NCBI GenBank assembly: GCA_945787715.1
Contig: CALZJE010000010.1
Location: 17,141-81,140, forward strand
Reading direction: 5' to 3'
DNA: 64,000 nucleotides
Origin: an uncultured Ectothiorhodospiraceae bacterium
Lineage (GTDB): Bacteria; Pseudomonadota; Gammaproteobacteria; S012-40
Position 1 is the first letter of the stretch. Every line of letters begins with the position of its first letter. This document shows, in pieces, positions 1-64,000 of the stretch. Both the position numbers and the translations under genes were made by a program. The notes beneath the pieces are model-generated. The model saw only the letters and a program-made list of their open reading frames with translations, ran no database searches and was not told the DNA's origin.

Positions 1-1040
1 ATCTCAGTTAGTGTTTGCTGTGTTTCTTCACTTAAGCCAGTTGATCCAAAATTAAAATTATAATCCCGTGTTTCCACAATTTGACTTAATGCACAGCCAT
101 CTTGTCCAACTGATGTAGTTTTGCCAGTATTTGCACATAAATCTCTAACATCTGCAATACCATCATTATCAATATCCGGCTCACAACCTGTTGCATCCAC
201 AATTGATCCAGAACTGGTACCGCTACACTTGTCAAGGTAATCAGCGATTCCGTCACCGTCAATATCGGTCGGGCAACCCATGGAATCGATAGCAACATTT
301 CTCGGCGTGTCATTACAATGATCAAGATTGTCAGGGATCCCATCATTGTCCAGATCTCTGACTTTAACAACTACTGGTACTGGCTCAACTTTTTTAATTT
401 CTTCTTTAGGTTCTATAGCTTCTACTACAACAGGTACTGCGAGTGCCGCTAAAGGCGCTGCTTGTTTCGCCTTACTACCCAAAGGAATAACTAATGAAAG
501 ATTCACTAAAAAGTCGCCAAAACGATCTTCTTTTGGAATACTATTGTCATCATTATCAACACGGAAACGTGCATCACCACGCAGACTTATTCCGTAGTCA
601 TTTAATACTTTCATTGCTCCCAGTCCAATCTGTCCCATTAAATTGGTATTACGTTCGCTATTAACTTTGGTATTTAGAGCTCCGATTCCCACCAAGCCAT
701 AAGGTGAGAAACTTGCGTTCCTGTTAAAAAAATATAGGCCGTCCAATGACATGCCAGTTTGTTTATAGGATGAATTACTATTATTTGAATCCAGGCTATC
801 ATAAACACCGTTTAGTTCCAGATTCCAATGCTTAGATAAAGGTTTACCCACACCTAGTCCAAAACCAAAGTCATCATCGGCATTTCGGTCATTATCCGCA
901 ATGATATATGACAAAGAAGGAGTAACATACCATCTATCATCGAACTCATTAGCAGCAAACGATTGACTTTGAGCAAGTGCGCCAAACGCAAATAATATTG
1001 ATACAAAAGTGTACTTAGTTTTCACAGTTAAGATCCTCAT
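1..1040 (-). CDS. OmpA-family outer membrane protein with N-terminal beta-barrel and thrombospondin type-3 repeats (C-terminus cut by window edge)
   Basis: Not in the ORF track because no stop lies in the window. The minus strand from ATG at 1040 reads MRILTVKTKYTFVSILFAFGALAQSQSFAANEFDDRWYVTPSLSYI..., then DLDNDGIPDNLDHCNDTP...DIDGDGIADYLDKCSGT...DIDNDGIADVRDLCANT, open to base 1. Confidence 0.88.
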   Translation of the reverse strand, partial: MRILTVKTKYTFVSILFAFGALAQSQSFAANEFDDRWYVTPSLSYIIADNDRNADDDFGFGLGVGKPLSKHWNLELNGVYDSLDSNNSNSSYKQTGMSLDGLYFFNRNASFSPYGLVGIGALNTKVNSERNTNLMGQIGLGAMKVLNDYGISLRGDARFRVDNDDNSIPKEDRFGDFLVNLSLVIPLGSKAKQAAPLAALAVPVVVEAIEPKEEIKKVEPVPVVVKVRDLDNDGIPDNLDHCNDTPRNVAIDSMGCPTDIDGDGIADYLDKCSGTSSGSIVDATGCEPDIDNDGIADVRDLCANTGKTTSVGQDGCALSQIVETRDYNFNFGSTGLSEETQQTLTE

Positions 1041-1376
1041 TTGTTGATGTATTGAAGGATAGAGGTTAATTGACGACTTTTATAGGGCTTCTAATTCGAA
1101 TTTACAAATATTTACACTTTTACTCAGGAATTAAAATATACCCAAAGTCACGGAAAATTTAGTGAATGTTTTGACTTGTTAGCTTTTCGCTCTCTTTAAC
1201 GTTCCACTCACTATCGAATAGTGTGAATTAATCGTGGCGCTATCTTTCATAGTGTATTAACGGTGGAATAGTCATTATTGCACGCCTGTGAAAATCTATC
1301 TCAGAGGGAAGCAGGTTCAGTGGCTTTTTTATGTTTACATTGCTTCGAATGTTTCAAGTAACAGCATTTGTTAATC

Positions 1377-2348
1377 TCATTTCCAACGTTCCTGAGCCCA
1401 GGATTTTTGTTGATCCTTTGTCAGAAAACTCCAAGCAATGAGCCGACTTATCTTTTGCCCTTGGCTCATTTTAATGACTTCAATTTGATTCACCCCTAGT
1501 TGTGTTAATCGTTTTTTTAACGGGCGAATATTTTCGCTTTTAGAAATCAAGCTGGTAAACCAACAAACTTGCTGAGAATAATTTAAACTTTCTTTAGCCA
1601 TTTTTTTTAAGAAACCAATTTCTCCACCAGGACACCAAAGCTCTGCCTTCTGACCACCAAAATTGAGTTTGACCGAACTTTTGCTCAACTTACCCTTACT
1701 GAGATTCCGTAGTTTACGTTGACTACTGGCTTGCGCCTCTGACATTGATGAATGAAATGGAGGGTTGCATAATGTGAGATCAAATCGATCTTTATCTTTA
1801 ATAATTCCTTTAAAGATCGCTTTCTTGTCATTTTGCAATGTCAACATAATGAGCTTACTTAAACACGCATTGGATTCCACAATCAAGCTAGCCGCTTTAA
1901 TTGAAACTGGATCAATATCTGTCGCAATAAACTGCCAGCCATAACTTTGGCTGCCAATAATGGGGTAAATACAATTAGCACCGGTGCCTATATCCAGCAC
2001 TTTAACTTTTTTACCTAAAGGTATTTCACCTTCACAACAAGTAGCCAGAAGGTCAGCGAGATAATGAATGTAATCCGCACGCCCAGGGATAGGTGGACAA
2101 AGATAACCTGCAGGAATATTCCAGTTTGTGACATGATAATAATGCGCTAGCAAAGCTCTATTCAAACAAAGCACTGCTTTGTCATCACTAAAGTCTATGG
2201 TTTTATCCCCTTTAGGGTTTGCTTTGAAATAAGTTTTTAACTCAGGACAAGCTTTACTGAGAGCAACGAAATCATAACGCCCCTTGTGAGGGTTTCTTGG
2301 GTGAAGCACTTTTTGCTTTATTAGTTCTCCCTTGTGTTGGCCTGCCAT
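1377..2348 (-). CDS. rlmF: 23S rRNA (adenine-N6)-methyltransferase RlmF-like
   Basis: Motifs HPRNPHKGRYDF, NWNIPAGYLCPPIPGRADYIHYLADLL, DIGTGANCIYPIIG, LCNPPFHSS are typical of RlmF/YbiN. Confidence 0.93.
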   Translation of the reverse strand: MAGQHKGELIKQKVLHPRNPHKGRYDFVALSKACPELKTYFKANPKGDKTIDFSDDKAVLCLNRALLAHYYHVTNWNIPAGYLCPPIPGRADYIHYLADLLATCCEGEIPLGKKVKVLDIGTGANCIYPIIGSQSYGWQFIATDIDPVSIKAASLIVESNACLSKLIMLTLQNDKKAIFKGIIKDKDRFDLTLCNPPFHSSMSEAQASSQRKLRNLSKGKLSKSSVKLNFGGQKAELWCPGGEIGFLKKMAKESLNYSQQVCWFTSLISKSENIRPLKKRLTQLGVNQIEVIKMSQGQKISRLIAWSFLTKDQQKSWAQERWK

Positions 2349-2376
2349 ACTTTCATTGAATCCCAGTTAAACAAGA

Positions 2377-2468
2377 TATTAATAAATCGGAAATAAAGGA
2401 TACCTGCTGAATTATACACGCTGTAAATATGTCCTTATAAGCTTGACGGCAGCATCCATGCTGCCAAC
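2377..2468. repeat. Dispersed intergenic repeat B, copy 1
   Basis: atattaataaatcggaaataaaggatacctgctgaattatacacgctgtaaatatgtccttataagcttgacggcagcatccatgctgcc; shares blocks with 18785-18879. Confidence 0.7.
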
Positions 2469-2664
2469 AGTATAACCGATATCTTTCGATAAACCAAGTG
2501 CTTCTTTAGTTTATCAAGATGCGTATGAAAATCAGCAATGGAAGAAATATAATCATAATATCGAGCCCCCGATAATATTCAGAGAATTGGTAAAATTGTA
2601 GTATGGGGAACCAACCCGAATATTTTATGAATTATCCGGGTCAAGAGTATCTATGCGAATTATT

Positions 2665-4230
2665 TTATAAAACAGCTTTTTCTCCAACGATGCGCATATC
2701 TCTCGGTTCTCTTAGTTTAAATTCAGCCGGTGCTTGGTGAATATTACATAAACCTGCGTTACTCATGAGTTTACCTAAGCTATTCGGCGTATATCCCCAT
2801 CGATGATTCATCAGTGGATCTTTCCATGCTGGGTCACCGTAAAAAACCCACATAGTTCGTTGTCCTTCCGGGCCTTCACCAGAAGCAACATCTGGATTTT
2901 TTAGAAATTCTTCACAAGCAGAGATCAAATTGGGACACTCTAGAATTAGCTTGCCACCAGGTTTTAACACTCTAATCCACTCATTCAGTATGTCATCCAC
3001 TTCCCATCGCCAAAAATGCTCAATGACGTGGACACTTAATACTTCGTCTACACTATTTGATTCGATCATAGACAGATTATGAAGATCGCATAGAATATCC
3101 GGTTTTTTTCCCTTCCGACTTTCTGCCACATCGATGTTAATATAGCCGGGTAGAATTTTGTCTCCGCAACCTAAGTTCAATTTTTTAGAACTGACTTCTG
3201 CTTGAATTGATGTGCGGGGAGTATTTTTAATCAGATTTAGAAATATTGATTCCCATTGTTGGCCAATTTTTTTAGGGTTGAAATTATCTGCAACATATTT
3301 TTGACCTTTTTCGATACGCTCTCGTGTTAATTGGGGATTATTTACACACCATAAAATTCCTTCAAGAATATTTTCCGTCAACACTGCAGTGTCAATAAAC
3401 TCAAGATAGGAAGGTAGAGGATATGCAACCACCATTTTCCCAGCATACAGCGATTCGGTTAATCGATTATTACTCTTAAGTAGTTTTGATTCATTGTCAT
3501 TACTCGGTATAACAACAAGGTCGGTATTTTTTAGCGCTTCCCATACAGAATCAATTGACCAATTAGAGAAATGGACATTAATCTTTCCCTTCTGAGCTGC
3601 ATTGTATTGATCAAATATTTCGCCCATATTTTTATTTACATCTAGAGATATCACATGTAAATCGAGCGAAATTGGCATTGTCGAAACCGAAATTTCTCTA
3701 AGCAATTGGTCTAAAGTATCGAAGTTTGTCGGTTGCCCGAACCACAAGAGTTTTAATGGAACAGATGGAGAAAACTCTGGATGATAAGATATGCCTTCTA
3801 TGGGATCTGGAATAATTTCGATGCAGGCTGAAGTATGTTGATTGACAATTGTTGCCAACTGAGGCGTTGCTGTTGTCACCATATCTGCCATGCTTAGGAC
3901 TTTTTCAACAAACTTCTTTTCCAAATTGGATGAAAAAGGATTGTCGCAAAAATCTATTATAATGAGTTTTCCTAAAGCTTTAGCTTTCTCTGCAACACTC
4001 GCACACTGATCATTAAATATTTTTGAAAAAACGACAATATCTGCAGTATTAATTTCATTATCTATATTGATATTTTCTTTTTTATCAATCACTACAACAT
4101 TGATATTATATCCTACTTCAATTAAGGCATAGGCGGGAATCAAACAACGATAACGAGCGCTTGCTAGTGGAGATGTGTACCGCCCATTTTTTTCTACAAG
4201 TTTGTTAGTGATGACCCAAGTAATATTCAT
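2665..4230 (-). CDS. Two-domain protein: N-terminal glycosyltransferase, C-terminal SAM-dependent methyltransferase
   Basis: C-terminal KLNLGCGDKILPGYINIDV...SVDEVLSVHVIEHFWRWEVDDILNEWIRVLKPGGKLILECPN is a type-11 methyltransferase pattern; the N-terminal ~340 aa resembles GT-B glycosyltransferases (LLWFGQPTNFDTLDQL..., LTESLYAGKMVVAYPLPSYLEF). Confidence 0.75.
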   Translation of the reverse strand: MNITWVITNKLVEKNGRYTSPLASARYRCLIPAYALIEVGYNINVVVIDKKENINIDNEINTADIVVFSKIFNDQCASVAEKAKALGKLIIIDFCDNPFSSNLEKKFVEKVLSMADMVTTATPQLATIVNQHTSACIEIIPDPIEGISYHPEFSPSVPLKLLWFGQPTNFDTLDQLLREISVSTMPISLDLHVISLDVNKNMGEIFDQYNAAQKGKINVHFSNWSIDSVWEALKNTDLVVIPSNDNESKLLKSNNRLTESLYAGKMVVAYPLPSYLEFIDTAVLTENILEGILWCVNNPQLTRERIEKGQKYVADNFNPKKIGQQWESIFLNLIKNTPRTSIQAEVSSKKLNLGCGDKILPGYINIDVAESRKGKKPDILCDLHNLSMIESNSVDEVLSVHVIEHFWRWEVDDILNEWIRVLKPGGKLILECPNLISACEEFLKNPDVASGEGPEGQRTMWVFYGDPAWKDPLMNHRWGYTPNSLGKLMSNAGLCNIHQAPAEFKLREPRDMRIVGEKAVL

Positions 4231-4705
4231 TTATGTCATTCCATTTAGTACATTTCAATAGCCATGGATTATAATCGCATGTAGTAAATCACTGCTGATT
4301 TCGATTTTAACTTTTAACCTTAATTAATCAGTTGACTCACGATTTATAGCACAATCATTTGATTTGCTTAGCTATATGAAAAGTATTTGATTCACCAACC
4401 AGGTGAACGCAAAACTTTTCATTACGCTAATCAAACCAACTGTTTGCAATCTAAAATATGCAAATATTAATCCTAATTACAGTATGAGTTATTACAGACA
4501 AGTGGTTTATACTTCTTACCGTGTAAAGTTGTCATTCGCAGTTTATTTTTGCTAGAGTTGAAAAGACCAGAAATGGCCGTTGCTTATAGTTGAAAAAACA
4601 TGACCAACATTAGATCAAAAATACGGTATGCCCGTAGAACGATGTGTACGACAAAATCTGACTATCCATTGGTTACGTCTATTACTACATCCTTCTTAGT
4701 AACTG

Positions 4706-7700
4706 ATGAGAGCCACTTTCAATCCCATGAAAAGTAGCAGTTCAGCGAATACAGTTCGTGCAAGATTTACTGATATTCTAACTAAATATATTGGTCTAGT
4801 AACAACATTAATCATTGGTTTTATTTTATCCATATCCGTTTTTTTTCTGGCACAAAGCTGGGAAGAATCAGAAACCCAGCGTTTATTTGATTCCAGCGCG
4901 CAAAACCGCTTGGCCACGCTACAGACCGATATTATCCGCCACCAGGAAATGGTCAAATCCATAGCAGACCTGTTTTCCTCTTCACAAAACAACGTTAGCC
5001 GCAAGGAGTTTCATGCCTTCGTACAGCGAGCCTTGTCCCGTCAAGTGAGCATTCATGGATTAGGATGGAATCCTTTGGTTAAGCATTCCGAACGAGAACA
5101 ATATACAAAAAAAGCACATCAGGAAGGATTTAGCGATTTCCAAATCACAGATTTAGACTCCAACGGTAAAAAAGTAAAAGCTGCGAATCATGATGACTAT
5201 GTTGTTGTCTATTACTTAGCCCCTCATGCCGGAAATGAAGAAGCAATGGGCTTTAATATCGCTTCGCACCCAGGGCGACTGGAAGCCATACAACAAGCAC
5301 GCGATTCGGGGAAAGCTGCTATTACCGAAAGGATAAAGTTAGTTCAGGAACAGGGAGATTCCTTTGCTTATCTTATATTTGTCGCAGTCTACCAATCAGG
5401 TCTAGTTCCAAATACCATCGCTGAGAGGCGTAAAGAATTTGCTGGACTCGCAGCTGGGGTATTTCGTTTCAATGATTGGTTGCCATTTGCGATGAAGGAT
5501 ATGCCGCCTGTTGGTATGGATGTCTTGATACTGGATCAATCTGCGCCCATTGATAAACAGTTTCTTCATTTTCATTCCTCTCGAACACGAGATGAAGTCT
5601 TCCAGCCAACACCACAAGACCTCAAAAAAGCTGAAAATAGCCTCCATTGGCAAACCACAGTTAACATGATGGGCCGCGATTGGTCATTTCTATTCATACC
5701 TGCACCTGCATTCTTTGAGAAACACCGGGCGTGGTTTCCTTGGTCAGTACTCGTGGCAGGACTGTCATTTATGGTCTTACTGACACTTTTTCAGTTCACT
5801 AGAACTCGACATACGGCCAGAATGACAAGTACACACGTTGAATTGCTCCGCGAAATCACTGAACGTAAAACAATGCATGCGGCCTTAAGAGAGGGTGAGA
5901 TACGTTACCGAGCTCTGGTTGATTCAAGTCCCGACTGGATCTGGGAGATCGATTCCAACAAGGTCTACACTTACGCCAGCCCTAAGATGCATGAACTTTT
6001 GGGCTATCAGCCTGAAGAGGTGCTCGGTAAGACGCCATTTGAACTAATGCCTCCAGCAGATGCTGCACGACTTAGTGCTATCTTCGCTGAAATCTCTGCA
6101 AACAAGCGCTCCTTTCACAACTTGGAAAACACCAATCGCCATAAAAATGGTCAACTTGTGATATTGGAAGCCAGTGGTGTTCCGATTCTTAGTGAGTCAG
6201 GAGAGCTGCTGGGCTATCGTGGTGTAAATCGTGATATTACCCAACGTCTAATGAATGAATCTGAACTCAGAGCTCAGCGTGATTTTACTGACACCGTACT
6301 CGATGCAGCTGGTAATATCATTGTTGTACTCGATCTGGAGGGTCGATTTGTCCGTTTCAATCGTGTTGCAGAAGAGCTTACCAATTACTCGATTGAAGAA
6401 GTGCTTGGTAAATATGTCTGGGATCTGGTGATCCCCGAGGAGCAGCAAAACGATGTTAGAAAAGTATTCAATCATCTACGAAATGGCAAAGCTGACATTG
6501 TTAGCCAGTATGAAAATGAATGGCTGACCCGTGATGGTGGCCGGCGCCTCCTTCATTGGCACAACTCGGTGCTGCAAGATGACGATGGAAATATTAGCCA
6601 TATTGTTGCGATGGGTTACGATATTACTGAAAAGAAAAGAGCCGAAGCGGAACACGAACGACTTCAGCGTGAGCTGCAACAAGCGCATAAGATGGATTCA
6701 CTAGGACAGTTGACCGGTGGTATTGCGCACGACTTCAACAACCTGCTGGGGATTATTAGCGGCTACTCGACCCTTTTACTCGATACATATCATGATAAGG
6801 GAGATGAAAAGCTTGCTAAGTATGTGGGTCGCATCATAGACGCGGGTGATCGCGCCGCCAAACTCGTTGCACAAATGCTCGCCTTTAGTCGTAGTGATCA
6901 AGCCGATGATATGCCGATCCAGTTTGAGCCATTGCTCAGGGATGATCTCAAGATGCTACGCTCTACCTTACCCAGCACCATCGAGATCATTACCGAGATC
7001 GAACCGGATCTACCCAATGTACTGATAAATCCAATCCATCTTCACCAAATCCTAATGAACCTCTCAATCAATGCTCGCGATGCAATGCAGGGGGTTGGAC
7101 AGCTTAATATCAAACTTGGTTGGGCACATAATCTCGATACTGAATCCCAGATTTCTCACAAGCCCGTAAAGGGTGATTGGGTTGAATTGAGCGTCAGTGA
7201 TACCGGTTCTGGTATCGAGTCAGAAACGGCAAAGAGCATTTTCAATCCCTTTTTTACCACCAAGGGAGTAGGAAAGGGAACCGGTATGGGGCTGTCGGTA
7301 ATCTATGGCATTATGGAAAGACACAGGGGACACATCCTGTTGGAGAGTGAACCAGGCAAAGGCAGTACCTTCCGAATGCTCTTCCCCCCCATCGTTAAGA
7401 AGCAGCACAAATTGGAACAAGATAATCAAGGCACTGTAGAACTCCCTAAGGGTGAGGGCTCAGAAATTCTAATAGTTGATGATGAATTGAGTCTAGGGAT
7501 ATTCATGGCTGAACTTGTAAAGGCCAGCGGTTATAAAGCACTATCTATCACAGATAGTACTGAAGCATTGGCACTATTTCAGAATGAACCGAATCGATTC
7601 TCTATGTTAATCTCCGATCAAACCATGCCCGTGATGACGGGGATAGAGCTGATTAAAAAGCTGAGGGAAATCCGTCCTGATTTACCAGCCATCCTTTGCA

Positions 7701-7825
7701 CCGGTTACAGTGACAAGGTAGATGCCATAATGGCAACAAAGATGAATATCGTCTATTTCGAGAAACCGGTTGATAGTAAGAAGATGTTATTTAAAATTGC
7801 TGAGTTGCTAAATGCGGATGCTTAA
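4706..7825 (+). CDS. Hybrid sensor histidine kinase (CHASE - PAS - PAS - HisKA - HATPase - REC)
   Basis: N-terminal TM plus CHASE-like SIHGLGWNPLV...; two PAS domains; HisKA KMDSLGQLTGGIAHDFNNLLGII; HATPase NLSINARDAM...DTGSGI...GKGTGMGLSVIYGI; REC ILIVDDE...LISDQTMPVMTGIEL...FEKPVD. Confidence 0.93.
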   Translation: MRATFNPMKSSSSANTVRARFTDILTKYIGLVTTLIIGFILSISVFFLAQSWEESETQRLFDSSAQNRLATLQTDIIRHQEMVKSIADLFSSSQNNVSRKEFHAFVQRALSRQVSIHGLGWNPLVKHSEREQYTKKAHQEGFSDFQITDLDSNGKKVKAANHDDYVVVYYLAPHAGNEEAMGFNIASHPGRLEAIQQARDSGKAAITERIKLVQEQGDSFAYLIFVAVYQSGLVPNTIAERRKEFAGLAAGVFRFNDWLPFAMKDMPPVGMDVLILDQSAPIDKQFLHFHSSRTRDEVFQPTPQDLKKAENSLHWQTTVNMMGRDWSFLFIPAPAFFEKHRAWFPWSVLVAGLSFMVLLTLFQFTRTRHTARMTSTHVELLREITERKTMHAALREGEIRYRALVDSSPDWIWEIDSNKVYTYASPKMHELLGYQPEEVLGKTPFELMPPADAARLSAIFAEISANKRSFHNLENTNRHKNGQLVILEASGVPILSESGELLGYRGVNRDITQRLMNESELRAQRDFTDTVLDAAGNIIVVLDLEGRFVRFNRVAEELTNYSIEEVLGKYVWDLVIPEEQQNDVRKVFNHLRNGKADIVSQYENEWLTRDGGRRLLHWHNSVLQDDDGNISHIVAMGYDITEKKRAEAEHERLQRELQQAHKMDSLGQLTGGIAHDFNNLLGIISGYSTLLLDTYHDKGDEKLAKYVGRIIDAGDRAAKLVAQMLAFSRSDQADDMPIQFEPLLRDDLKMLRSTLPSTIEIITEIEPDLPNVLINPIHLHQILMNLSINARDAMQGVGQLNIKLGWAHNLDTESQISHKPVKGDWVELSVSDTGSGIESETAKSIFNPFFTTKGVGKGTGMGLSVIYGIMERHRGHILLESEPGKGSTFRMLFPPIVKKQHKLEQDNQGTVELPKGEGSEILIVDDELSLGIFMAELVKASGYKALSITDSTEALALFQNEPNRFSMLISDQTMPVMTGIELIKKLREIRPDLPAILCTGYSDKVDAIMATKMNIVYFEKPVDSKKMLFKIAELLNADA

Positions 7826-7932
7826 GCTGTATTAGTTAAGCCATGCAAAAGCATTTGGATTTAGAACTTAGGCAACTGTACGGTTCTTTAGAATGTTACC
7901 CACCGTCATCCATTTTTTCGAGACTGTGATTA

Positions 7933-8563
7933 AAACTGTCTCTATTTGGTATCACTCAGGTAATCAGTCGCCGCGTGCTCACTCAATTAAATTACAGTAT
8001 TGGTCAATCTAGAGGATACCTCACTGATCCTTATAAAATCATCAGCCGAGTAGACCCATCGATAGGAAATACTATTGACTATCTCACTGAAAACCGCCCT
8101 GACAGTCGATTACGTCAAGCAATTTTCTGGAAAACTGTTTTTCATCTGCCGTCAGATGTCGTACATCTGAGTTATCGTTATTATTGGGACGACTGGTCAA
8201 TCACAGCGCATACTGCAGAAATTAAATACCGATTCAATATTGGTGACCATTTTTATTTCATGCCAAACTTCCGATATTACAAACAGACCGGCGCCAAGTT
8301 TTTCAAATACAGCATATTGAATGGTTCACAACTTCCTGATTATGCCAGTGCAGATTTGCGATTAGCACCCATGCAATCAACAACTAAAGGCTTGAAAGTG
8401 GGCTATAATTTTAGCGGCAATACTGAAGTTAGCTTCAGAGCTGCGTATATGCAGCAATGGGGAGAGAGATCCTTCTGAAGCCGTTGGTATCCAACGTCAA
8501 CTGGATCTTTTTCCCAATCTGGAAGCAACCATGTATACCTTCGAACTATCAATGGATTTTTAA
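7933..8563 (+). pseudogene. DUF3570-family outer membrane protein remnant (5' truncated, frameshifted near the 3' end)
   Basis: ITQVISRRVLTQLNYSIGQSRGYLTDPYKIISRVD... resembles the DUF3570 C-terminal half. The 7975-8478 ORF stops at GERSF, while the shifted frame continues GERDPSEAVGIQRQLDLFPNLEATMYTFELSMDF*. Confidence 0.75.
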
Positions 8564-9085
8564 TTTAATCCGAGAAATTACAAATCGAACTGTTTCATGA
8601 TTCAACAATATCCAATTTAAATAAAAGCCCAAGATCAATACTGGCGATGTTGTTTTACCGTTATGGCTAGTCCTTGTGAATTGCTTTTTGAATTTAACGC
8701 AGAGATTCGTGTTTTATTAGGCTTAGCACTGTCTTGTGCTACCGAAACACCAAATAAGCGCTGAGTTAAAAGGTCCATCAAAATATCATATAGAGGCATG
8801 CGCTCTTTCAAGCCTACATAGTAAGATAGTGGCACAAACATTCTAGATTTTTTAGCAAAATTTTCCCAATACCATCCTAAAAACCGAAGATTTTACATTC
8901 ATGCTGCCATTCGACGTGTATTGAATGACATAGTCCAGCATGCTCCCAAATGTCGCTATTTCTTACAACTAGCTCAAAGTAATATTAATATATTTTCATA
9001 TATGCTTGTTTATTAATCAAGTTATATAATTGGCCTTATATTTGCTTGTTGTATATTTTTTAAGCAAATTCTCGGGGTTGTCGTT

Positions 9086-9919
9086 GTGGATAAAAACTAT
9101 TTTTCAACAATATTATTATCACTCACTCTAGCATTTTCTCATGCGTCTTTAGCAACAAGTATTTCTAACTTTAACGACTGGGGTATTAACACCTCCGACC
9201 TCTCTAGTTCGCATTCGGGTGTTCACTCTATCGAGGAAGATCAACATTCAAATTATCTCAACCCAGGCTACGGTGGCCAAGAATATGATGCGGAAGCAAT
9301 TTACACTACTTGGGATAATGACTATTTGTATGTAGGTATAATGACAGGCCGTCTGCAAAATCCTACTACGGGATGGGCACCAGGCGATATTGCTTTCGAT
9401 CTAGGTTCCGATAACTCATATGAATTTGGATTGGTTACATCAAGTGCAGCTGGCTCCAATGCATCGACCGCAGGAATTGGTAATCCAGGTGAATTTTATA
9501 TTGTGAGTGAATGGAACTATGGTGTTTGGGATGAAAATGGAAATCATGTTGGAGTGAATAGCCCATTAGTAGATATAAACCATCCAACGAGTGTAAAAAC
9601 CGGAGCACTATCTGGATCAGCTGCCAACTTTACATATAGCGCGCTTAAAGAAAATGGGACTTGGCTTAGTTACGGAAACTGGAGCGACGATAAACACTAT
9701 TTTATCTCTGCAAAAATTGACTTGGATCTATTTCTTGAAACAGGCGATACTCTTGAAGGTGGATTCTCCATCCATTGGGCAGCAAACTGCAACAACGACT
9801 GGTTGTTATTAGATGTGCCAGCTCAACCAACGACTGTCTCTGAACCTGTAAGTTTATCTCTTATGTCACTTGGTCTATTGGGATTGGGCTTACACAGAAG
9901 AATACAAAAAAGAAAATAA
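9086..9919 (+). CDS. PEP-CTERM-type secreted protein
   Basis: Signal peptide (LLSLTLAFSHASLA) and C-terminal SEPVSLSLMSLGLLGLGLHRRIQKRK: SEP motif, hydrophobic helix, basic tail. Confidence 0.8.
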   Translation: MDKNYFSTILLSLTLAFSHASLATSISNFNDWGINTSDLSSSHSGVHSIEEDQHSNYLNPGYGGQEYDAEAIYTTWDNDYLYVGIMTGRLQNPTTGWAPGDIAFDLGSDNSYEFGLVTSSAAGSNASTAGIGNPGEFYIVSEWNYGVWDENGNHVGVNSPLVDINHPTSVKTGALSGSAANFTYSALKENGTWLSYGNWSDDKHYFISAKIDLDLFLETGDTLEGGFSIHWAANCNNDWLLLDVPAQPTTVSEPVSLSLMSLGLLGLGLHRRIQKRK

Positions 9920-10727
9920 GTAACTTAACAGCCACCGGCTAGAGCTAGGGGATTAACAATACGGAGTAAATTTTACCTTATGGTAAATTCAAGACGGCTA
10001 TCCTAGATCACCTTGACAATCAAGAATGCGTAAAATTCATGAAGTAATTTTTACTGTCTTGGTTCATTCTTTTGATCACACAAAAGAATGAACCAACTGC
10101 TGGGCTGACAGCGCAGCACACTAGATTAATGCACAGGTGCTCTATATATATTTTGCAATACACACGGTGGAATATGCATGACATTGTCGATATCCAAAAC
10201 CTGGAAGGCAAACACATCAATGTTGTACCTGAAGAATCTGATGAATTAAGCTGCTATACCCGCGAACAATACAGCGAGCTACGAATGGTGGAATAACCTA
10301 CAGTGCATATTTGGATAAATAAAAGAATCACTGCTTTTGATTCTGGAGAACACAGAATTGTCTGACGGAAATCTCGAGTTTTGTTACTTAATTGGTGTTC
10401 TATGGCACGTAATATGATTTAATTCTTTAATCAGGTTGTTTAAAAACTCTCATGTAGCACGATACAGCGTTAGTACCCGGCTCAAAATGCTTATTTATTC
10501 TAATAAAAACCCAAAAATTGCATCTGCGTCGCCTAAAGCGCCTACTGTTAGTGCTCCCGATCGTATGCACTAAACACGATCTAGCACTGAGTTCCGTGTA
10601 AGCGCGACTATGGTTACACATGAATTAATGCACTTTTTAAACTATTTTTCCTACTCTTGCTCACACCTGAGACTTTTTCAACAGCCGATTAAACATTGTC
10701 ACAATTACTTTTAAAAGAGAATTTTTC

Positions 10728-11375
10728 TTGAACGATTTTCCAGCAATAGATTTATTAAACAAAGGAGGCCTATTAGTTTGGCCGATCCTTATCTGTTCAA
10801 TAATTGGCACAACAATATTTTTTGAACGTTTGACTTTATACCGAAAAATACAAAAGTATTTTAAAAATGATGATACCACTTATCAAACCCTACTAATGGG
10901 AAGTTTTGAAGAATCTAAGAAAAAGCTTCGTGAGCAGCTTACGGAGTTTTCAGGCGATAAACGAATAATACTGGAAGCATTGGATGTAGAGAATCCTACT
11001 CGTGAGACCATAGAAATGGTAATCACTCATGGTGTAGAACGGGAAATGTTCGCTTTATCAAGAACGCTGAGCACATTGGCAGTGATTGCCAGTGTCTGCC
11101 CTTTGCTTGGCCTACTTGGTACGGTGATCGGAATGATCAAGGCGTTTACCGTTGTGGAATCCATGGGTGGTAGTGTTAATGCCGCTGTATTAGCTGGTGG
11201 TATTTGGGAGGCGATGTTAACAACTGCCGTTGGTTTATTAGCTGCAATACCATTATTATTTTTTCACAATCACCTAGAGGCTAGATTGCACTTCATTCAA
11301 GCGGAGCTTGAAGAAGTGGCAATTAGTTTTATGAAAATGTGGTCTAAAGGTTTTAAAAACGCTGAGTTAAACTAA
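10728..11375 (+). CDS. exbB: MotA/TolQ/ExbB proton channel family protein
   Basis: LLVWPILICSIIGTTIFFERL...LSTLAVIASVCPLLGLLGTVIGMIKAF...GGIWEAMLTTAVGLLAAIPLLFFHNHLE; TTG start. Confidence 0.9.
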   Translation: MNDFPAIDLLNKGGLLVWPILICSIIGTTIFFERLTLYRKIQKYFKNDDTTYQTLLMGSFEESKKKLREQLTEFSGDKRIILEALDVENPTRETIEMVITHGVEREMFALSRTLSTLAVIASVCPLLGLLGTVIGMIKAFTVVESMGGSVNAAVLAGGIWEAMLTTAVGLLAAIPLLFFHNHLEARLHFIQAELEEVAISFMKMWSKGFKNAELN

Positions 11376-11376
11376 C

Positions 11377-11784
11377 ATGCGCTTCCCTGCAAAGAAATAC
11401 AAACGACCAACTATTCACTTAACAGCACTGATTGATATTGTATTTTTGCTACTAATTTTTTTCTTGTTGGCAAGTAGTTTTGTTGATCAACAGGGCATTC
11501 AGATTCTCATACCGGAAGTTAGTAGCGAGAGTAAAGATCTACTACCTGATATCACAGTACAAATAGATCAAGATGGAATTTTTTATTACAATGGTATTGA
11601 TATTGGTGATCAAGCTCTTTACTACAAATTGGAAGAGCGTTTCAAAGCCTCAAAAGTCCATAGATTAGCAATACGTGCTGACCGACGAGTTGAATACGGT
11701 AAAATTGTTCAAGTCATTGATATAGCCAAATCCGCCGGGGCCAAAGACTTTTTATTAGTTAATCAACAAAGCCTGCAAGAATAA
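11377..11784 (+). CDS. exbD: ExbD/TolR family biopolymer transport protein
   Basis: PTIHLTALIDIVFLLLIFFLLASSFVDQQGI...; immediately follows the ExbB-like gene. Confidence 0.9.
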   Translation: MRFPAKKYKRPTIHLTALIDIVFLLLIFFLLASSFVDQQGIQILIPEVSSESKDLLPDITVQIDQDGIFYYNGIDIGDQALYYKLEERFKASKVHRLAIRADRRVEYGKIVQVIDIAKSAGAKDFLLVNQQSLQE

Positions 11785-12013
11785 ATTTTAAACTCAAAAA
11801 TATAATCTTCTCTGATAATTATGAGCTTTACTTAAATTGAAAGAATAAGGCTCAAGCGGTGCCGCTCATTAGTGATTTTTATTACACACCGCCCCCAAGG
11901 GGGAGTTTTGCCTCTGATAGCATACTATGAGATCGGTGTTCTATATACACACCCGGCTACAATCACAGTAACGCAATTGCAGCCAAACAGAACTTAGTCC
12001 CATAAAACTTTTG

Positions 12014-14308
<2,295 letters not shown>

Positions 14309-14719
14309 TTAACTCAGATAGGACTGAAGTCATAAAAATTAGATTTATCATGAATAATCCTGGAAAGATCAGTTGAACACGAGACTAATCACAATTTGAC
14401 CCTTTAATTACTTCTCTCGAACTTAAGTGTTGTTTTTTAACTAAAGGTGATAGTCCGTCATTTTTGCTGTGAGGGTGATATCTTTAAGTGTAACCTCATT
14501 TTAATACGGTTCATGAACCACTAAACTTACAGGCTGAAGGATTTCAGCTCATTGCTCTTTACGTCAAACGGAAGCGTACACAAAAAGACGTAGCCCCACT
14601 ATCTTCATTTTTTCCAGCGCAACTGTCTTGAACATTTCAGGGCGCTCCCCCTTTGTCCGATACTCCCCATTACAACTGAATTAAAAACCGTTGGGATTTC
14701 AGTGTCACCCACAACCTAC

Positions 14720-14840
14720 TCACTTCACTTCACTTCACTTCACTTATCTTTATATTTTTCTTTTTTTTCTTTTTTTTCTTTTTTTTCTTTTCCTTCTTTT
14801 CCTTCTTTTCCTTCTTTTCCTTCTTGTCCTTCTTGTCTTT
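14720..14840. repeat. Compound microsatellite: (CACTT)n, then (TTTTTTTTC)n, then (TTTTCCTTC)n
   Basis: Visible tandem units; 14755-14825 is uninterrupted pyrimidine on the + strand. Confidence 0.9.
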
Positions 14841-15326
14841 GAAATCGTTTTTTTCTTTTACATCATCATTATTCCTATTTTTAAAACTTGAGTTGTTGTT
14901 ATCTAAATCTTTCTCACCGCATTTTATCTTACAGAACTGGGCTTGCAAATACAGACATAACTAACTAAATCAACAACATCCCGTTAATGTAATTTCCACC
15001 ATTATATTGTCTTGGTTTTTGATATTTTTTATTAAACGCTTTCAATTTTGTAATTCCAGTTTTATTTTTCATAATGCATAGCTTATACAATTGATATTAT
15101 GGACACGAGCCTCAGATAAAACAGTTATCAAATTATGACAACTAACATAAAACCACTACGCCAATTAGATTGATAATATTTGTAAAACATTAGTTCAACC
15201 ATTAGTCTAATATTCCTAAATGTGCTTTCATTACGTTAGGGTAATCAAAATTATGCCATGACGCGTCTTTATGATCGAAACCCTGGAACACAAAAAAAAT
15301 ATAAATACTAAGAGAGGAAAGTGACA

Positions 15327-15737
15327 ATGGAAATTATCGAACTTGCTGGAAATATTTTTTCTCAGAAAATTGGTGGTAATGGAGATGACGAAAATATCGT
15401 TAACGCATTAACAGGATTGTTTTCAGATAGTGATGGCGGCATTAATATCATGAATTTGATCTCAAAATTTCAATCTGGTGGAGTAACGTCATTAGTAACT
15501 TCCTGGATAAGTGATGGTGAAAACAGCCCAATTTCTAGTGATCAGCTAAAAGATATTTTTGGAGAAGAGAAAATTTCAGAATTTGCATCTAACGCTGGGA
15601 TGAATGTTGATACTGCCATTGACGGTTTGTCCGGAATGATTCCAGATTTAATCGACCAAGCAAGTAATAGCGAATCTTTACTTGACAATGTTGGCGGAAT
15701 TGGTGGATTGGCTGATATGGCTAAAAAGTTTTTTTAA
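15327..15737 (+). CDS. DUF937/YidB-like small protein
   Basis: MEIIELAGNIFSQKIGG...IMNLISKFQSGGVTSLVTSWISDGENSPISSDQLKDIFGEEKISEFASNAGM resembles the YidB/DUF937 pattern. Confidence 0.7.
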   Translation: MEIIELAGNIFSQKIGGNGDDENIVNALTGLFSDSDGGINIMNLISKFQSGGVTSLVTSWISDGENSPISSDQLKDIFGEEKISEFASNAGMNVDTAIDGLSGMIPDLIDQASNSESLLDNVGGIGGLADMAKKFF

Positions 15738-15744
15738 AATATAG

Positions 15745-15925
15745 GTAGCTACTCAGTGTTTTTTAACGATAAAAACGTTGAATTGAGAGTTTGTCGCCAC
15801 TCAGATAGCGAAAACCGTTGTCCTCATAGACACGAACATTGAGTGCCCATGGGTGTGTTTACAACGTGTTTCGGATACCTTTTTAGCACCAAACGCGATT
15901 CGTTCAAAAACCGCTCAGTAGCTGC
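15745..15925. repeat. MITE-like ~180-bp dispersed repeat A, copy 1 (imperfect terminal inverted repeats)
   Basis: Ends gtagctactcagtg ... cgctcagtagctgc; interior (gaaaaccgttgtcc...gagtgcccatgggtg...acaacgtgttt...agcaccaaacgcgatt) aligns with 56614-56793. Confidence 0.75.
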
Positions 15926-16020
15926 AAATATTGTTGAAATAGTTAAATTATTTTTCAACAAATAACGTGAGTAATGTTGTATTTAAACTTAACTTAAAAA
16001 ACATACGAAGAAGGAATATT

Positions 16021-16359
16021 ATGAAAATCATTGTCAAAAAAAGCAATGCACATGAACCTTATAGCTTTAGTTTTGTGGATAATTACGGTGCCTCTGTAAT
16101 AAGAAGCGAGAACTACGCAGCCAAAAGAAGTGCTCTCAACGGCATAGCTTCAGTTAAAAAAAATTGCGTTGATGATAGTCGTTACGAAATGAAAGAATCA
16201 AAAAATGGAAAATTCTTTTTTAACCTAAAGGCGCTAAATGGTCAAATTGTAGCAACAAGCACATTATTTGCTACAGAAGAGATTCGTAATGAAGCTGTTT
16301 TGAAATTGAAAAGCGAAGCGCATGAAGCCTTACAAGAGGAAGCTGAAGTAGAAGCTTAA
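16021..16359 (+). CDS. DUF1508/YegP-like protein
   Basis: Two degenerate YegP units: PYSFSFVDNYGASVIRSENYAAKRSALNGIASVKKNCVDDSRYE and FFFNLKALNGQIVATSTLFATEEIRNEAV. RBS gaaggaa precedes ATG 16021. Confidence 0.75.
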   Translation: MKIIVKKSNAHEPYSFSFVDNYGASVIRSENYAAKRSALNGIASVKKNCVDDSRYEMKESKNGKFFFNLKALNGQIVATSTLFATEEIRNEAVLKLKSEAHEALQEEAEVEA

Positions 16360-16372
16360 TGTAGATATAGAT

Positions 16373-16401
16373 TGCCTGGCAGCAATAAAAGCTGCTGGGC
16401 A
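16373..16401 (+). terminator. Putative hairpin downstream of the YegP-like gene
   Basis: tgcctggcagc aataaaa gctgctgggca: 11-bp stem with G-U pairs; weak T-tract. Confidence 0.4.
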
Positions 16402-16523
16402 TTGTAAAGATTGAGAACCACGGTATCAGGAATTATGGTGTGTGGTTTTGTTATGTGTATAAATCTTTTCAAACGTGTTTTTTTATTTCTGAGAGTAGGA
16501 TCCCTCATTTCCAGGTAAGCATG

Positions 16524-17792
16524 TCAGGTTTTCAAAAAAACACTCGCACCCAGGTTACTCAATATTTTCAGGCCTTCATCGAGTGGAACCGCCATCAATT
16601 TCTTATCATGTGTTGTGACGAGCTTAAGTTTAATCAGTTTCGCCATTGCATCGTCAATTTCAAAATTCAGCTTACATTGCCATTTTTCTTCAAACCATGA
16701 TTCAATTGTTCTATCCAGATCGACTTTGGTGATTGGCTTTTCTGTTATCAGCAAAAAATAATACGCGAGAATAGCTTCCTTACATTCCTCTTCTTCAGCA
16801 TCATCAATCAGGCGATGGAATACACCGGCATTATTATCCAGATTCTTGAAATACAAACTTTGCGTTAAGGTCTGCATAAAACGTAATTTCCGGTTTTTAA
16901 AATTATTAAACTGTTTCCACAAATAGCCACCAAGTGCTGCAAAACCCACGGCCAATGTTGCCAGCGTAGCCCAATTTAATTCTACAGGTTGGTTGTGCAT
17001 TCCCAGCCAAAATCCAATTAGCGATCCCATTAGAACCATGGTCGCACCAAGTTTTGTTGTAAGAACTATGCCGCCACTTATAACAGCGGGTACACCGATC
17101 ATGAGCTTATCAATATTTCTCATACGCACGTAAGTATTAGGAAACAGCATTTCCAAGTCAGCTTTTGGCACATTTTGAAATAACTTTAAAATGGTAGCAT
17201 CAGCCCGGCAAAATGAAGAAAGCGAATTCTTCGATTGATAGTTTTTATCTACCTTGATATAGACCATCACTCGGTCATAATTTATGAATCGAATTTTTTT
17301 GGTCTTCAATCCAAACCAGGCCTTGATGTTTTCTTCACGAAATGATTCTCCCCTGCAGTACAGCAGGACTTCAGAAAAATCATCAAAATCAACCTGAAGT
17401 CGAATCTTGAAAATGGATGTTTCTGACAGAGCTTGGGCAAGATCTGATTGATTCAGTTGTTCATAATTCGCCTTGTTTAACAGTTTTTCCAATAGCTGAA
17501 CAAATTCGCTCCCAGAGGATTGGCTGTTTTTAATCAACGGCGACGGTCTTGTATCTGCATCTGGATTAACAGGCGCGTATGCGTTTTTCAATGATTCCAG
17601 TGTCTGATGAAAATCAATATGAAAAATACTTTGCAACAAGAATGAAAGCTGCCTAAATTGTGGCGCCTGAATGTCATCAAGTAAATTTTCAGACAAGCAC
17701 ATTTCTAGAACATCGGCTTTTCTAAAGGGTATAAAACGCAAAGATGAATTATTATCCAATGGAATTACCGAACTTTCGTTATTGGCAGACAT
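16524..17792 (-). CDS. TMEM143/DUF3754-family membrane protein
   Basis: MIGVPAVISGGIVLTTKLGATMVLMGSLIGFWLG...NRKLRFMQTLTQSLYFKNLDNNAGVFHRLIDDAEEEECKEAILAYYFLL. Confidence 0.75.
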   Translation of the reverse strand: MSANNESSVIPLDNNSSLRFIPFRKADVLEMCLSENLLDDIQAPQFRQLSFLLQSIFHIDFHQTLESLKNAYAPVNPDADTRPSPLIKNSQSSGSEFVQLLEKLLNKANYEQLNQSDLAQALSETSIFKIRLQVDFDDFSEVLLYCRGESFREENIKAWFGLKTKKIRFINYDRVMVYIKVDKNYQSKNSLSSFCRADATILKLFQNVPKADLEMLFPNTYVRMRNIDKLMIGVPAVISGGIVLTTKLGATMVLMGSLIGFWLGMHNQPVELNWATLATLAVGFAALGGYLWKQFNNFKNRKLRFMQTLTQSLYFKNLDNNAGVFHRLIDDAEEEECKEAILAYYFLLITEKPITKVDLDRTIESWFEEKWQCKLNFEIDDAMAKLIKLKLVTTHDKKLMAVPLDEGLKILSNLGASVFLKT

Positions 17793-17794
17793 AC

Positions 17795-18481
17795 CTATTC
17801 AGGCAAAGTTGCGATAAATTCATCGGCTTTGTTAATTGATGCTTGCATGCCATCAATCAAGAATTGCACATCTTTTTCAATACTAACCACTTCAGCATTC
17901 AGGGCACCAATGGCTTTGGCATTCAAATTATGCTTTAAGTAAAGCACATTATCCCTAAAGCGAATTAACACACTGCTCATACGTTTCTCAGACAACAACA
18001 TTGCCTTGTGTAAACTTTTGTATTTCCGTTTCGTCGCTTTTAATTTTTTCTGACTATCCTGTCGCATACGAGTTGTAGAAATCAATTGGGTTTCCTGCTC
18101 CCATTCTTCAAACAAATCTTCAGCAATGCTTTCTACTTTTTCGATACGATCACGTACATCTGTTGCTTGTTCTTCACAATCCTCGAAATCACTTTTCAGA
18201 TTTGTGTAGGCTTTTTCTAGCTCACCACCATCAAATTTCCCCATTTCCTTGAGGCGCGTCAAAGCATCTTTAAATTCTTCTTTTGCTTCTACTTGCTCGT
18301 CACGAGCAGCCTCAACATTATCCCTTAACAAATCTCGTTTCTCTTTGCCCAGCTTTTCCCAGGTTGCGTAGTACATGGTACTACACGCAGTCATACTGAG
18401 CGTGGAAAAAAAGATCATTAAGTAAAGTATCGATGATTTGAATGAAGGACGAATAAATGTCAGCATATTTTCTATAATCAC
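17795..18481 (-). CDS. DUF2959-family lipoprotein
   Basis: Lipobox-like LSMTACST; YATWEKLGKEKRDLLRDNVEAARDEQVEAKEEFKDALTRLKEMGKFDGGELEKAYTNLKSDFEDCEEQA. Confidence 0.8.
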   Translation of the reverse strand: MIIENMLTFIRPSFKSSILYLMIFFSTLSMTACSTMYYATWEKLGKEKRDLLRDNVEAARDEQVEAKEEFKDALTRLKEMGKFDGGELEKAYTNLKSDFEDCEEQATDVRDRIEKVESIAEDLFEEWEQETQLISTTRMRQDSQKKLKATKRKYKSLHKAMLLSEKRMSSVLIRFRDNVLYLKHNLNAKAIGALNAEVVSIEKDVQFLIDGMQASINKADEFIATLPE

Positions 18482-18784
18482 TTTTAATTTGGTTAATTTT
18501 TATTAAATTTTTCAGCAGCTAGAACTTTCGGCAGCTAGAACAATAAGCTTTTGAATGTGTTCGATCAAATTCTACGCTCAGATATTGAAACTACCTATCC
18601 TTTCTTGTCAGATTTAACAAATATTCACGAACAAGTGTAGCCATAGCTCTCGTTGTTGTGAAATGATGATCCTAAGTTTCAGCGTTCAAATTCTTTATAT
18701 GTATCACTTCAACCGTAGTATATGCATCATACTCAATAGCATCAATATTAATCATGGAAGCATCACCAGCATGAATGCCGCCAC

Positions 18785-18879
18785 ATATTAATAAATCGGG
18801 AATAAAGGAGTCCTGCTGAATTGTGCTGTTAGTCGTCACACTTATAAGGATATATTTACCGCGCGCATATTTCAGCAGG
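18785..18879. repeat. Dispersed intergenic repeat B, copy 2
   Basis: atattaataaatcgggaataaaggagtcctgctgaa...cttataaggatatattta...ttcagcagg; cctgctgaa/ttcagcagg form a perfect 9-bp inverted pair. Confidence 0.7.
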
Positions 18880-19091
18880 TGATGTTTGTTTCCAACTCGT
18901 TAGTGAATTTGATTTATGTTAACTGAGCGTCAAATTTATCAGTGGGTGCTCAATTTTGGTTTTTTTCATGACTGTGATTTATACTTTTTCTGCTTCGCCA
19001 TCACAAAACTAGCACCCTTGGGCTTCATACAGGAAAACTATTTATTTTGGTATTGATATTGCTGATTAACAACTGTCTGGAGGACATGATA

Positions 19092-19739
19092 ATGATAAAA
19101 ACCAACCATAGTTTAGTTAGAGCTTCGTTACTTACTGCAATAATTTTTTCATCTCTAGCCAATGCCGAGTCAATTGTGTATGAAGGATCAATTGGCTTAG
19201 CTGATAACCCACTTGGAACAGTGAGTGGATTAGTGGATGGCTCAGGATGGATTGATTCTGACGCTTCTAATATCGATTTTTGGAGTTTTAGTGTAGGAGC
19301 TGGTGGATTAGCAGTGGATGTATGGGCCACTCGGACAGATTCTGCGTTCGACCCAGCATTCTCACTTTATTCTGGTATAACCTCTGCCGACGAAATTACA
19401 TTCAAAAATTTTGGTAGTTTTGCTGAATTGACTTACCTCAAATCCGCCGATGATGACATTTCTCAACCCCCGGAGTTGAATTTAGGTCCTTTTGCCGATC
19501 CAGCTTTATTTGACATTTATCTTTCCGAGGGAAGTTACACAATTGCAATTGGTGGCTATGAGAATGGTGATGTTGGACCATATGGCTATGATTTATTTAT
19601 AGCGAATGCTGGAGAGGCTATATCAGTATACGGAGTGGTCCCAGCAGTCCCCGAACTCTCCACTTGGGTCATGATGAGCTTTGGTTTAGCCGGTATAGGC
19701 TTGATGGTTCGGCGTAAACAGAAAACTACTGAGATGTAA
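19092..19739 (+). CDS. PEP-CTERM-like secreted protein with variant (PELSTW) sorting tail
   Basis: Signal peptide TNHSLVRASLLTAIIFSSLANA; tail VPELSTWVMMSFGLAGIGLMVRRKQKTTEM; DVUA0089-like DPAFSLYSG...GSYTIAIGGYENG segment. Confidence 0.7.
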   Translation: MIKTNHSLVRASLLTAIIFSSLANAESIVYEGSIGLADNPLGTVSGLVDGSGWIDSDASNIDFWSFSVGAGGLAVDVWATRTDSAFDPAFSLYSGITSADEITFKNFGSFAELTYLKSADDDISQPPELNLGPFADPALFDIYLSEGSYTIAIGGYENGDVGPYGYDLFIANAGEAISVYGVVPAVPELSTWVMMSFGLAGIGLMVRRKQKTTEM

Positions 19740-19918
19740 CCTTAGTAGCTCAACGATGAAAGAGAAAGGCGACTTCGACCGAGTTTCCTTGATATGCACC
19801 CTGTCAATTTGCACGGATGTAGTAATTACTTGTGCCTGGTCATTCTTCGAGAATTGCAGGCAATTACAGCATTGCGACACTTACTAAAATAAATGTGTTT
19901 ATTTTCAAATCAATCTAT

Positions 19919-19956
19919 TAAAAAATAAAAGGATCCCAACAGAATCCTTCCCTTCT
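19919..19956 (-). terminator. Putative intrinsic terminator downstream of sucD
   Basis: Minus strand AAGGATTCTGTTGGGATCCTTTTATTTTTTA. Confidence 0.6.
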
Positions 19957-19986
19957 CAAACATAAAAATTACTCTGTTTAAACTTT

Positions 19987-20853
19987 TTACAATCGCTCTT
20001 TCAACGCAGCGCCCAAACTAGCCGGTGACTTAGTCGTACTAACCCCAGCAGCTTCAAGCGCAGCAAACTTTTCAGCAGCCGTTCCTTTGCCACCAGAAAT
20101 AATCGCTCCCGCATGTCCCATGCGTTTTCCTTTTGGCGCTGTTACTCCAGCGATATAAGCAACCACAGGTTTGGTCACATGTGCTTTAATATATTCGGCT
20201 GCTTCTTCTTCCGCAGTTCCACCAATCTCACCAACCATCACAATGGCTTCAGTCTTCGGATCGTTTTCAAACAATTCAAGGCAATCAATAAAAGTTGTAC
20301 CTGGTATTGGATCGCCGCCGATGCCGATGCAAGTGCTCTGCCCATAACCTAAATCAGTAGTCTGCTTTACCGCTTCATAGGTGAGTGTTCCGGAGCGAGA
20401 TACAACACCGATCTTACCTGGCAGGTGAATTGAACCTGGCATAATGCCTATTTTACATTCGCCTGGCGTAATAATGCCGGGACAATTAGGGCCGATGACT
20501 CGAACGCCTGCATCTTCCACTACCATTTTTACTTCCAGCATATCGATCGCTGGAATGCCTTCGGTGATACAGACAATTAATTCAATACCGGCATCGGCCG
20601 CTTCTAAAATTGCGTCTTTACAAAAGGGTGCGGGTACATAAATAACGGTTGCAGTGGCACCAGTTTGATCAACAGCGTTTTGAACAGTGTTAAATACTGG
20701 CAAGCCGATGTGTTGTTGACCGCCTTTACCAGGTGTAACACCGCCAACCATTTTTGTTCCATATGCGATTGCTTGTTCAGAGTGAAAGGTTCCTTGTTTG
20801 CCGGTAAAACCCTGGCAAATAACTTTTGTTTCTTTATTGACTAATACACTCAC
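19987..20853 (-). CDS. sucD: Succinyl-CoA synthetase alpha subunit
   Basis: [35 protein letters not shown]...[14 protein letters not shown]. Confidence 0.98.
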
Positions 20854-20855
20854 GG

Positions 20856-22046
20856 TTACGCCCCTTTCTTCGAGGAAATTGTCGATGAAGCAATCGATGC
20901 GACGACTTTTTCAGCAGCTTGATCAAGCCCTTCAGCAGCGATGATTTGCAACCCACTATTATTCAACAACTCTCTACCCTTCTCTGCATTATTACCTTCA
21001 AGCCGAACGATAACAGGTACTTCGACATGCACTTCTTCAACTGCACCGATAATACCTTCGGCAATCATATCGCAACGAACGATTCCACCAAAAATATTAA
21101 CCAACACAGCTTTCACATTGCTGTCAGATAAAATAATTTTAAACGCTTCGGATACTCGCTCTTTAGTTGCAGTACCGCCGACATCCAAAAAATTTGCCGG
21201 GCTGCCACCGTGCAGTTTAATTAAATCCATGGTCGCCATTGCCAGGCCTGCACCATTAACCATGCAGCCTATCTCACCATCTAGTGCAATGTAATTGAGA
21301 TCCCACTCTTTAGCGCGCACTTCGCGCTCGTCTTCCTGTGTGCTGTCACGTAATTTATCAATGGCTGGTTGACGATAAAGCGCGCTGTCATCGATATTTA
21401 TTTTTCCATCCAAGCAAAGTAGATCACCTTGCTTGGTGACTACTAGTGGATTGATCTCAAGTAGGCTGAGATCTTTTTCATGAAACAGTTTCATCAAGCC
21501 GATGAGGATTTTACTGAACTGTTTGATCTGATCACCCTCAAGCCCTAGACCAAATGCTAGCTTTCTGCATTGGTAGGGTTGCAATCCTACTAAGGGATGA
21601 ATTGCTGTTTTTAATATCTTATCCGGCGTCTCTTCGGCGACTTTTTCAATCTCTACACCGCCTTCGGTAGAAGCCATAATGACGATACGTCGTAGTGAAC
21701 GATCAAGCACAGCTCCAAGATAAAGTTCTCGCTCTATATCGCAAGGTGTTTCAATCAAGACTTGGTTAATTGGCTGCCCTGCCGCATCTGTCTGGAATGT
21801 TACCAAGCGTGTGCCAAGCAAAGCTTTAACAGCTTCTTTCGCTTCTTCTTTGGAAGAGGTGACTTTAACACCACCTGCTTTTCCACGCCCACCAGCGTGA
21901 ACTTGCGCTTTCACTACATAGCGATCGCAATCCAGCGTTGTTAGTAGCGCATCGACCTCATCAACACTGCTTACTACACCATTGACTGGCGCGGCTACGC
22001 CATACTCTTTGAAAAGTGCTTTCGCTTGATATTCGTGTAAGTTCAT
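20856..22046 (-). CDS. sucC: Succinyl-CoA synthetase beta subunit
   Basis: [17 protein letters not shown]...[16 protein letters not shown]...[16 protein letters not shown]. Confidence 0.98.
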
Positions 22047-22088
22047 ATTCGTCCTTATGTTGCTCTTATTCTAAAGCAAATTATCTAA

Positions 22089-23528
22089 CTACTTTTTCTT
22101 TTTCTGTACCGCATGAATAGCCCGACCGTCTACCGACAATGCAGCTTCATGTAAAGTTTCTGATAATGTTGGGTGCGCAAACATTGTCATCGCCAAATCT
22201 TCACTGCTCGATCCAAAATCCATTGCGATTTTTGCCTGCATAATTAGCTCTGATGCTTGCGGCCCAATAATGTGAACACCGACAATACGATCTGTTACTG
22301 CATTGGCAATCACTTTTATAAAACCAGTGGTTTCATTAATCGCTCTTGCTCTACCATTAGCATTAAAAGGGAAAGAACCCACATTAACTTTAATTCCGGC
22401 ATTCTCTGCCTCCGGCTCTGTCATCCCTACCCAGGCGATTTCCGGCGCAGTATAAATGACGGATGGCACTGTATTTAAATCAACTGGCAAAGGTAAATGC
22501 CCAGCGATTTTTTCAGCAGCAACCATCCCCTCTTCCGAGCCTTTATGTGCGAGCATTGGTCCACGTACAACATCACCAATAGCGTAAACCCCAGCAACAT
22601 CAGTTTCACAAAATTCATTAACCTTGATAAAGCCGCGTTCATCAATTTTTACACCGCTGTCTTTATCGATAACACCTGGTGAATTTGGTGCGCGACCAAC
22701 AGCAACAATTAGCTTATCAAATATTTCTTTTTGCTTGCCTTCTTTATCTTCATATTCCACTGTCACTTTTTTATTTTTCACGGTGCAGGCAGTTATTTTC
22801 ACACCCATACAAAACGATAAACCTTGTGCCTTAAACTGTTTTAATGCTTCTACAGCCACTTGTGCATCGGCAGTAGGCAAAAAATTATCACGGGATTTAA
22901 ACATAGTTACGTCAGCACCCAAACGTCGCCACACGCTCCCTAGCTCCAGTGCAATGACACCAGCACCAATAACGCCAAGTTTTTTAGGTACCTTTGAAAA
23001 AGATAAAGCACCGGTGGAATCCACAATCGTTTCATGATCGTATGGCGCGACAGGAAGTTCAGTTGGAGACGAACCCGTTGCGATGATAACGTTTTTTGCA
23101 TTTATTGTTTCTGTCTTACCATCACGTAGCGCGACATCAACAACCTTATTCGCTTTTAATGTGCCTCTCCCATGCAGAAAGGTAATCTTATTAGCCATAA
23201 ATAGTGCAGCAACACCAGAGGTAAGATCTTTTACCACTTGATCTTTACGTGTTAACATTTTTTTCAAATCGAGTTTAACGTCACTCACTTTGATGCCGTG
23301 GCTTGCCAGATCATGTGAGGTGTGCTCATAAAGCTCAGACGACTCAATTAACGCTTTGGATGGAATACAACCAACGTTTAAACAAGTACCGCCAGGAGAA
23401 GCTTTATCTTCAGCATCGACCCAATCATCAATGCAGACTGTTTTTAATCCTAATTGTGCACAACGAATGGCTGCCACATACCCACCGGGGCCAGCTCCAA
23501 TCACACACACATCAAATTCTTTTGCCAT
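22089..23528 (-). CDS. lpdA: Dihydrolipoyl dehydrogenase
   Basis: VIGAGPGGYVAAIRCAQLGL...GGTCLNVGCIPSKALI...HAHPTLSE-type C-terminus. Confidence 0.97.
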   Translation of the reverse strand: MAKEFDVCVIGAGPGGYVAAIRCAQLGLKTVCIDDWVDAEDKASPGGTCLNVGCIPSKALIESSELYEHTSHDLASHGIKVSDVKLDLKKMLTRKDQVVKDLTSGVAALFMANKITFLHGRGTLKANKVVDVALRDGKTETINAKNVIIATGSSPTELPVAPYDHETIVDSTGALSFSKVPKKLGVIGAGVIALELGSVWRRLGADVTMFKSRDNFLPTADAQVAVEALKQFKAQGLSFCMGVKITACTVKNKKVTVEYEDKEGKQKEIFDKLIVAVGRAPNSPGVIDKDSGVKIDERGFIKVNEFCETDVAGVYAIGDVVRGPMLAHKGSEEGMVAAEKIAGHLPLPVDLNTVPSVIYTAPEIAWVGMTEPEAENAGIKVNVGSFPFNANGRARAINETTGFIKVIANAVTDRIVGVHIIGPQASELIMQAKIAMDFGSSSEDLAMTMFAHPTLSETLHEAALSVDGRAIHAVQKKKK

Positions 23529-23543
23529 ACATGATATCCTTTT

Positions 23544-24731
23544 TTAAAGATCCAACAACAATCGCACAGGATCTTCCAGACTATTCTTTATTGCAACGAG
23601 AAACTGAACCGCTTCACGACCATCCACAATTCGGTGATCATAGGTTAGCGCTACATACATTATAGGACGAATAACAATCTCACCATTCTCAACAACCGGT
23701 CTTTCAACAATATTATGCATACCCAGGATAGCACTTTGTGGGGGGTTCAATATCGGCGTGGATAACATGGAGCCAAATACGCCACCATTAGTAATGGAAA
23801 ATGTGCCGCCAGTAATATCTTCAATGGCCAGCTTATTATCTCGCGCTTTTTGTCCATAAGCACGTATGGAGTTTTCAATTTCAGCTAAACCCATCTGCTC
23901 AGCATTGCGTAAAACAGGTACTACCAATCCACGAGGCGAACTCACCGCAATCCCGACATCAAAAAAACCATGATAAACAATATCATTCCCATCAATGGAT
24001 GCATTAATAGCGGGGAATTTCTGTAATGCTTCGGTTGTTGCTTTAACAAAAAACGACATGAAACCCAATTTACTCTCATGTGTTTTTTCAAATTGGTCTT
24101 TATATTTAGTGCGAATATCCATCACCGGCTTCATGTTAATTTCGTTGAATGTTGTTAACATGGCTGCCGTGTGTTGTGCTTCTACCAGTCTTTCGGCAAT
24201 TTTCATCCGTAGACGTGTCATGGGTACGCGTTTTTCAATGCGTTCGCCCACCCCGACAGAGGCCGACGGTGAAACTTTCACACCGGCTTTTTGAACATCT
24301 TCTTTTAAAATACGTCCTTGTTTTCCACTACCTTGAACTTGATCAAGGCTGACACCTTTTTCCTGCGCCAATTTTTTCGCAGCAGGATTAACTTTTAACT
24401 CTTTCGATGATGTAGGTGTAGCAGCTGAGACAGATTCAATCGGAGTTTCCCTGGCTTCCACCACTGCGGGCGCTGCTTGTGGCTCAACCTTAGCGGATTC
24501 ATCTATTTTGGCAATAAGCTGCAGCGCAGTAACAACCGTTCCTTCAGGTTCTAATATTTCTGTAATTACGCCGTTACATGGAGCGGGTATCTCAAAAACC
24601 ACTTTATCAGTTTCCACATCAGCGATGACTTCTTCCTGCTCAATAGGATCACCCACCTGCTTGTGCCAGGTGACGATTGTCCCATCAGTCACAGATTCAG
24701 GAAAGGCAGGTACTTTTACTTCAGTGGTCAT
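23544..24731 (-). CDS. sucB: 2-oxoglutarate dehydrogenase E2 component
   Basis: One lipoyl domain ([13 protein letters not shown]), E3-binding domain, catalytic [15 protein letters not shown]. Confidence 0.97.
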
Positions 24732-24745
24732 AAAATGAATTCCTT

Positions 24746-27580
24746 TTAATCTTTTTTGCTATCTAATGCATCATCAATCAAGTCTTTCAACTGTTGTGCA
24801 TGTAATGCTGGGTGGCCTACCGCAGGCGCAGCGGAAAAAGGTCTTCCCGCATAATCCAAATAGTGAGAGTCACGTAATATTGTTCTAATATGATGCTGAC
24901 TGGTAAACCATGAGCCTTGATTTCTTGGTTCTTCCTGACACCAAATAAATTCTTTGGCGTTGTTATAACGCTCCAACTCTTTTTTCATTTTATCAGCTGG
25001 AAATGGATATAGCTGCTCCATACGAATAATCGCCACATGCTTATAATCCAATTCACGTCGTTTAGTGAGTAAATCATAATAGACCTTGCCATGACACATA
25101 ACGATTCGCGTCACTTTTTTATCATCCAGCTCATCGATTTCCGGGATAACCGTATGAAATTCACCGTCAGTTAAATCGCTCAACTCGCTAACCGCCAGTT
25201 TATGGCGTAATAAACTTTTTGGTGCCATAACAATAAGCGGTTTACGACAACTCATGGCCATCTGACGCCTTAGAAGGTGGAAGATTTGTGCAGGCGTGGT
25301 CGGCACGCAGACTTGCATATTGTTTTGTGCGCAAAGTTGTAAATAACGCTCTAATCTAGCGGAAGAATGTTCTGGCCCTTGACCTTCAAAACCGTGCGGT
25401 AAAAGCATCACCAAACCACAAAGGCGATTCCACTTTTGCTCACCTGCAGAAATGAATTGATCAATAACAACCTGTGCGGTGTTAGCGAAATCACCAAACT
25501 GCGCTTCCCATATGGTTAGTGTACTGGGATCCGTTGTTGCGTAGCCATATTCAAAGGCGAGAACTGCTTCTTCAGAAAGTAGAGAGTTGATCACCAAAAA
25601 CTGGGCATTTTCATTTTCAATCTTACGCAGGGGAACATAGCTATCGCCAGTCTCCTGATCCCAAACAATCGCATGACGATGGAAGAAAGTACCCCGCCCT
25701 GCATCTTGCCCTGACAAACGAACATTAAAATCTTCATTGACTAAGGTTGCGTAAGCCAGTGTTTCAGCACACCCCCAATCCAGCGGAGTTTCACCGGCAA
25801 TCATTTTTTTACGGTTATCGAAGATTTTCTTCACGCTAAAATGAAGCTTAAACGCTTCTGGCACTTCGGTAAGGCGATCTGAAAGTGCTTGAAGGGTTTT
25901 TAAGTTAACTCGCGTATTTTGAGGGGCTTCACAAAGCTTTTCAAGGTAGGGATCCCAATCGTGTTTGAATTTATAATTGGCAATTTCATCTGGCATCAGG
26001 TTATCTAAAACAGTCTTACCGGCATCTAGCCTTGCGCGATAATCATCCAGCAACGCTTTTTCATCAGCTTCGTTTATGATCCCTTTTTCAATTAACTGCT
26101 TGGCATAAATCGCACGTGGTGTTTTTTTCTGTTTAATGATGTGATACATCATCGGCTGCGTTGCCAATGGTTCGTCGGCTTCACTGTGGCCATGCTTGCG
26201 ATAGCAGACTAGATCAATCACTACATCTTTGTGGAACTTCAGGCGATAGTCCATCGCCATACGTGTGACGAAACAGATTGCCTCTGGATCATCACCGTTC
26301 ACATGAAAAATTGGCGCGTTCACCATTTTTGCCACATCTGTGCAATACATAGTTGAACGTGCATCTTTCTGATTACTTGTCGTAAAACCTATCTGGTTGT
26401 TAATAACAATGTGTACAGTGCCTTTTGTGGAATAACCACGGGATTGAGACATATTAAATGTCTCCATTATCACGCCTTGCCCGGCAAATGCGGCATCACC
26501 ATGGATAATGATTGGGATAACTGTGTCACCTTCTGAATCGTTACGCCGCTCTTGGCGTGCACGTACCGAGCCTTCTACCACTGGTCCAACGATTTCAAGA
26601 TGGGATGGATTAAACGCCAGTGCAATGTGAACAATGCCACCGCTGGTTTCAACATTGCTGGAAAAACCCATGTGGTATTTTACATCGCCCGTGCTGTCGT
26701 GATCGTGATCGTGTTTGCCTTCAAACTCCTGAAACAACATCTCAGGCATTTTCCCCATGACATTGACCAGCACATTCAAGCGTCCACGATGCGCCATACC
26801 AATAACAACTTCTTTAACACCACGACTGCCGGCACGCTGAACACATTCGTCCAACATAGGGATAAGACCATCAGCACCTTCTAGAGAAAAACGTTTTTGT
26901 CCAACGTACTTACTGTGCAAATAACGCTCAAGTGCCTCAGCAGCATTGGTGTTACGCAACAACCGTTTTCGCAATTCTGTTGGATAATCAGGATTACAGC
27001 GATATTTTTCCAGCCGCTCCTGAATCCAGTAGCGCTCTGCCATAGTTGTACTGTGTAAAAATTCTGAGCCAATTTTTCCGCAATAAGTCTGCTCTAACGC
27101 GTCTATAATTTCCGCTAACGTTGCTTTTTCGGTGCCATAAAGATCATCAGTATAAAATTCGGTGTTCAGATCACCTTCACTCAAATGATATTGAGAAAGT
27201 TGCAAGGAAGAGATATAAATTTCATTTCTATTCGACAATGGATCAAAGTCTGCTTTTTGATGACCACCAAAGCGATAGGCGTGGATCAAATTCTGTACAC
27301 CAACTTGTTTTTTGTAATGCTCAACATCAGCACTTGAACCAGAACAGGGTTTCAATCGTAATTGACGAAACGCTTCTCTAACTTCGCTATGATTTACTTC
27401 AGTGCTGGATTGTTGACCATCTTGCATTTGATCAAAATAGTCTCGCCATTGTTGATCAACAGAATAAGGGTTACTGACATAATCTTCATACAGTGCTTCA
27501 AAATAGTCTGCACTTACCCCATTTAATGTTGATTCAGCCCACAAAGCCTCTAAATTTTTTACTTGTTTCATCTTTTCCAT
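24746..27580 (-). CDS. sucA: 2-oxoglutarate dehydrogenase E1 component
   Basis: [17 protein letters not shown]...[11 protein letters not shown]...[13 protein letters not shown]...[23 protein letters not shown]. Confidence 0.98.
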
Positions 27581-27877
27581 AAGAGATTACTGCGCCATCG
27601 CTACGGTTTAATCGCACCCGACAGGAGGTGATTGTTCACCTATTAATCAGAATTTTTAAAAAATATTTCATAAATAGTATATCGCAATTGTAAATACATT
27701 AAATCAATCACTTATGAAAAAAACTAGCAATTGCAATACCGTATCGACTCACCATTTAGAAAATATACAACGAAATTTCAATTGATAATTAAAATTAGTA
27801 TCATAATGTGGTAGTTTATGCGGTTTTGCATATTTGTTAGCGGAATTTTATCTGCTAAAACACACATTGAGAAAAGA

Positions 27878-28393
27878 ATGAACCCAAAGAACAGTTTTAG
27901 TTACGAAGAACTCATCGAATGTGGCCACGGTAATTTGTTTGGCCCAGGTAATGCTCAATTGCCACTTCCTCCTATGTTGATGCTTGACAGAATTACATCG
28001 ATTACTGAAGATGGTGGCTCATATGGCAAAGGCCAGATCATTGCTGAATTGGACATCAAACCAGACCTATGGTTCTTCGATTGTCATTTTGAAAATGATC
28101 CCGTCATGCCCGGTTGCTTAGGCCTTGATGCCATGTGGCAATTAGTGGGTTTCTACCTAGGATGGAAGGGTGGACCAGGACGTGGCCGCGCGCTTGGTGC
28201 TGGTGAAGTTAAGTTTACTGGTCAAGTAACACCCGATTCTAAATTAGTCACATACCATATCGACTTAAAACGCGTTATTATGCGTAAACTGATTATGGGA
28301 ATTGCAGACGCCCGCATGGAAGTGGATGGTAAAGTAATTTATGTAGCAAATAACCTACGTGTCGGTCTATTTACAAATACAGAAAATTTTTAA
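27878..28393 (+). CDS. fabA: 3-hydroxydecanoyl-ACP dehydratase (start shifted from ORF-track 27818)
   Basis: [39 protein letters not shown]...[28 protein letters not shown]. Confidence 0.97.
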
Positions 28394-28404
28394 AGGTAAG
28401 CAAA

Positions 28405-29622
28405 TTGAAACGGGTTGTAATTACAGGCATCGGTATTCTTTCCAGCATTGGAAATAACAAAGAAGAAGTTAAGAATGCTTTATTTGAAGGCACTTCGGGA
28501 ATCACATTTGATGAAACTTATGCTGAAATGGGTTTTCGAAGCCATGTCAGCGGACCAGTTAAACTCAACCCGAAAGAGCTAATTGACCGTAAACTTTATC
28601 GCTTTATGGGCGATGCAGCTGCGTTTGCTTATCTGGCCATGAAAGAAGCGATAGAAGATTCTCAACTTACAGATGATGTCATCTCTAACTTTCGCACTGG
28701 TTTGATAACCGGCTCTGGTGGTGCATCAACCGAAAATACGGTATTAGCGGCAGACATCATGAGAGAAAAAGGTATCCGTCGCGTCGGGCCTTACATGGTA
28801 ACCAAAACCATGGGTAGTACAACATCCGCGATTCTTTCCACTGCTTATAAAATCAAAGGCACCAGCTATTCCATTAGCTCGGCTTGCTCAACAAGTGCGC
28901 ACTGTATCGGCAATGCATGCGAATTAATTCAAATGGGTAAACAGGATGTCATGTTTGCCGGTGGCGGCGAAGAATTGCACTGGACACAATCTGTACTGTT
29001 TGATGGTATGGGCGCAATGTCATCCAAATACAACGATGCACCCGAAACAGCTTCTAGGCCGTTTGATGCCAACCGAGATGGTTTTGTCATTGCTGGTGGT
29101 GGTGGAATTGTGGTGCTTGAAGAGTTGGAACACGCGAAAAAACGCGGTGCGAAAATTTATGCTGAGTTAATTGGTTACGGTGCCACTTCTGACGGTTACG
29201 ATATGGTTCAACCCTCAGGTGATGGCGCAGTACGTTGCATGCAGCTAGCACTACAATCTGTCTCTAAACCAGTAGATTATGTTAATGCGCATGGTACAAG
29301 TACGCCTGTCGGTGATATGAAAGAACTTGAAGCGCTACGGACAGTTTTTGGTGACAATATTCCAATCATCACCTCGACAAAATCATTAACCGGGCATGCA
29401 CTGGGGGCTGCAGGTGTTAATGAAACAATCTACACTTTGTTAATGCAAGAAAATAATTTCATCTCAGCGTCTGCGAATATTACCGAGCTTGATGAAAAAG
29501 CAATTGGCTATCCAATCGCCACAACCCGCCAGGACAATGTCGATCTCGATGTTGTTATCTCAAATAGTTTTGGTTTTGGTGGAACCAACTGTACCCTTGC
29601 ATTCCAAAAATATAAAGACTAA
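28405..29622 (+). CDS. fabB: Beta-ketoacyl-ACP synthase I
   Basis: [15 protein letters not shown]...[26 protein letters not shown]...[11 protein letters not shown]...[12 protein letters not shown]; follows fabA. Confidence 0.97.
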
Positions 29623-29640
29623 TTCAACTATCCGAACTTA

Positions 29641-29667
29641 AGTGAGAAAGCGCTATGCTTTCTCACT
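29641..29667. terminator. Bidirectional terminator between convergent fabB and the TPR/OGT gene
   Basis: Perfect 11-bp stem agtgagaaagc/gctttctcact with 5-nt loop gctat; T-rich on the + side. Confidence 0.75.
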
Positions 29668-32043
29668 TTGTTTATCGCACCATTTTCTCCACATAATTTG
29701 ATATTGATCTTCTAGTTTTTGAGCAAATTGAATTCCATCACATAAAACTGAACCTAGTAATGCTGGGCGAAGCTGCCTTCTCATCTCCTCAAGCCCAGAC
29801 AAGTTGCTTGCCAAGCTCACAGCTCTTTCTACATACTCTTCTTTATTATAAGCAATACACTCAATACACTCGGCCAATCCTAAATTCTGTAACGTGCTAT
29901 GCCCCATTCGTGAAGCATGTTCATCACCGACCAAAGTGATGACGGGAACACCCATCATTAAAGCGTGACAAGTAATTGTGTGTCCTGCCCACGGAAATGT
30001 ATCTAACATAATATCTATTTGGTTGTGACCAACAAGATAGCTTGAAAAATCATTAGATGGTTGTAGCATCAATCTTTTAGCATCTACACCATGAGAAACA
30101 AAAAAATTCTCAATTCGCTCTTTAGTGGAAAGATCATTAAAAGAGTGATTTTGAATCACCATTTTGGAATCTGGTACAGACAATAACACCTTGCTCCATA
30201 ATTCAATGATATCTTCCCCAATCTTCACCAAATTGTTATACGATGCAAATGTAATATAGCCATTATCAATTGCCGGCAATGACGATATGTCTGGCGCATC
30301 CACTGGAGGTTTATAACAATAAAATGCCTGAGGAATCCTCACTAATGATTCCGTATAAAACGGATCTGCAGTATCTGTGGGATCACAGTATTCATCAGTG
30401 ATCAAATAATCAATCGAATTCAAACCTGTTGTATTTGGATAACCTAAATACGACACCTGCACTGGGGCAACACGTTTTGCGAATACAACAAGGCGATTCC
30501 CATTAGTATGACCAGCTAGATCAACGAGAATGTCAATCTTATCCTTGCGTATCATTGCCTCTACTTCTTCATGACTTAACGAATAACATTGCCGCCAATA
30601 ATCGATATTCTTTTTGATTCGCTCAGTGACATAATCTTGTTTTCGCACATCAGAATAACAATAGATTTCAAACGTTTCTTTATTGTGATTAGCAAGAATC
30701 GGCTCCAAGAAATATGCAACTGAATGACTACGAAAATCAGGGGAAACATACCCAATGCGCAATTTTCGATCGGAATTTAATGCGTTTTCGAAAGTGATAT
30801 TTTCGCAGTTGCCACTTTGCTGCTTAACTCCCCATTTAACATGTGCTTCAAATATCTCTTGACGGGTATATAAACGACTATAATTCATGGAAAGCAAGTG
30901 GGCACTCATCAATTCTGCAAATTCTGAATTTATCCTCAATGCATTCCGATAACATTGGTCTGCTTCTTTAGCTTTCCCTTGTGACAACATCATAGTAGCA
31001 AGCAGTGAATGCACTTCAACATTTTCAGGTTCAAGCTCCATCGCATTCATAAGCGCCTTGATGGCACTCTCTATATCGCCAAGTTTGCTTAATGTGTTTG
31101 AGTAATTAATAAAAATATCAGCGCGGCTTGAATTAATTTTTAGCGCTTTCTCAAGACAGTTTTTTGCCTCCTTGTATTCGGCTAACACAGTCAGCACCAC
31201 ACCCATGTTATTCAGTGCTTGATAATTTTCTGGCTGCAATGCCATAACTTTACGATAACATTCTTTAGCATTAACAAACTCCCCTGTTTTCTGCATCGAC
31301 GCACCAAGCCCCATCAATGCAGGCAGGAAATCCACCTGCTTTGCCAACGCAATTGAATATTGCGCCTTGGCTTCTTCATATTCATTCGTTAAGTAATAAA
31401 ATTTGCCTAGGTTTGCATACGAACTTGGATTCTCAGGTTGTAATTTATGTGCATAAAACAGCTGTTTTCTAGCATCATCGTATCGGCCTTCTGCAATCAT
31501 TATGTCTGCTAAGGAACTGACAACAGTTAGATAATCTGGTTTTAACTCCAATGCTTTTAGAAATGCGTTTTCTGCTTCTTTCATTCGTTTCTGCTGCTGA
31601 TACAACAGTGCTAAGTTACGATAAGCCATCGGATAATTCGGTTGAATTGCAATTGCTTTTAAGAAACATTCTTCTGCTTCATGAACTTTAGAAACACTAA
31701 CCTTTATCGAACCCAGATTATTGAACGCCTGTGCAAATGTTGGATTTATTTGAGTAGCTTTAGAATAATTTTCCTCAGCCTCCTCCCACTTATTCAAAAA
31801 CTCCTGGCATTTTCCCAAGTTAAAATACCCCTCTGCTAACTTAGGCTGAATACGTATTATTTGTTCAAAGCTTTTTTCCGCTTCGCTAAAATCACCTAAC
31901 TTCCCATAAATCATACCTAATAACACCCAGGCATCCACATTGGATTTATTTTTTCGGCAAATACTTTTACACAATCGTAGAGCGTCTTGGGGTTTATTTT
32001 CATTCAGCAGTAACTCTACTCGAGAAAGTTTGTCTTTTTTCAT
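29653..32043 (-). CDS. TPR-repeat protein with O-GlcNAc transferase (SPINDLY/OGT-like) C-terminal domain
   Basis: Multiple TPR units, then LRIGYVSPDFRSHSVAYFLEPILANHN...DILVDLAGHTNGNRLVVFAKRVAPVQVSYLGYPNTTGL...DTFPWAGHTITCHALMMGVPVITLVGDEHASRMGHSTL. Confidence 0.93.
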   Translation of the reverse strand: MKKDKLSRVELLLNENKPQDALRLCKSICRKNKSNVDAWVLLGMIYGKLGDFSEAEKSFEQIIRIQPKLAEGYFNLGKCQEFLNKWEEAEENYSKATQINPTFAQAFNNLGSIKVSVSKVHEAEECFLKAIAIQPNYPMAYRNLALLYQQQKRMKEAENAFLKALELKPDYLTVVSSLADIMIAEGRYDDARKQLFYAHKLQPENPSSYANLGKFYYLTNEYEEAKAQYSIALAKQVDFLPALMGLGASMQKTGEFVNAKECYRKVMALQPENYQALNNMGVVLTVLAEYKEAKNCLEKALKINSSRADIFINYSNTLSKLGDIESAIKALMNAMELEPENVEVHSLLATMMLSQGKAKEADQCYRNALRINSEFAELMSAHLLSMNYSRLYTRQEIFEAHVKWGVKQQSGNCENITFENALNSDRKLRIGYVSPDFRSHSVAYFLEPILANHNKETFEIYCYSDVRKQDYVTERIKKNIDYWRQCYSLSHEEVEAMIRKDKIDILVDLAGHTNGNRLVVFAKRVAPVQVSYLGYPNTTGLNSIDYLITDEYCDPTDTADPFYTESLVRIPQAFYCYKPPVDAPDISSLPAIDNGYITFASYNNLVKIGEDIIELWSKVLLSVPDSKMVIQNHSFNDLSTKERIENFFVSHGVDAKRLMLQPSNDFSSYLVGHNQIDIMLDTFPWAGHTITCHALMMGVPVITLVGDEHASRMGHSTLQNLGLAECIECIAYNKEEYVERAVSLASNLSGLEEMRRQLRPALLGSVLCDGIQFAQKLEDQYQIMWRKWCDKQSEKA

Positions 32044-32165
32044 AATTAAGTTTCTAGCTTGATATTTTATTATTCTATAAGATAATGGTTCACAATAATC
32101 ATATTTCTTATCATACTAAACACTTTCCGCCGATACCTAATCAATTGACTAAAACAGGCTACATT

Positions 32166-32717
32166 ATGGGCAAACTTTACAATGAACTGGATGATAATCT
32201 AATCAGCTTTATTGGCGATCAAAAAATCTTCTTCATTAGTACAGCGCCAGACGAGGGTCGCATCAATTTATCTCCCAAAGGGATGGATACATTTTCGGTC
32301 ATCGGTAAAAACGTAGTCGCATTTTTAAACCTCACCGGTAGCGGCAATGAAACCGCCGCACACTTAAAAATCAATCCACGAATTACGGTTATGTTTTGTA
32401 GTTTTAGTAAAACACCACTAATTCTTCGATTATATGGCAAAGGCAGTGTAATCCAGCCAGGAGACAATGCTTGGAATAACTGGCTTTCCCGATTTAAAGA
32501 TTATCCTGGAGCAAGACAAGTAGTGACGATAGAAATTGAGTCCATTCAAACCTCATGTGGCTTTGCAGTACCATTAGCAGAAACGATAATAGAACGCGGT
32601 ACATTGCAGAAATGGGCTGACAACAAGGGTGAAGAAGGTGTTAAAGAATACTGGAAAGAGAAAAACCAAACTAGCTTGGACGGCTATCCAACATATATAT
32701 TAGACAAAGACAATTGA
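32166..32717 (+). CDS. Pyridoxamine 5'-phosphate oxidase family protein (start revised from 32085)
   Basis: MGKLYNELDDNLISFIGDQKIFFISTAPDEGRINLSPKGMDTFSVIGKNVVAFLNLTGSGNETAAHL. Confidence 0.85.
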   Translation: MGKLYNELDDNLISFIGDQKIFFISTAPDEGRINLSPKGMDTFSVIGKNVVAFLNLTGSGNETAAHLKINPRITVMFCSFSKTPLILRLYGKGSVIQPGDNAWNNWLSRFKDYPGARQVVTIEIESIQTSCGFAVPLAETIIERGTLQKWADNKGEEGVKEYWKEKNQTSLDGYPTYILDKDN

Positions 32718-32761
32718 ACCATGAAATATTATTCGCACAATTCTCAAATCTAACGACTTAT

Positions 32762-33697
32762 CTACGACAGCGGAATTTGTAAGTTCTCCATAAATGAAAA
32801 CCAAATTGGCAACGTGATTAAACTAAGCGCAGTCGATAGGGTTACAGCGGTCGCGTAAAAAGCACTATCCAATTTAAACCGATCGCAAATCACCAGGCCG
32901 ATCACCATACTTGGCATTGCTGCTTCTATCACCACTGCTGTTAATAATCGCCCATCTAATCCAATAGGGTAACTCGCCAGTAAAACAATGGCAGGCATTA
33001 ACACAAGCTGTATTAGTACAATGGGAATAATAATCGGAAGACGCTTCCACTCTCCTTTGCGCCATTGCAAGCTTAATCCAAGTGAAAATAACATCAGCGG
33101 CACAACTCCTTTATCGAGCGTAGATAAAAGGCCAAACACAAACTGAGGTTGCGCAACATTGCTCAAATTCAAAATAACTGCGACGATAGCAGCAATCACG
33201 GCAGGAATTTTAAAAAAAGCCGTAATAGACAATCCTCCACCATCACCACTTCCATGTTTATAAGCAGTAAGTACACCCAAAGTAAAAAGCAATGGCGTGC
33301 ATGCAAATAAATCATATTGAATGGCAACACCAGAGGCCCAACTACCTAGCGTGGTTTCTAATACAGGCAAACCTAGATAGGTTGCATTAGGGAAAGCTGC
33401 GGCTAATATTGCGGCACCAGCTGTGGCCGAAGGCAAATTACAACATCGGCATGTCAGCTTACCGATAAAAAATCCTGCAAGCACTCCTGTAATCGCTAAA
33501 ATAACAATGCGGAACGAATCCACACTCAATTCTGTACGCCACAACAGGGATAATACGAGTGCGGGAAGAAGTAAAAAATAGACAGTGTCGGTTAACGCTT
33601 TGCGTAACACTTGCGGATCAAGACCGCCAGGTTTGAATAGTTGCCAGATTACGCCAAAGAAAATAATGACACCCATTTGGGCTACAACTTCAAACAT
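32762..33697 (-). CDS. AEC-family (auxin efflux carrier-like) transporter
   Basis: ~10 hydrophobic segments; AAFPNATYLGLPVLE; typical length ~310 aa. Confidence 0.88.
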   Translation of the reverse strand: MFEVVAQMGVIIFFGVIWQLFKPGGLDPQVLRKALTDTVYFLLLPALVLSLLWRTELSVDSFRIVILAITGVLAGFFIGKLTCRCCNLPSATAGAAILAAAFPNATYLGLPVLETTLGSWASGVAIQYDLFACTPLLFTLGVLTAYKHGSGDGGGLSITAFFKIPAVIAAIVAVILNLSNVAQPQFVFGLLSTLDKGVVPLMLFSLGLSLQWRKGEWKRLPIIIPIVLIQLVLMPAIVLLASYPIGLDGRLLTAVVIEAAMPSMVIGLVICDRFKLDSAFYATAVTLSTALSLITLPIWFSFMENLQIPLS

Positions 33698-33717
33698 AAC
33701 TTTAATCTATTTCAAGG

Positions 33718-34197
33718 TTAATCATTGGAGACAAGTAACACAATCGACTGGGAAGCAATTCCTTCACCCTTCCCTTCAAAACCTAACTTTTCCGTCGTTG
33801 TTGCTTTCACACTAACTTGGTTTACAGAAATAGTCAGGTCTTCAGCCAGGTTTTGTCGCATCATCTCAATATAAGGTGCGAGTTTTGGTCGTTGAGCAAT
33901 AATCGTTGAATCCAGATTTGCCACGCTATAACCATTTTCCTTGATCAAAGAGGCAACATGTCTTAAGAGAATTCGACTATCGATATTTTCAAAGTCTGCG
34001 CTGGTATCGGGAAAATGTTTACCTATATCTCCCAACGCTAGTGCGCCCAATAGTGCGTCGCAGCAAGCATGAATCAATACATCGGCATCTGAATGGCCTG
34101 CCAACCCTAAATCATGAGGCACATCTACTCCGCCCAAAATCAGTTTGCGGTTTTCTGCAAATGCATGAACATCATAACCCTGGCCTATTCTCATCAC
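33718..34197 (-). CDS. ispF: 2-C-methyl-D-erythritol 2,4-cyclodiphosphate synthase
   Basis: [12 protein letters not shown]...[31 protein letters not shown]. Confidence 0.98.
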
Positions 34198-34907
34198 TTT
34201 TGAGCCTCTAATATTATTTTTGCTTGCGCTAAATCTTGTGGATGGGTGATTTTTATATTATCCCAGCGCCCTTCCACCATTACTGGCTCATAACCGGAGA
34301 GTTCCATGGCGGACGCTTCATCAGTGATTTTTTCAGACTGATGAATCACACTCTCGAGAGAATCGAGTAATTTTTGATATCGAAACATCTGGGGGGTCAG
34401 TGCTCGCCATAATCCAGCACGATCAACTGTTTTTTTAACACGCATATTATCGCCCGAAAACTTCAGCGTGTCGGCAACGGGTAGACCTAACAAGCCGCCA
34501 GTTGAATGAAACCACAACTCATCAATTAATCGCTGAATATCATCTTTATGCAAACACGGACGAGCCGCATCATGAACCATTATCCAGTCCATCGCATTAG
34601 CAATATTTTTCAAATATCGCAAACCATTCAACACGGAATGACATCGCTCTTTCCCACCCTCAGCGATATGAAGTTTTACACCGGTTCGCTCAAAATTCTG
34701 CTTAACTTCTTCCCAGTATTCATCGCCTTTTGAAATCACCACCACGATCCCAGCAACTTTTGAATTCGATAAAAAACGTGAAATACTCAGCTCGATGACT
34801 GTTTTTTTCTGAATTTTGAGATATTGTTTTGGATGATTCACTTTCATCCGTTTTCCAACACCGGCAGCCGGAAGCACTACCCATAAGCTAGGAGAGTTTG
34901 TTGTCAT
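34194..34907 (-). CDS. ispD: 2-C-methyl-D-erythritol 4-phosphate cytidylyltransferase
   Basis: [21 protein letters not shown]...VHDAARPCL; overlaps ispF by 4 nt. Confidence 0.97.
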
Positions 34908-34911
34908 TGTT

Positions 34912-35187
34912 TTATTTTGTTTCTATTACTTGAAAGTAGGTTTCGCCTTCCTTGATCAAACCTAACTCAGTACGAGCTTTTTCCTCAACCACATCCAAGC
35001 CTTTTTTCAAATTTAAAACTTCTGAATCGAGCAATCGGTTTCTCTCTTCGAGCAAAGCATTTTCCTGTTTATGATCTTCGATTTTAGCTTGTAGCTGCCA
35101 TGCATCCGGGAGACTATTATCGCCAAACCATAGGGAATATTGGAGAAGGACAAAGAAAAATAACAAAAGGATGGATAACCAACGCAT
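34912..35187 (-). CDS. ftsB: Cell division protein FtsB
   Basis: Short TM + coiled coil, QYSLWFGDNSLPDAWQLQ...; directly upstream of ispD. Confidence 0.92.
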   Translation of the reverse strand: MRWLSILLLFFFVLLQYSLWFGDNSLPDAWQLQAKIEDHKQENALLEERNRLLDSEVLNLKKGLDVVEEKARTELGLIKEGETYFQVIETK

Positions 35188-35367
35188 ACAATTCTTCCGC
35201 TTAAAAACGCTAATCGTCGCGAGGCTCAGAGTGAAAACATGGCCTCACCAAAAATGATGAAGCCATAACTAAAAACTTGGAAAATCAGTTGATCCTCGTG
35301 TTAGAGCACAATCACTTGATTTGCATTCTAACCTCACATTAAACTGATATTTCTAGGTTAAACGAAT

Positions 35368-36690
<1,323 letters not shown>

Positions 36691-36780
36691 TTACATAAAG
36701 TGTGCGTTATAACAGGGTTATATGACACTTGAGTATCGAGCCGACTATTAATTAATCATTCTCTTAATTTTCGAGGCGTA

Positions 36781-37620
36781 TTATCTAAGAAATTGACTCT
36801 CAGGAAAAGGTTTACTTTTAACAACTTGATCAATTTCCAATAATGTCTCTAATAATTCTTTCATTAAGTGCATCGGCCAGGCATTTGGGCCGTCACTTAA
36901 CGCTTTTTCAGGATTGGGATGCGTCTCCATAAACAATCCCGAGACACCTGCTGCCACTGCAGCTCGCGCCAAAACAGGGACATGCTCACGTTGCCCACCT
37001 GAACTTCCACCCTGCCCCCCTGGGAGCTGCACAGAATGAGTGGCGTCATAGACAACTGGGCAATTAGTTTCGCGCATTACTGCAAGTGAGCGCATATCTG
37101 ACACCAAATTATTGTACCCAAACGACGCACCGCGCTCACAAACCATTATCTGTTCGTTGCCCGTTGCTTTAGCTTTGTTGACAACGTTGATCATATCCCA
37201 TGGGGCGAGAAACTGACCTTTTTTGATATTTACGGGTAAACCTTGTTTTGCAACGGCCTGGATAAAATTTGTTTGCCGGCATAAAAATGCGGGTGTTTGT
37301 AGCACATCAACAACCGTTGATACTTCGCCCAACGGTGTATCTTCATGCACATCGGTAATAACAGGCACTGAAAGTTCTTTTTTTACCTTTTCAAGTATTT
37401 TCAGTCCCATTTCCACGCCAAGGCCACGAAAACTATCCATTGAAGAGCGGTTAGCTTTATCAAATGATGACTTGTAGATAAAAGAAATATTTAGTTCAGA
37501 GCAAATCTCTTTTAAACTACCCGCTGTCTCCATCGCGAGTTCTTCACTCTCAATAACGCAAGGGCCTGCAATAAGAAATAGTGGTTTATCGAGTCCCGCC
37601 TCAAAATGACATAATTTCAT
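36781..37620 (-). CDS. kdsA: 2-dehydro-3-deoxyphosphooctonate aldolase (KDO-8-P synthase)
   Basis: [20 protein letters not shown]...[12 protein letters not shown]...[11 protein letters not shown]...[19 protein letters not shown]. Confidence 0.97.
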
Positions 37621-37622
37621 AC

Positions 37623-39263
<1,641 letters not shown>

Positions 39264-39571
39264 TCAAGGGGGAAGAGTTAGTTTTGAAGGGACTAAAATT
39301 TAACAAATTCCTGGATTTTTCTCAATGCTTAACACATAAGAAATCAGGGTAAATTGCGAACTGAATAATTTAATTGCACTTAATTTACATTTCTTAACAT
39401 TGTTTTACGCTTAAATACAATTTATATAAGGAATTTCTAACGTAATAATATTCATAGATAAAAATATCAAACACGCTATACATCCATATAGTACATATAG
39501 GGATATAGTTAAACACTAATAAGATTACTTAATACTCAACTTTACATTTCTGTCATAAAAGAGTAAGTTTA

Positions 39572-39599
39572 CAAAACTAGTACTTTAGTACTAGTTTTG
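39572..39599. promoter_or_regulatory. 28-nt near-perfect palindrome (13-bp arms, 2-nt centre)
   Basis: caaaactagtact tt agtactagttttg: arms are exact reverse complements; intergenic. Confidence 0.6.
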
Positions 39600-39772
39600 A
39601 ATGATATACAATCTATTTTTGTTTAACTAGTAATCGTTTTGGATAGTATACGAATGAGAGTAGCTAGCTCTCAAATACTTTTAAAAGATCGACTAAGTAT
39701 ATTTAGCATTTTAAAAATTTTCGCTATATTACCGATTCATTACCCAATATTAAGGATATTAGAAACCCTATT

Positions 39773-40003
39773 ATGCAAGAACGGGACGCAAGACTATTAT
39801 CGGAATCTGGCGAGCTAGATAAAATTATTATTAGGCAAGCTGAAGAGAATGTTGGTTGGACTATCAAACTAGTCTCAAAAAGTGGCAGCGAGCAAATGTT
39901 GCATTCAAAGCGAAGCAAATCGCCAAGAATTTTCAAAACATCGGATGCCTCTCTCCGTTGTTGCCAAAGAATTGGTATCAACGAAGCTAACGTTTTACTT
40001 TAA
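39773..40003 (+). CDS. Hypothetical 76-aa protein
   Basis: MQERDARLLSESGELDKIIIRQAEENVGWTIKLVSKSGSEQMLHSKRSKSPRIFKTSDASLRCCQRIGINEANVLL. AAGGAT lies upstream; a strong hairpin + T-run starts 17 nt after the stop. Confidence 0.5.
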   Translation: MQERDARLLSESGELDKIIIRQAEENVGWTIKLVSKSGSEQMLHSKRSKSPRIFKTSDASLRCCQRIGINEANVLL

Positions 40004-40019
40004 AACAGATTCGAAGTGT

Positions 40020-40056
40020 GGAGCGTAGCCACTACGCTCCGTAAACACTTTTTATC
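40020..40056 (+). terminator. Intrinsic terminator
   Basis: ggagcgtag cca ctacgctcc perfect 9-bp stem, followed by gtaaacacttttta. Confidence 0.65.
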
Positions 40057-40506
40057 AATTAAACCACGCTGCCAATTTCGAACTAAATAATCCTACTTTT
40101 CGAGAATCACTACGTTCGTTTATAAACTTTTTCCGAAGTTCACCCTAAAATCACACAAAAAAGCCGCACAGCTAGTATCAAGCAATTAATCAATAATGAT
40201 CTAACCTAAGCAAATATAGACCCACAGATTTTTAACTAAAGCAGATAGACGCTAAACACCATATTAATAACATAACAATGAGTAGCACTCTCTACAATTT
40301 CTGCCGTATACGTAAAACAAATAACAATAACCTTGCTACTCTATTATTAGATATCTTAATTTACACCTTTAAAGAAAATCATTATGATTCAGAAGGTGAA
40401 CATCGCTGTTGGGCAGCCGTCAATATAACCATTTTAATTATTGGGTATAGCTCCACACCGAATACTTATTGAAATAATAATAGATAGTATCAACAGGCGT
40501 TTTTTA

Positions 40507-41361
40507 GTGACCACAAGACTAGTATTAGCGCGAACAATTTTAACGGCAAGCGTCTCAATTCTTGCTTCGTGCTCGTTCATTAATAAAAATCTCGATCATA
40601 GTGATCCTTCTCCAAATTCAAATTCCGGTGGTATAGTTCTGCCTGATAGCTCTGTTTACGAAGGAGAAATGAAAAACGGCTTTTTCAACGGTAATGGAAA
40701 GCTCTCATGGCGCAATGGAATGCTCTATGTCGGAAAATTTAAAAATGGACTATTCCATGGTATTGGAAGGCTCGAAACCACTGTGGGTGATATTTATGAA
40801 GGGCACTTCCATCGTGGTTTATACCATGGCATGGGCATTTTAAGTTATCATAACGGCGATAAATATAATGGTCAGTTTAAAGATGATCTTCGTCACGGAA
40901 ATGGTACCCTATATTTTCAAAATGGAAATCGCTATGAAGGACAGTTTCACCAAGGTAAACTCCAAGGACAGGGAAAATTGACCGTCAAAGACCAAGGGCG
41001 ATATAGAGGTCAGTTTGCAAACGGACGCTTTGAGGGCCAAGGTGTGTATGAATTTATATCTGGTCAAGTATACTCGGGCAGTTTTCATCAAGGTCAATTT
41101 AGTGATCAAGGAATTATGACTTATGAAAATGGAAGCCAGTATATTGGTGAATTTAAGAATGGCCTACGTCACGGAAAAGGAAAATTTAGTTGGGCTAACG
41201 GAGACTACTATTTAGGATGGTTTCTCTTCAATGATAAAGAGGGGACAGGTATTTGCCGTTTTAAACAAGTCACTGCTGAATGCAAATACAAAGGCAATGA
41301 GTTAATCAATTTCGGCAACGGGCACGATCCCCGTGAACGTAATTTTAGATATAGAACATAG
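40507..41361 (+). CDS. MORN-repeat lipoprotein (exact start uncertain; ORF-track start 40441)
   Basis: Lipobox-like SVSILASCS, then about eight ~23-aa MORN repeats (YEGEMKNGFFNGNGKLSWRNGMLYVGKFKNGLFHGIG...). Confidence 0.85.
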   Translation: MTTRLVLARTILTASVSILASCSFINKNLDHSDPSPNSNSGGIVLPDSSVYEGEMKNGFFNGNGKLSWRNGMLYVGKFKNGLFHGIGRLETTVGDIYEGHFHRGLYHGMGILSYHNGDKYNGQFKDDLRHGNGTLYFQNGNRYEGQFHQGKLQGQGKLTVKDQGRYRGQFANGRFEGQGVYEFISGQVYSGSFHQGQFSDQGIMTYENGSQYIGEFKNGLRHGKGKFSWANGDYYLGWFLFNDKEGTGICRFKQVTAECKYKGNELINFGNGHDPRERNFRYRT

Positions 41362-41378
41362 ACAAGTAATAAACGTAT

Positions 41379-41410
41379 AAAAAAAGCCGAGCTAAACTCG
41401 GCTTTTTTTA
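41379..41410. terminator. Strong bidirectional intrinsic terminator (MORN gene / secF)
   Basis: aaaaaaagccgagctaaactcggcttttttta: GC-rich stem flanked by A- and T-runs. Confidence 0.85.
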
Positions 41411-41429
41411 TATCTAAGATAACTTGCGT

Positions 41430-42371
41430 TTAAGGAAGCGAAGTTTCTTGCTCTGCTCCTTCCTTTTCAGGTGGCATCAGGTCTTGTTTTGTCACACCCA
41501 GCATTAACGCTGACGAAGACGCAATATAGATCGAGGAATAAGTTCCCACAATAACACCGATTATTAATGCTGTCGCAAATCCGTGAATTAATTCACCACC
41601 AAACACAAATAACGCTAACAATACTAATAATGTTGTTAAAGAAGTCATTAACGTTCTTGATAGTGTTTGGTTAATAGAATTGTTCATCACATCTTCAGGC
41701 GTTCCTTTACGCATAATGCGAAAATTCTCGCGCACTCTATCGAACACCACAATGGTATCGTTGAGCGAATAACCGATAACGGCAAGTACAGCAGCTAATA
41801 CAGTGAGATCAAACTCCAATTGGAAGAGAGCAAAAATACCAATGGTAAAGATAACATCGTGTACTAATGCAGCAACAGATCCTAAAGCGAAACGCTTCTC
41901 AAACCTTAAAGCAACATAAATAAGGATACAGCCCAATGCGATAAGCATTGCCATGCCGCCCTTTTCAACTAGTTCATCACCAATCTGAGGGCCAACGAAC
42001 TCAATTCGTCGCATTTCAACCGGATCGTCAGATGTATTTTTCAGTATGGACAGCATTTGTGTACTAAGCTCTACATTGCTGATACCTTCACGTGGCGCAA
42101 TACGGACTAACACATCCTTCACCGTACCAAAATGTTGAACCACCGCATCACCAAAGCCATTTGCTCCAAGCTCACTACGCACTTTATTTAGATCGGCACT
42201 CGATTGATAACCTACTTCAATCAATGTACCACCCGTAAAATCGATACCAAGATTCAATCCACGACCGACTATCGCAGTAAGGCAGATAACTAACAAGACG
42301 CCTGAGATTATCAATGCCTTTTTCTTCAGTTTCATAAACTGAATTGTTGGAAGTTTTGAAAACAATTGCAT
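41430..42371 (-). CDS. secF: Protein translocase subunit SecF
   Basis: GLNLGIDFTGGTLIEV...VIGYSLNDTIVVFDRVREN. Confidence 0.97.
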   Translation of the reverse strand: MQLFSKLPTIQFMKLKKKALIISGVLLVICLTAIVGRGLNLGIDFTGGTLIEVGYQSSADLNKVRSELGANGFGDAVVQHFGTVKDVLVRIAPREGISNVELSTQMLSILKNTSDDPVEMRRIEFVGPQIGDELVEKGGMAMLIALGCILIYVALRFEKRFALGSVAALVHDVIFTIGIFALFQLEFDLTVLAAVLAVIGYSLNDTIVVFDRVRENFRIMRKGTPEDVMNNSINQTLSRTLMTSLTTLLVLLALFVFGGELIHGFATALIIGVIVGTYSSIYIASSSALMLGVTKQDLMPPEKEGAEQETSLP

Positions 42372-42384
42372 GTTGGTTAGCCTT

Positions 42385-44259
42385 CTAAATCGACAATTTG
42401 GTTATTCGGCGTTTACCGTACGCTAAATTAACAACAGCGCGTGTACCCATAATTGCGGTAAACATTGACGTGAGAATTCCAATAGAAAGGGTAATCGCAA
42501 ATCCTTTGATAGGCCCTGTTCCAATAGCAAACAGAATAACCGCAGCAATCAGTGTTGTAATATTTGCATCAGCGATTGTGATAATTGCTTTGCCATAACC
42601 AACATCGATAGCTGATTGAGGTTTTAAACCATTCCGCAACTCTTCCCGTATACGCTCGAATATCAGAACATTAGCATCAACCGCCATACCAACGGTTAAT
42701 ACGATACCCGCAATACCCGGTAAAGTTAGCGTTGCCTGCATCATGGAGAGCACAGCCACGATAAGCACTAAATTCATCGCCAGCGCAAGATTGGCAACCA
42801 TCCCAAAGCCTCGATAGAAAAAAGCCATACAGAAAAGAACCAACACAAAACCGATAATGACAGAGGCAAAACCCTGATCAATATTATCCTGTCCCAAGCT
42901 TGGCCCTACCGTCCGCTCTTCCACAATATCTATCGGAGCCGCAAGTGCACCAGCACGGAGTAAGAGTGCTAGATCTCTGGCTTCTTCAGTGCTATCAAGA
43001 CCGGATATCTGAAAACGCTTACTCAAACGTTCACGAATCCGTGCAACGTTGATAACCTCTTCAACTTTACGTTTAACTTTAACCTCTTTACCATCAACCA
43101 TTTTCTTGTCAGTTTTAAGCTCGATAAAAACAACTGACATCAATTTACCAACATTATCTTTGGTTGCATTGCTAAATATTCGTCCACCTTTACCGTCAAG
43201 GGTAATGCTAACATTCGGCCCACCCGATTGAGCATCAATACCTGACGCAGCATCAACGATATAATCCCCAGTTAACATGACCTGATTTTTAAGTAGAATC
43301 GGCTCTCCATCACGCTCTTTATAAAGTTTAGTGCCCGGTGGAATGCGGCCTTTTACGGCTGCTTGCGCACTGTGTTCTTCTTCAACCATACGAAACTCAA
43401 GTGTCGCAGTTGCACCCAAAATCTCTTTGGCTCTCGCCGTATCCTGAACACCTGGTAACTGCACTACGATGCGATCCAAACCTTGTTGTTGAATAACTGG
43501 TTCGGCAACACCTAGCTCATTAACACGATTACGCAGTGTTATAATATTTTGTTGAACAGCAAAGCGCTTGGTTTCAGTGATCTCAGCAGCGGCTAACGAA
43601 ACTTGTAAATAAAAATATTTTTCATCATCTTTATCCTTGAAATCCAGGTTACGGAATTCCTGACGAAGTACTTTCTTAGCATCACTTCGAACGGCATCAT
43701 CTCTAAATTTCAACACCACGTGTCCGGTGTCTTCAGCCACATCACCATCTAAATCTATATTTAAATAACGAACCTTATTTTCACGTAACAAAGAACGAAA
43801 ATCACCTTTATAACGCTCAAGTGATTGGGTGATCGCTGCGTTCATATCCACCTCCATTAAGAAGTGAACACCGCCTCGCAAATCCAAACCAAGATACATT
43901 GGCAGTGCATTAATCGATCGCAGCCAAGATGGTGTTGCAGGCGCAAGATTGAGCGCAACAACATAACCTGTGTCAAATGAACTTCGAATAACGTCCTGAG
44001 CTTCCAGCTGAATTTCAGTATTCTCAAAACGAGCTAAAATACCGCGATCATCCAAGACAATACTTTTATACTTAATTTGTTTATTTTCTAATGTGGCTTC
44101 AACTTTCTTGAGTGTTTCTTGATCTACAGTGACAGTTCGTGTACCTGAAATCTGAATGGCAGGGTCTTCACCGAAAAGATTGGGCAGTGCATAGACACTA
44201 CCAACAAGAACAACAAGAATTACGAGAATGTATTTCCACAAAGGATACTGATTCATCAT
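42385..44259 (-). CDS. secD: Protein translocase subunit SecD
   Basis: YLGLDLRGGVHFLMEVDM...VGMAVDANVLIFERIREELRNG. Confidence 0.97.
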   Translation of the reverse strand: MMNQYPLWKYILVILVVLVGSVYALPNLFGEDPAIQISGTRTVTVDQETLKKVEATLENKQIKYKSIVLDDRGILARFENTEIQLEAQDVIRSSFDTGYVVALNLAPATPSWLRSINALPMYLGLDLRGGVHFLMEVDMNAAITQSLERYKGDFRSLLRENKVRYLNIDLDGDVAEDTGHVVLKFRDDAVRSDAKKVLRQEFRNLDFKDKDDEKYFYLQVSLAAAEITETKRFAVQQNIITLRNRVNELGVAEPVIQQQGLDRIVVQLPGVQDTARAKEILGATATLEFRMVEEEHSAQAAVKGRIPPGTKLYKERDGEPILLKNQVMLTGDYIVDAASGIDAQSGGPNVSITLDGKGGRIFSNATKDNVGKLMSVVFIELKTDKKMVDGKEVKVKRKVEEVINVARIRERLSKRFQISGLDSTEEARDLALLLRAGALAAPIDIVEERTVGPSLGQDNIDQGFASVIIGFVLVLFCMAFFYRGFGMVANLALAMNLVLIVAVLSMMQATLTLPGIAGIVLTVGMAVDANVLIFERIREELRNGLKPQSAIDVGYGKAIITIADANITTLIAAVILFAIGTGPIKGFAITLSIGILTSMFTAIMGTRAVVNLAYGKRRITKLSI

Positions 44260-44335
44260 CCCAGCATTTCCTTAAAGGGTTTTTGATTTTCTAACTCGGT
44301 TATTTCATAAACTTGCGAGTTAAAAGACAAGAAAA

Positions 44336-44365
44336 AGCCTGAAACTCCACAAGAAATTTCAGGCT
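44336..44365 (-). terminator. Hairpin + U-tract between yajC and secD (terminator/attenuator-like)
   Basis: Minus strand AGCCTGAAAtttcttgtggagTTTCAGGCTttttc: 9-bp stem then T-run. Confidence 0.55.
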
Positions 44366-44372
44366 CAAAGAA

Positions 44373-44738
44373 TTACGCGCTTTTTATAGTGCCTTTTGGT
44401 ACTAGTGAAGCAACAGATTGACGTTGGATTTTGACTTCGACACCATCAGAAATCTCTAATGTGACAAAGTTATCATTCACGTCTGCAACTTTTCCTAACA
44501 ACCCGCCGCCTGTCACAACTTCATCACCTTTTGATACTGATTCAGTTAGTTTCTTATGGTCTTTTGCACGTTTAACTTGCGGACGAATAATTAAAAAATA
44601 GAATATTACAAAAATAATAATTAATGGTAGAAAGCCCAGCAAACCTGCGTCAGTGGGAGCACCACCTTCTGCCATTGCATCAGAGATGAAAAAGCCCATT
44701 GTTTCAATCCTTATTGAATACTTGGAATAATTGCGCAA
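44373..44738 (-). CDS. yajC: Preprotein translocase subunit YajC (likely initiates at MGFFISDAMAEGG)
   Basis: LLGFLPLIIIFVIFYFLIIRPQVKRAKDHKKL...GDEVVTGGGLLGKV. Confidence 0.95.
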   Translation of the reverse strand: MRNYSKYSIRIETMGFFISDAMAEGGAPTDAGLLGFLPLIIIFVIFYFLIIRPQVKRAKDHKKLTESVSKGDEVVTGGGLLGKVADVNDNFVTLEISDGVEVKIQRQSVASLVPKGTIKSA

Positions 44739-44955
44739 TCTTCAGTGTAACTACACAGTACATTCATTTTTTGCTCAATATCATCGTTGCTTTCGTACTC
44801 AATCGGTCACATATATTTATATGCTCCCTCTTTTCCGTGCAAAAACGCCTCGATCTGAAACAAAATCTAAATACGCTGATCAGTTACTCTTCGGTCAGAC
44901 AAACACAAACTTCCGCCAAAATTAAAGTGGCACATTATTACACATTCAATGCCGA

Positions 44956-46071
<1,116 letters not shown>

Positions 46072-46141
46072 TTAGAAAACAGGCCTATTATCCTTGAAAT
46101 GTGGAATAAGTGCGAATTCTTGCTATACCAAACTTAAAAAA

Positions 46142-46711
46142 TTAGTGATTAAGTGCGAGCATTTTAAGAAGTACACATCCAGTGTTGATAATATCCACAT
46201 CAATCAACTCACCACCAAAATAAAGATAGATCACATCGTACTGGGAAAAATCGGTTTTTAAAAATTGCATAATTTCACGTAAAAATACATCTTTCAACGG
46301 TGAATCTGAAGTGAGTAAAAACACAGCAATATTACCTTGAGCCAAATTCTGAGACTGGACAATTTCCGCTTGACGAAGACAATATCCAGAATTCTCTTTA
46401 GACCAACCGGTTTCAGTAAAACAGATCTTATTTTTTAACGAAGAATCAACAGAAGCTAATAACTGGATGATTTTTTCATCCGTTTCATTTTCTTTCACTT
46501 CAAAAAGTAGTGGGTACTCTTTATCCACATCGGAACAAAACTCTTCAATCTGCTCAGCACTGCATTGCGTCCAAAACTTATATGGTGCCAAAACAGTTTT
46601 GAATCGCTTTACGTAAAACGTTAAATGCCAATCCTCAGGAAGCTTGTTTTCATAAAATGAGCCTTGCCATTGATCATGTTCCCAACCATATGCCCCAATG
46701 TGCATTAACAT
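46142..46711 (-). CDS. DUF72-like protein (tentative)
   Basis: IGAYGWEHDQWQGSFYENKLPEDWHLTFYVKRFKTVLAPYKFW resembles a DUF72 N-terminus; remainder divergent. Confidence 0.5.
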   Translation of the reverse strand: MLMHIGAYGWEHDQWQGSFYENKLPEDWHLTFYVKRFKTVLAPYKFWTQCSAEQIEEFCSDVDKEYPLLFEVKENETDEKIIQLLASVDSSLKNKICFTETGWSKENSGYCLRQAEIVQSQNLAQGNIAVFLLTSDSPLKDVFLREIMQFLKTDFSQYDVIYLYFGGELIDVDIINTGCVLLKMLALNH

Positions 46712-46926
46712 TTACAGACTACCTCTACCTTATTAATTAAGGGAATTAATATAACCTAGAAGAATTCCTAAGCCAAACCGGAAACATTTTCAGGAATACT
46801 ATGTAAAAAACAGACAAAATCCTTAAACCTAAACACAGCTATCAGTTTTAAATCATGAATGTAGTTAATACAGAAAGATAGCTCGCCGATAAAATTGAAA
46901 TAGTAGCAACGATCTCAGGAATTATT

Positions 46927-48456
46927 ATGATTTTAAATTTGCCAACTTCATCAACTTTTTCAAAACTAACAATCAGTCTTCTAGCAGCAATCATGCTTAG
47001 CGCATGCAATCCACAAGAAATGACGCTAATCAACGATCAGTCAGATAATCAAGATGAAATAACAACCATGACAACCCCGCGCATCACCATGGGTTTACCA
47101 ATAACGCTATCGAGCGTGGTGTATGACACAAACAACAAATCAAGTAAATTACATTCCCGAGCGACAAACTCCGATCCAAGTGATTGTAGCGAGCACTTTG
47201 ATCCACACTCAAACTTCATGGAGAACGGATATAGCATGTCGCGTTTTCTTGTTGGTTTATCGCAGCAACAAAGCTGCTTTGCCGATTTTATTATGGCAAG
47301 TGTTGTAACTCAGGGTACAAATTGGATAAACCAAGGCGTTATCACACTTCCCTCAAACCCTAATGACTCAGAAGCGCCAACTCATGTTCAACTCGAACAA
47401 TCTGGTGATACCAACCAGGTCTGGTTATACTTTCATATTCCGGGTGAAACACTACCCACCGACCGCAGCAATGTAAATACGCTTTACCTCACCTGGACTG
47501 GCATTGAAAATAACATGACAGGTAAATTCTACATGGTAAACATGCCACAACAAACAGATGACCCGGATGCGCCAGAAGGTTTGCGTGTTGATTTTGTTCG
47601 CACAACAACATCTGCAACAAACAAAATTTATCTTAATATGCGTGAGACACACAGTGGCGGGATGGGTGGTTTTCGTATTGATGTAAATCGAACAGGTAAC
47701 GGAGCTGACGCTATTTATACGGCAAAGGGATTAATTACATTTCTTGGTCAACCATTTCCCAACCTCCCGGATGGAATAGCGCTACCGGAATTTTCAGCCA
47801 CCGCTGTAGTAGATGCAGACGGCCTAGGTGCCACATCAGCAAACTTCAATAAATTTGCGGTATCTCTGAATAACGACTCAAATCAAGATGGTGTGATTGA
47901 TCCTGATGCTAATGAATTTGACCTAGGTTCATATCAATTTGATATCAACGACACAACCTATTTTGATCCTGCTCTCTATGATTCCACGGATACTGAAACA
48001 CCTTTTGTAGAACAAGTGTTGGAGTGGCGAAATAAATCGACCGGAAATGCCACTTACATCGCGGATCATCAACGCATACAACCTTCAGTCCCAGAAGCGC
48101 ATGCAAACTATACTATGTTTAATTGTTTAGAACGCGAACTATGCGATTACAACGGCAATGGCGTTTTGGATGATAATAGTGGCGAATGGGAAGGCTGGAA
48201 TTTAGGTGTAGGCTACTTAACAGACACATGTATTGATGATGCAACTGTGTTGAACAATGATTGTAATGCATTTGTGAGCAAGTTTTTTGAATCAAATATG
48301 TTCGGAATAGTGTCACTAAACTCTACCGCACTGGAGCCTACAGATGACTGGCGTAATGCAGAACTTGCAAATATTACTCAATTAACCACTGTGCATTCTG
48401 AAGATGATTTAACAGGTGAAACGACATTTATTGTTCCAAACCCATCTGCCATGTAA
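46927..48456 (+). CDS. Hypothetical secreted lipoprotein
   Basis: Lipobox LLAAIMLSACNP; Ca-binding-like NDSNQDGVIDPDANEFD and DYNGNGVLDD segments; no family recognised. Confidence 0.7.
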   Translation: MILNLPTSSTFSKLTISLLAAIMLSACNPQEMTLINDQSDNQDEITTMTTPRITMGLPITLSSVVYDTNNKSSKLHSRATNSDPSDCSEHFDPHSNFMENGYSMSRFLVGLSQQQSCFADFIMASVVTQGTNWINQGVITLPSNPNDSEAPTHVQLEQSGDTNQVWLYFHIPGETLPTDRSNVNTLYLTWTGIENNMTGKFYMVNMPQQTDDPDAPEGLRVDFVRTTTSATNKIYLNMRETHSGGMGGFRIDVNRTGNGADAIYTAKGLITFLGQPFPNLPDGIALPEFSATAVVDADGLGATSANFNKFAVSLNNDSNQDGVIDPDANEFDLGSYQFDINDTTYFDPALYDSTDTETPFVEQVLEWRNKSTGNATYIADHQRIQPSVPEAHANYTMFNCLERELCDYNGNGVLDDNSGEWEGWNLGVGYLTDTCIDDATVLNNDCNAFVSKFFESNMFGIVSLNSTALEPTDDWRNAELANITQLTTVHSEDDLTGETTFIVPNPSAM

Positions 48457-48466
48457 TTTAATAACT

Positions 48467-48493
48467 AAAGGGAAGGCGTCTAACCTTCCCTTC
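48467..48493. terminator. Intrinsic terminator between convergent lipoprotein gene and purK
   Basis: gggaagg cgtctaa ccttccc stem-loop right after the stop. Confidence 0.6.
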
Positions 48494-48518
48494 ATCCTAT
48501 AAATAGCAGTTGATTCAA

Positions 48519-49661
48519 CTAATCAGCACCACCTATTTTTTTTCTTGCTTCTAGTGCAATACTTAACACATCATCCAGTTTACGATCAACCACCACAAAA
48601 TGTCCCATCTTACGCCCAGGTCGTGCAACATCTTTACCGTAAAGATGTAATTTCAAATTGGGAATAGAAGTTAATATATTCCAATCCGGCTCAACACTTT
48701 TTTCACTACCATCGTAAAACCACAAATCTCCAAGCAGGTTAACCATAACGGTAGCACTGTGAGAATCGGGCGATCCCAATGGTAAGCCACACATAGCGCG
48801 TACCTGTTGTTCGTATTGACTGGTAACACAACCATCAATAGTAAAATGACCACTATTATGTGGTCGTGGCGCTATTTCATTTATCAACAACTCACCATTA
48901 CTAATAAAAAACTCGACAGCAAGCACACCCACATATTCCAATTTTTCAGCCAAATCATCAGCCACTTGTTTGGCTTTATCAAGCAGGTCTTGAGTTGTTC
49001 TTGCGGGAACAATTGAAACATCAAGAATTCCCTCAGTATGTTGATTCTCCGCAAGGGTAAAACATTCAGTAGCACCATGAGCATTTCGCGCCATTACCAC
49101 AGACACTTCCAGATCCAACGATAACATTTTTTCAATCACACATGGTGCATCAAAGTTATGAAAGGCCTGTTTCGCTTCTTCAATAGAACTGACTCGCTCT
49201 TGCCCTTTTCCATCATAACCAAAACGTGAAATTTTCAAAATTGCAGGAAAAAGATCAGCAGTTACTTCAGCGAAATCAGATTCGTTTTCGATAGTAAAAA
49301 ATGGTGCAGTGGTAAATCCATTATCTCGAAGAAATGTTTTTTCTATGATTCTCTCTTGTGCCACAGCGACCGCTGATGCTGATGGATGAACCGACATGTG
49401 TTGCGCGAGAACTTCCAACGTTTTCGCAGGTACATTTTCAAACTCAGTTGTTGCAGCCGCACAGTTTTTTGAAAGATACTCCAATGCTTCAGCATCATCA
49501 TAATCAGCAACAATGTGCTCATCTGCAATCAAGCCAGCAGGACAGCCCTCTTGCGGATCAACAACAATAACGCGATAACCCAACTCATGAGCAGCACAGA
49601 CAAAAAAACGACCGAGTTGACCACCACCCAACATCGCAAGTGTAGCTGGAGCTTTGATCAT
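48519..49661 (-). CDS. purK: 5-(carboxyamino)imidazole ribonucleotide synthase
   Basis: [29 protein letters not shown]...[25 protein letters not shown]. Confidence 0.97.
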
Positions 49662-50161
49662 GGTTTGTTTTCCAACTCCATGGCAAAAACCATCTGCTTC
49701 TGCTTTTCGCGGAATTCTTCCAGCTTCTTGGATGTATCGGCGTTTTCATTTGCCAACATAGCAACCGCAAACAAACCGGCATTCGCCGCGCCTGCTTCAC
49801 CAATCGCAAAAGTTGCGACCGGAATTCCTTTGGGCATTTGAACAATAGAAAGCAGAGAATCCTGCCCCTGAAGATGACGCGAAGGCACAGGTACCCCCAA
49901 AACCGGAACAATTGTTTTCGCGGCAATCATCCCAGGCAGATGCGCAGCACCACCCGCTCCCGCAATGATAACTTTAATGCCTCGATCTGATGCTTCATCG
50001 GCAAATTCAAACATCAACTCAGGGGTACGGTGAGCAGAAACCACCTGTGCTTCATAGGCGATACCAAAATCGGCCAACATCTCCGCTGCCTTACGCATCA
50101 CAGGCCAGTCACTGTTACTTCCCATCACAATAGCTACTTGTGGCTGTTTTTTGTCCGGCAT
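49658..50161 (-). CDS. purE: 5-(carboxyamino)imidazole ribonucleotide mutase (start revised from 50326)
   Basis: [29 protein letters not shown]...[14 protein letters not shown]...[14 protein letters not shown]. Confidence 0.97.
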
Positions 50162-50441
50162 GAATCCTCCAACAATGTACGATATGTAATTTTGGGCGCA
50201 ATTATAACCGAATGGAGCAAGTATGGCAGGGGAAATAGGCGTTATTGAAGTGTTTCTCTCTCTGGAATCATTAGAACGAAAAACACACAGAAAAAAACAC
50301 AGAAAAAACAACAAAGCCATCATCAACTAGCAATAATCAAGAAATAGCGGATAAAATAACTAAAATTAACGTTATGAGAAAACGAACTAACAAGGGTAGG
50401 TGAAAAACCTGTTAAAATCTTCAAGAAGACAGTAAGTCATT

Positions 50442-50942
50442 GTGACTCAGCTGCAGTTTAAAAATCAGGACATATTTGTGACCAATAACGACATCTTGCG
50501 CCGTATCCGCTATGCTTTCGACTTTAGCGATCCTAAAATGACTGCTATTTTTGAACTAGCAGATCTCAAAGTCACAAAAGAACAGATTTTAAATTGGCTG
50601 AAAAAGGATGATGATCCTGACTACCAGGAGCTTAGCGACAATCAATTAGCGATTTTTCTCAATGGTTTGATTAGCGAGAAACGGGGGAAGAAAGATGGGC
50701 CGCAGCCTGAGCCTGAGCAAAATTTGAATAACAATATCATTTTCAGAAAACTTAAAATCGCCTTGGACCTGAAAGCAGAAGATGTATTGGAAATTTTAGC
50801 ACTGGCTGATTTCGAATTGAGTAAACACGAATTGAGTGCATTTTTCCGTAAACCAGGCCATAAACACTTTCGTGAATGCAAAGAACAAGTTTTACGCAAT
50901 TTTCTACAAGGTATGCAGATTAAATATCGCGCCAAACCCTAA
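50442..50942 (+). CDS. DUF1456/YehS-like protein
   Basis: Duplicated ILRRIRYAFDFSDPKMTAIFELADLKVTKEQILNWLKKDDDP / IFRKLKIALDLKAEDVLEILALADFELSKHELSAFFRKPGHKHFRECKEQVLRNFLQGM. Confidence 0.9.
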   Translation: MTQLQFKNQDIFVTNNDILRRIRYAFDFSDPKMTAIFELADLKVTKEQILNWLKKDDDPDYQELSDNQLAIFLNGLISEKRGKKDGPQPEPEQNLNNNIIFRKLKIALDLKAEDVLEILALADFELSKHELSAFFRKPGHKHFRECKEQVLRNFLQGMQIKYRAKP

Positions 50943-51229
50943 TTAAAAGCTATAGGTTAAACGGAAATAGTTTTTTTACTACAGTCGGAAATTCGGCAGA
51001 AAGCGGATTAACTGAACCAGCACGTAAGATCAATCACTCAATCCCTATCGAACATATAATAATTCGTATTACAGAAACCAAATACTGGGAGAAAAAGCAT
51101 CATGAAATTGACGATCAATATTGGAAAAGCAAAGAAGTTAATAGCAAAATCAATTGCTCAACATGTCATTTAGATGCGGAAAAAGGTACCTATAAAGATT
51201 CGGACATGCGCTTACCCAAATTAAGATAA
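50942..51229 (+). pseudogene. C-terminal remnant of a multihaem/dihaem cytochrome c
   Basis: Start-less open frame ending ...IIIRITETKYWEKKHHEIDDQYWKSKEVNSKINCSTCHLDAEKGTYKDSDMRLPKLR*, with one CXXCH haem motif. Confidence 0.65.
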
Positions 51230-51253
51230 ACTCCCTTTTTAAAAAAGCTCACC

Positions 51254-51294
51254 AGCCCAATACACTTTTATAGTGAAAGTGTATCGGGCTTTTA
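51254..51294 (+). terminator. Intrinsic terminator after the cytochrome remnant
   Basis: agcccaatacactttt atagtg aaagtgtatcgggctttt. Confidence 0.7.
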
Positions 51295-51363
51295 CTAGGT
51301 TAATCCACACCTCTGTGTATATACTTCATTCTAAGCCCGGCGTGCACTTAAATTTTGATTTGA

Positions 51364-54300
51364 CTATCGATTCGCATTTTCAAGTTTCTTGTGGTTAAAC
51401 GCGTAATACATTACCGGTATAACTAGGAGCGTCAGTATTGTCGAAACCAAAATACCGAAGATTAAGGCTATTGCAAGCCCATTAAAGATCGGATCATCAA
51501 GAATGAACAAAGCACCAAGAATCGCCGCGAGTGCTGTCAAAGCAATTGGTGTTGCTCTTACTGCAGCTGCACGGATAACAGCCTCCTGAAACTCCACTCC
51601 GCGTTTAATTTCTACATTAATAAAATCAACCAACAGAATAGAGTTACGCACAATTATACCCGCCAGTGCAATCATGCCTATCATGGAAGTTGCGGTGAAC
51701 TGAGCACCAAACAAAGCATGGCCAGGCATAACCCCAATGATAGTCAACGGAATGGGAGCCATAATAACTAGCGGAACCATATAGGAGCGAAACTGTGCAA
51801 CCACTAACAAATAGATCATAATCAAACCAACTGAGTAAGCCAATCCCATGTCACGAAATGTCTCGTAAGTCACTTGCCATTCGCCATCCCATTTTATACT
51901 GTACTGATAAGGATTCGACGGCTGATTAATCAGATACTGCTCAATGGGTTCATCAAGCAAGGGAGATAAAATTGTATCGCCCAACTGCGCGAGCACATCA
52001 AACATGCCATACAAAGGACTGTCCAGCTCACCCGCGAGATCACCCGTAACAAAAACTACCGGCAATAAATCCTTGTGGTAAATACTGTATTCACGTTGAC
52101 TTTTTACAACACTCGCCACTTCAGCCAGAGGAATCAGGTTTCCATTTTGTGCCCTTACTTCCAGCGCAAGTAATGTAGAAATCTCAGCTTTATCTGCGGT
52201 ACTAAATTCTAGACGAATAGGTACTGAGTATTTTACATGCGGAGTGTGCAAAGTGCCCACATCAGAACCGTGGAAAACGGTAGCGATAGCTTCTGCGATA
52301 TTTTTCTGGTTAACACCCAGTTTGGCTGCTTTTTGTCGATCCACTTTGATGATCCATTTTGCAGAAGGTGTTTCCACGCTGTCATCTACATCAATAATGT
52401 CGTCAGTTTGCTCCAATATTTCACGTATTTTTTTAGCAACCTGGATTTGTCCGTTGTGATCAATACCGTAAACTTCAACAACCAAAGGCGCCTGTACCGG
52501 CGGGCCTGGTGGCACTTCAACAATCTTTACATTAGCATTATATTTTTCGCCAATAGCCTGTAACGGTTCACGAACAGACAATGCGATTTCATGGCTTTTA
52601 CGATCTCGTAATTTTTTGTCCTGAAGATTAACCAGAATATCTGCCATATTTGCTCCTTCTCGCAGATAATATTGACGCACTAGACCGTTAAAATTAATCG
52701 GTGCAGCAGTGCCAATATAATATTGGTAATCTGTCACTTCAGGAACGCCGGAAAGATAAACACCTAGTTCTGCAAGAACACGCGCAGTCTGTTCCAGGCT
52801 TGATCCTTCCGGCATATCAACAACCACCTGAAACTCAGATTTGTTATCAAACGGTAACATTTTTAATACAACCAGTTTGATACCCGCCAGGCCAACAGAG
52901 CCAGCAATCAATACAACAATGCTCAAAGTTAACAACCAGCGCTTTCCCCTACCCTTTTTACCGTGTAAAAATGGGCGCACAACTCCATTAAAGAATTTGT
53001 ATAAACGCGTGTTGCTTTCGTCCGTTTCAGCACTGTGTTCATGTTTACTATTTTTCAAAATTTTTAACGTCAGCCAAGGCGTTACAATAAATGCTATTGC
53101 AAGTGAAATGACCATACCCATGCTGGCATTTATGGGTATTGGGCTCATGTATGGCCCCATTAATCCACTAACAAATGCCATGGGTAACAAGGCTGCTACG
53201 ACAGCAAATGTTGCAAGAATCGTAGGGCCACCTACTTCATCAACAGCTGCGGGAATAGCATCAGCAAGACTTTTATTACCAATTTTCATATGGCGATGAA
53301 TATTTTCAACGACCACGATGGCATCATCCACTAAGATTCCAATAGAAAAAATCAAAGCGAACAGGGATACCCGATTCAAGGTGAACCCCCAAACCCAAGA
53401 AGCAAATAAGGTGAGTGCCAAAGTAACAAAAATTGCCACTCCGACAATGATCGCTTCACGCCATCCTAGTGCAAACAAAACAAGTAAAACAACAACAGCT
53501 GTCGCCAAGAAAAGTTTTTGAATCAGGGTCATGGCCTTGTCGTTTGCCGTTGCGCCATAATTTCGAGTAACTGTTACATTAATACCATCCGGTATAACAA
53601 TGCCTTTTAGCTGCTCCAATCGATCGATGACTTGCTCGGAAACATCAAACGCATTGACACCTGGTTTTTTCGCGATTGCAACAGTAACCGCGGGGAATAC
53701 CCCATTGCTGGCAATATTTTTATCACCAGCGGCTGGCCCAGTACCAAACCAGACGTATTGCTCAGCTTGATCTGGTCCGACACTAATGTCTGCGACATCG
53801 CGTAAGTGAATCGGTGCATCATCAACCAAAGCAACAACCAAATTTTTGATTTCTTCAACATTACTGAGAAACGTACCCGCTTGAATGAGAATCTCTTCGT
53901 TATTTTTTACAATTGAGCCAGCTTTTTGCGAAGTGTTTGCTGATATTAAAGCATATTTCAACTGATCCAGATCAATGCTATAACCTGCTAAGCGTTGCGG
54001 ATCAAGTAATACACGAACCACATGATCAGGGCCACCGATGGTGTAAATGTCTCTTGTACCGGGCACACGTTTTAATTCGGCTTCAATCGCGTGGGCTACC
54101 TTCTGCAGGTCGTAGCCGGCCCGTTGCTCATCTTCCGTCCAAAGGGTTAGTGTAACAATCGGTACATCATCAATCCCTTTGGGTTTGATAATTGGCTGAC
54201 CAACGCCTATGTTTTGAGGTAGCCAATCCTGGTTTGAATATATTTTGTTGTACAATCGAACAATGGCCTGAGTGCGATCTTCACCCACAACAAATTGTAC

Positions 54301-54597
54301 AGTAAGCACCGACATACCAGGGCGTGAAACCGAATAGACGTGTTCGATACCCTCTATTTCAGAAAGCACCTGCTCTGCCGGTGTGCTAACAATGTTTTCA
54401 ACTTCAATAGCAGTAGCACCAGGGTAAGGAATAAATACATTGGCAAAGGTGACATTAATTTGTGGCTCTTCTTCACGCGGTGTAACCATGACCGCAAACA
54501 CACCTAGCAAAAAACCAACTAAAGCCAAGAGAGGTGTTATTTCTGAATGCAAAAACTTTTTGGCGATAGAGCCAGAAAAACCTAAGCGGTCACTCAT
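51364..54597 (-). CDS. RND efflux transporter permease
   Basis: 1077 aa; NVTFANVFIPYPGATAIEVENIVSTPAEQVLSEIEGIEHVYS...GILVDDAIVVVENIHRHM...ARAAVRATPIALTALAAILG-like. Confidence 0.95.
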   Translation of the reverse strand: MSDRLGFSGSIAKKFLHSEITPLLALVGFLLGVFAVMVTPREEEPQINVTFANVFIPYPGATAIEVENIVSTPAEQVLSEIEGIEHVYSVSRPGMSVLTVQFVVGEDRTQAIVRLYNKIYSNQDWLPQNIGVGQPIIKPKGIDDVPIVTLTLWTEDEQRAGYDLQKVAHAIEAELKRVPGTRDIYTIGGPDHVVRVLLDPQRLAGYSIDLDQLKYALISANTSQKAGSIVKNNEEILIQAGTFLSNVEEIKNLVVALVDDAPIHLRDVADISVGPDQAEQYVWFGTGPAAGDKNIASNGVFPAVTVAIAKKPGVNAFDVSEQVIDRLEQLKGIVIPDGINVTVTRNYGATANDKAMTLIQKLFLATAVVVLLVLFALGWREAIIVGVAIFVTLALTLFASWVWGFTLNRVSLFALIFSIGILVDDAIVVVENIHRHMKIGNKSLADAIPAAVDEVGGPTILATFAVVAALLPMAFVSGLMGPYMSPIPINASMGMVISLAIAFIVTPWLTLKILKNSKHEHSAETDESNTRLYKFFNGVVRPFLHGKKGRGKRWLLTLSIVVLIAGSVGLAGIKLVVLKMLPFDNKSEFQVVVDMPEGSSLEQTARVLAELGVYLSGVPEVTDYQYYIGTAAPINFNGLVRQYYLREGANMADILVNLQDKKLRDRKSHEIALSVREPLQAIGEKYNANVKIVEVPPGPPVQAPLVVEVYGIDHNGQIQVAKKIREILEQTDDIIDVDDSVETPSAKWIIKVDRQKAAKLGVNQKNIAEAIATVFHGSDVGTLHTPHVKYSVPIRLEFSTADKAEISTLLALEVRAQNGNLIPLAEVASVVKSQREYSIYHKDLLPVVFVTGDLAGELDSPLYGMFDVLAQLGDTILSPLLDEPIEQYLINQPSNPYQYSIKWDGEWQVTYETFRDMGLAYSVGLIMIYLLVVAQFRSYMVPLVIMAPIPLTIIGVMPGHALFGAQFTATSMIGMIALAGIIVRNSILLVDFINVEIKRGVEFQEAVIRAAAVRATPIALTALAAILGALFILDDPIFNGLAIALIFGILVSTILTLLVIPVMYYAFNHKKLENANR

Positions 54598-55640
54598 TAT
54601 TTTGACTCCGCTTGTTGCTTAAGATAAATACCAGCGCGCACGGGATCGAGAGCAACATTTTCACCGGCAGTTATGCCGGCCAATACTTCAGTTTTATCGC
54701 CGAAACGATGACCTAATCGGATTTGTCTGAGCATTACCCGGTTTTGAGCATTAACAACATATACAGCAACAACTTCACTACGATGAACTATGGCAGCATT
54801 AGGAATTAGCAGGCGTTCCGCTTCATCAATGGTAAAATCAACCTTCACTAACATACCCGGTAGTAGATTAGGAACCTTTGCTGGCAAGTTGGCGCGTACG
54901 CGAAATGTGTGGCTTGTCGGATTAGCGTAAGGAAACGTAATCATGCTTTTTACGGGAATAATTTTTCCTGCATTTTCTGCAAAGCGCACACTCGCTTTTT
55001 GATATTTTCGAATTGGATTGATAAAAGCCTGAGGAATATCCGTATTGACGCGAAGCTCGTGCAAGGAAAAGCCAGTCATTACCGGCTGTCCCATTTGAGT
55101 GGTTTCGCCCACTTGCACATGGCGTTCTACGACAACACCACTAAACGGAGCGCGAATCACAGTATTATCCACTTGTTCTTGAACTTCAGTTATCTTTGCT
55201 TCACTGGCAGCAACTCGAGCTTCAGCAGCTTTTAGCGCCGCTTTTGCCTTATCAAAGTCTGCATTTGAGACAATTTTTTCCTTAACCAGGCCATTGATAC
55301 GCTTATATTCGAGTTGTGCATCTTTATAGCCCGCCTTGGCTTCATTTAAGCCAGCTTTAGCGGTACGCAAGCGAGCATTATATTCGTTATCTCGAATGCG
55401 CAGAATGACTTCACCTTTTTTTACGTAATCATTTACATCAAAGTTGATTTCAGTTACTCGTCCGGATACTTGTGCAGAAACTGTCGCTTTATTGATCGCT
55501 TCGACAACGCCATCAAAAGCTCGGGTTTGAGGAGATTTCTCCAACTTGACCGTGGCGATATCAAACGGTAGGTTTTGTTCCGCCAGAAGTATTTGAGGGC
55601 ATATTAATATAAATGGGATCAACGATTTTATTAGGCGCAT
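54597..55640 (-). CDS. RND efflux periplasmic adaptor (membrane fusion protein)
   Basis: GVVEAINKATVSAQVSGRVTEINFDVNDYVKKGEVILRI...VIRAPFSGVVVERHVQVGETTQMGQP; overlaps permease start. Confidence 0.93.
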   Translation of the reverse strand: MRLIKSLIPFILICPQILLAEQNLPFDIATVKLEKSPQTRAFDGVVEAINKATVSAQVSGRVTEINFDVNDYVKKGEVILRIRDNEYNARLRTAKAGLNEAKAGYKDAQLEYKRINGLVKEKIVSNADFDKAKAALKAAEARVAASEAKITEVQEQVDNTVIRAPFSGVVVERHVQVGETTQMGQPVMTGFSLHELRVNTDIPQAFINPIRKYQKASVRFAENAGKIIPVKSMITFPYANPTSHTFRVRANLPAKVPNLLPGMLVKVDFTIDEAERLLIPNAAIVHRSEVVAVYVVNAQNRVMLRQIRLGHRFGDKTEVLAGITAGENVALDPVRAGIYLKQQAESK

Positions 55641-56004
55641 GCTGCAGTTCTCATAATGGGTTGACGAACGAGAGAGTAAATAGAAAAAGAAAAGAGGTAT
55701 AAGAAGTATAAACCACTTTTCCCTAGGAATTCAAAAACATTCTTTTTGTAAAACTAAACCTGCCCATCTCAAAAAAATCTACGTCTGTTGAGATAAATAT
55801 AGGCCCATATTTAAGGAATATGTTATAAAAAAGCTTAACGGTAGCCCAGAAGTAATCCAACCTGCAACGACCAGCGAAATTGTATTCAGCCAAACAGAGA
55901 CCTCCTATTTCAAAACCTAACCTAATTACTAACATTGCTGAGCCATGCTACACTAAATGTATAAGGCTCTATTTGCTTTAATTGTTGGCTTACAGCCCCG
56001 CTAG

Positions 56005-56600
56005 TGCAGAATTTAAAAGTATTTCTCACCGTCTTCAGTCTTCTTCGCTTCAATAAGTCGTCGCCAACCCAAATAACTTTCTAAATATCGCGTAGAAACA
56101 CCATTAAAATGGTATGAGACAATTTCTTAATAGACTAATGTATGCGTTTAAGTTTTGTATATAAAATATTTTGTCGATAACACGAACTTTAGACAAAGCA
56201 ATAACACGTTTATGTGGTATACCTTCCTTCCCTACAAATGTTCGATAGATACTATTCCCATTGGTACATAATACGGTTTCTTGATTGACAAGTGGCTTGA
56301 GTGATTGATGAATTTTTTTTTCCGCTATATTCTGTACTGCGTGCTGCAAAAACCGATGTCGCCAGCGAAATGACGTGGTAATATCAACCTCACATTTCAA
56401 TGCTGCTTTTCGTATCGTGTCATCATCACTTAAACTCTGACTGTATGTGAGCCATTTTTCTTTATGCCGTAGGCGAGCTATTCGTGAGTGCGTTAAATAT
56501 TTTTTTCAGTCTTTGCATCGATAGCGCTGCAGATTACTTGTGCTTCCCGATTGCGATAGGCTTCCACTTTTGCAATGCAAGCAAAGTTGAAATTGCTCAA
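56005..56600 (-). pseudogene. Decayed IS1595-family (ISXO2-like) transposase with frameshifts and internal deletion
   Basis: Minus-strand pieces: CLHCKSGSLSQSGSTSNLQRYRCKD, RIARLRHKEKWLTYSQSLSDDDTIRKAALKCEVDITTSFRWRHRFLQ, ETVLCTNGNSIYRTFVGKEGIPHKRV...FYIQNLNAYISLL, FNGVSTRYLESYLGWRRLIEAKKTED in more than one frame. Confidence 0.8.
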
Positions 56601-56613
56601 ATGTACTTTCAAT

Positions 56614-56793
56614 GTAACTACTCAGCGTATTCTAAATTTAAAACTTAAAATTGAGCGTTTGGTGCTATACCTGTCGTAGAAACCGTTGTCCGCACGGATG
56701 CGGACTTCGAGCGCCCATGGATGGGTTCACAGCGTGTTTTGAAGACATGTATAGTACCAAATGCGATTTGTGCATGATACGCTGAGTAGTTAC
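56614..56793. repeat. MITE-like 180-bp dispersed repeat A, copy 2, with perfect 16-bp terminal inverted repeats
   Basis: gtaactactcagcgta (56614-56629) and tacgctgagtagttac (56778-56793) are exact reverse complements; interior aligns with 15745-15925. Confidence 0.85.
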
Positions 56794-57486
56794 CTTTCAA
56801 TAACTTTTATACTTCCTGAGGCTTTAGTGTTTTGTTTTAAACAATTTAACAATCGTCTTTTCTGTGCGTATAATTAGTTGATCTAGTTATTCGATGAGTT
56901 GGGAGAATTACTGAGATTTCATGACTTTTCGTTATTCCGTCAACCTATTGTAATACTGTGCATTATACCAGTATCAACAACGTATACATATCCATGTATT
57001 GACAGTACCCTATTTTTAGAAGCAACTGCACTAAGCCCCTGGTTTCACTCCGCCATTGTCGAGCGCGTATTTAAGCAAACGTGCCTATAAAGCATGTTGC
57101 TCTCACCGCTGCCTCGCCAAAGATGGCTTCACAATTGACCACTAAATCCAATCGACATCGATTCTTTAAGCCGTGAAAACGTGTCAAAGTTATCCGAGGC
57201 CGGAACTCTAGCACCGTGATAAGCGTCACAACATCGTAGTCAGATGCCACTGAAAAGCCAATAACTCTTGTCGTAATATTTTACAGTTGAGACCTAACCC
57301 CAGATTAGCATAATAATAATATACTTAATTTTCAAGTGGTTGATAGATATTCATGAGGTGGCCCGGTTTCTGCTGAAGTAGTATAAAGCAGGTTTACAAC
57401 TTTTCAAATTTAGCTTTGACTACTTGTGATAGATAAATCGGAAATGGAAATGGTTATTTCGCAACAAGGAAAAAGGAGATTGAAAA

Positions 57487-58302
57487 ATGAAAATCAATTT
57501 AGTACGCAGCATAATCGCGGGGGGAGTACTCACCTTAATTGCAGGACAGGCAAGCGCCGTGACACTCTATTGGGACCAATTTGCAGGCTTTAATGATAAC
57601 TCTGAGATTCCAGCCAATAGCATAGACTTTTCTGGTCAACTGACCGATCCCAAAGCTCCAGCAAATGTATACTCTGACGTTGCCTGGCTTCCCGCCCCTT
57701 CTAGCCCTCAGAGCACACTGAATATTCAGGGTTTTGATTCTGGCGTTTTGGGCGCGTTTGATGTGGGTGTTACACATATTATATCAACGCTGACCGCAAC
57801 AAATAACGTGATCCCATCCGGATATACGTATAGTGTCGACATCGACGCCAATCTCGGATTCTACAGTGATGCAGCGCGCACCCTTTCACTTGGAGGCATA
57901 TTCCCGGACTTTAACACGATCAATATTACTTACCTCGAAACCGTCAATGATGGGGTATGTGAACCTGACAATAACCCCACAGGCCCAGCAGGCGGTAATT
58001 GTGACGATCTATACACTTTTGCCTTAGGGGGATTTGATGCTTTAGAGTTTAACTACTTGGGGCAAGATTACGCGCTACTCTTCGATATTCTGCCAGGTGC
58101 AGGCGCAGTAAGATTTCCCGCAGGCGGAAATCAAATATGGACGTTAGAGCCAGATGTAGGTGACAGCAATATATCCCAATTACATGTAACAGCCACACTT
58201 GTTACGGTCCCAGAGCCAGCCACGCTGGCCTTGATGGGACTAGGGCTCGCGGGCCTTGGCTTTGCCTCGCGTCGTCGCAGACTGACCGGCATGGCCGCGT
58301 AA
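57487..58302 (+). CDS. PEP-CTERM sorting domain protein (canonical)
   Basis: Signal peptide IIAGGVLTLIAGQASA; tail VPEPATLALMGLGLAGLGFASRRRRLTGMAA; RBS aaaaggaga before ATG. Confidence 0.93.
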   Translation: MKINLVRSIIAGGVLTLIAGQASAVTLYWDQFAGFNDNSEIPANSIDFSGQLTDPKAPANVYSDVAWLPAPSSPQSTLNIQGFDSGVLGAFDVGVTHIISTLTATNNVIPSGYTYSVDIDANLGFYSDAARTLSLGGIFPDFNTINITYLETVNDGVCEPDNNPTGPAGGNCDDLYTFALGGFDALEFNYLGQDYALLFDILPGAGAVRFPAGGNQIWTLEPDVGDSNISQLHVTATLVTVPEPATLALMGLGLAGLGFASRRRRLTGMAA

Positions 58303-58328
58303 GCTACACTATCATTAGCACTAAGCAA

Positions 58329-58356
58329 AGGGCGGCCAGTTGGCTGCCCTTTCTTC
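58329..58356. terminator. Terminator between convergent PEP-CTERM gene and adenylating-enzyme gene
   Basis: agggcggcc agtt ggctgccctttctt: 9-bp stem (one G-U). Confidence 0.55.
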
Positions 58357-58357
58357 A

Positions 58358-59788
58358 TTAAACGAAATAGCTAAATTTTCGCTCGTAGTCAAGTGTCATA
58401 CTGAAGGGAAATTGCTCATAAGACCAGACGTGCAGCTGCTCAGGCAAGACGGTGCCCGGCAACAGCACTGCTAAACGTGGCCGCAGGTCGTCATCATCCG
58501 AAAGGTAACCACGCCTGAGCTGAATATGCACGATCAGGCTATCTGCCCTGTATTCCAAACGAAAGGCCCCGGTGAGTCTGAGAGCGATATCCTGGTGGAC
58601 ATACAATGCGTCCTTATATTGCCCTACATGCGTACCATCCACTAGCTGATCTTTATCACGACCTTTTAGGGCCATAATAGGTAAGGTTAATTTCTCCCTA
58701 AATGAGATACCCACTTGATTGCATGCCCTCTCAATATCCTCTTGCGACAACAGGCGCGCCACATCCCCCGTCTGGTAACGCATCAAAGGAAGGGCGGCTT
58801 GCGTATCGGCCATCGAAATGGTGAGTTGGCCGTAACCTGGTTCGTCTGCCTCCAGGGTTTCAACGTATAGCCGTAGCGGGTTGTAGACGAAAAGCATGGG
58901 CAGTGGTGCCGTCTCTGGCTCGAGTCCAAACAGAGCCTTGAAAAAATCCTGATTGGCATGGGCCAAACGGCGCAATTTGATGGTCTCTGGTGTCTCATAA
59001 AAGAGGTTGAGGCCGAGCTCCCCGATGCCCATGGAGGAGCCGATCAGCCCCATGCTCGGGTCATCGGCATTCAGCTGGAATTGACCAGCGAGATAATTGC
59101 GGTAATTTTCACCAAAGGTTTCCTCCCCGATAATCAGGTGTGTTCGGTAACGTCCCCAATCCAACCCCTGGTCGCGTGCATAATCGGTCAGTAGCTTCAA
59201 GAATAAGGGGTCACCGACCAGGATAATCTGCTCATAGAAACGCCCGATTTCGCTTGCTAGCGCGACAGCCATGTCCTCGCGTACGCTGGTTTCCGCAATG
59301 GTGACGCTATTTGAGGAAAAGCGGACACCCATGGGCAGGCAGTTAATCAATAAGGTTTTTTTTTGATCTACCTGAAATGCGTATTGGAGGCCAAGATCAA
59401 TTTCATCGGCGGCATGCCTTGCTTGTCTCCAGGTACTCAAACCAAAAGCCAAGCGGGTTCGCCCTTGACCAGAACTGGTCAGTACACCAGCCAGTTCGTC
59501 TAGAGTGCCGGGTACACATAGCTCTTCCAATGAGAAACGCCCGAACGTGTTGTCCTTGTTCAGCGTCGGGCATAACGAGCGGAAGTCCTTAACAGATTGG
59601 ATCTGCTCTGGGTTCAAGTCATGCGCGGCTAAGATTGTCCTGTAAGCAGAGACAGATGCCACAGCTCGACGAAAGGCACGTAAGACACGTCGCTCACCAC
59701 AGTCGAGGAGCTTCTGCGGTCTTGACCTGCTCAGTGCGTAGAGCATTAACTTTCGCAAACCTTTTTTATAATTAATCATCGCGCGCAC
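58358..59788 (-). CDS. PaaK/CapK-like adenylate-forming (phenylacetate-CoA ligase superfamily) protein
   Basis: LTSSGQGRTRLAFGLSTWRQARHAAD...LIIGEETFGENYRNYLA...GSSMGIGELGLNLFYETPE...LPLMRYQTGDVARLL...MALKGRDKDQLVDG. Confidence 0.75.
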   Translation of the reverse strand: MRAMINYKKGLRKLMLYALSRSRPQKLLDCGERRVLRAFRRAVASVSAYRTILAAHDLNPEQIQSVKDFRSLCPTLNKDNTFGRFSLEELCVPGTLDELAGVLTSSGQGRTRLAFGLSTWRQARHAADEIDLGLQYAFQVDQKKTLLINCLPMGVRFSSNSVTIAETSVREDMAVALASEIGRFYEQIILVGDPLFLKLLTDYARDQGLDWGRYRTHLIIGEETFGENYRNYLAGQFQLNADDPSMGLIGSSMGIGELGLNLFYETPETIKLRRLAHANQDFFKALFGLEPETAPLPMLFVYNPLRLYVETLEADEPGYGQLTISMADTQAALPLMRYQTGDVARLLSQEDIERACNQVGISFREKLTLPIMALKGRDKDQLVDGTHVGQYKDALYVHQDIALRLTGAFRLEYRADSLIVHIQLRRGYLSDDDDLRPRLAVLLPGTVLPEQLHVWSYEQFPFSMTLDYERKFSYFV

Positions 59789-60350
59789 CTGGAAGTGTTA
59801 AAATGTATTATTGCTATTTGATCCAACGCCTGTCTTGATAGATCGAGAGTCAACGTTTTGGTTATGCCGGCAATCAAGAGCACGGTGTTTCGAATTGTAT
59901 ATTGAGCATCTGGAGAAATATAATCTACGTTACGAAGTGACAAAAACCTGTAATAATCCATGTTTGATTGTCGTACTTAATTTTTTAATTTGCAAGTATA
60001 AGCCCGTCGTATAACAGGAACAGCCGAGTTATCGTCAATTCTCTAGAAATGCAAACATTTAAATTTCTTTAGAATCATTAACTGCACATGAAAACACTTT
60101 TCATTGATTAACAAAGATAACACCGTGTATGTATATCCGGCCATTGCACTTTCACCGACTCCATAAACGAAATTACCTAGAATTGATGCCGCCAATATTT
60201 CTTGCTAGTTGAGTACTAGCTCTATCTCTGAGATTAGAAAAAGTGTCGCATTGATAAAATGATGAATTCACATCACGACTTAGAACTAGCTTCACAAGAT
60301 CGAATAACTTTTTGATTACTTCACAAAAGTTCAGCAGACTAATTTATATT

Positions 60351-61091
60351 TTAATCCAAATAATCAGACTCTAATCCTTCAGCAAAAGTTAAAAAAAGAT
60401 CTGGATACTTTTGACGCACACCCAATTCAAGATCCGCAATCTTTGCCAAGTAAGGTGTAACTGGCCCGTAATAATCAACTTCTGGACCAATGGGTTTAAA
60501 ACCAAACTCATAACGATGTAATAGTCTTAACAGAGTTTTTTCCATTGCAGCAAACCAGGCTGTAATGCCTCGACGCTTACTCTCTTGGTATAAAGTTTTA
60601 TAAAGTCCAAGCACTATTTCCGGCCTGTGTCGGCGTTCTATAATTCCTTTATTGATTTTCATTGCAGATGTCTCATTGGTATTGTCACTCGTACCAAATA
60701 AACCGTCCCCGCTTCGTCGTCGATAGGATTTTACAAGCGCCAAACGTGAAATTTCCGCAACATTAATGAACAATGGATTTTCATGAAGATCAAGACTTTT
60801 ATATTCATCAAAAAATTCACAGTGTTCAACTAAAGGAAAGCCAAAGCGAGAAGGTAATACCATGCGAACAGTACCCACTAATAATCCAACTTTATTTACT
60901 GCACCTACATGTATCGCAAAATCATCAAAAACATCTTCCTCCCTCTTGTCAGGATAATCTTCCTCGCGCAAAAAGCCAGTTTCCTCACAATAAATTTTAT
61001 AGCGTAATGCATAACTATCTTGCAAATATTTTGTATTATCAATGATAAAAAAATCGAAATGTGATGGCGATGCAACATTTCCGGTTACCAT
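60351..61091 (-). CDS. PEP-CTERM/exosortase system-associated acyltransferase (likely starts at MVTGNVASPSHFDFF; ORF-track start 61214)
   Basis: FDFFIIDNTKYLQDSYALRYKIYCEETGFLREEDYPDKREEDVFDDFAIHVGAVNKVGLLVGTVRMVLPS...EISRLALVKSYRRR...YKTLYQESKRRGITAWFAAMEKTLLRLLHRYEFGFKPIGPEVDYYGPVTPYLA. Confidence 0.88.
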   Translation of the reverse strand: MVTGNVASPSHFDFFIIDNTKYLQDSYALRYKIYCEETGFLREEDYPDKREEDVFDDFAIHVGAVNKVGLLVGTVRMVLPSRFGFPLVEHCEFFDEYKSLDLHENPLFINVAEISRLALVKSYRRRSGDGLFGTSDNTNETSAMKINKGIIERRHRPEIVLGLYKTLYQESKRRGITAWFAAMEKTLLRLLHRYEFGFKPIGPEVDYYGPVTPYLAKIADLELGVRQKYPDLFLTFAEGLESDYLD

Positions 61092-61291
61092 ACTCGTCTC
61101 CAAACTAATTCTCTCGGTAGCTAGAAGGCTGACTGAGAAAAGAGAGCCTACTGCGGAAAAGCTATAAATTTTATATCGGATAAATCCGATAGCTTTCCGT
61201 GAATTGCAACACAAAATATCAATATTCGCTTGAACATAAGGAGTTTGAGTTAGACCACAGTTGGAACTCGATGCTTATCTCATTTAATTAA

Positions 61292-62128
61292 TTAAGCATA
61301 AGAATTGTGAATTGATTGTGTATTGTTTTGTTTGAGATCTGCGACTAACTCTGGCTTTAATCCCTTTATGTACTCCGCGTAAAGGGCAGGACACTGTCGA
61401 CGAACACCTTCTTCAATTACTGCAAGTTCTGCTAGGTAAGGGGTAACGGGTCCGTAATAATCAACTTCTTCTCCGATGGGATTAAAGGCAAACTTGTAAC
61501 GATAAAGTAATCGTAACAAGGTTTTTTCCATTGCTGCGAACCAATGTGTAATGCCACGACGTTTGCTCTCTTGATATAAGATTTTATAAATACCAAGTAC
61601 AATTTCGGACCGATGCCGACGGTGCGGCACATTAGCATTAGCCTTTGTTTGAATTTCATCGTCCTCACTGATTGCCAGATCGTACAAACCATCACCTGCA
61701 CGGCGTCGGCATGACTTTATAAGTGCCAAACGCGAAACTTCTGCGGCAGTGGACAATAGAGGATTCGCAGGATTTACATAATCTGCACATTTGTCAAAAA
61801 GTTTGCAGTGCTTAAACAGGGGAAGTCCATGCGAAGAAGGCAGTACTAACCGTGCAGTACCCACTAACACACCAGCTTTATTAACAGCACCTATGTGAAT
61901 CGCTGATTCATCAAAAACATCCTTTTCAAACCGTTCTGGGTAATCTTTAGTAGAAAGAAAACCTAATTCTTCACAATAAATATCGTAGCGCAACGCATAA
62001 CTATCCGCTAAATAACGTGTATCATCGATAACAAAAAATTCAAAATGCGATTCAACCGCATCACCTCCAGTTTCTTTACTGCATTCCAAGTTAATAATTC
62101 TCCGGTTGAAATCTGCGTTAATGGCCAT
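61292..62128 (-). CDS. PEP-CTERM/exosortase system-associated acyltransferase, paralogue 2
   Basis: Strongly similar to 60351-61091 throughout (DSYALRYDIYCEELGFLSTKDYPERFEKDVFDESAIHIGAVNKAGVLVGTARLVLPSSHGLPLFKHCKLFD...). Confidence 0.88.
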   Translation of the reverse strand: MAINADFNRRIINLECSKETGGDAVESHFEFFVIDDTRYLADSYALRYDIYCEELGFLSTKDYPERFEKDVFDESAIHIGAVNKAGVLVGTARLVLPSSHGLPLFKHCKLFDKCADYVNPANPLLSTAAEVSRLALIKSCRRRAGDGLYDLAISEDDEIQTKANANVPHRRHRSEIVLGIYKILYQESKRRGITHWFAAMEKTLLRLLYRYKFAFNPIGEEVDYYGPVTPYLAELAVIEEGVRRQCPALYAEYIKGLKPELVADLKQNNTQSIHNSYA

Positions 62129-63781
62129 TTATCCTTAAAAGCAAGTTTAATTTTTAAAAGCGGGATTGAAGATTGTTTCTAAATTGCAGGGTTAATGCCA
62201 TAGAATTATGCCTAACATAAAAATTAGATTGGCAAATGTGATTTAGTTCACTTGAATGGTGTATAAAACCTACGCTTGAACGCTGACCTTTGACGATTTA
62301 CTTAAAGACTCAATGACTTACTATGACTTCTGATATTCAACAACGAAGTCTGAACAGGTAATGGAAAATTTGAAAAAATAAATATCGCAAGTCTCTCGCA
62401 AGGATTTAAAATAAAGAAAGCAGCGCCGGACGCTAATTTAAAACTGATTTTGTCGTGTAACAGAGACACAAGACGTAGTCACTCATGTCTACAATCTTTT
62501 CATAATATTCAAATATTAATAATTTCTCTTTATACACTTAATTGTTTGTCAATTTTCTATTCATTAAGAGCACTTCCCTTTTTTAATTAATATTATCTGT
62601 CAACGCTTTCATAGTTCGTTTAAATGGTTTGTCGATCAAACTTTCATCATAATGAATGAATCGATTGCCAGGATGTTTTACGATGAAATTGGTAAAACCA
62701 TATTGTCACAAGTAGAAACAACCCAAAAAAACTAATAGTCAATGCCCGCCAAAAAAATCATTAAACTGGTGAAGAATTGAGATTACTCGATTCTTTCTCA
62801 ATACGAATACGTTTATAAACAAAATGGAATAAGTAAAAAATTGCAGTACAACGATGATATAAAAAACCAGTCAATCGATTCTACGACTGGAAAACTCGTA
62901 CAGATGACGAGGACATAAATGCGCGAGCCAATAGATCCCAAAGAATATTCTCTTTCACTATAAGGGCGAATAGATGACAGCAGCTATCTTATATCCTCTT
63001 CATAACTTCTCTTATATTACAGGATGAATCATATACGACTGATGGTCCTGGGATCTGGATTTTTACATATCAGGTTACTAAACTTTATCGGCCACATCTT
63101 AGTCAAACCATTCAAGCCAAATAAATAACATCTGCGTTAATCCGAGAAAATTCTTCAACCCATGAGTTAATGCTCAACTACTGAGTTTTATCGCACTATA
63201 AATTCATGTCAAACTGATCTTTAATTGGGCTACACAGAGTAAAAAAAATACACTTGATGCAACATCAGCCAATTTCATGCAACCTTAATAATCTCACAAC
63301 AAAACAAATCAACAAATTGTCGGTTATATTTACACTATTATTTGTGCGATAATCCATCAAGCATCACATTCCCTAGAATTTTACTAAGCATTTCAAAATG
63401 ATAGCCTATGATGGCATCAAGTCTAAAAATATACCGGGACGGAAATTTTTACACTATCCTATTTAACAATAGTTCATTTTATGTTTTGTCTCTATGGAGA
63501 GATAACAACGACATATATAGTGTACAAAAAAACAAAACCGAACCAAATTCTGAGTATCTTAAGTAATTATTAACATACTAATATTTGTGAATTATTCTTA
63601 AGATTTTTAATCTCGCTCCATTTTAAAAACAGAGAGTAATTAGACAATACTTTTGTCGCTATTTGTAAAATAAATTCATTGGCGTATTACTTGCTGAGCT
63701 ATCTTATGAAAGAGAAATAAATTTTTTAGATCTTTCAATGAAAACATCAAATTAACTAATTAATTAGAAGAGAGGTGTATC

Positions 63782-64000
63782 ATGAAAAAGTCAATTATTT
63801 CAGCCGCCGTGGCTTCATTAGCAATTGTGTCTGGTAGTGCGTTGGCAGACCTATCTAATGATGCTTCTGCAAAAGTCTATGTTCAAGTAAGCCCTAATGT
63901 TGCTGTTATGTTTACAGAAGCACATGTTGATTTGGGTTCAGTGCAGATCGGAAAGTTTGGTGGTACTGCAACTTTCCGTGTTGATGCTAACGAAGAAGCT
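63782..64000 (+). CDS. Secreted protein, N-terminal part only (runs off the right edge)
   Basis: RBS agagaggtg, ATG at 63782, signal peptide MKKSIISAAVASLAIVSGSALA then DLSNDASAKVYVQVSPNVAVMFTEAHVDLGSVQIGKFGGTATFRVDANEEA; open to 64000. Confidence 0.85.
   Translation, partial: MKKSIISAAVASLAIVSGSALADLSNDASAKVYVQVSPNVAVMFTEAHVDLGSVQIGKFGGTATFRVDANEEA

Follow-up and report, generated by a model that had tools for sequence, protein, structure and literature searches.

A tandem pair of TIGR03694 acyltransferase genes in a recurrent module that includes genes for a PaaK-like ligase and a THxN-family PEP-CTERM protein

The window analysed here (64,000 nt; G000:C10:17141-81140) carries two intact orfs in tandem, both on the minus strand: copy A (60351..61091) and copy B (61292..62128). 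The orf of A remains open to a TTG at 61214 (60351-61214); its true start is probably the preferred ATG at 61091, behind GGAG, rather than this TTG, which gives an intergenic gap of ~200 bp between the copies. Both score above the curated cut-off of the TIGR03694 acyltransferase family (111.95 bits; A, 189.1; B, 186.2), and they align over 249 residues with 60% identity (E 6e-112, well past chance). Each retains 26 of 29 family-conserved residues, the 29 being alignment columns with at least 80% conservation among 38 relatives. Over most of its extent the catalytic half is all but identical between the copies; the 21-residue loop following RRRxGDGL has only ~2 identities, is disordered in the predicted model of A (pLDDT < 50), and is accompanied by a strong difference at the C-terminus. 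A first-pass annotation, made from the sequence alone, had described a tandem duplicated pair of this family, aligned along most of its length, with a conserved core in both copies and a difference in this loop, and all of these features are borne out. Divergence between the copies (NG86) amounts to dN 0.32 and dS ~1.7, the latter near saturation, so that both genes appear constrained. Upstream of B, 1.65 kb is free of called genes and the contig ends 1.9 kb from the gene, interrupting the start of a secreted-protein-like orf (63782-64000) that has no family match.

Also on the minus strand, at 58358..59788, is a gene for a putative PaaK-like adenylate-forming ligase, a conserved neighbour of the acyltransferase clade of A and B, recognised from its homologues, its motifs and the fold matches of a low-confidence model. 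It has no match in Pfam, and its NCBIfam matches are weak, with none over cut-off; against the PaaK model TIGR02155 it scores 28.1 bits, far under the curated cut-off of 646. The motifs TSSGxG, RYxTGD and GRxKD are conserved in eight relatives, and a C-terminal DYERKF is found wherever the sequence is complete. The structural model is weak (mean pLDDT 62), and its best Foldseek matches are adenylate-forming enzymes (BT_0428 at E 3e-10). In motif pattern and predicted fold the protein resembles PaaK and FlxY-type ligases, but it lies far under all curated cut-offs, lacks a Pfam match and has a different conserved neighbourhood. GC3 of the ligase gene (0.57) is higher than in four other window genes (0.30–0.37) and than in A and B (0.26–0.31); the recent histories of these genes may therefore differ, a composition hinting at acquisition of the ligase gene.

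On the plus strand, 57487..58302 encodes a THxN-family PEP-CTERM protein (NF038125, 90.1 bits, cut-off 85; PF07589). Upstream of proteobacterial PEP-CTERM genes, Haft et al. 2006 described a motif 1 ending in TTTACA, followed after a 32–92 nt spacer by a sigma-54 site (PMC1569441), and RpoN dependence has been demonstrated for a PEP-CTERM gene (PMC9850573). The same arrangement, with the published spacing, precedes 57487: a PrsR-box-like motif 1 (TGTCGTAATATTTTACA; 57269..57285, plus strand) is followed 73 nt on by a sigma-54-like −24/−12 site (TGGCCCGGTTTCTGCT; 57359..57374, plus strand; 9/11 positions with the GG/GC core), and both PrsK and PrsR are encoded in the genome. It also lies ahead of the PEP-CTERM gene in five related loci (L047, L049, L050, L051 and L053) and before a PEP-CTERM gene on the bacterium's own contig C108, there with a spacer of 96 nt. 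The sequence at 57269-57285 is an exact match to the consensus TGTCGNNNTNNTTTACA, read off the relatives and the source genome. Exact matches to this consensus number seven in 4.4 Mb, a rarity that is descriptive and no clean test because the consensus was picked after the sequences had been viewed; with one mismatch allowed, matches to a reversed control pattern outnumber those to the real one. Further exact PrsR-box-like matches lie on C25, C44 (two), C70 and C169 and mark candidate members of a PrsR regulon. Two other PEP-CTERM genes in the window (9086-9919 and 19047-19739) lack the full arrangement, the former having a sigma-54-like site 55 nt upstream. Genes for an RND efflux permease and adaptor (51364-55640) are separated from the THxN-family gene by a 1.8 kb gap and are probably unrelated.

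Unlike the PEP-CTERM gene, A, B and the ligase gene have no motif 1 where it was sought, and control of A and B by PrsR and sigma-54 was rejected on this ground; co-regulation of the pair with the PEP-CTERM gene is accordingly conjectural. A weak sigma-54-like site upstream of B (62185..62200, minus strand; 9/11 positions), without motif 1, was reached in 3 of 500 shuffles and may be a chance match. Upstream of A, a palindrome (TATCGGATAAATCCGATA; 61174..61191) that has its sole genome match here at up to two mismatches is a possible operator. The spacers contain no RNA element in an Rfam search up to E 1, and sigma-70 promoters are no commoner in them than in shuffles. Large upstream spacers and separate regulation had been proposed for both copies: the first holds for B and fails for A, which has only ~200 bp, and the second finds little support, the clear PrsR/sigma-54 element belonging to the PEP-CTERM gene and not to either copy.

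The pair had also been placed away from an exosortase cluster. This stands insofar as searches of the 4.4 Mb assembly (227 contigs, completeness listed as 100) with PF09721 and TIGR02602 turned up no exosortase, and is qualified by a PEP-CTERM gene 2 kb off and a contig end so close to B; with the ligase and THxN-family genes as module partners, the pair does not stand apart from the PEP-CTERM system. The assembly has eight PEP-CTERM matches, and EpsB_2, PrsK, PrsR and PrsT are encoded at the end of contig C1. Contig ends interrupt the prsT genes of C1 and C108 and also a prsT-like orf on C15, so that a missing piece of the assembly is possible. The broken prsT on C1 (L067) ends in the same residues that open C108 (L066), which makes C1 and C108 probable neighbours; C108 continues with a second prsT. 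Of the 12 other host-family members, 10 have an exosortase and the genus-mate has none; of the seven relatives' genomes with related loci, six have one and the UppL7s bin has none. Among 24 genomes with a TIGR03694 protein over cut-off, seven have no exosortase match, and the association with exosortase, which is usual but forms no part of the TIGR03694 model, is therefore not obligatory. The proposed genome search for paralogues yielded a third, distant TIGR03694 gene (C60:529-1215, L003; 175 bits, ~29% identical to A), which groups weakly in the tree with the single copy of the genus-mate.

One scan of genome contigs identified eight related loci, and in seven of these the same acyltransferase clade adjoins a homologue of the ligase (45–68% identical; L047 and L049-L054). 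A PEP-CTERM gene is present in all five ligase loci whose contig extends far enough; scores against NF038125 cover the window, L047 and L051, and the PEP-CTERM genes of L049, L050 and L053 were assigned by similarity. In L047 (Nitrosomonadales MAG FeB_15) the ligase gene lies between two synthase genes with a THxN PEP-CTERM gene after them and tviB-like, tviC-like and prsT genes before, so that the module adjoins prsT. The second FeB_15 synthase (L047 5556-6362) contains an in-frame repeat directly before RRR (AEISRLAVSKSY twice), which may be real or an assembly artefact. The UppL7s bin has a synthase, a ligase and a divergent PEP-CTERM gene in L049, and its second synthase, with no ligase, on another short contig (L048). 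In L050-L054, from Rugosibacter and other Rhodocyclales, a single synthase gene is followed by the ligase gene and, in L050, L051 and L053, then by the PEP-CTERM gene; the contigs of L052 and L054 end within the ligase gene. Genes for a LolA-like protein, an ABC ATPase, a DUF1302 protein and two LolC/E-like permeases lie beside the module in Rhodocyclales, suggesting lipid handling. None of the other TIGR03694 loci taken from relatives yielded a homologue of the ligase, nor did any of the 12 other host-family members; elsewhere among 369 genomes of the class (own included) there are only distant relatives (E 1e-21 to 1e-32), with no adjacent acyltransferase gene recognised by eye. Recurrence of this small gene set in distant bacteria indicates that A and B are part of a module and not orphans. 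The module had been missed in the first-pass annotation, the interpretation of which is, as a whole, partly supported.

In a tree of 40 proteins A and B form one group (97/99) and the two UppL7s copies another (99/91), and the placement of the FeB_15 copies lacks resolution. The pairs thus arose, or were homogenised, separately within species; repeated duplication and gene conversion would both fit these trees. C-terminal likeness of A to FeB15_1 and of B to FeB15_2 had prompted the reading that A-type and B-type orthologues descend from one ancestral duplication. The AU test rejects this for the full-length protein (p 0.024) and likewise for its N-terminal half (p 0.0007); for the C-terminal half it does not decide. 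By coordinates, two family genes lie within ~1.5 kb of each other in 6 of the 24 sampled genomes over the TIGR03694 cut-off, in four of them on one strand, and closely spaced pairs are thus no rarity; the second copy of the G022 pair is slightly under cut-off.

Fold evidence comes from an AlphaFold model of A only (mean pLDDT 74, with blocks across residues 11–80 at 86–95). Its best structural matches are LasI, FeeM and other AHL synthases, including BjaI and RpaI (FeeM 2g0b: E 3.6e-7, TM-score 0.58/0.73), in agreement with the FeeM/LuxI-like fold proposed earlier. In the Pfam scan A is above the gathering score of PF21926 and B is not reported. A sequence-profile match to AHL synthases spans only ~60 residues of the N-terminal core, and in the profile alignment R30, D53, D56 and R76 of A align with AHL synthase positions; we take E113 and R116 of A to be equivalent to LuxI positions as well. 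Neither Pfam nor NCBIfam scans at E 0.01 returned an autoinducer synthase model for A or B, and by sequence the copies do not fall among LuxI-type AHL synthases, the likeness being one of fold alone. FeeM- or LuxI-like chemistry would be expected of such proteins. A and B are most likely N-acyl amino acid (amide) synthases of diverged specificity that would serve a PEP-CTERM/exopolysaccharide programme, and the divergence in acyl or acceptor specificity suggested by the first-pass annotation is a plausible idea.

We consider it probable that A and B are paralogues with a GNAT fold that act as N-acyl amino acid (amide) synthases and, together with the PaaK-like ligase and the THxN PEP-CTERM gene, form a module making a matrix or envelope lipid. 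This reading is based on family membership, the predicted fold of A, the conserved residues, the recurrent neighbourhood and the cis-element at the PEP-CTERM gene; from these we infer enzyme activity, substrates, the ligase reaction and a pathway shared across the module. With acyl-ACP or acyl-CoA as donor, each synthase would place a fatty acyl group on the amine of an acceptor such as an amino acid or a similar compound, the diverged loop and C-terminus giving A and B different acyl or acceptor preferences. The ligase would activate a carboxylate, either a fatty acid for the synthases or the carboxyl group of their product, and the THxN PEP-CTERM surface protein would be driven by PrsK/PrsR and sigma-54, with the lipid being made within the PEP-CTERM/exopolysaccharide programme. 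Weighing against this reading are the failure to find an exosortase in the assembly or in the genus-mate, the lack of a PrsR/sigma-54 element at A and B, the low-confidence ligase model with no family match over cut-off, and the deviating GC3 of the ligase gene.

It is less probable, and on balance unlikely, that the two copies share their substrates, being redundant or a matter of dosage, and are retained for expression rather than specificity. The grouping of A with B, the mostly near-identical catalytic half and a within-species pairing that fits gene conversion would all be expected of such copies, but 60% identity with dS near saturation implies a long time for pure redundancy, and loop and C-terminus are strongly different. 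LuxI-type signalling synthases producing an acyl-homoserine-lactone-like signal are very improbable: despite the structural likeness to LasI, BjaI and RpaI, and a palindrome ahead of A, unmatched elsewhere in the genome, that could serve as a regulator site, curated models assign both copies to TIGR03694 with no autoinducer synthase match, and no luxR-type partner was noticed in a general look over the module orfs.

Two further possibilities bring the lipid and the PEP-CTERM protein together. In one, to which we give little credence, the acyltransferase and ligase would put a lipid anchor on the PEP-CTERM protein or exopolysaccharide instead of making a free N-acyl amino acid. The recurrence of a single PEP-CTERM family in the neighbourhood and the LolCDE/LolA-like genes of Rhodocyclales speak for an anchor; conversely, the top fold matches are small-molecule synthases, and PEP-CTERM proteins are exported, whereas GNATs of this kind are cytoplasmic. 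The other, a slightly less remote but still speculative proposal, is an undescribed pathway in which the ligase would activate an N-acyl amino acid that is then joined to, or assembled with, the PEP-CTERM protein or a matrix polymer, yielding a lipid-modified surface layer for which the two synthases would provide two different lipid groups.

The preferred reading, paired N-acyl amino acid synthases within a PEP-CTERM-linked module, has precedents. The published link of N-acyl amino acid synthases to PEP-CTERM/exosortase loci (Craig, Cherry and Brady 2011, as cited in PMC11072679 and PMC7293339) agrees with the family setting noted in the first-pass annotation. As far as those citing texts describe them, these synthases share with A and B the family cut-off, conserved core, GNAT/FeeM-like fold and linkage to a PEP-CTERM gene, while A and B differ in being a tandem pair, in forming a distinct clade with a PaaK-like ligase and THxN gene, and in an assembly without exosortase. 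The stieleriacine cluster of Stieleria maiorica, likened here by description, similarly combines a PEP-CTERM gene with several genes for synthases, of which two bear consecutive locus tags, but belongs to a planctomycete and has tyrosine-modifying enzymes, and the accessible part of the text contains no ligase (PMC7293339). In Methylomonas LW13, as described in the available part of PMC11072679, a polysaccharide band was lost from an ExoAT mutant; that comparison, also by description, differs in concerning a single gene. One relative has been expressed and assayed for N-acyl amides (PMC9762135). In the searchable literature, outside which most subscription journals lie, no description of an acyltransferase-ligase-THxN module was found, nor any report of PEP-CTERM with phenylacetate-CoA ligase. 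Overall, the family is known and a tandem pair is uncommon but not unique; the conserved module is the informative part, a compact recurrent set that joins a single ligase family to a single PEP-CTERM family and constitutes a concrete, testable unit for questions about the acid substrate of the ligase, the products of the paired synthases, and a possible role of the PEP-CTERM protein as their carrier.

Elsewhere, L066 6322-7539 and L004 1486-2685 encode proteins of ~400 aa whose N-terminal part is GNAT-like; the one scanned, from L066, has a CRP-like C-terminal part, and its gene neighbours both the second prsT and a PEP-CTERM gene.
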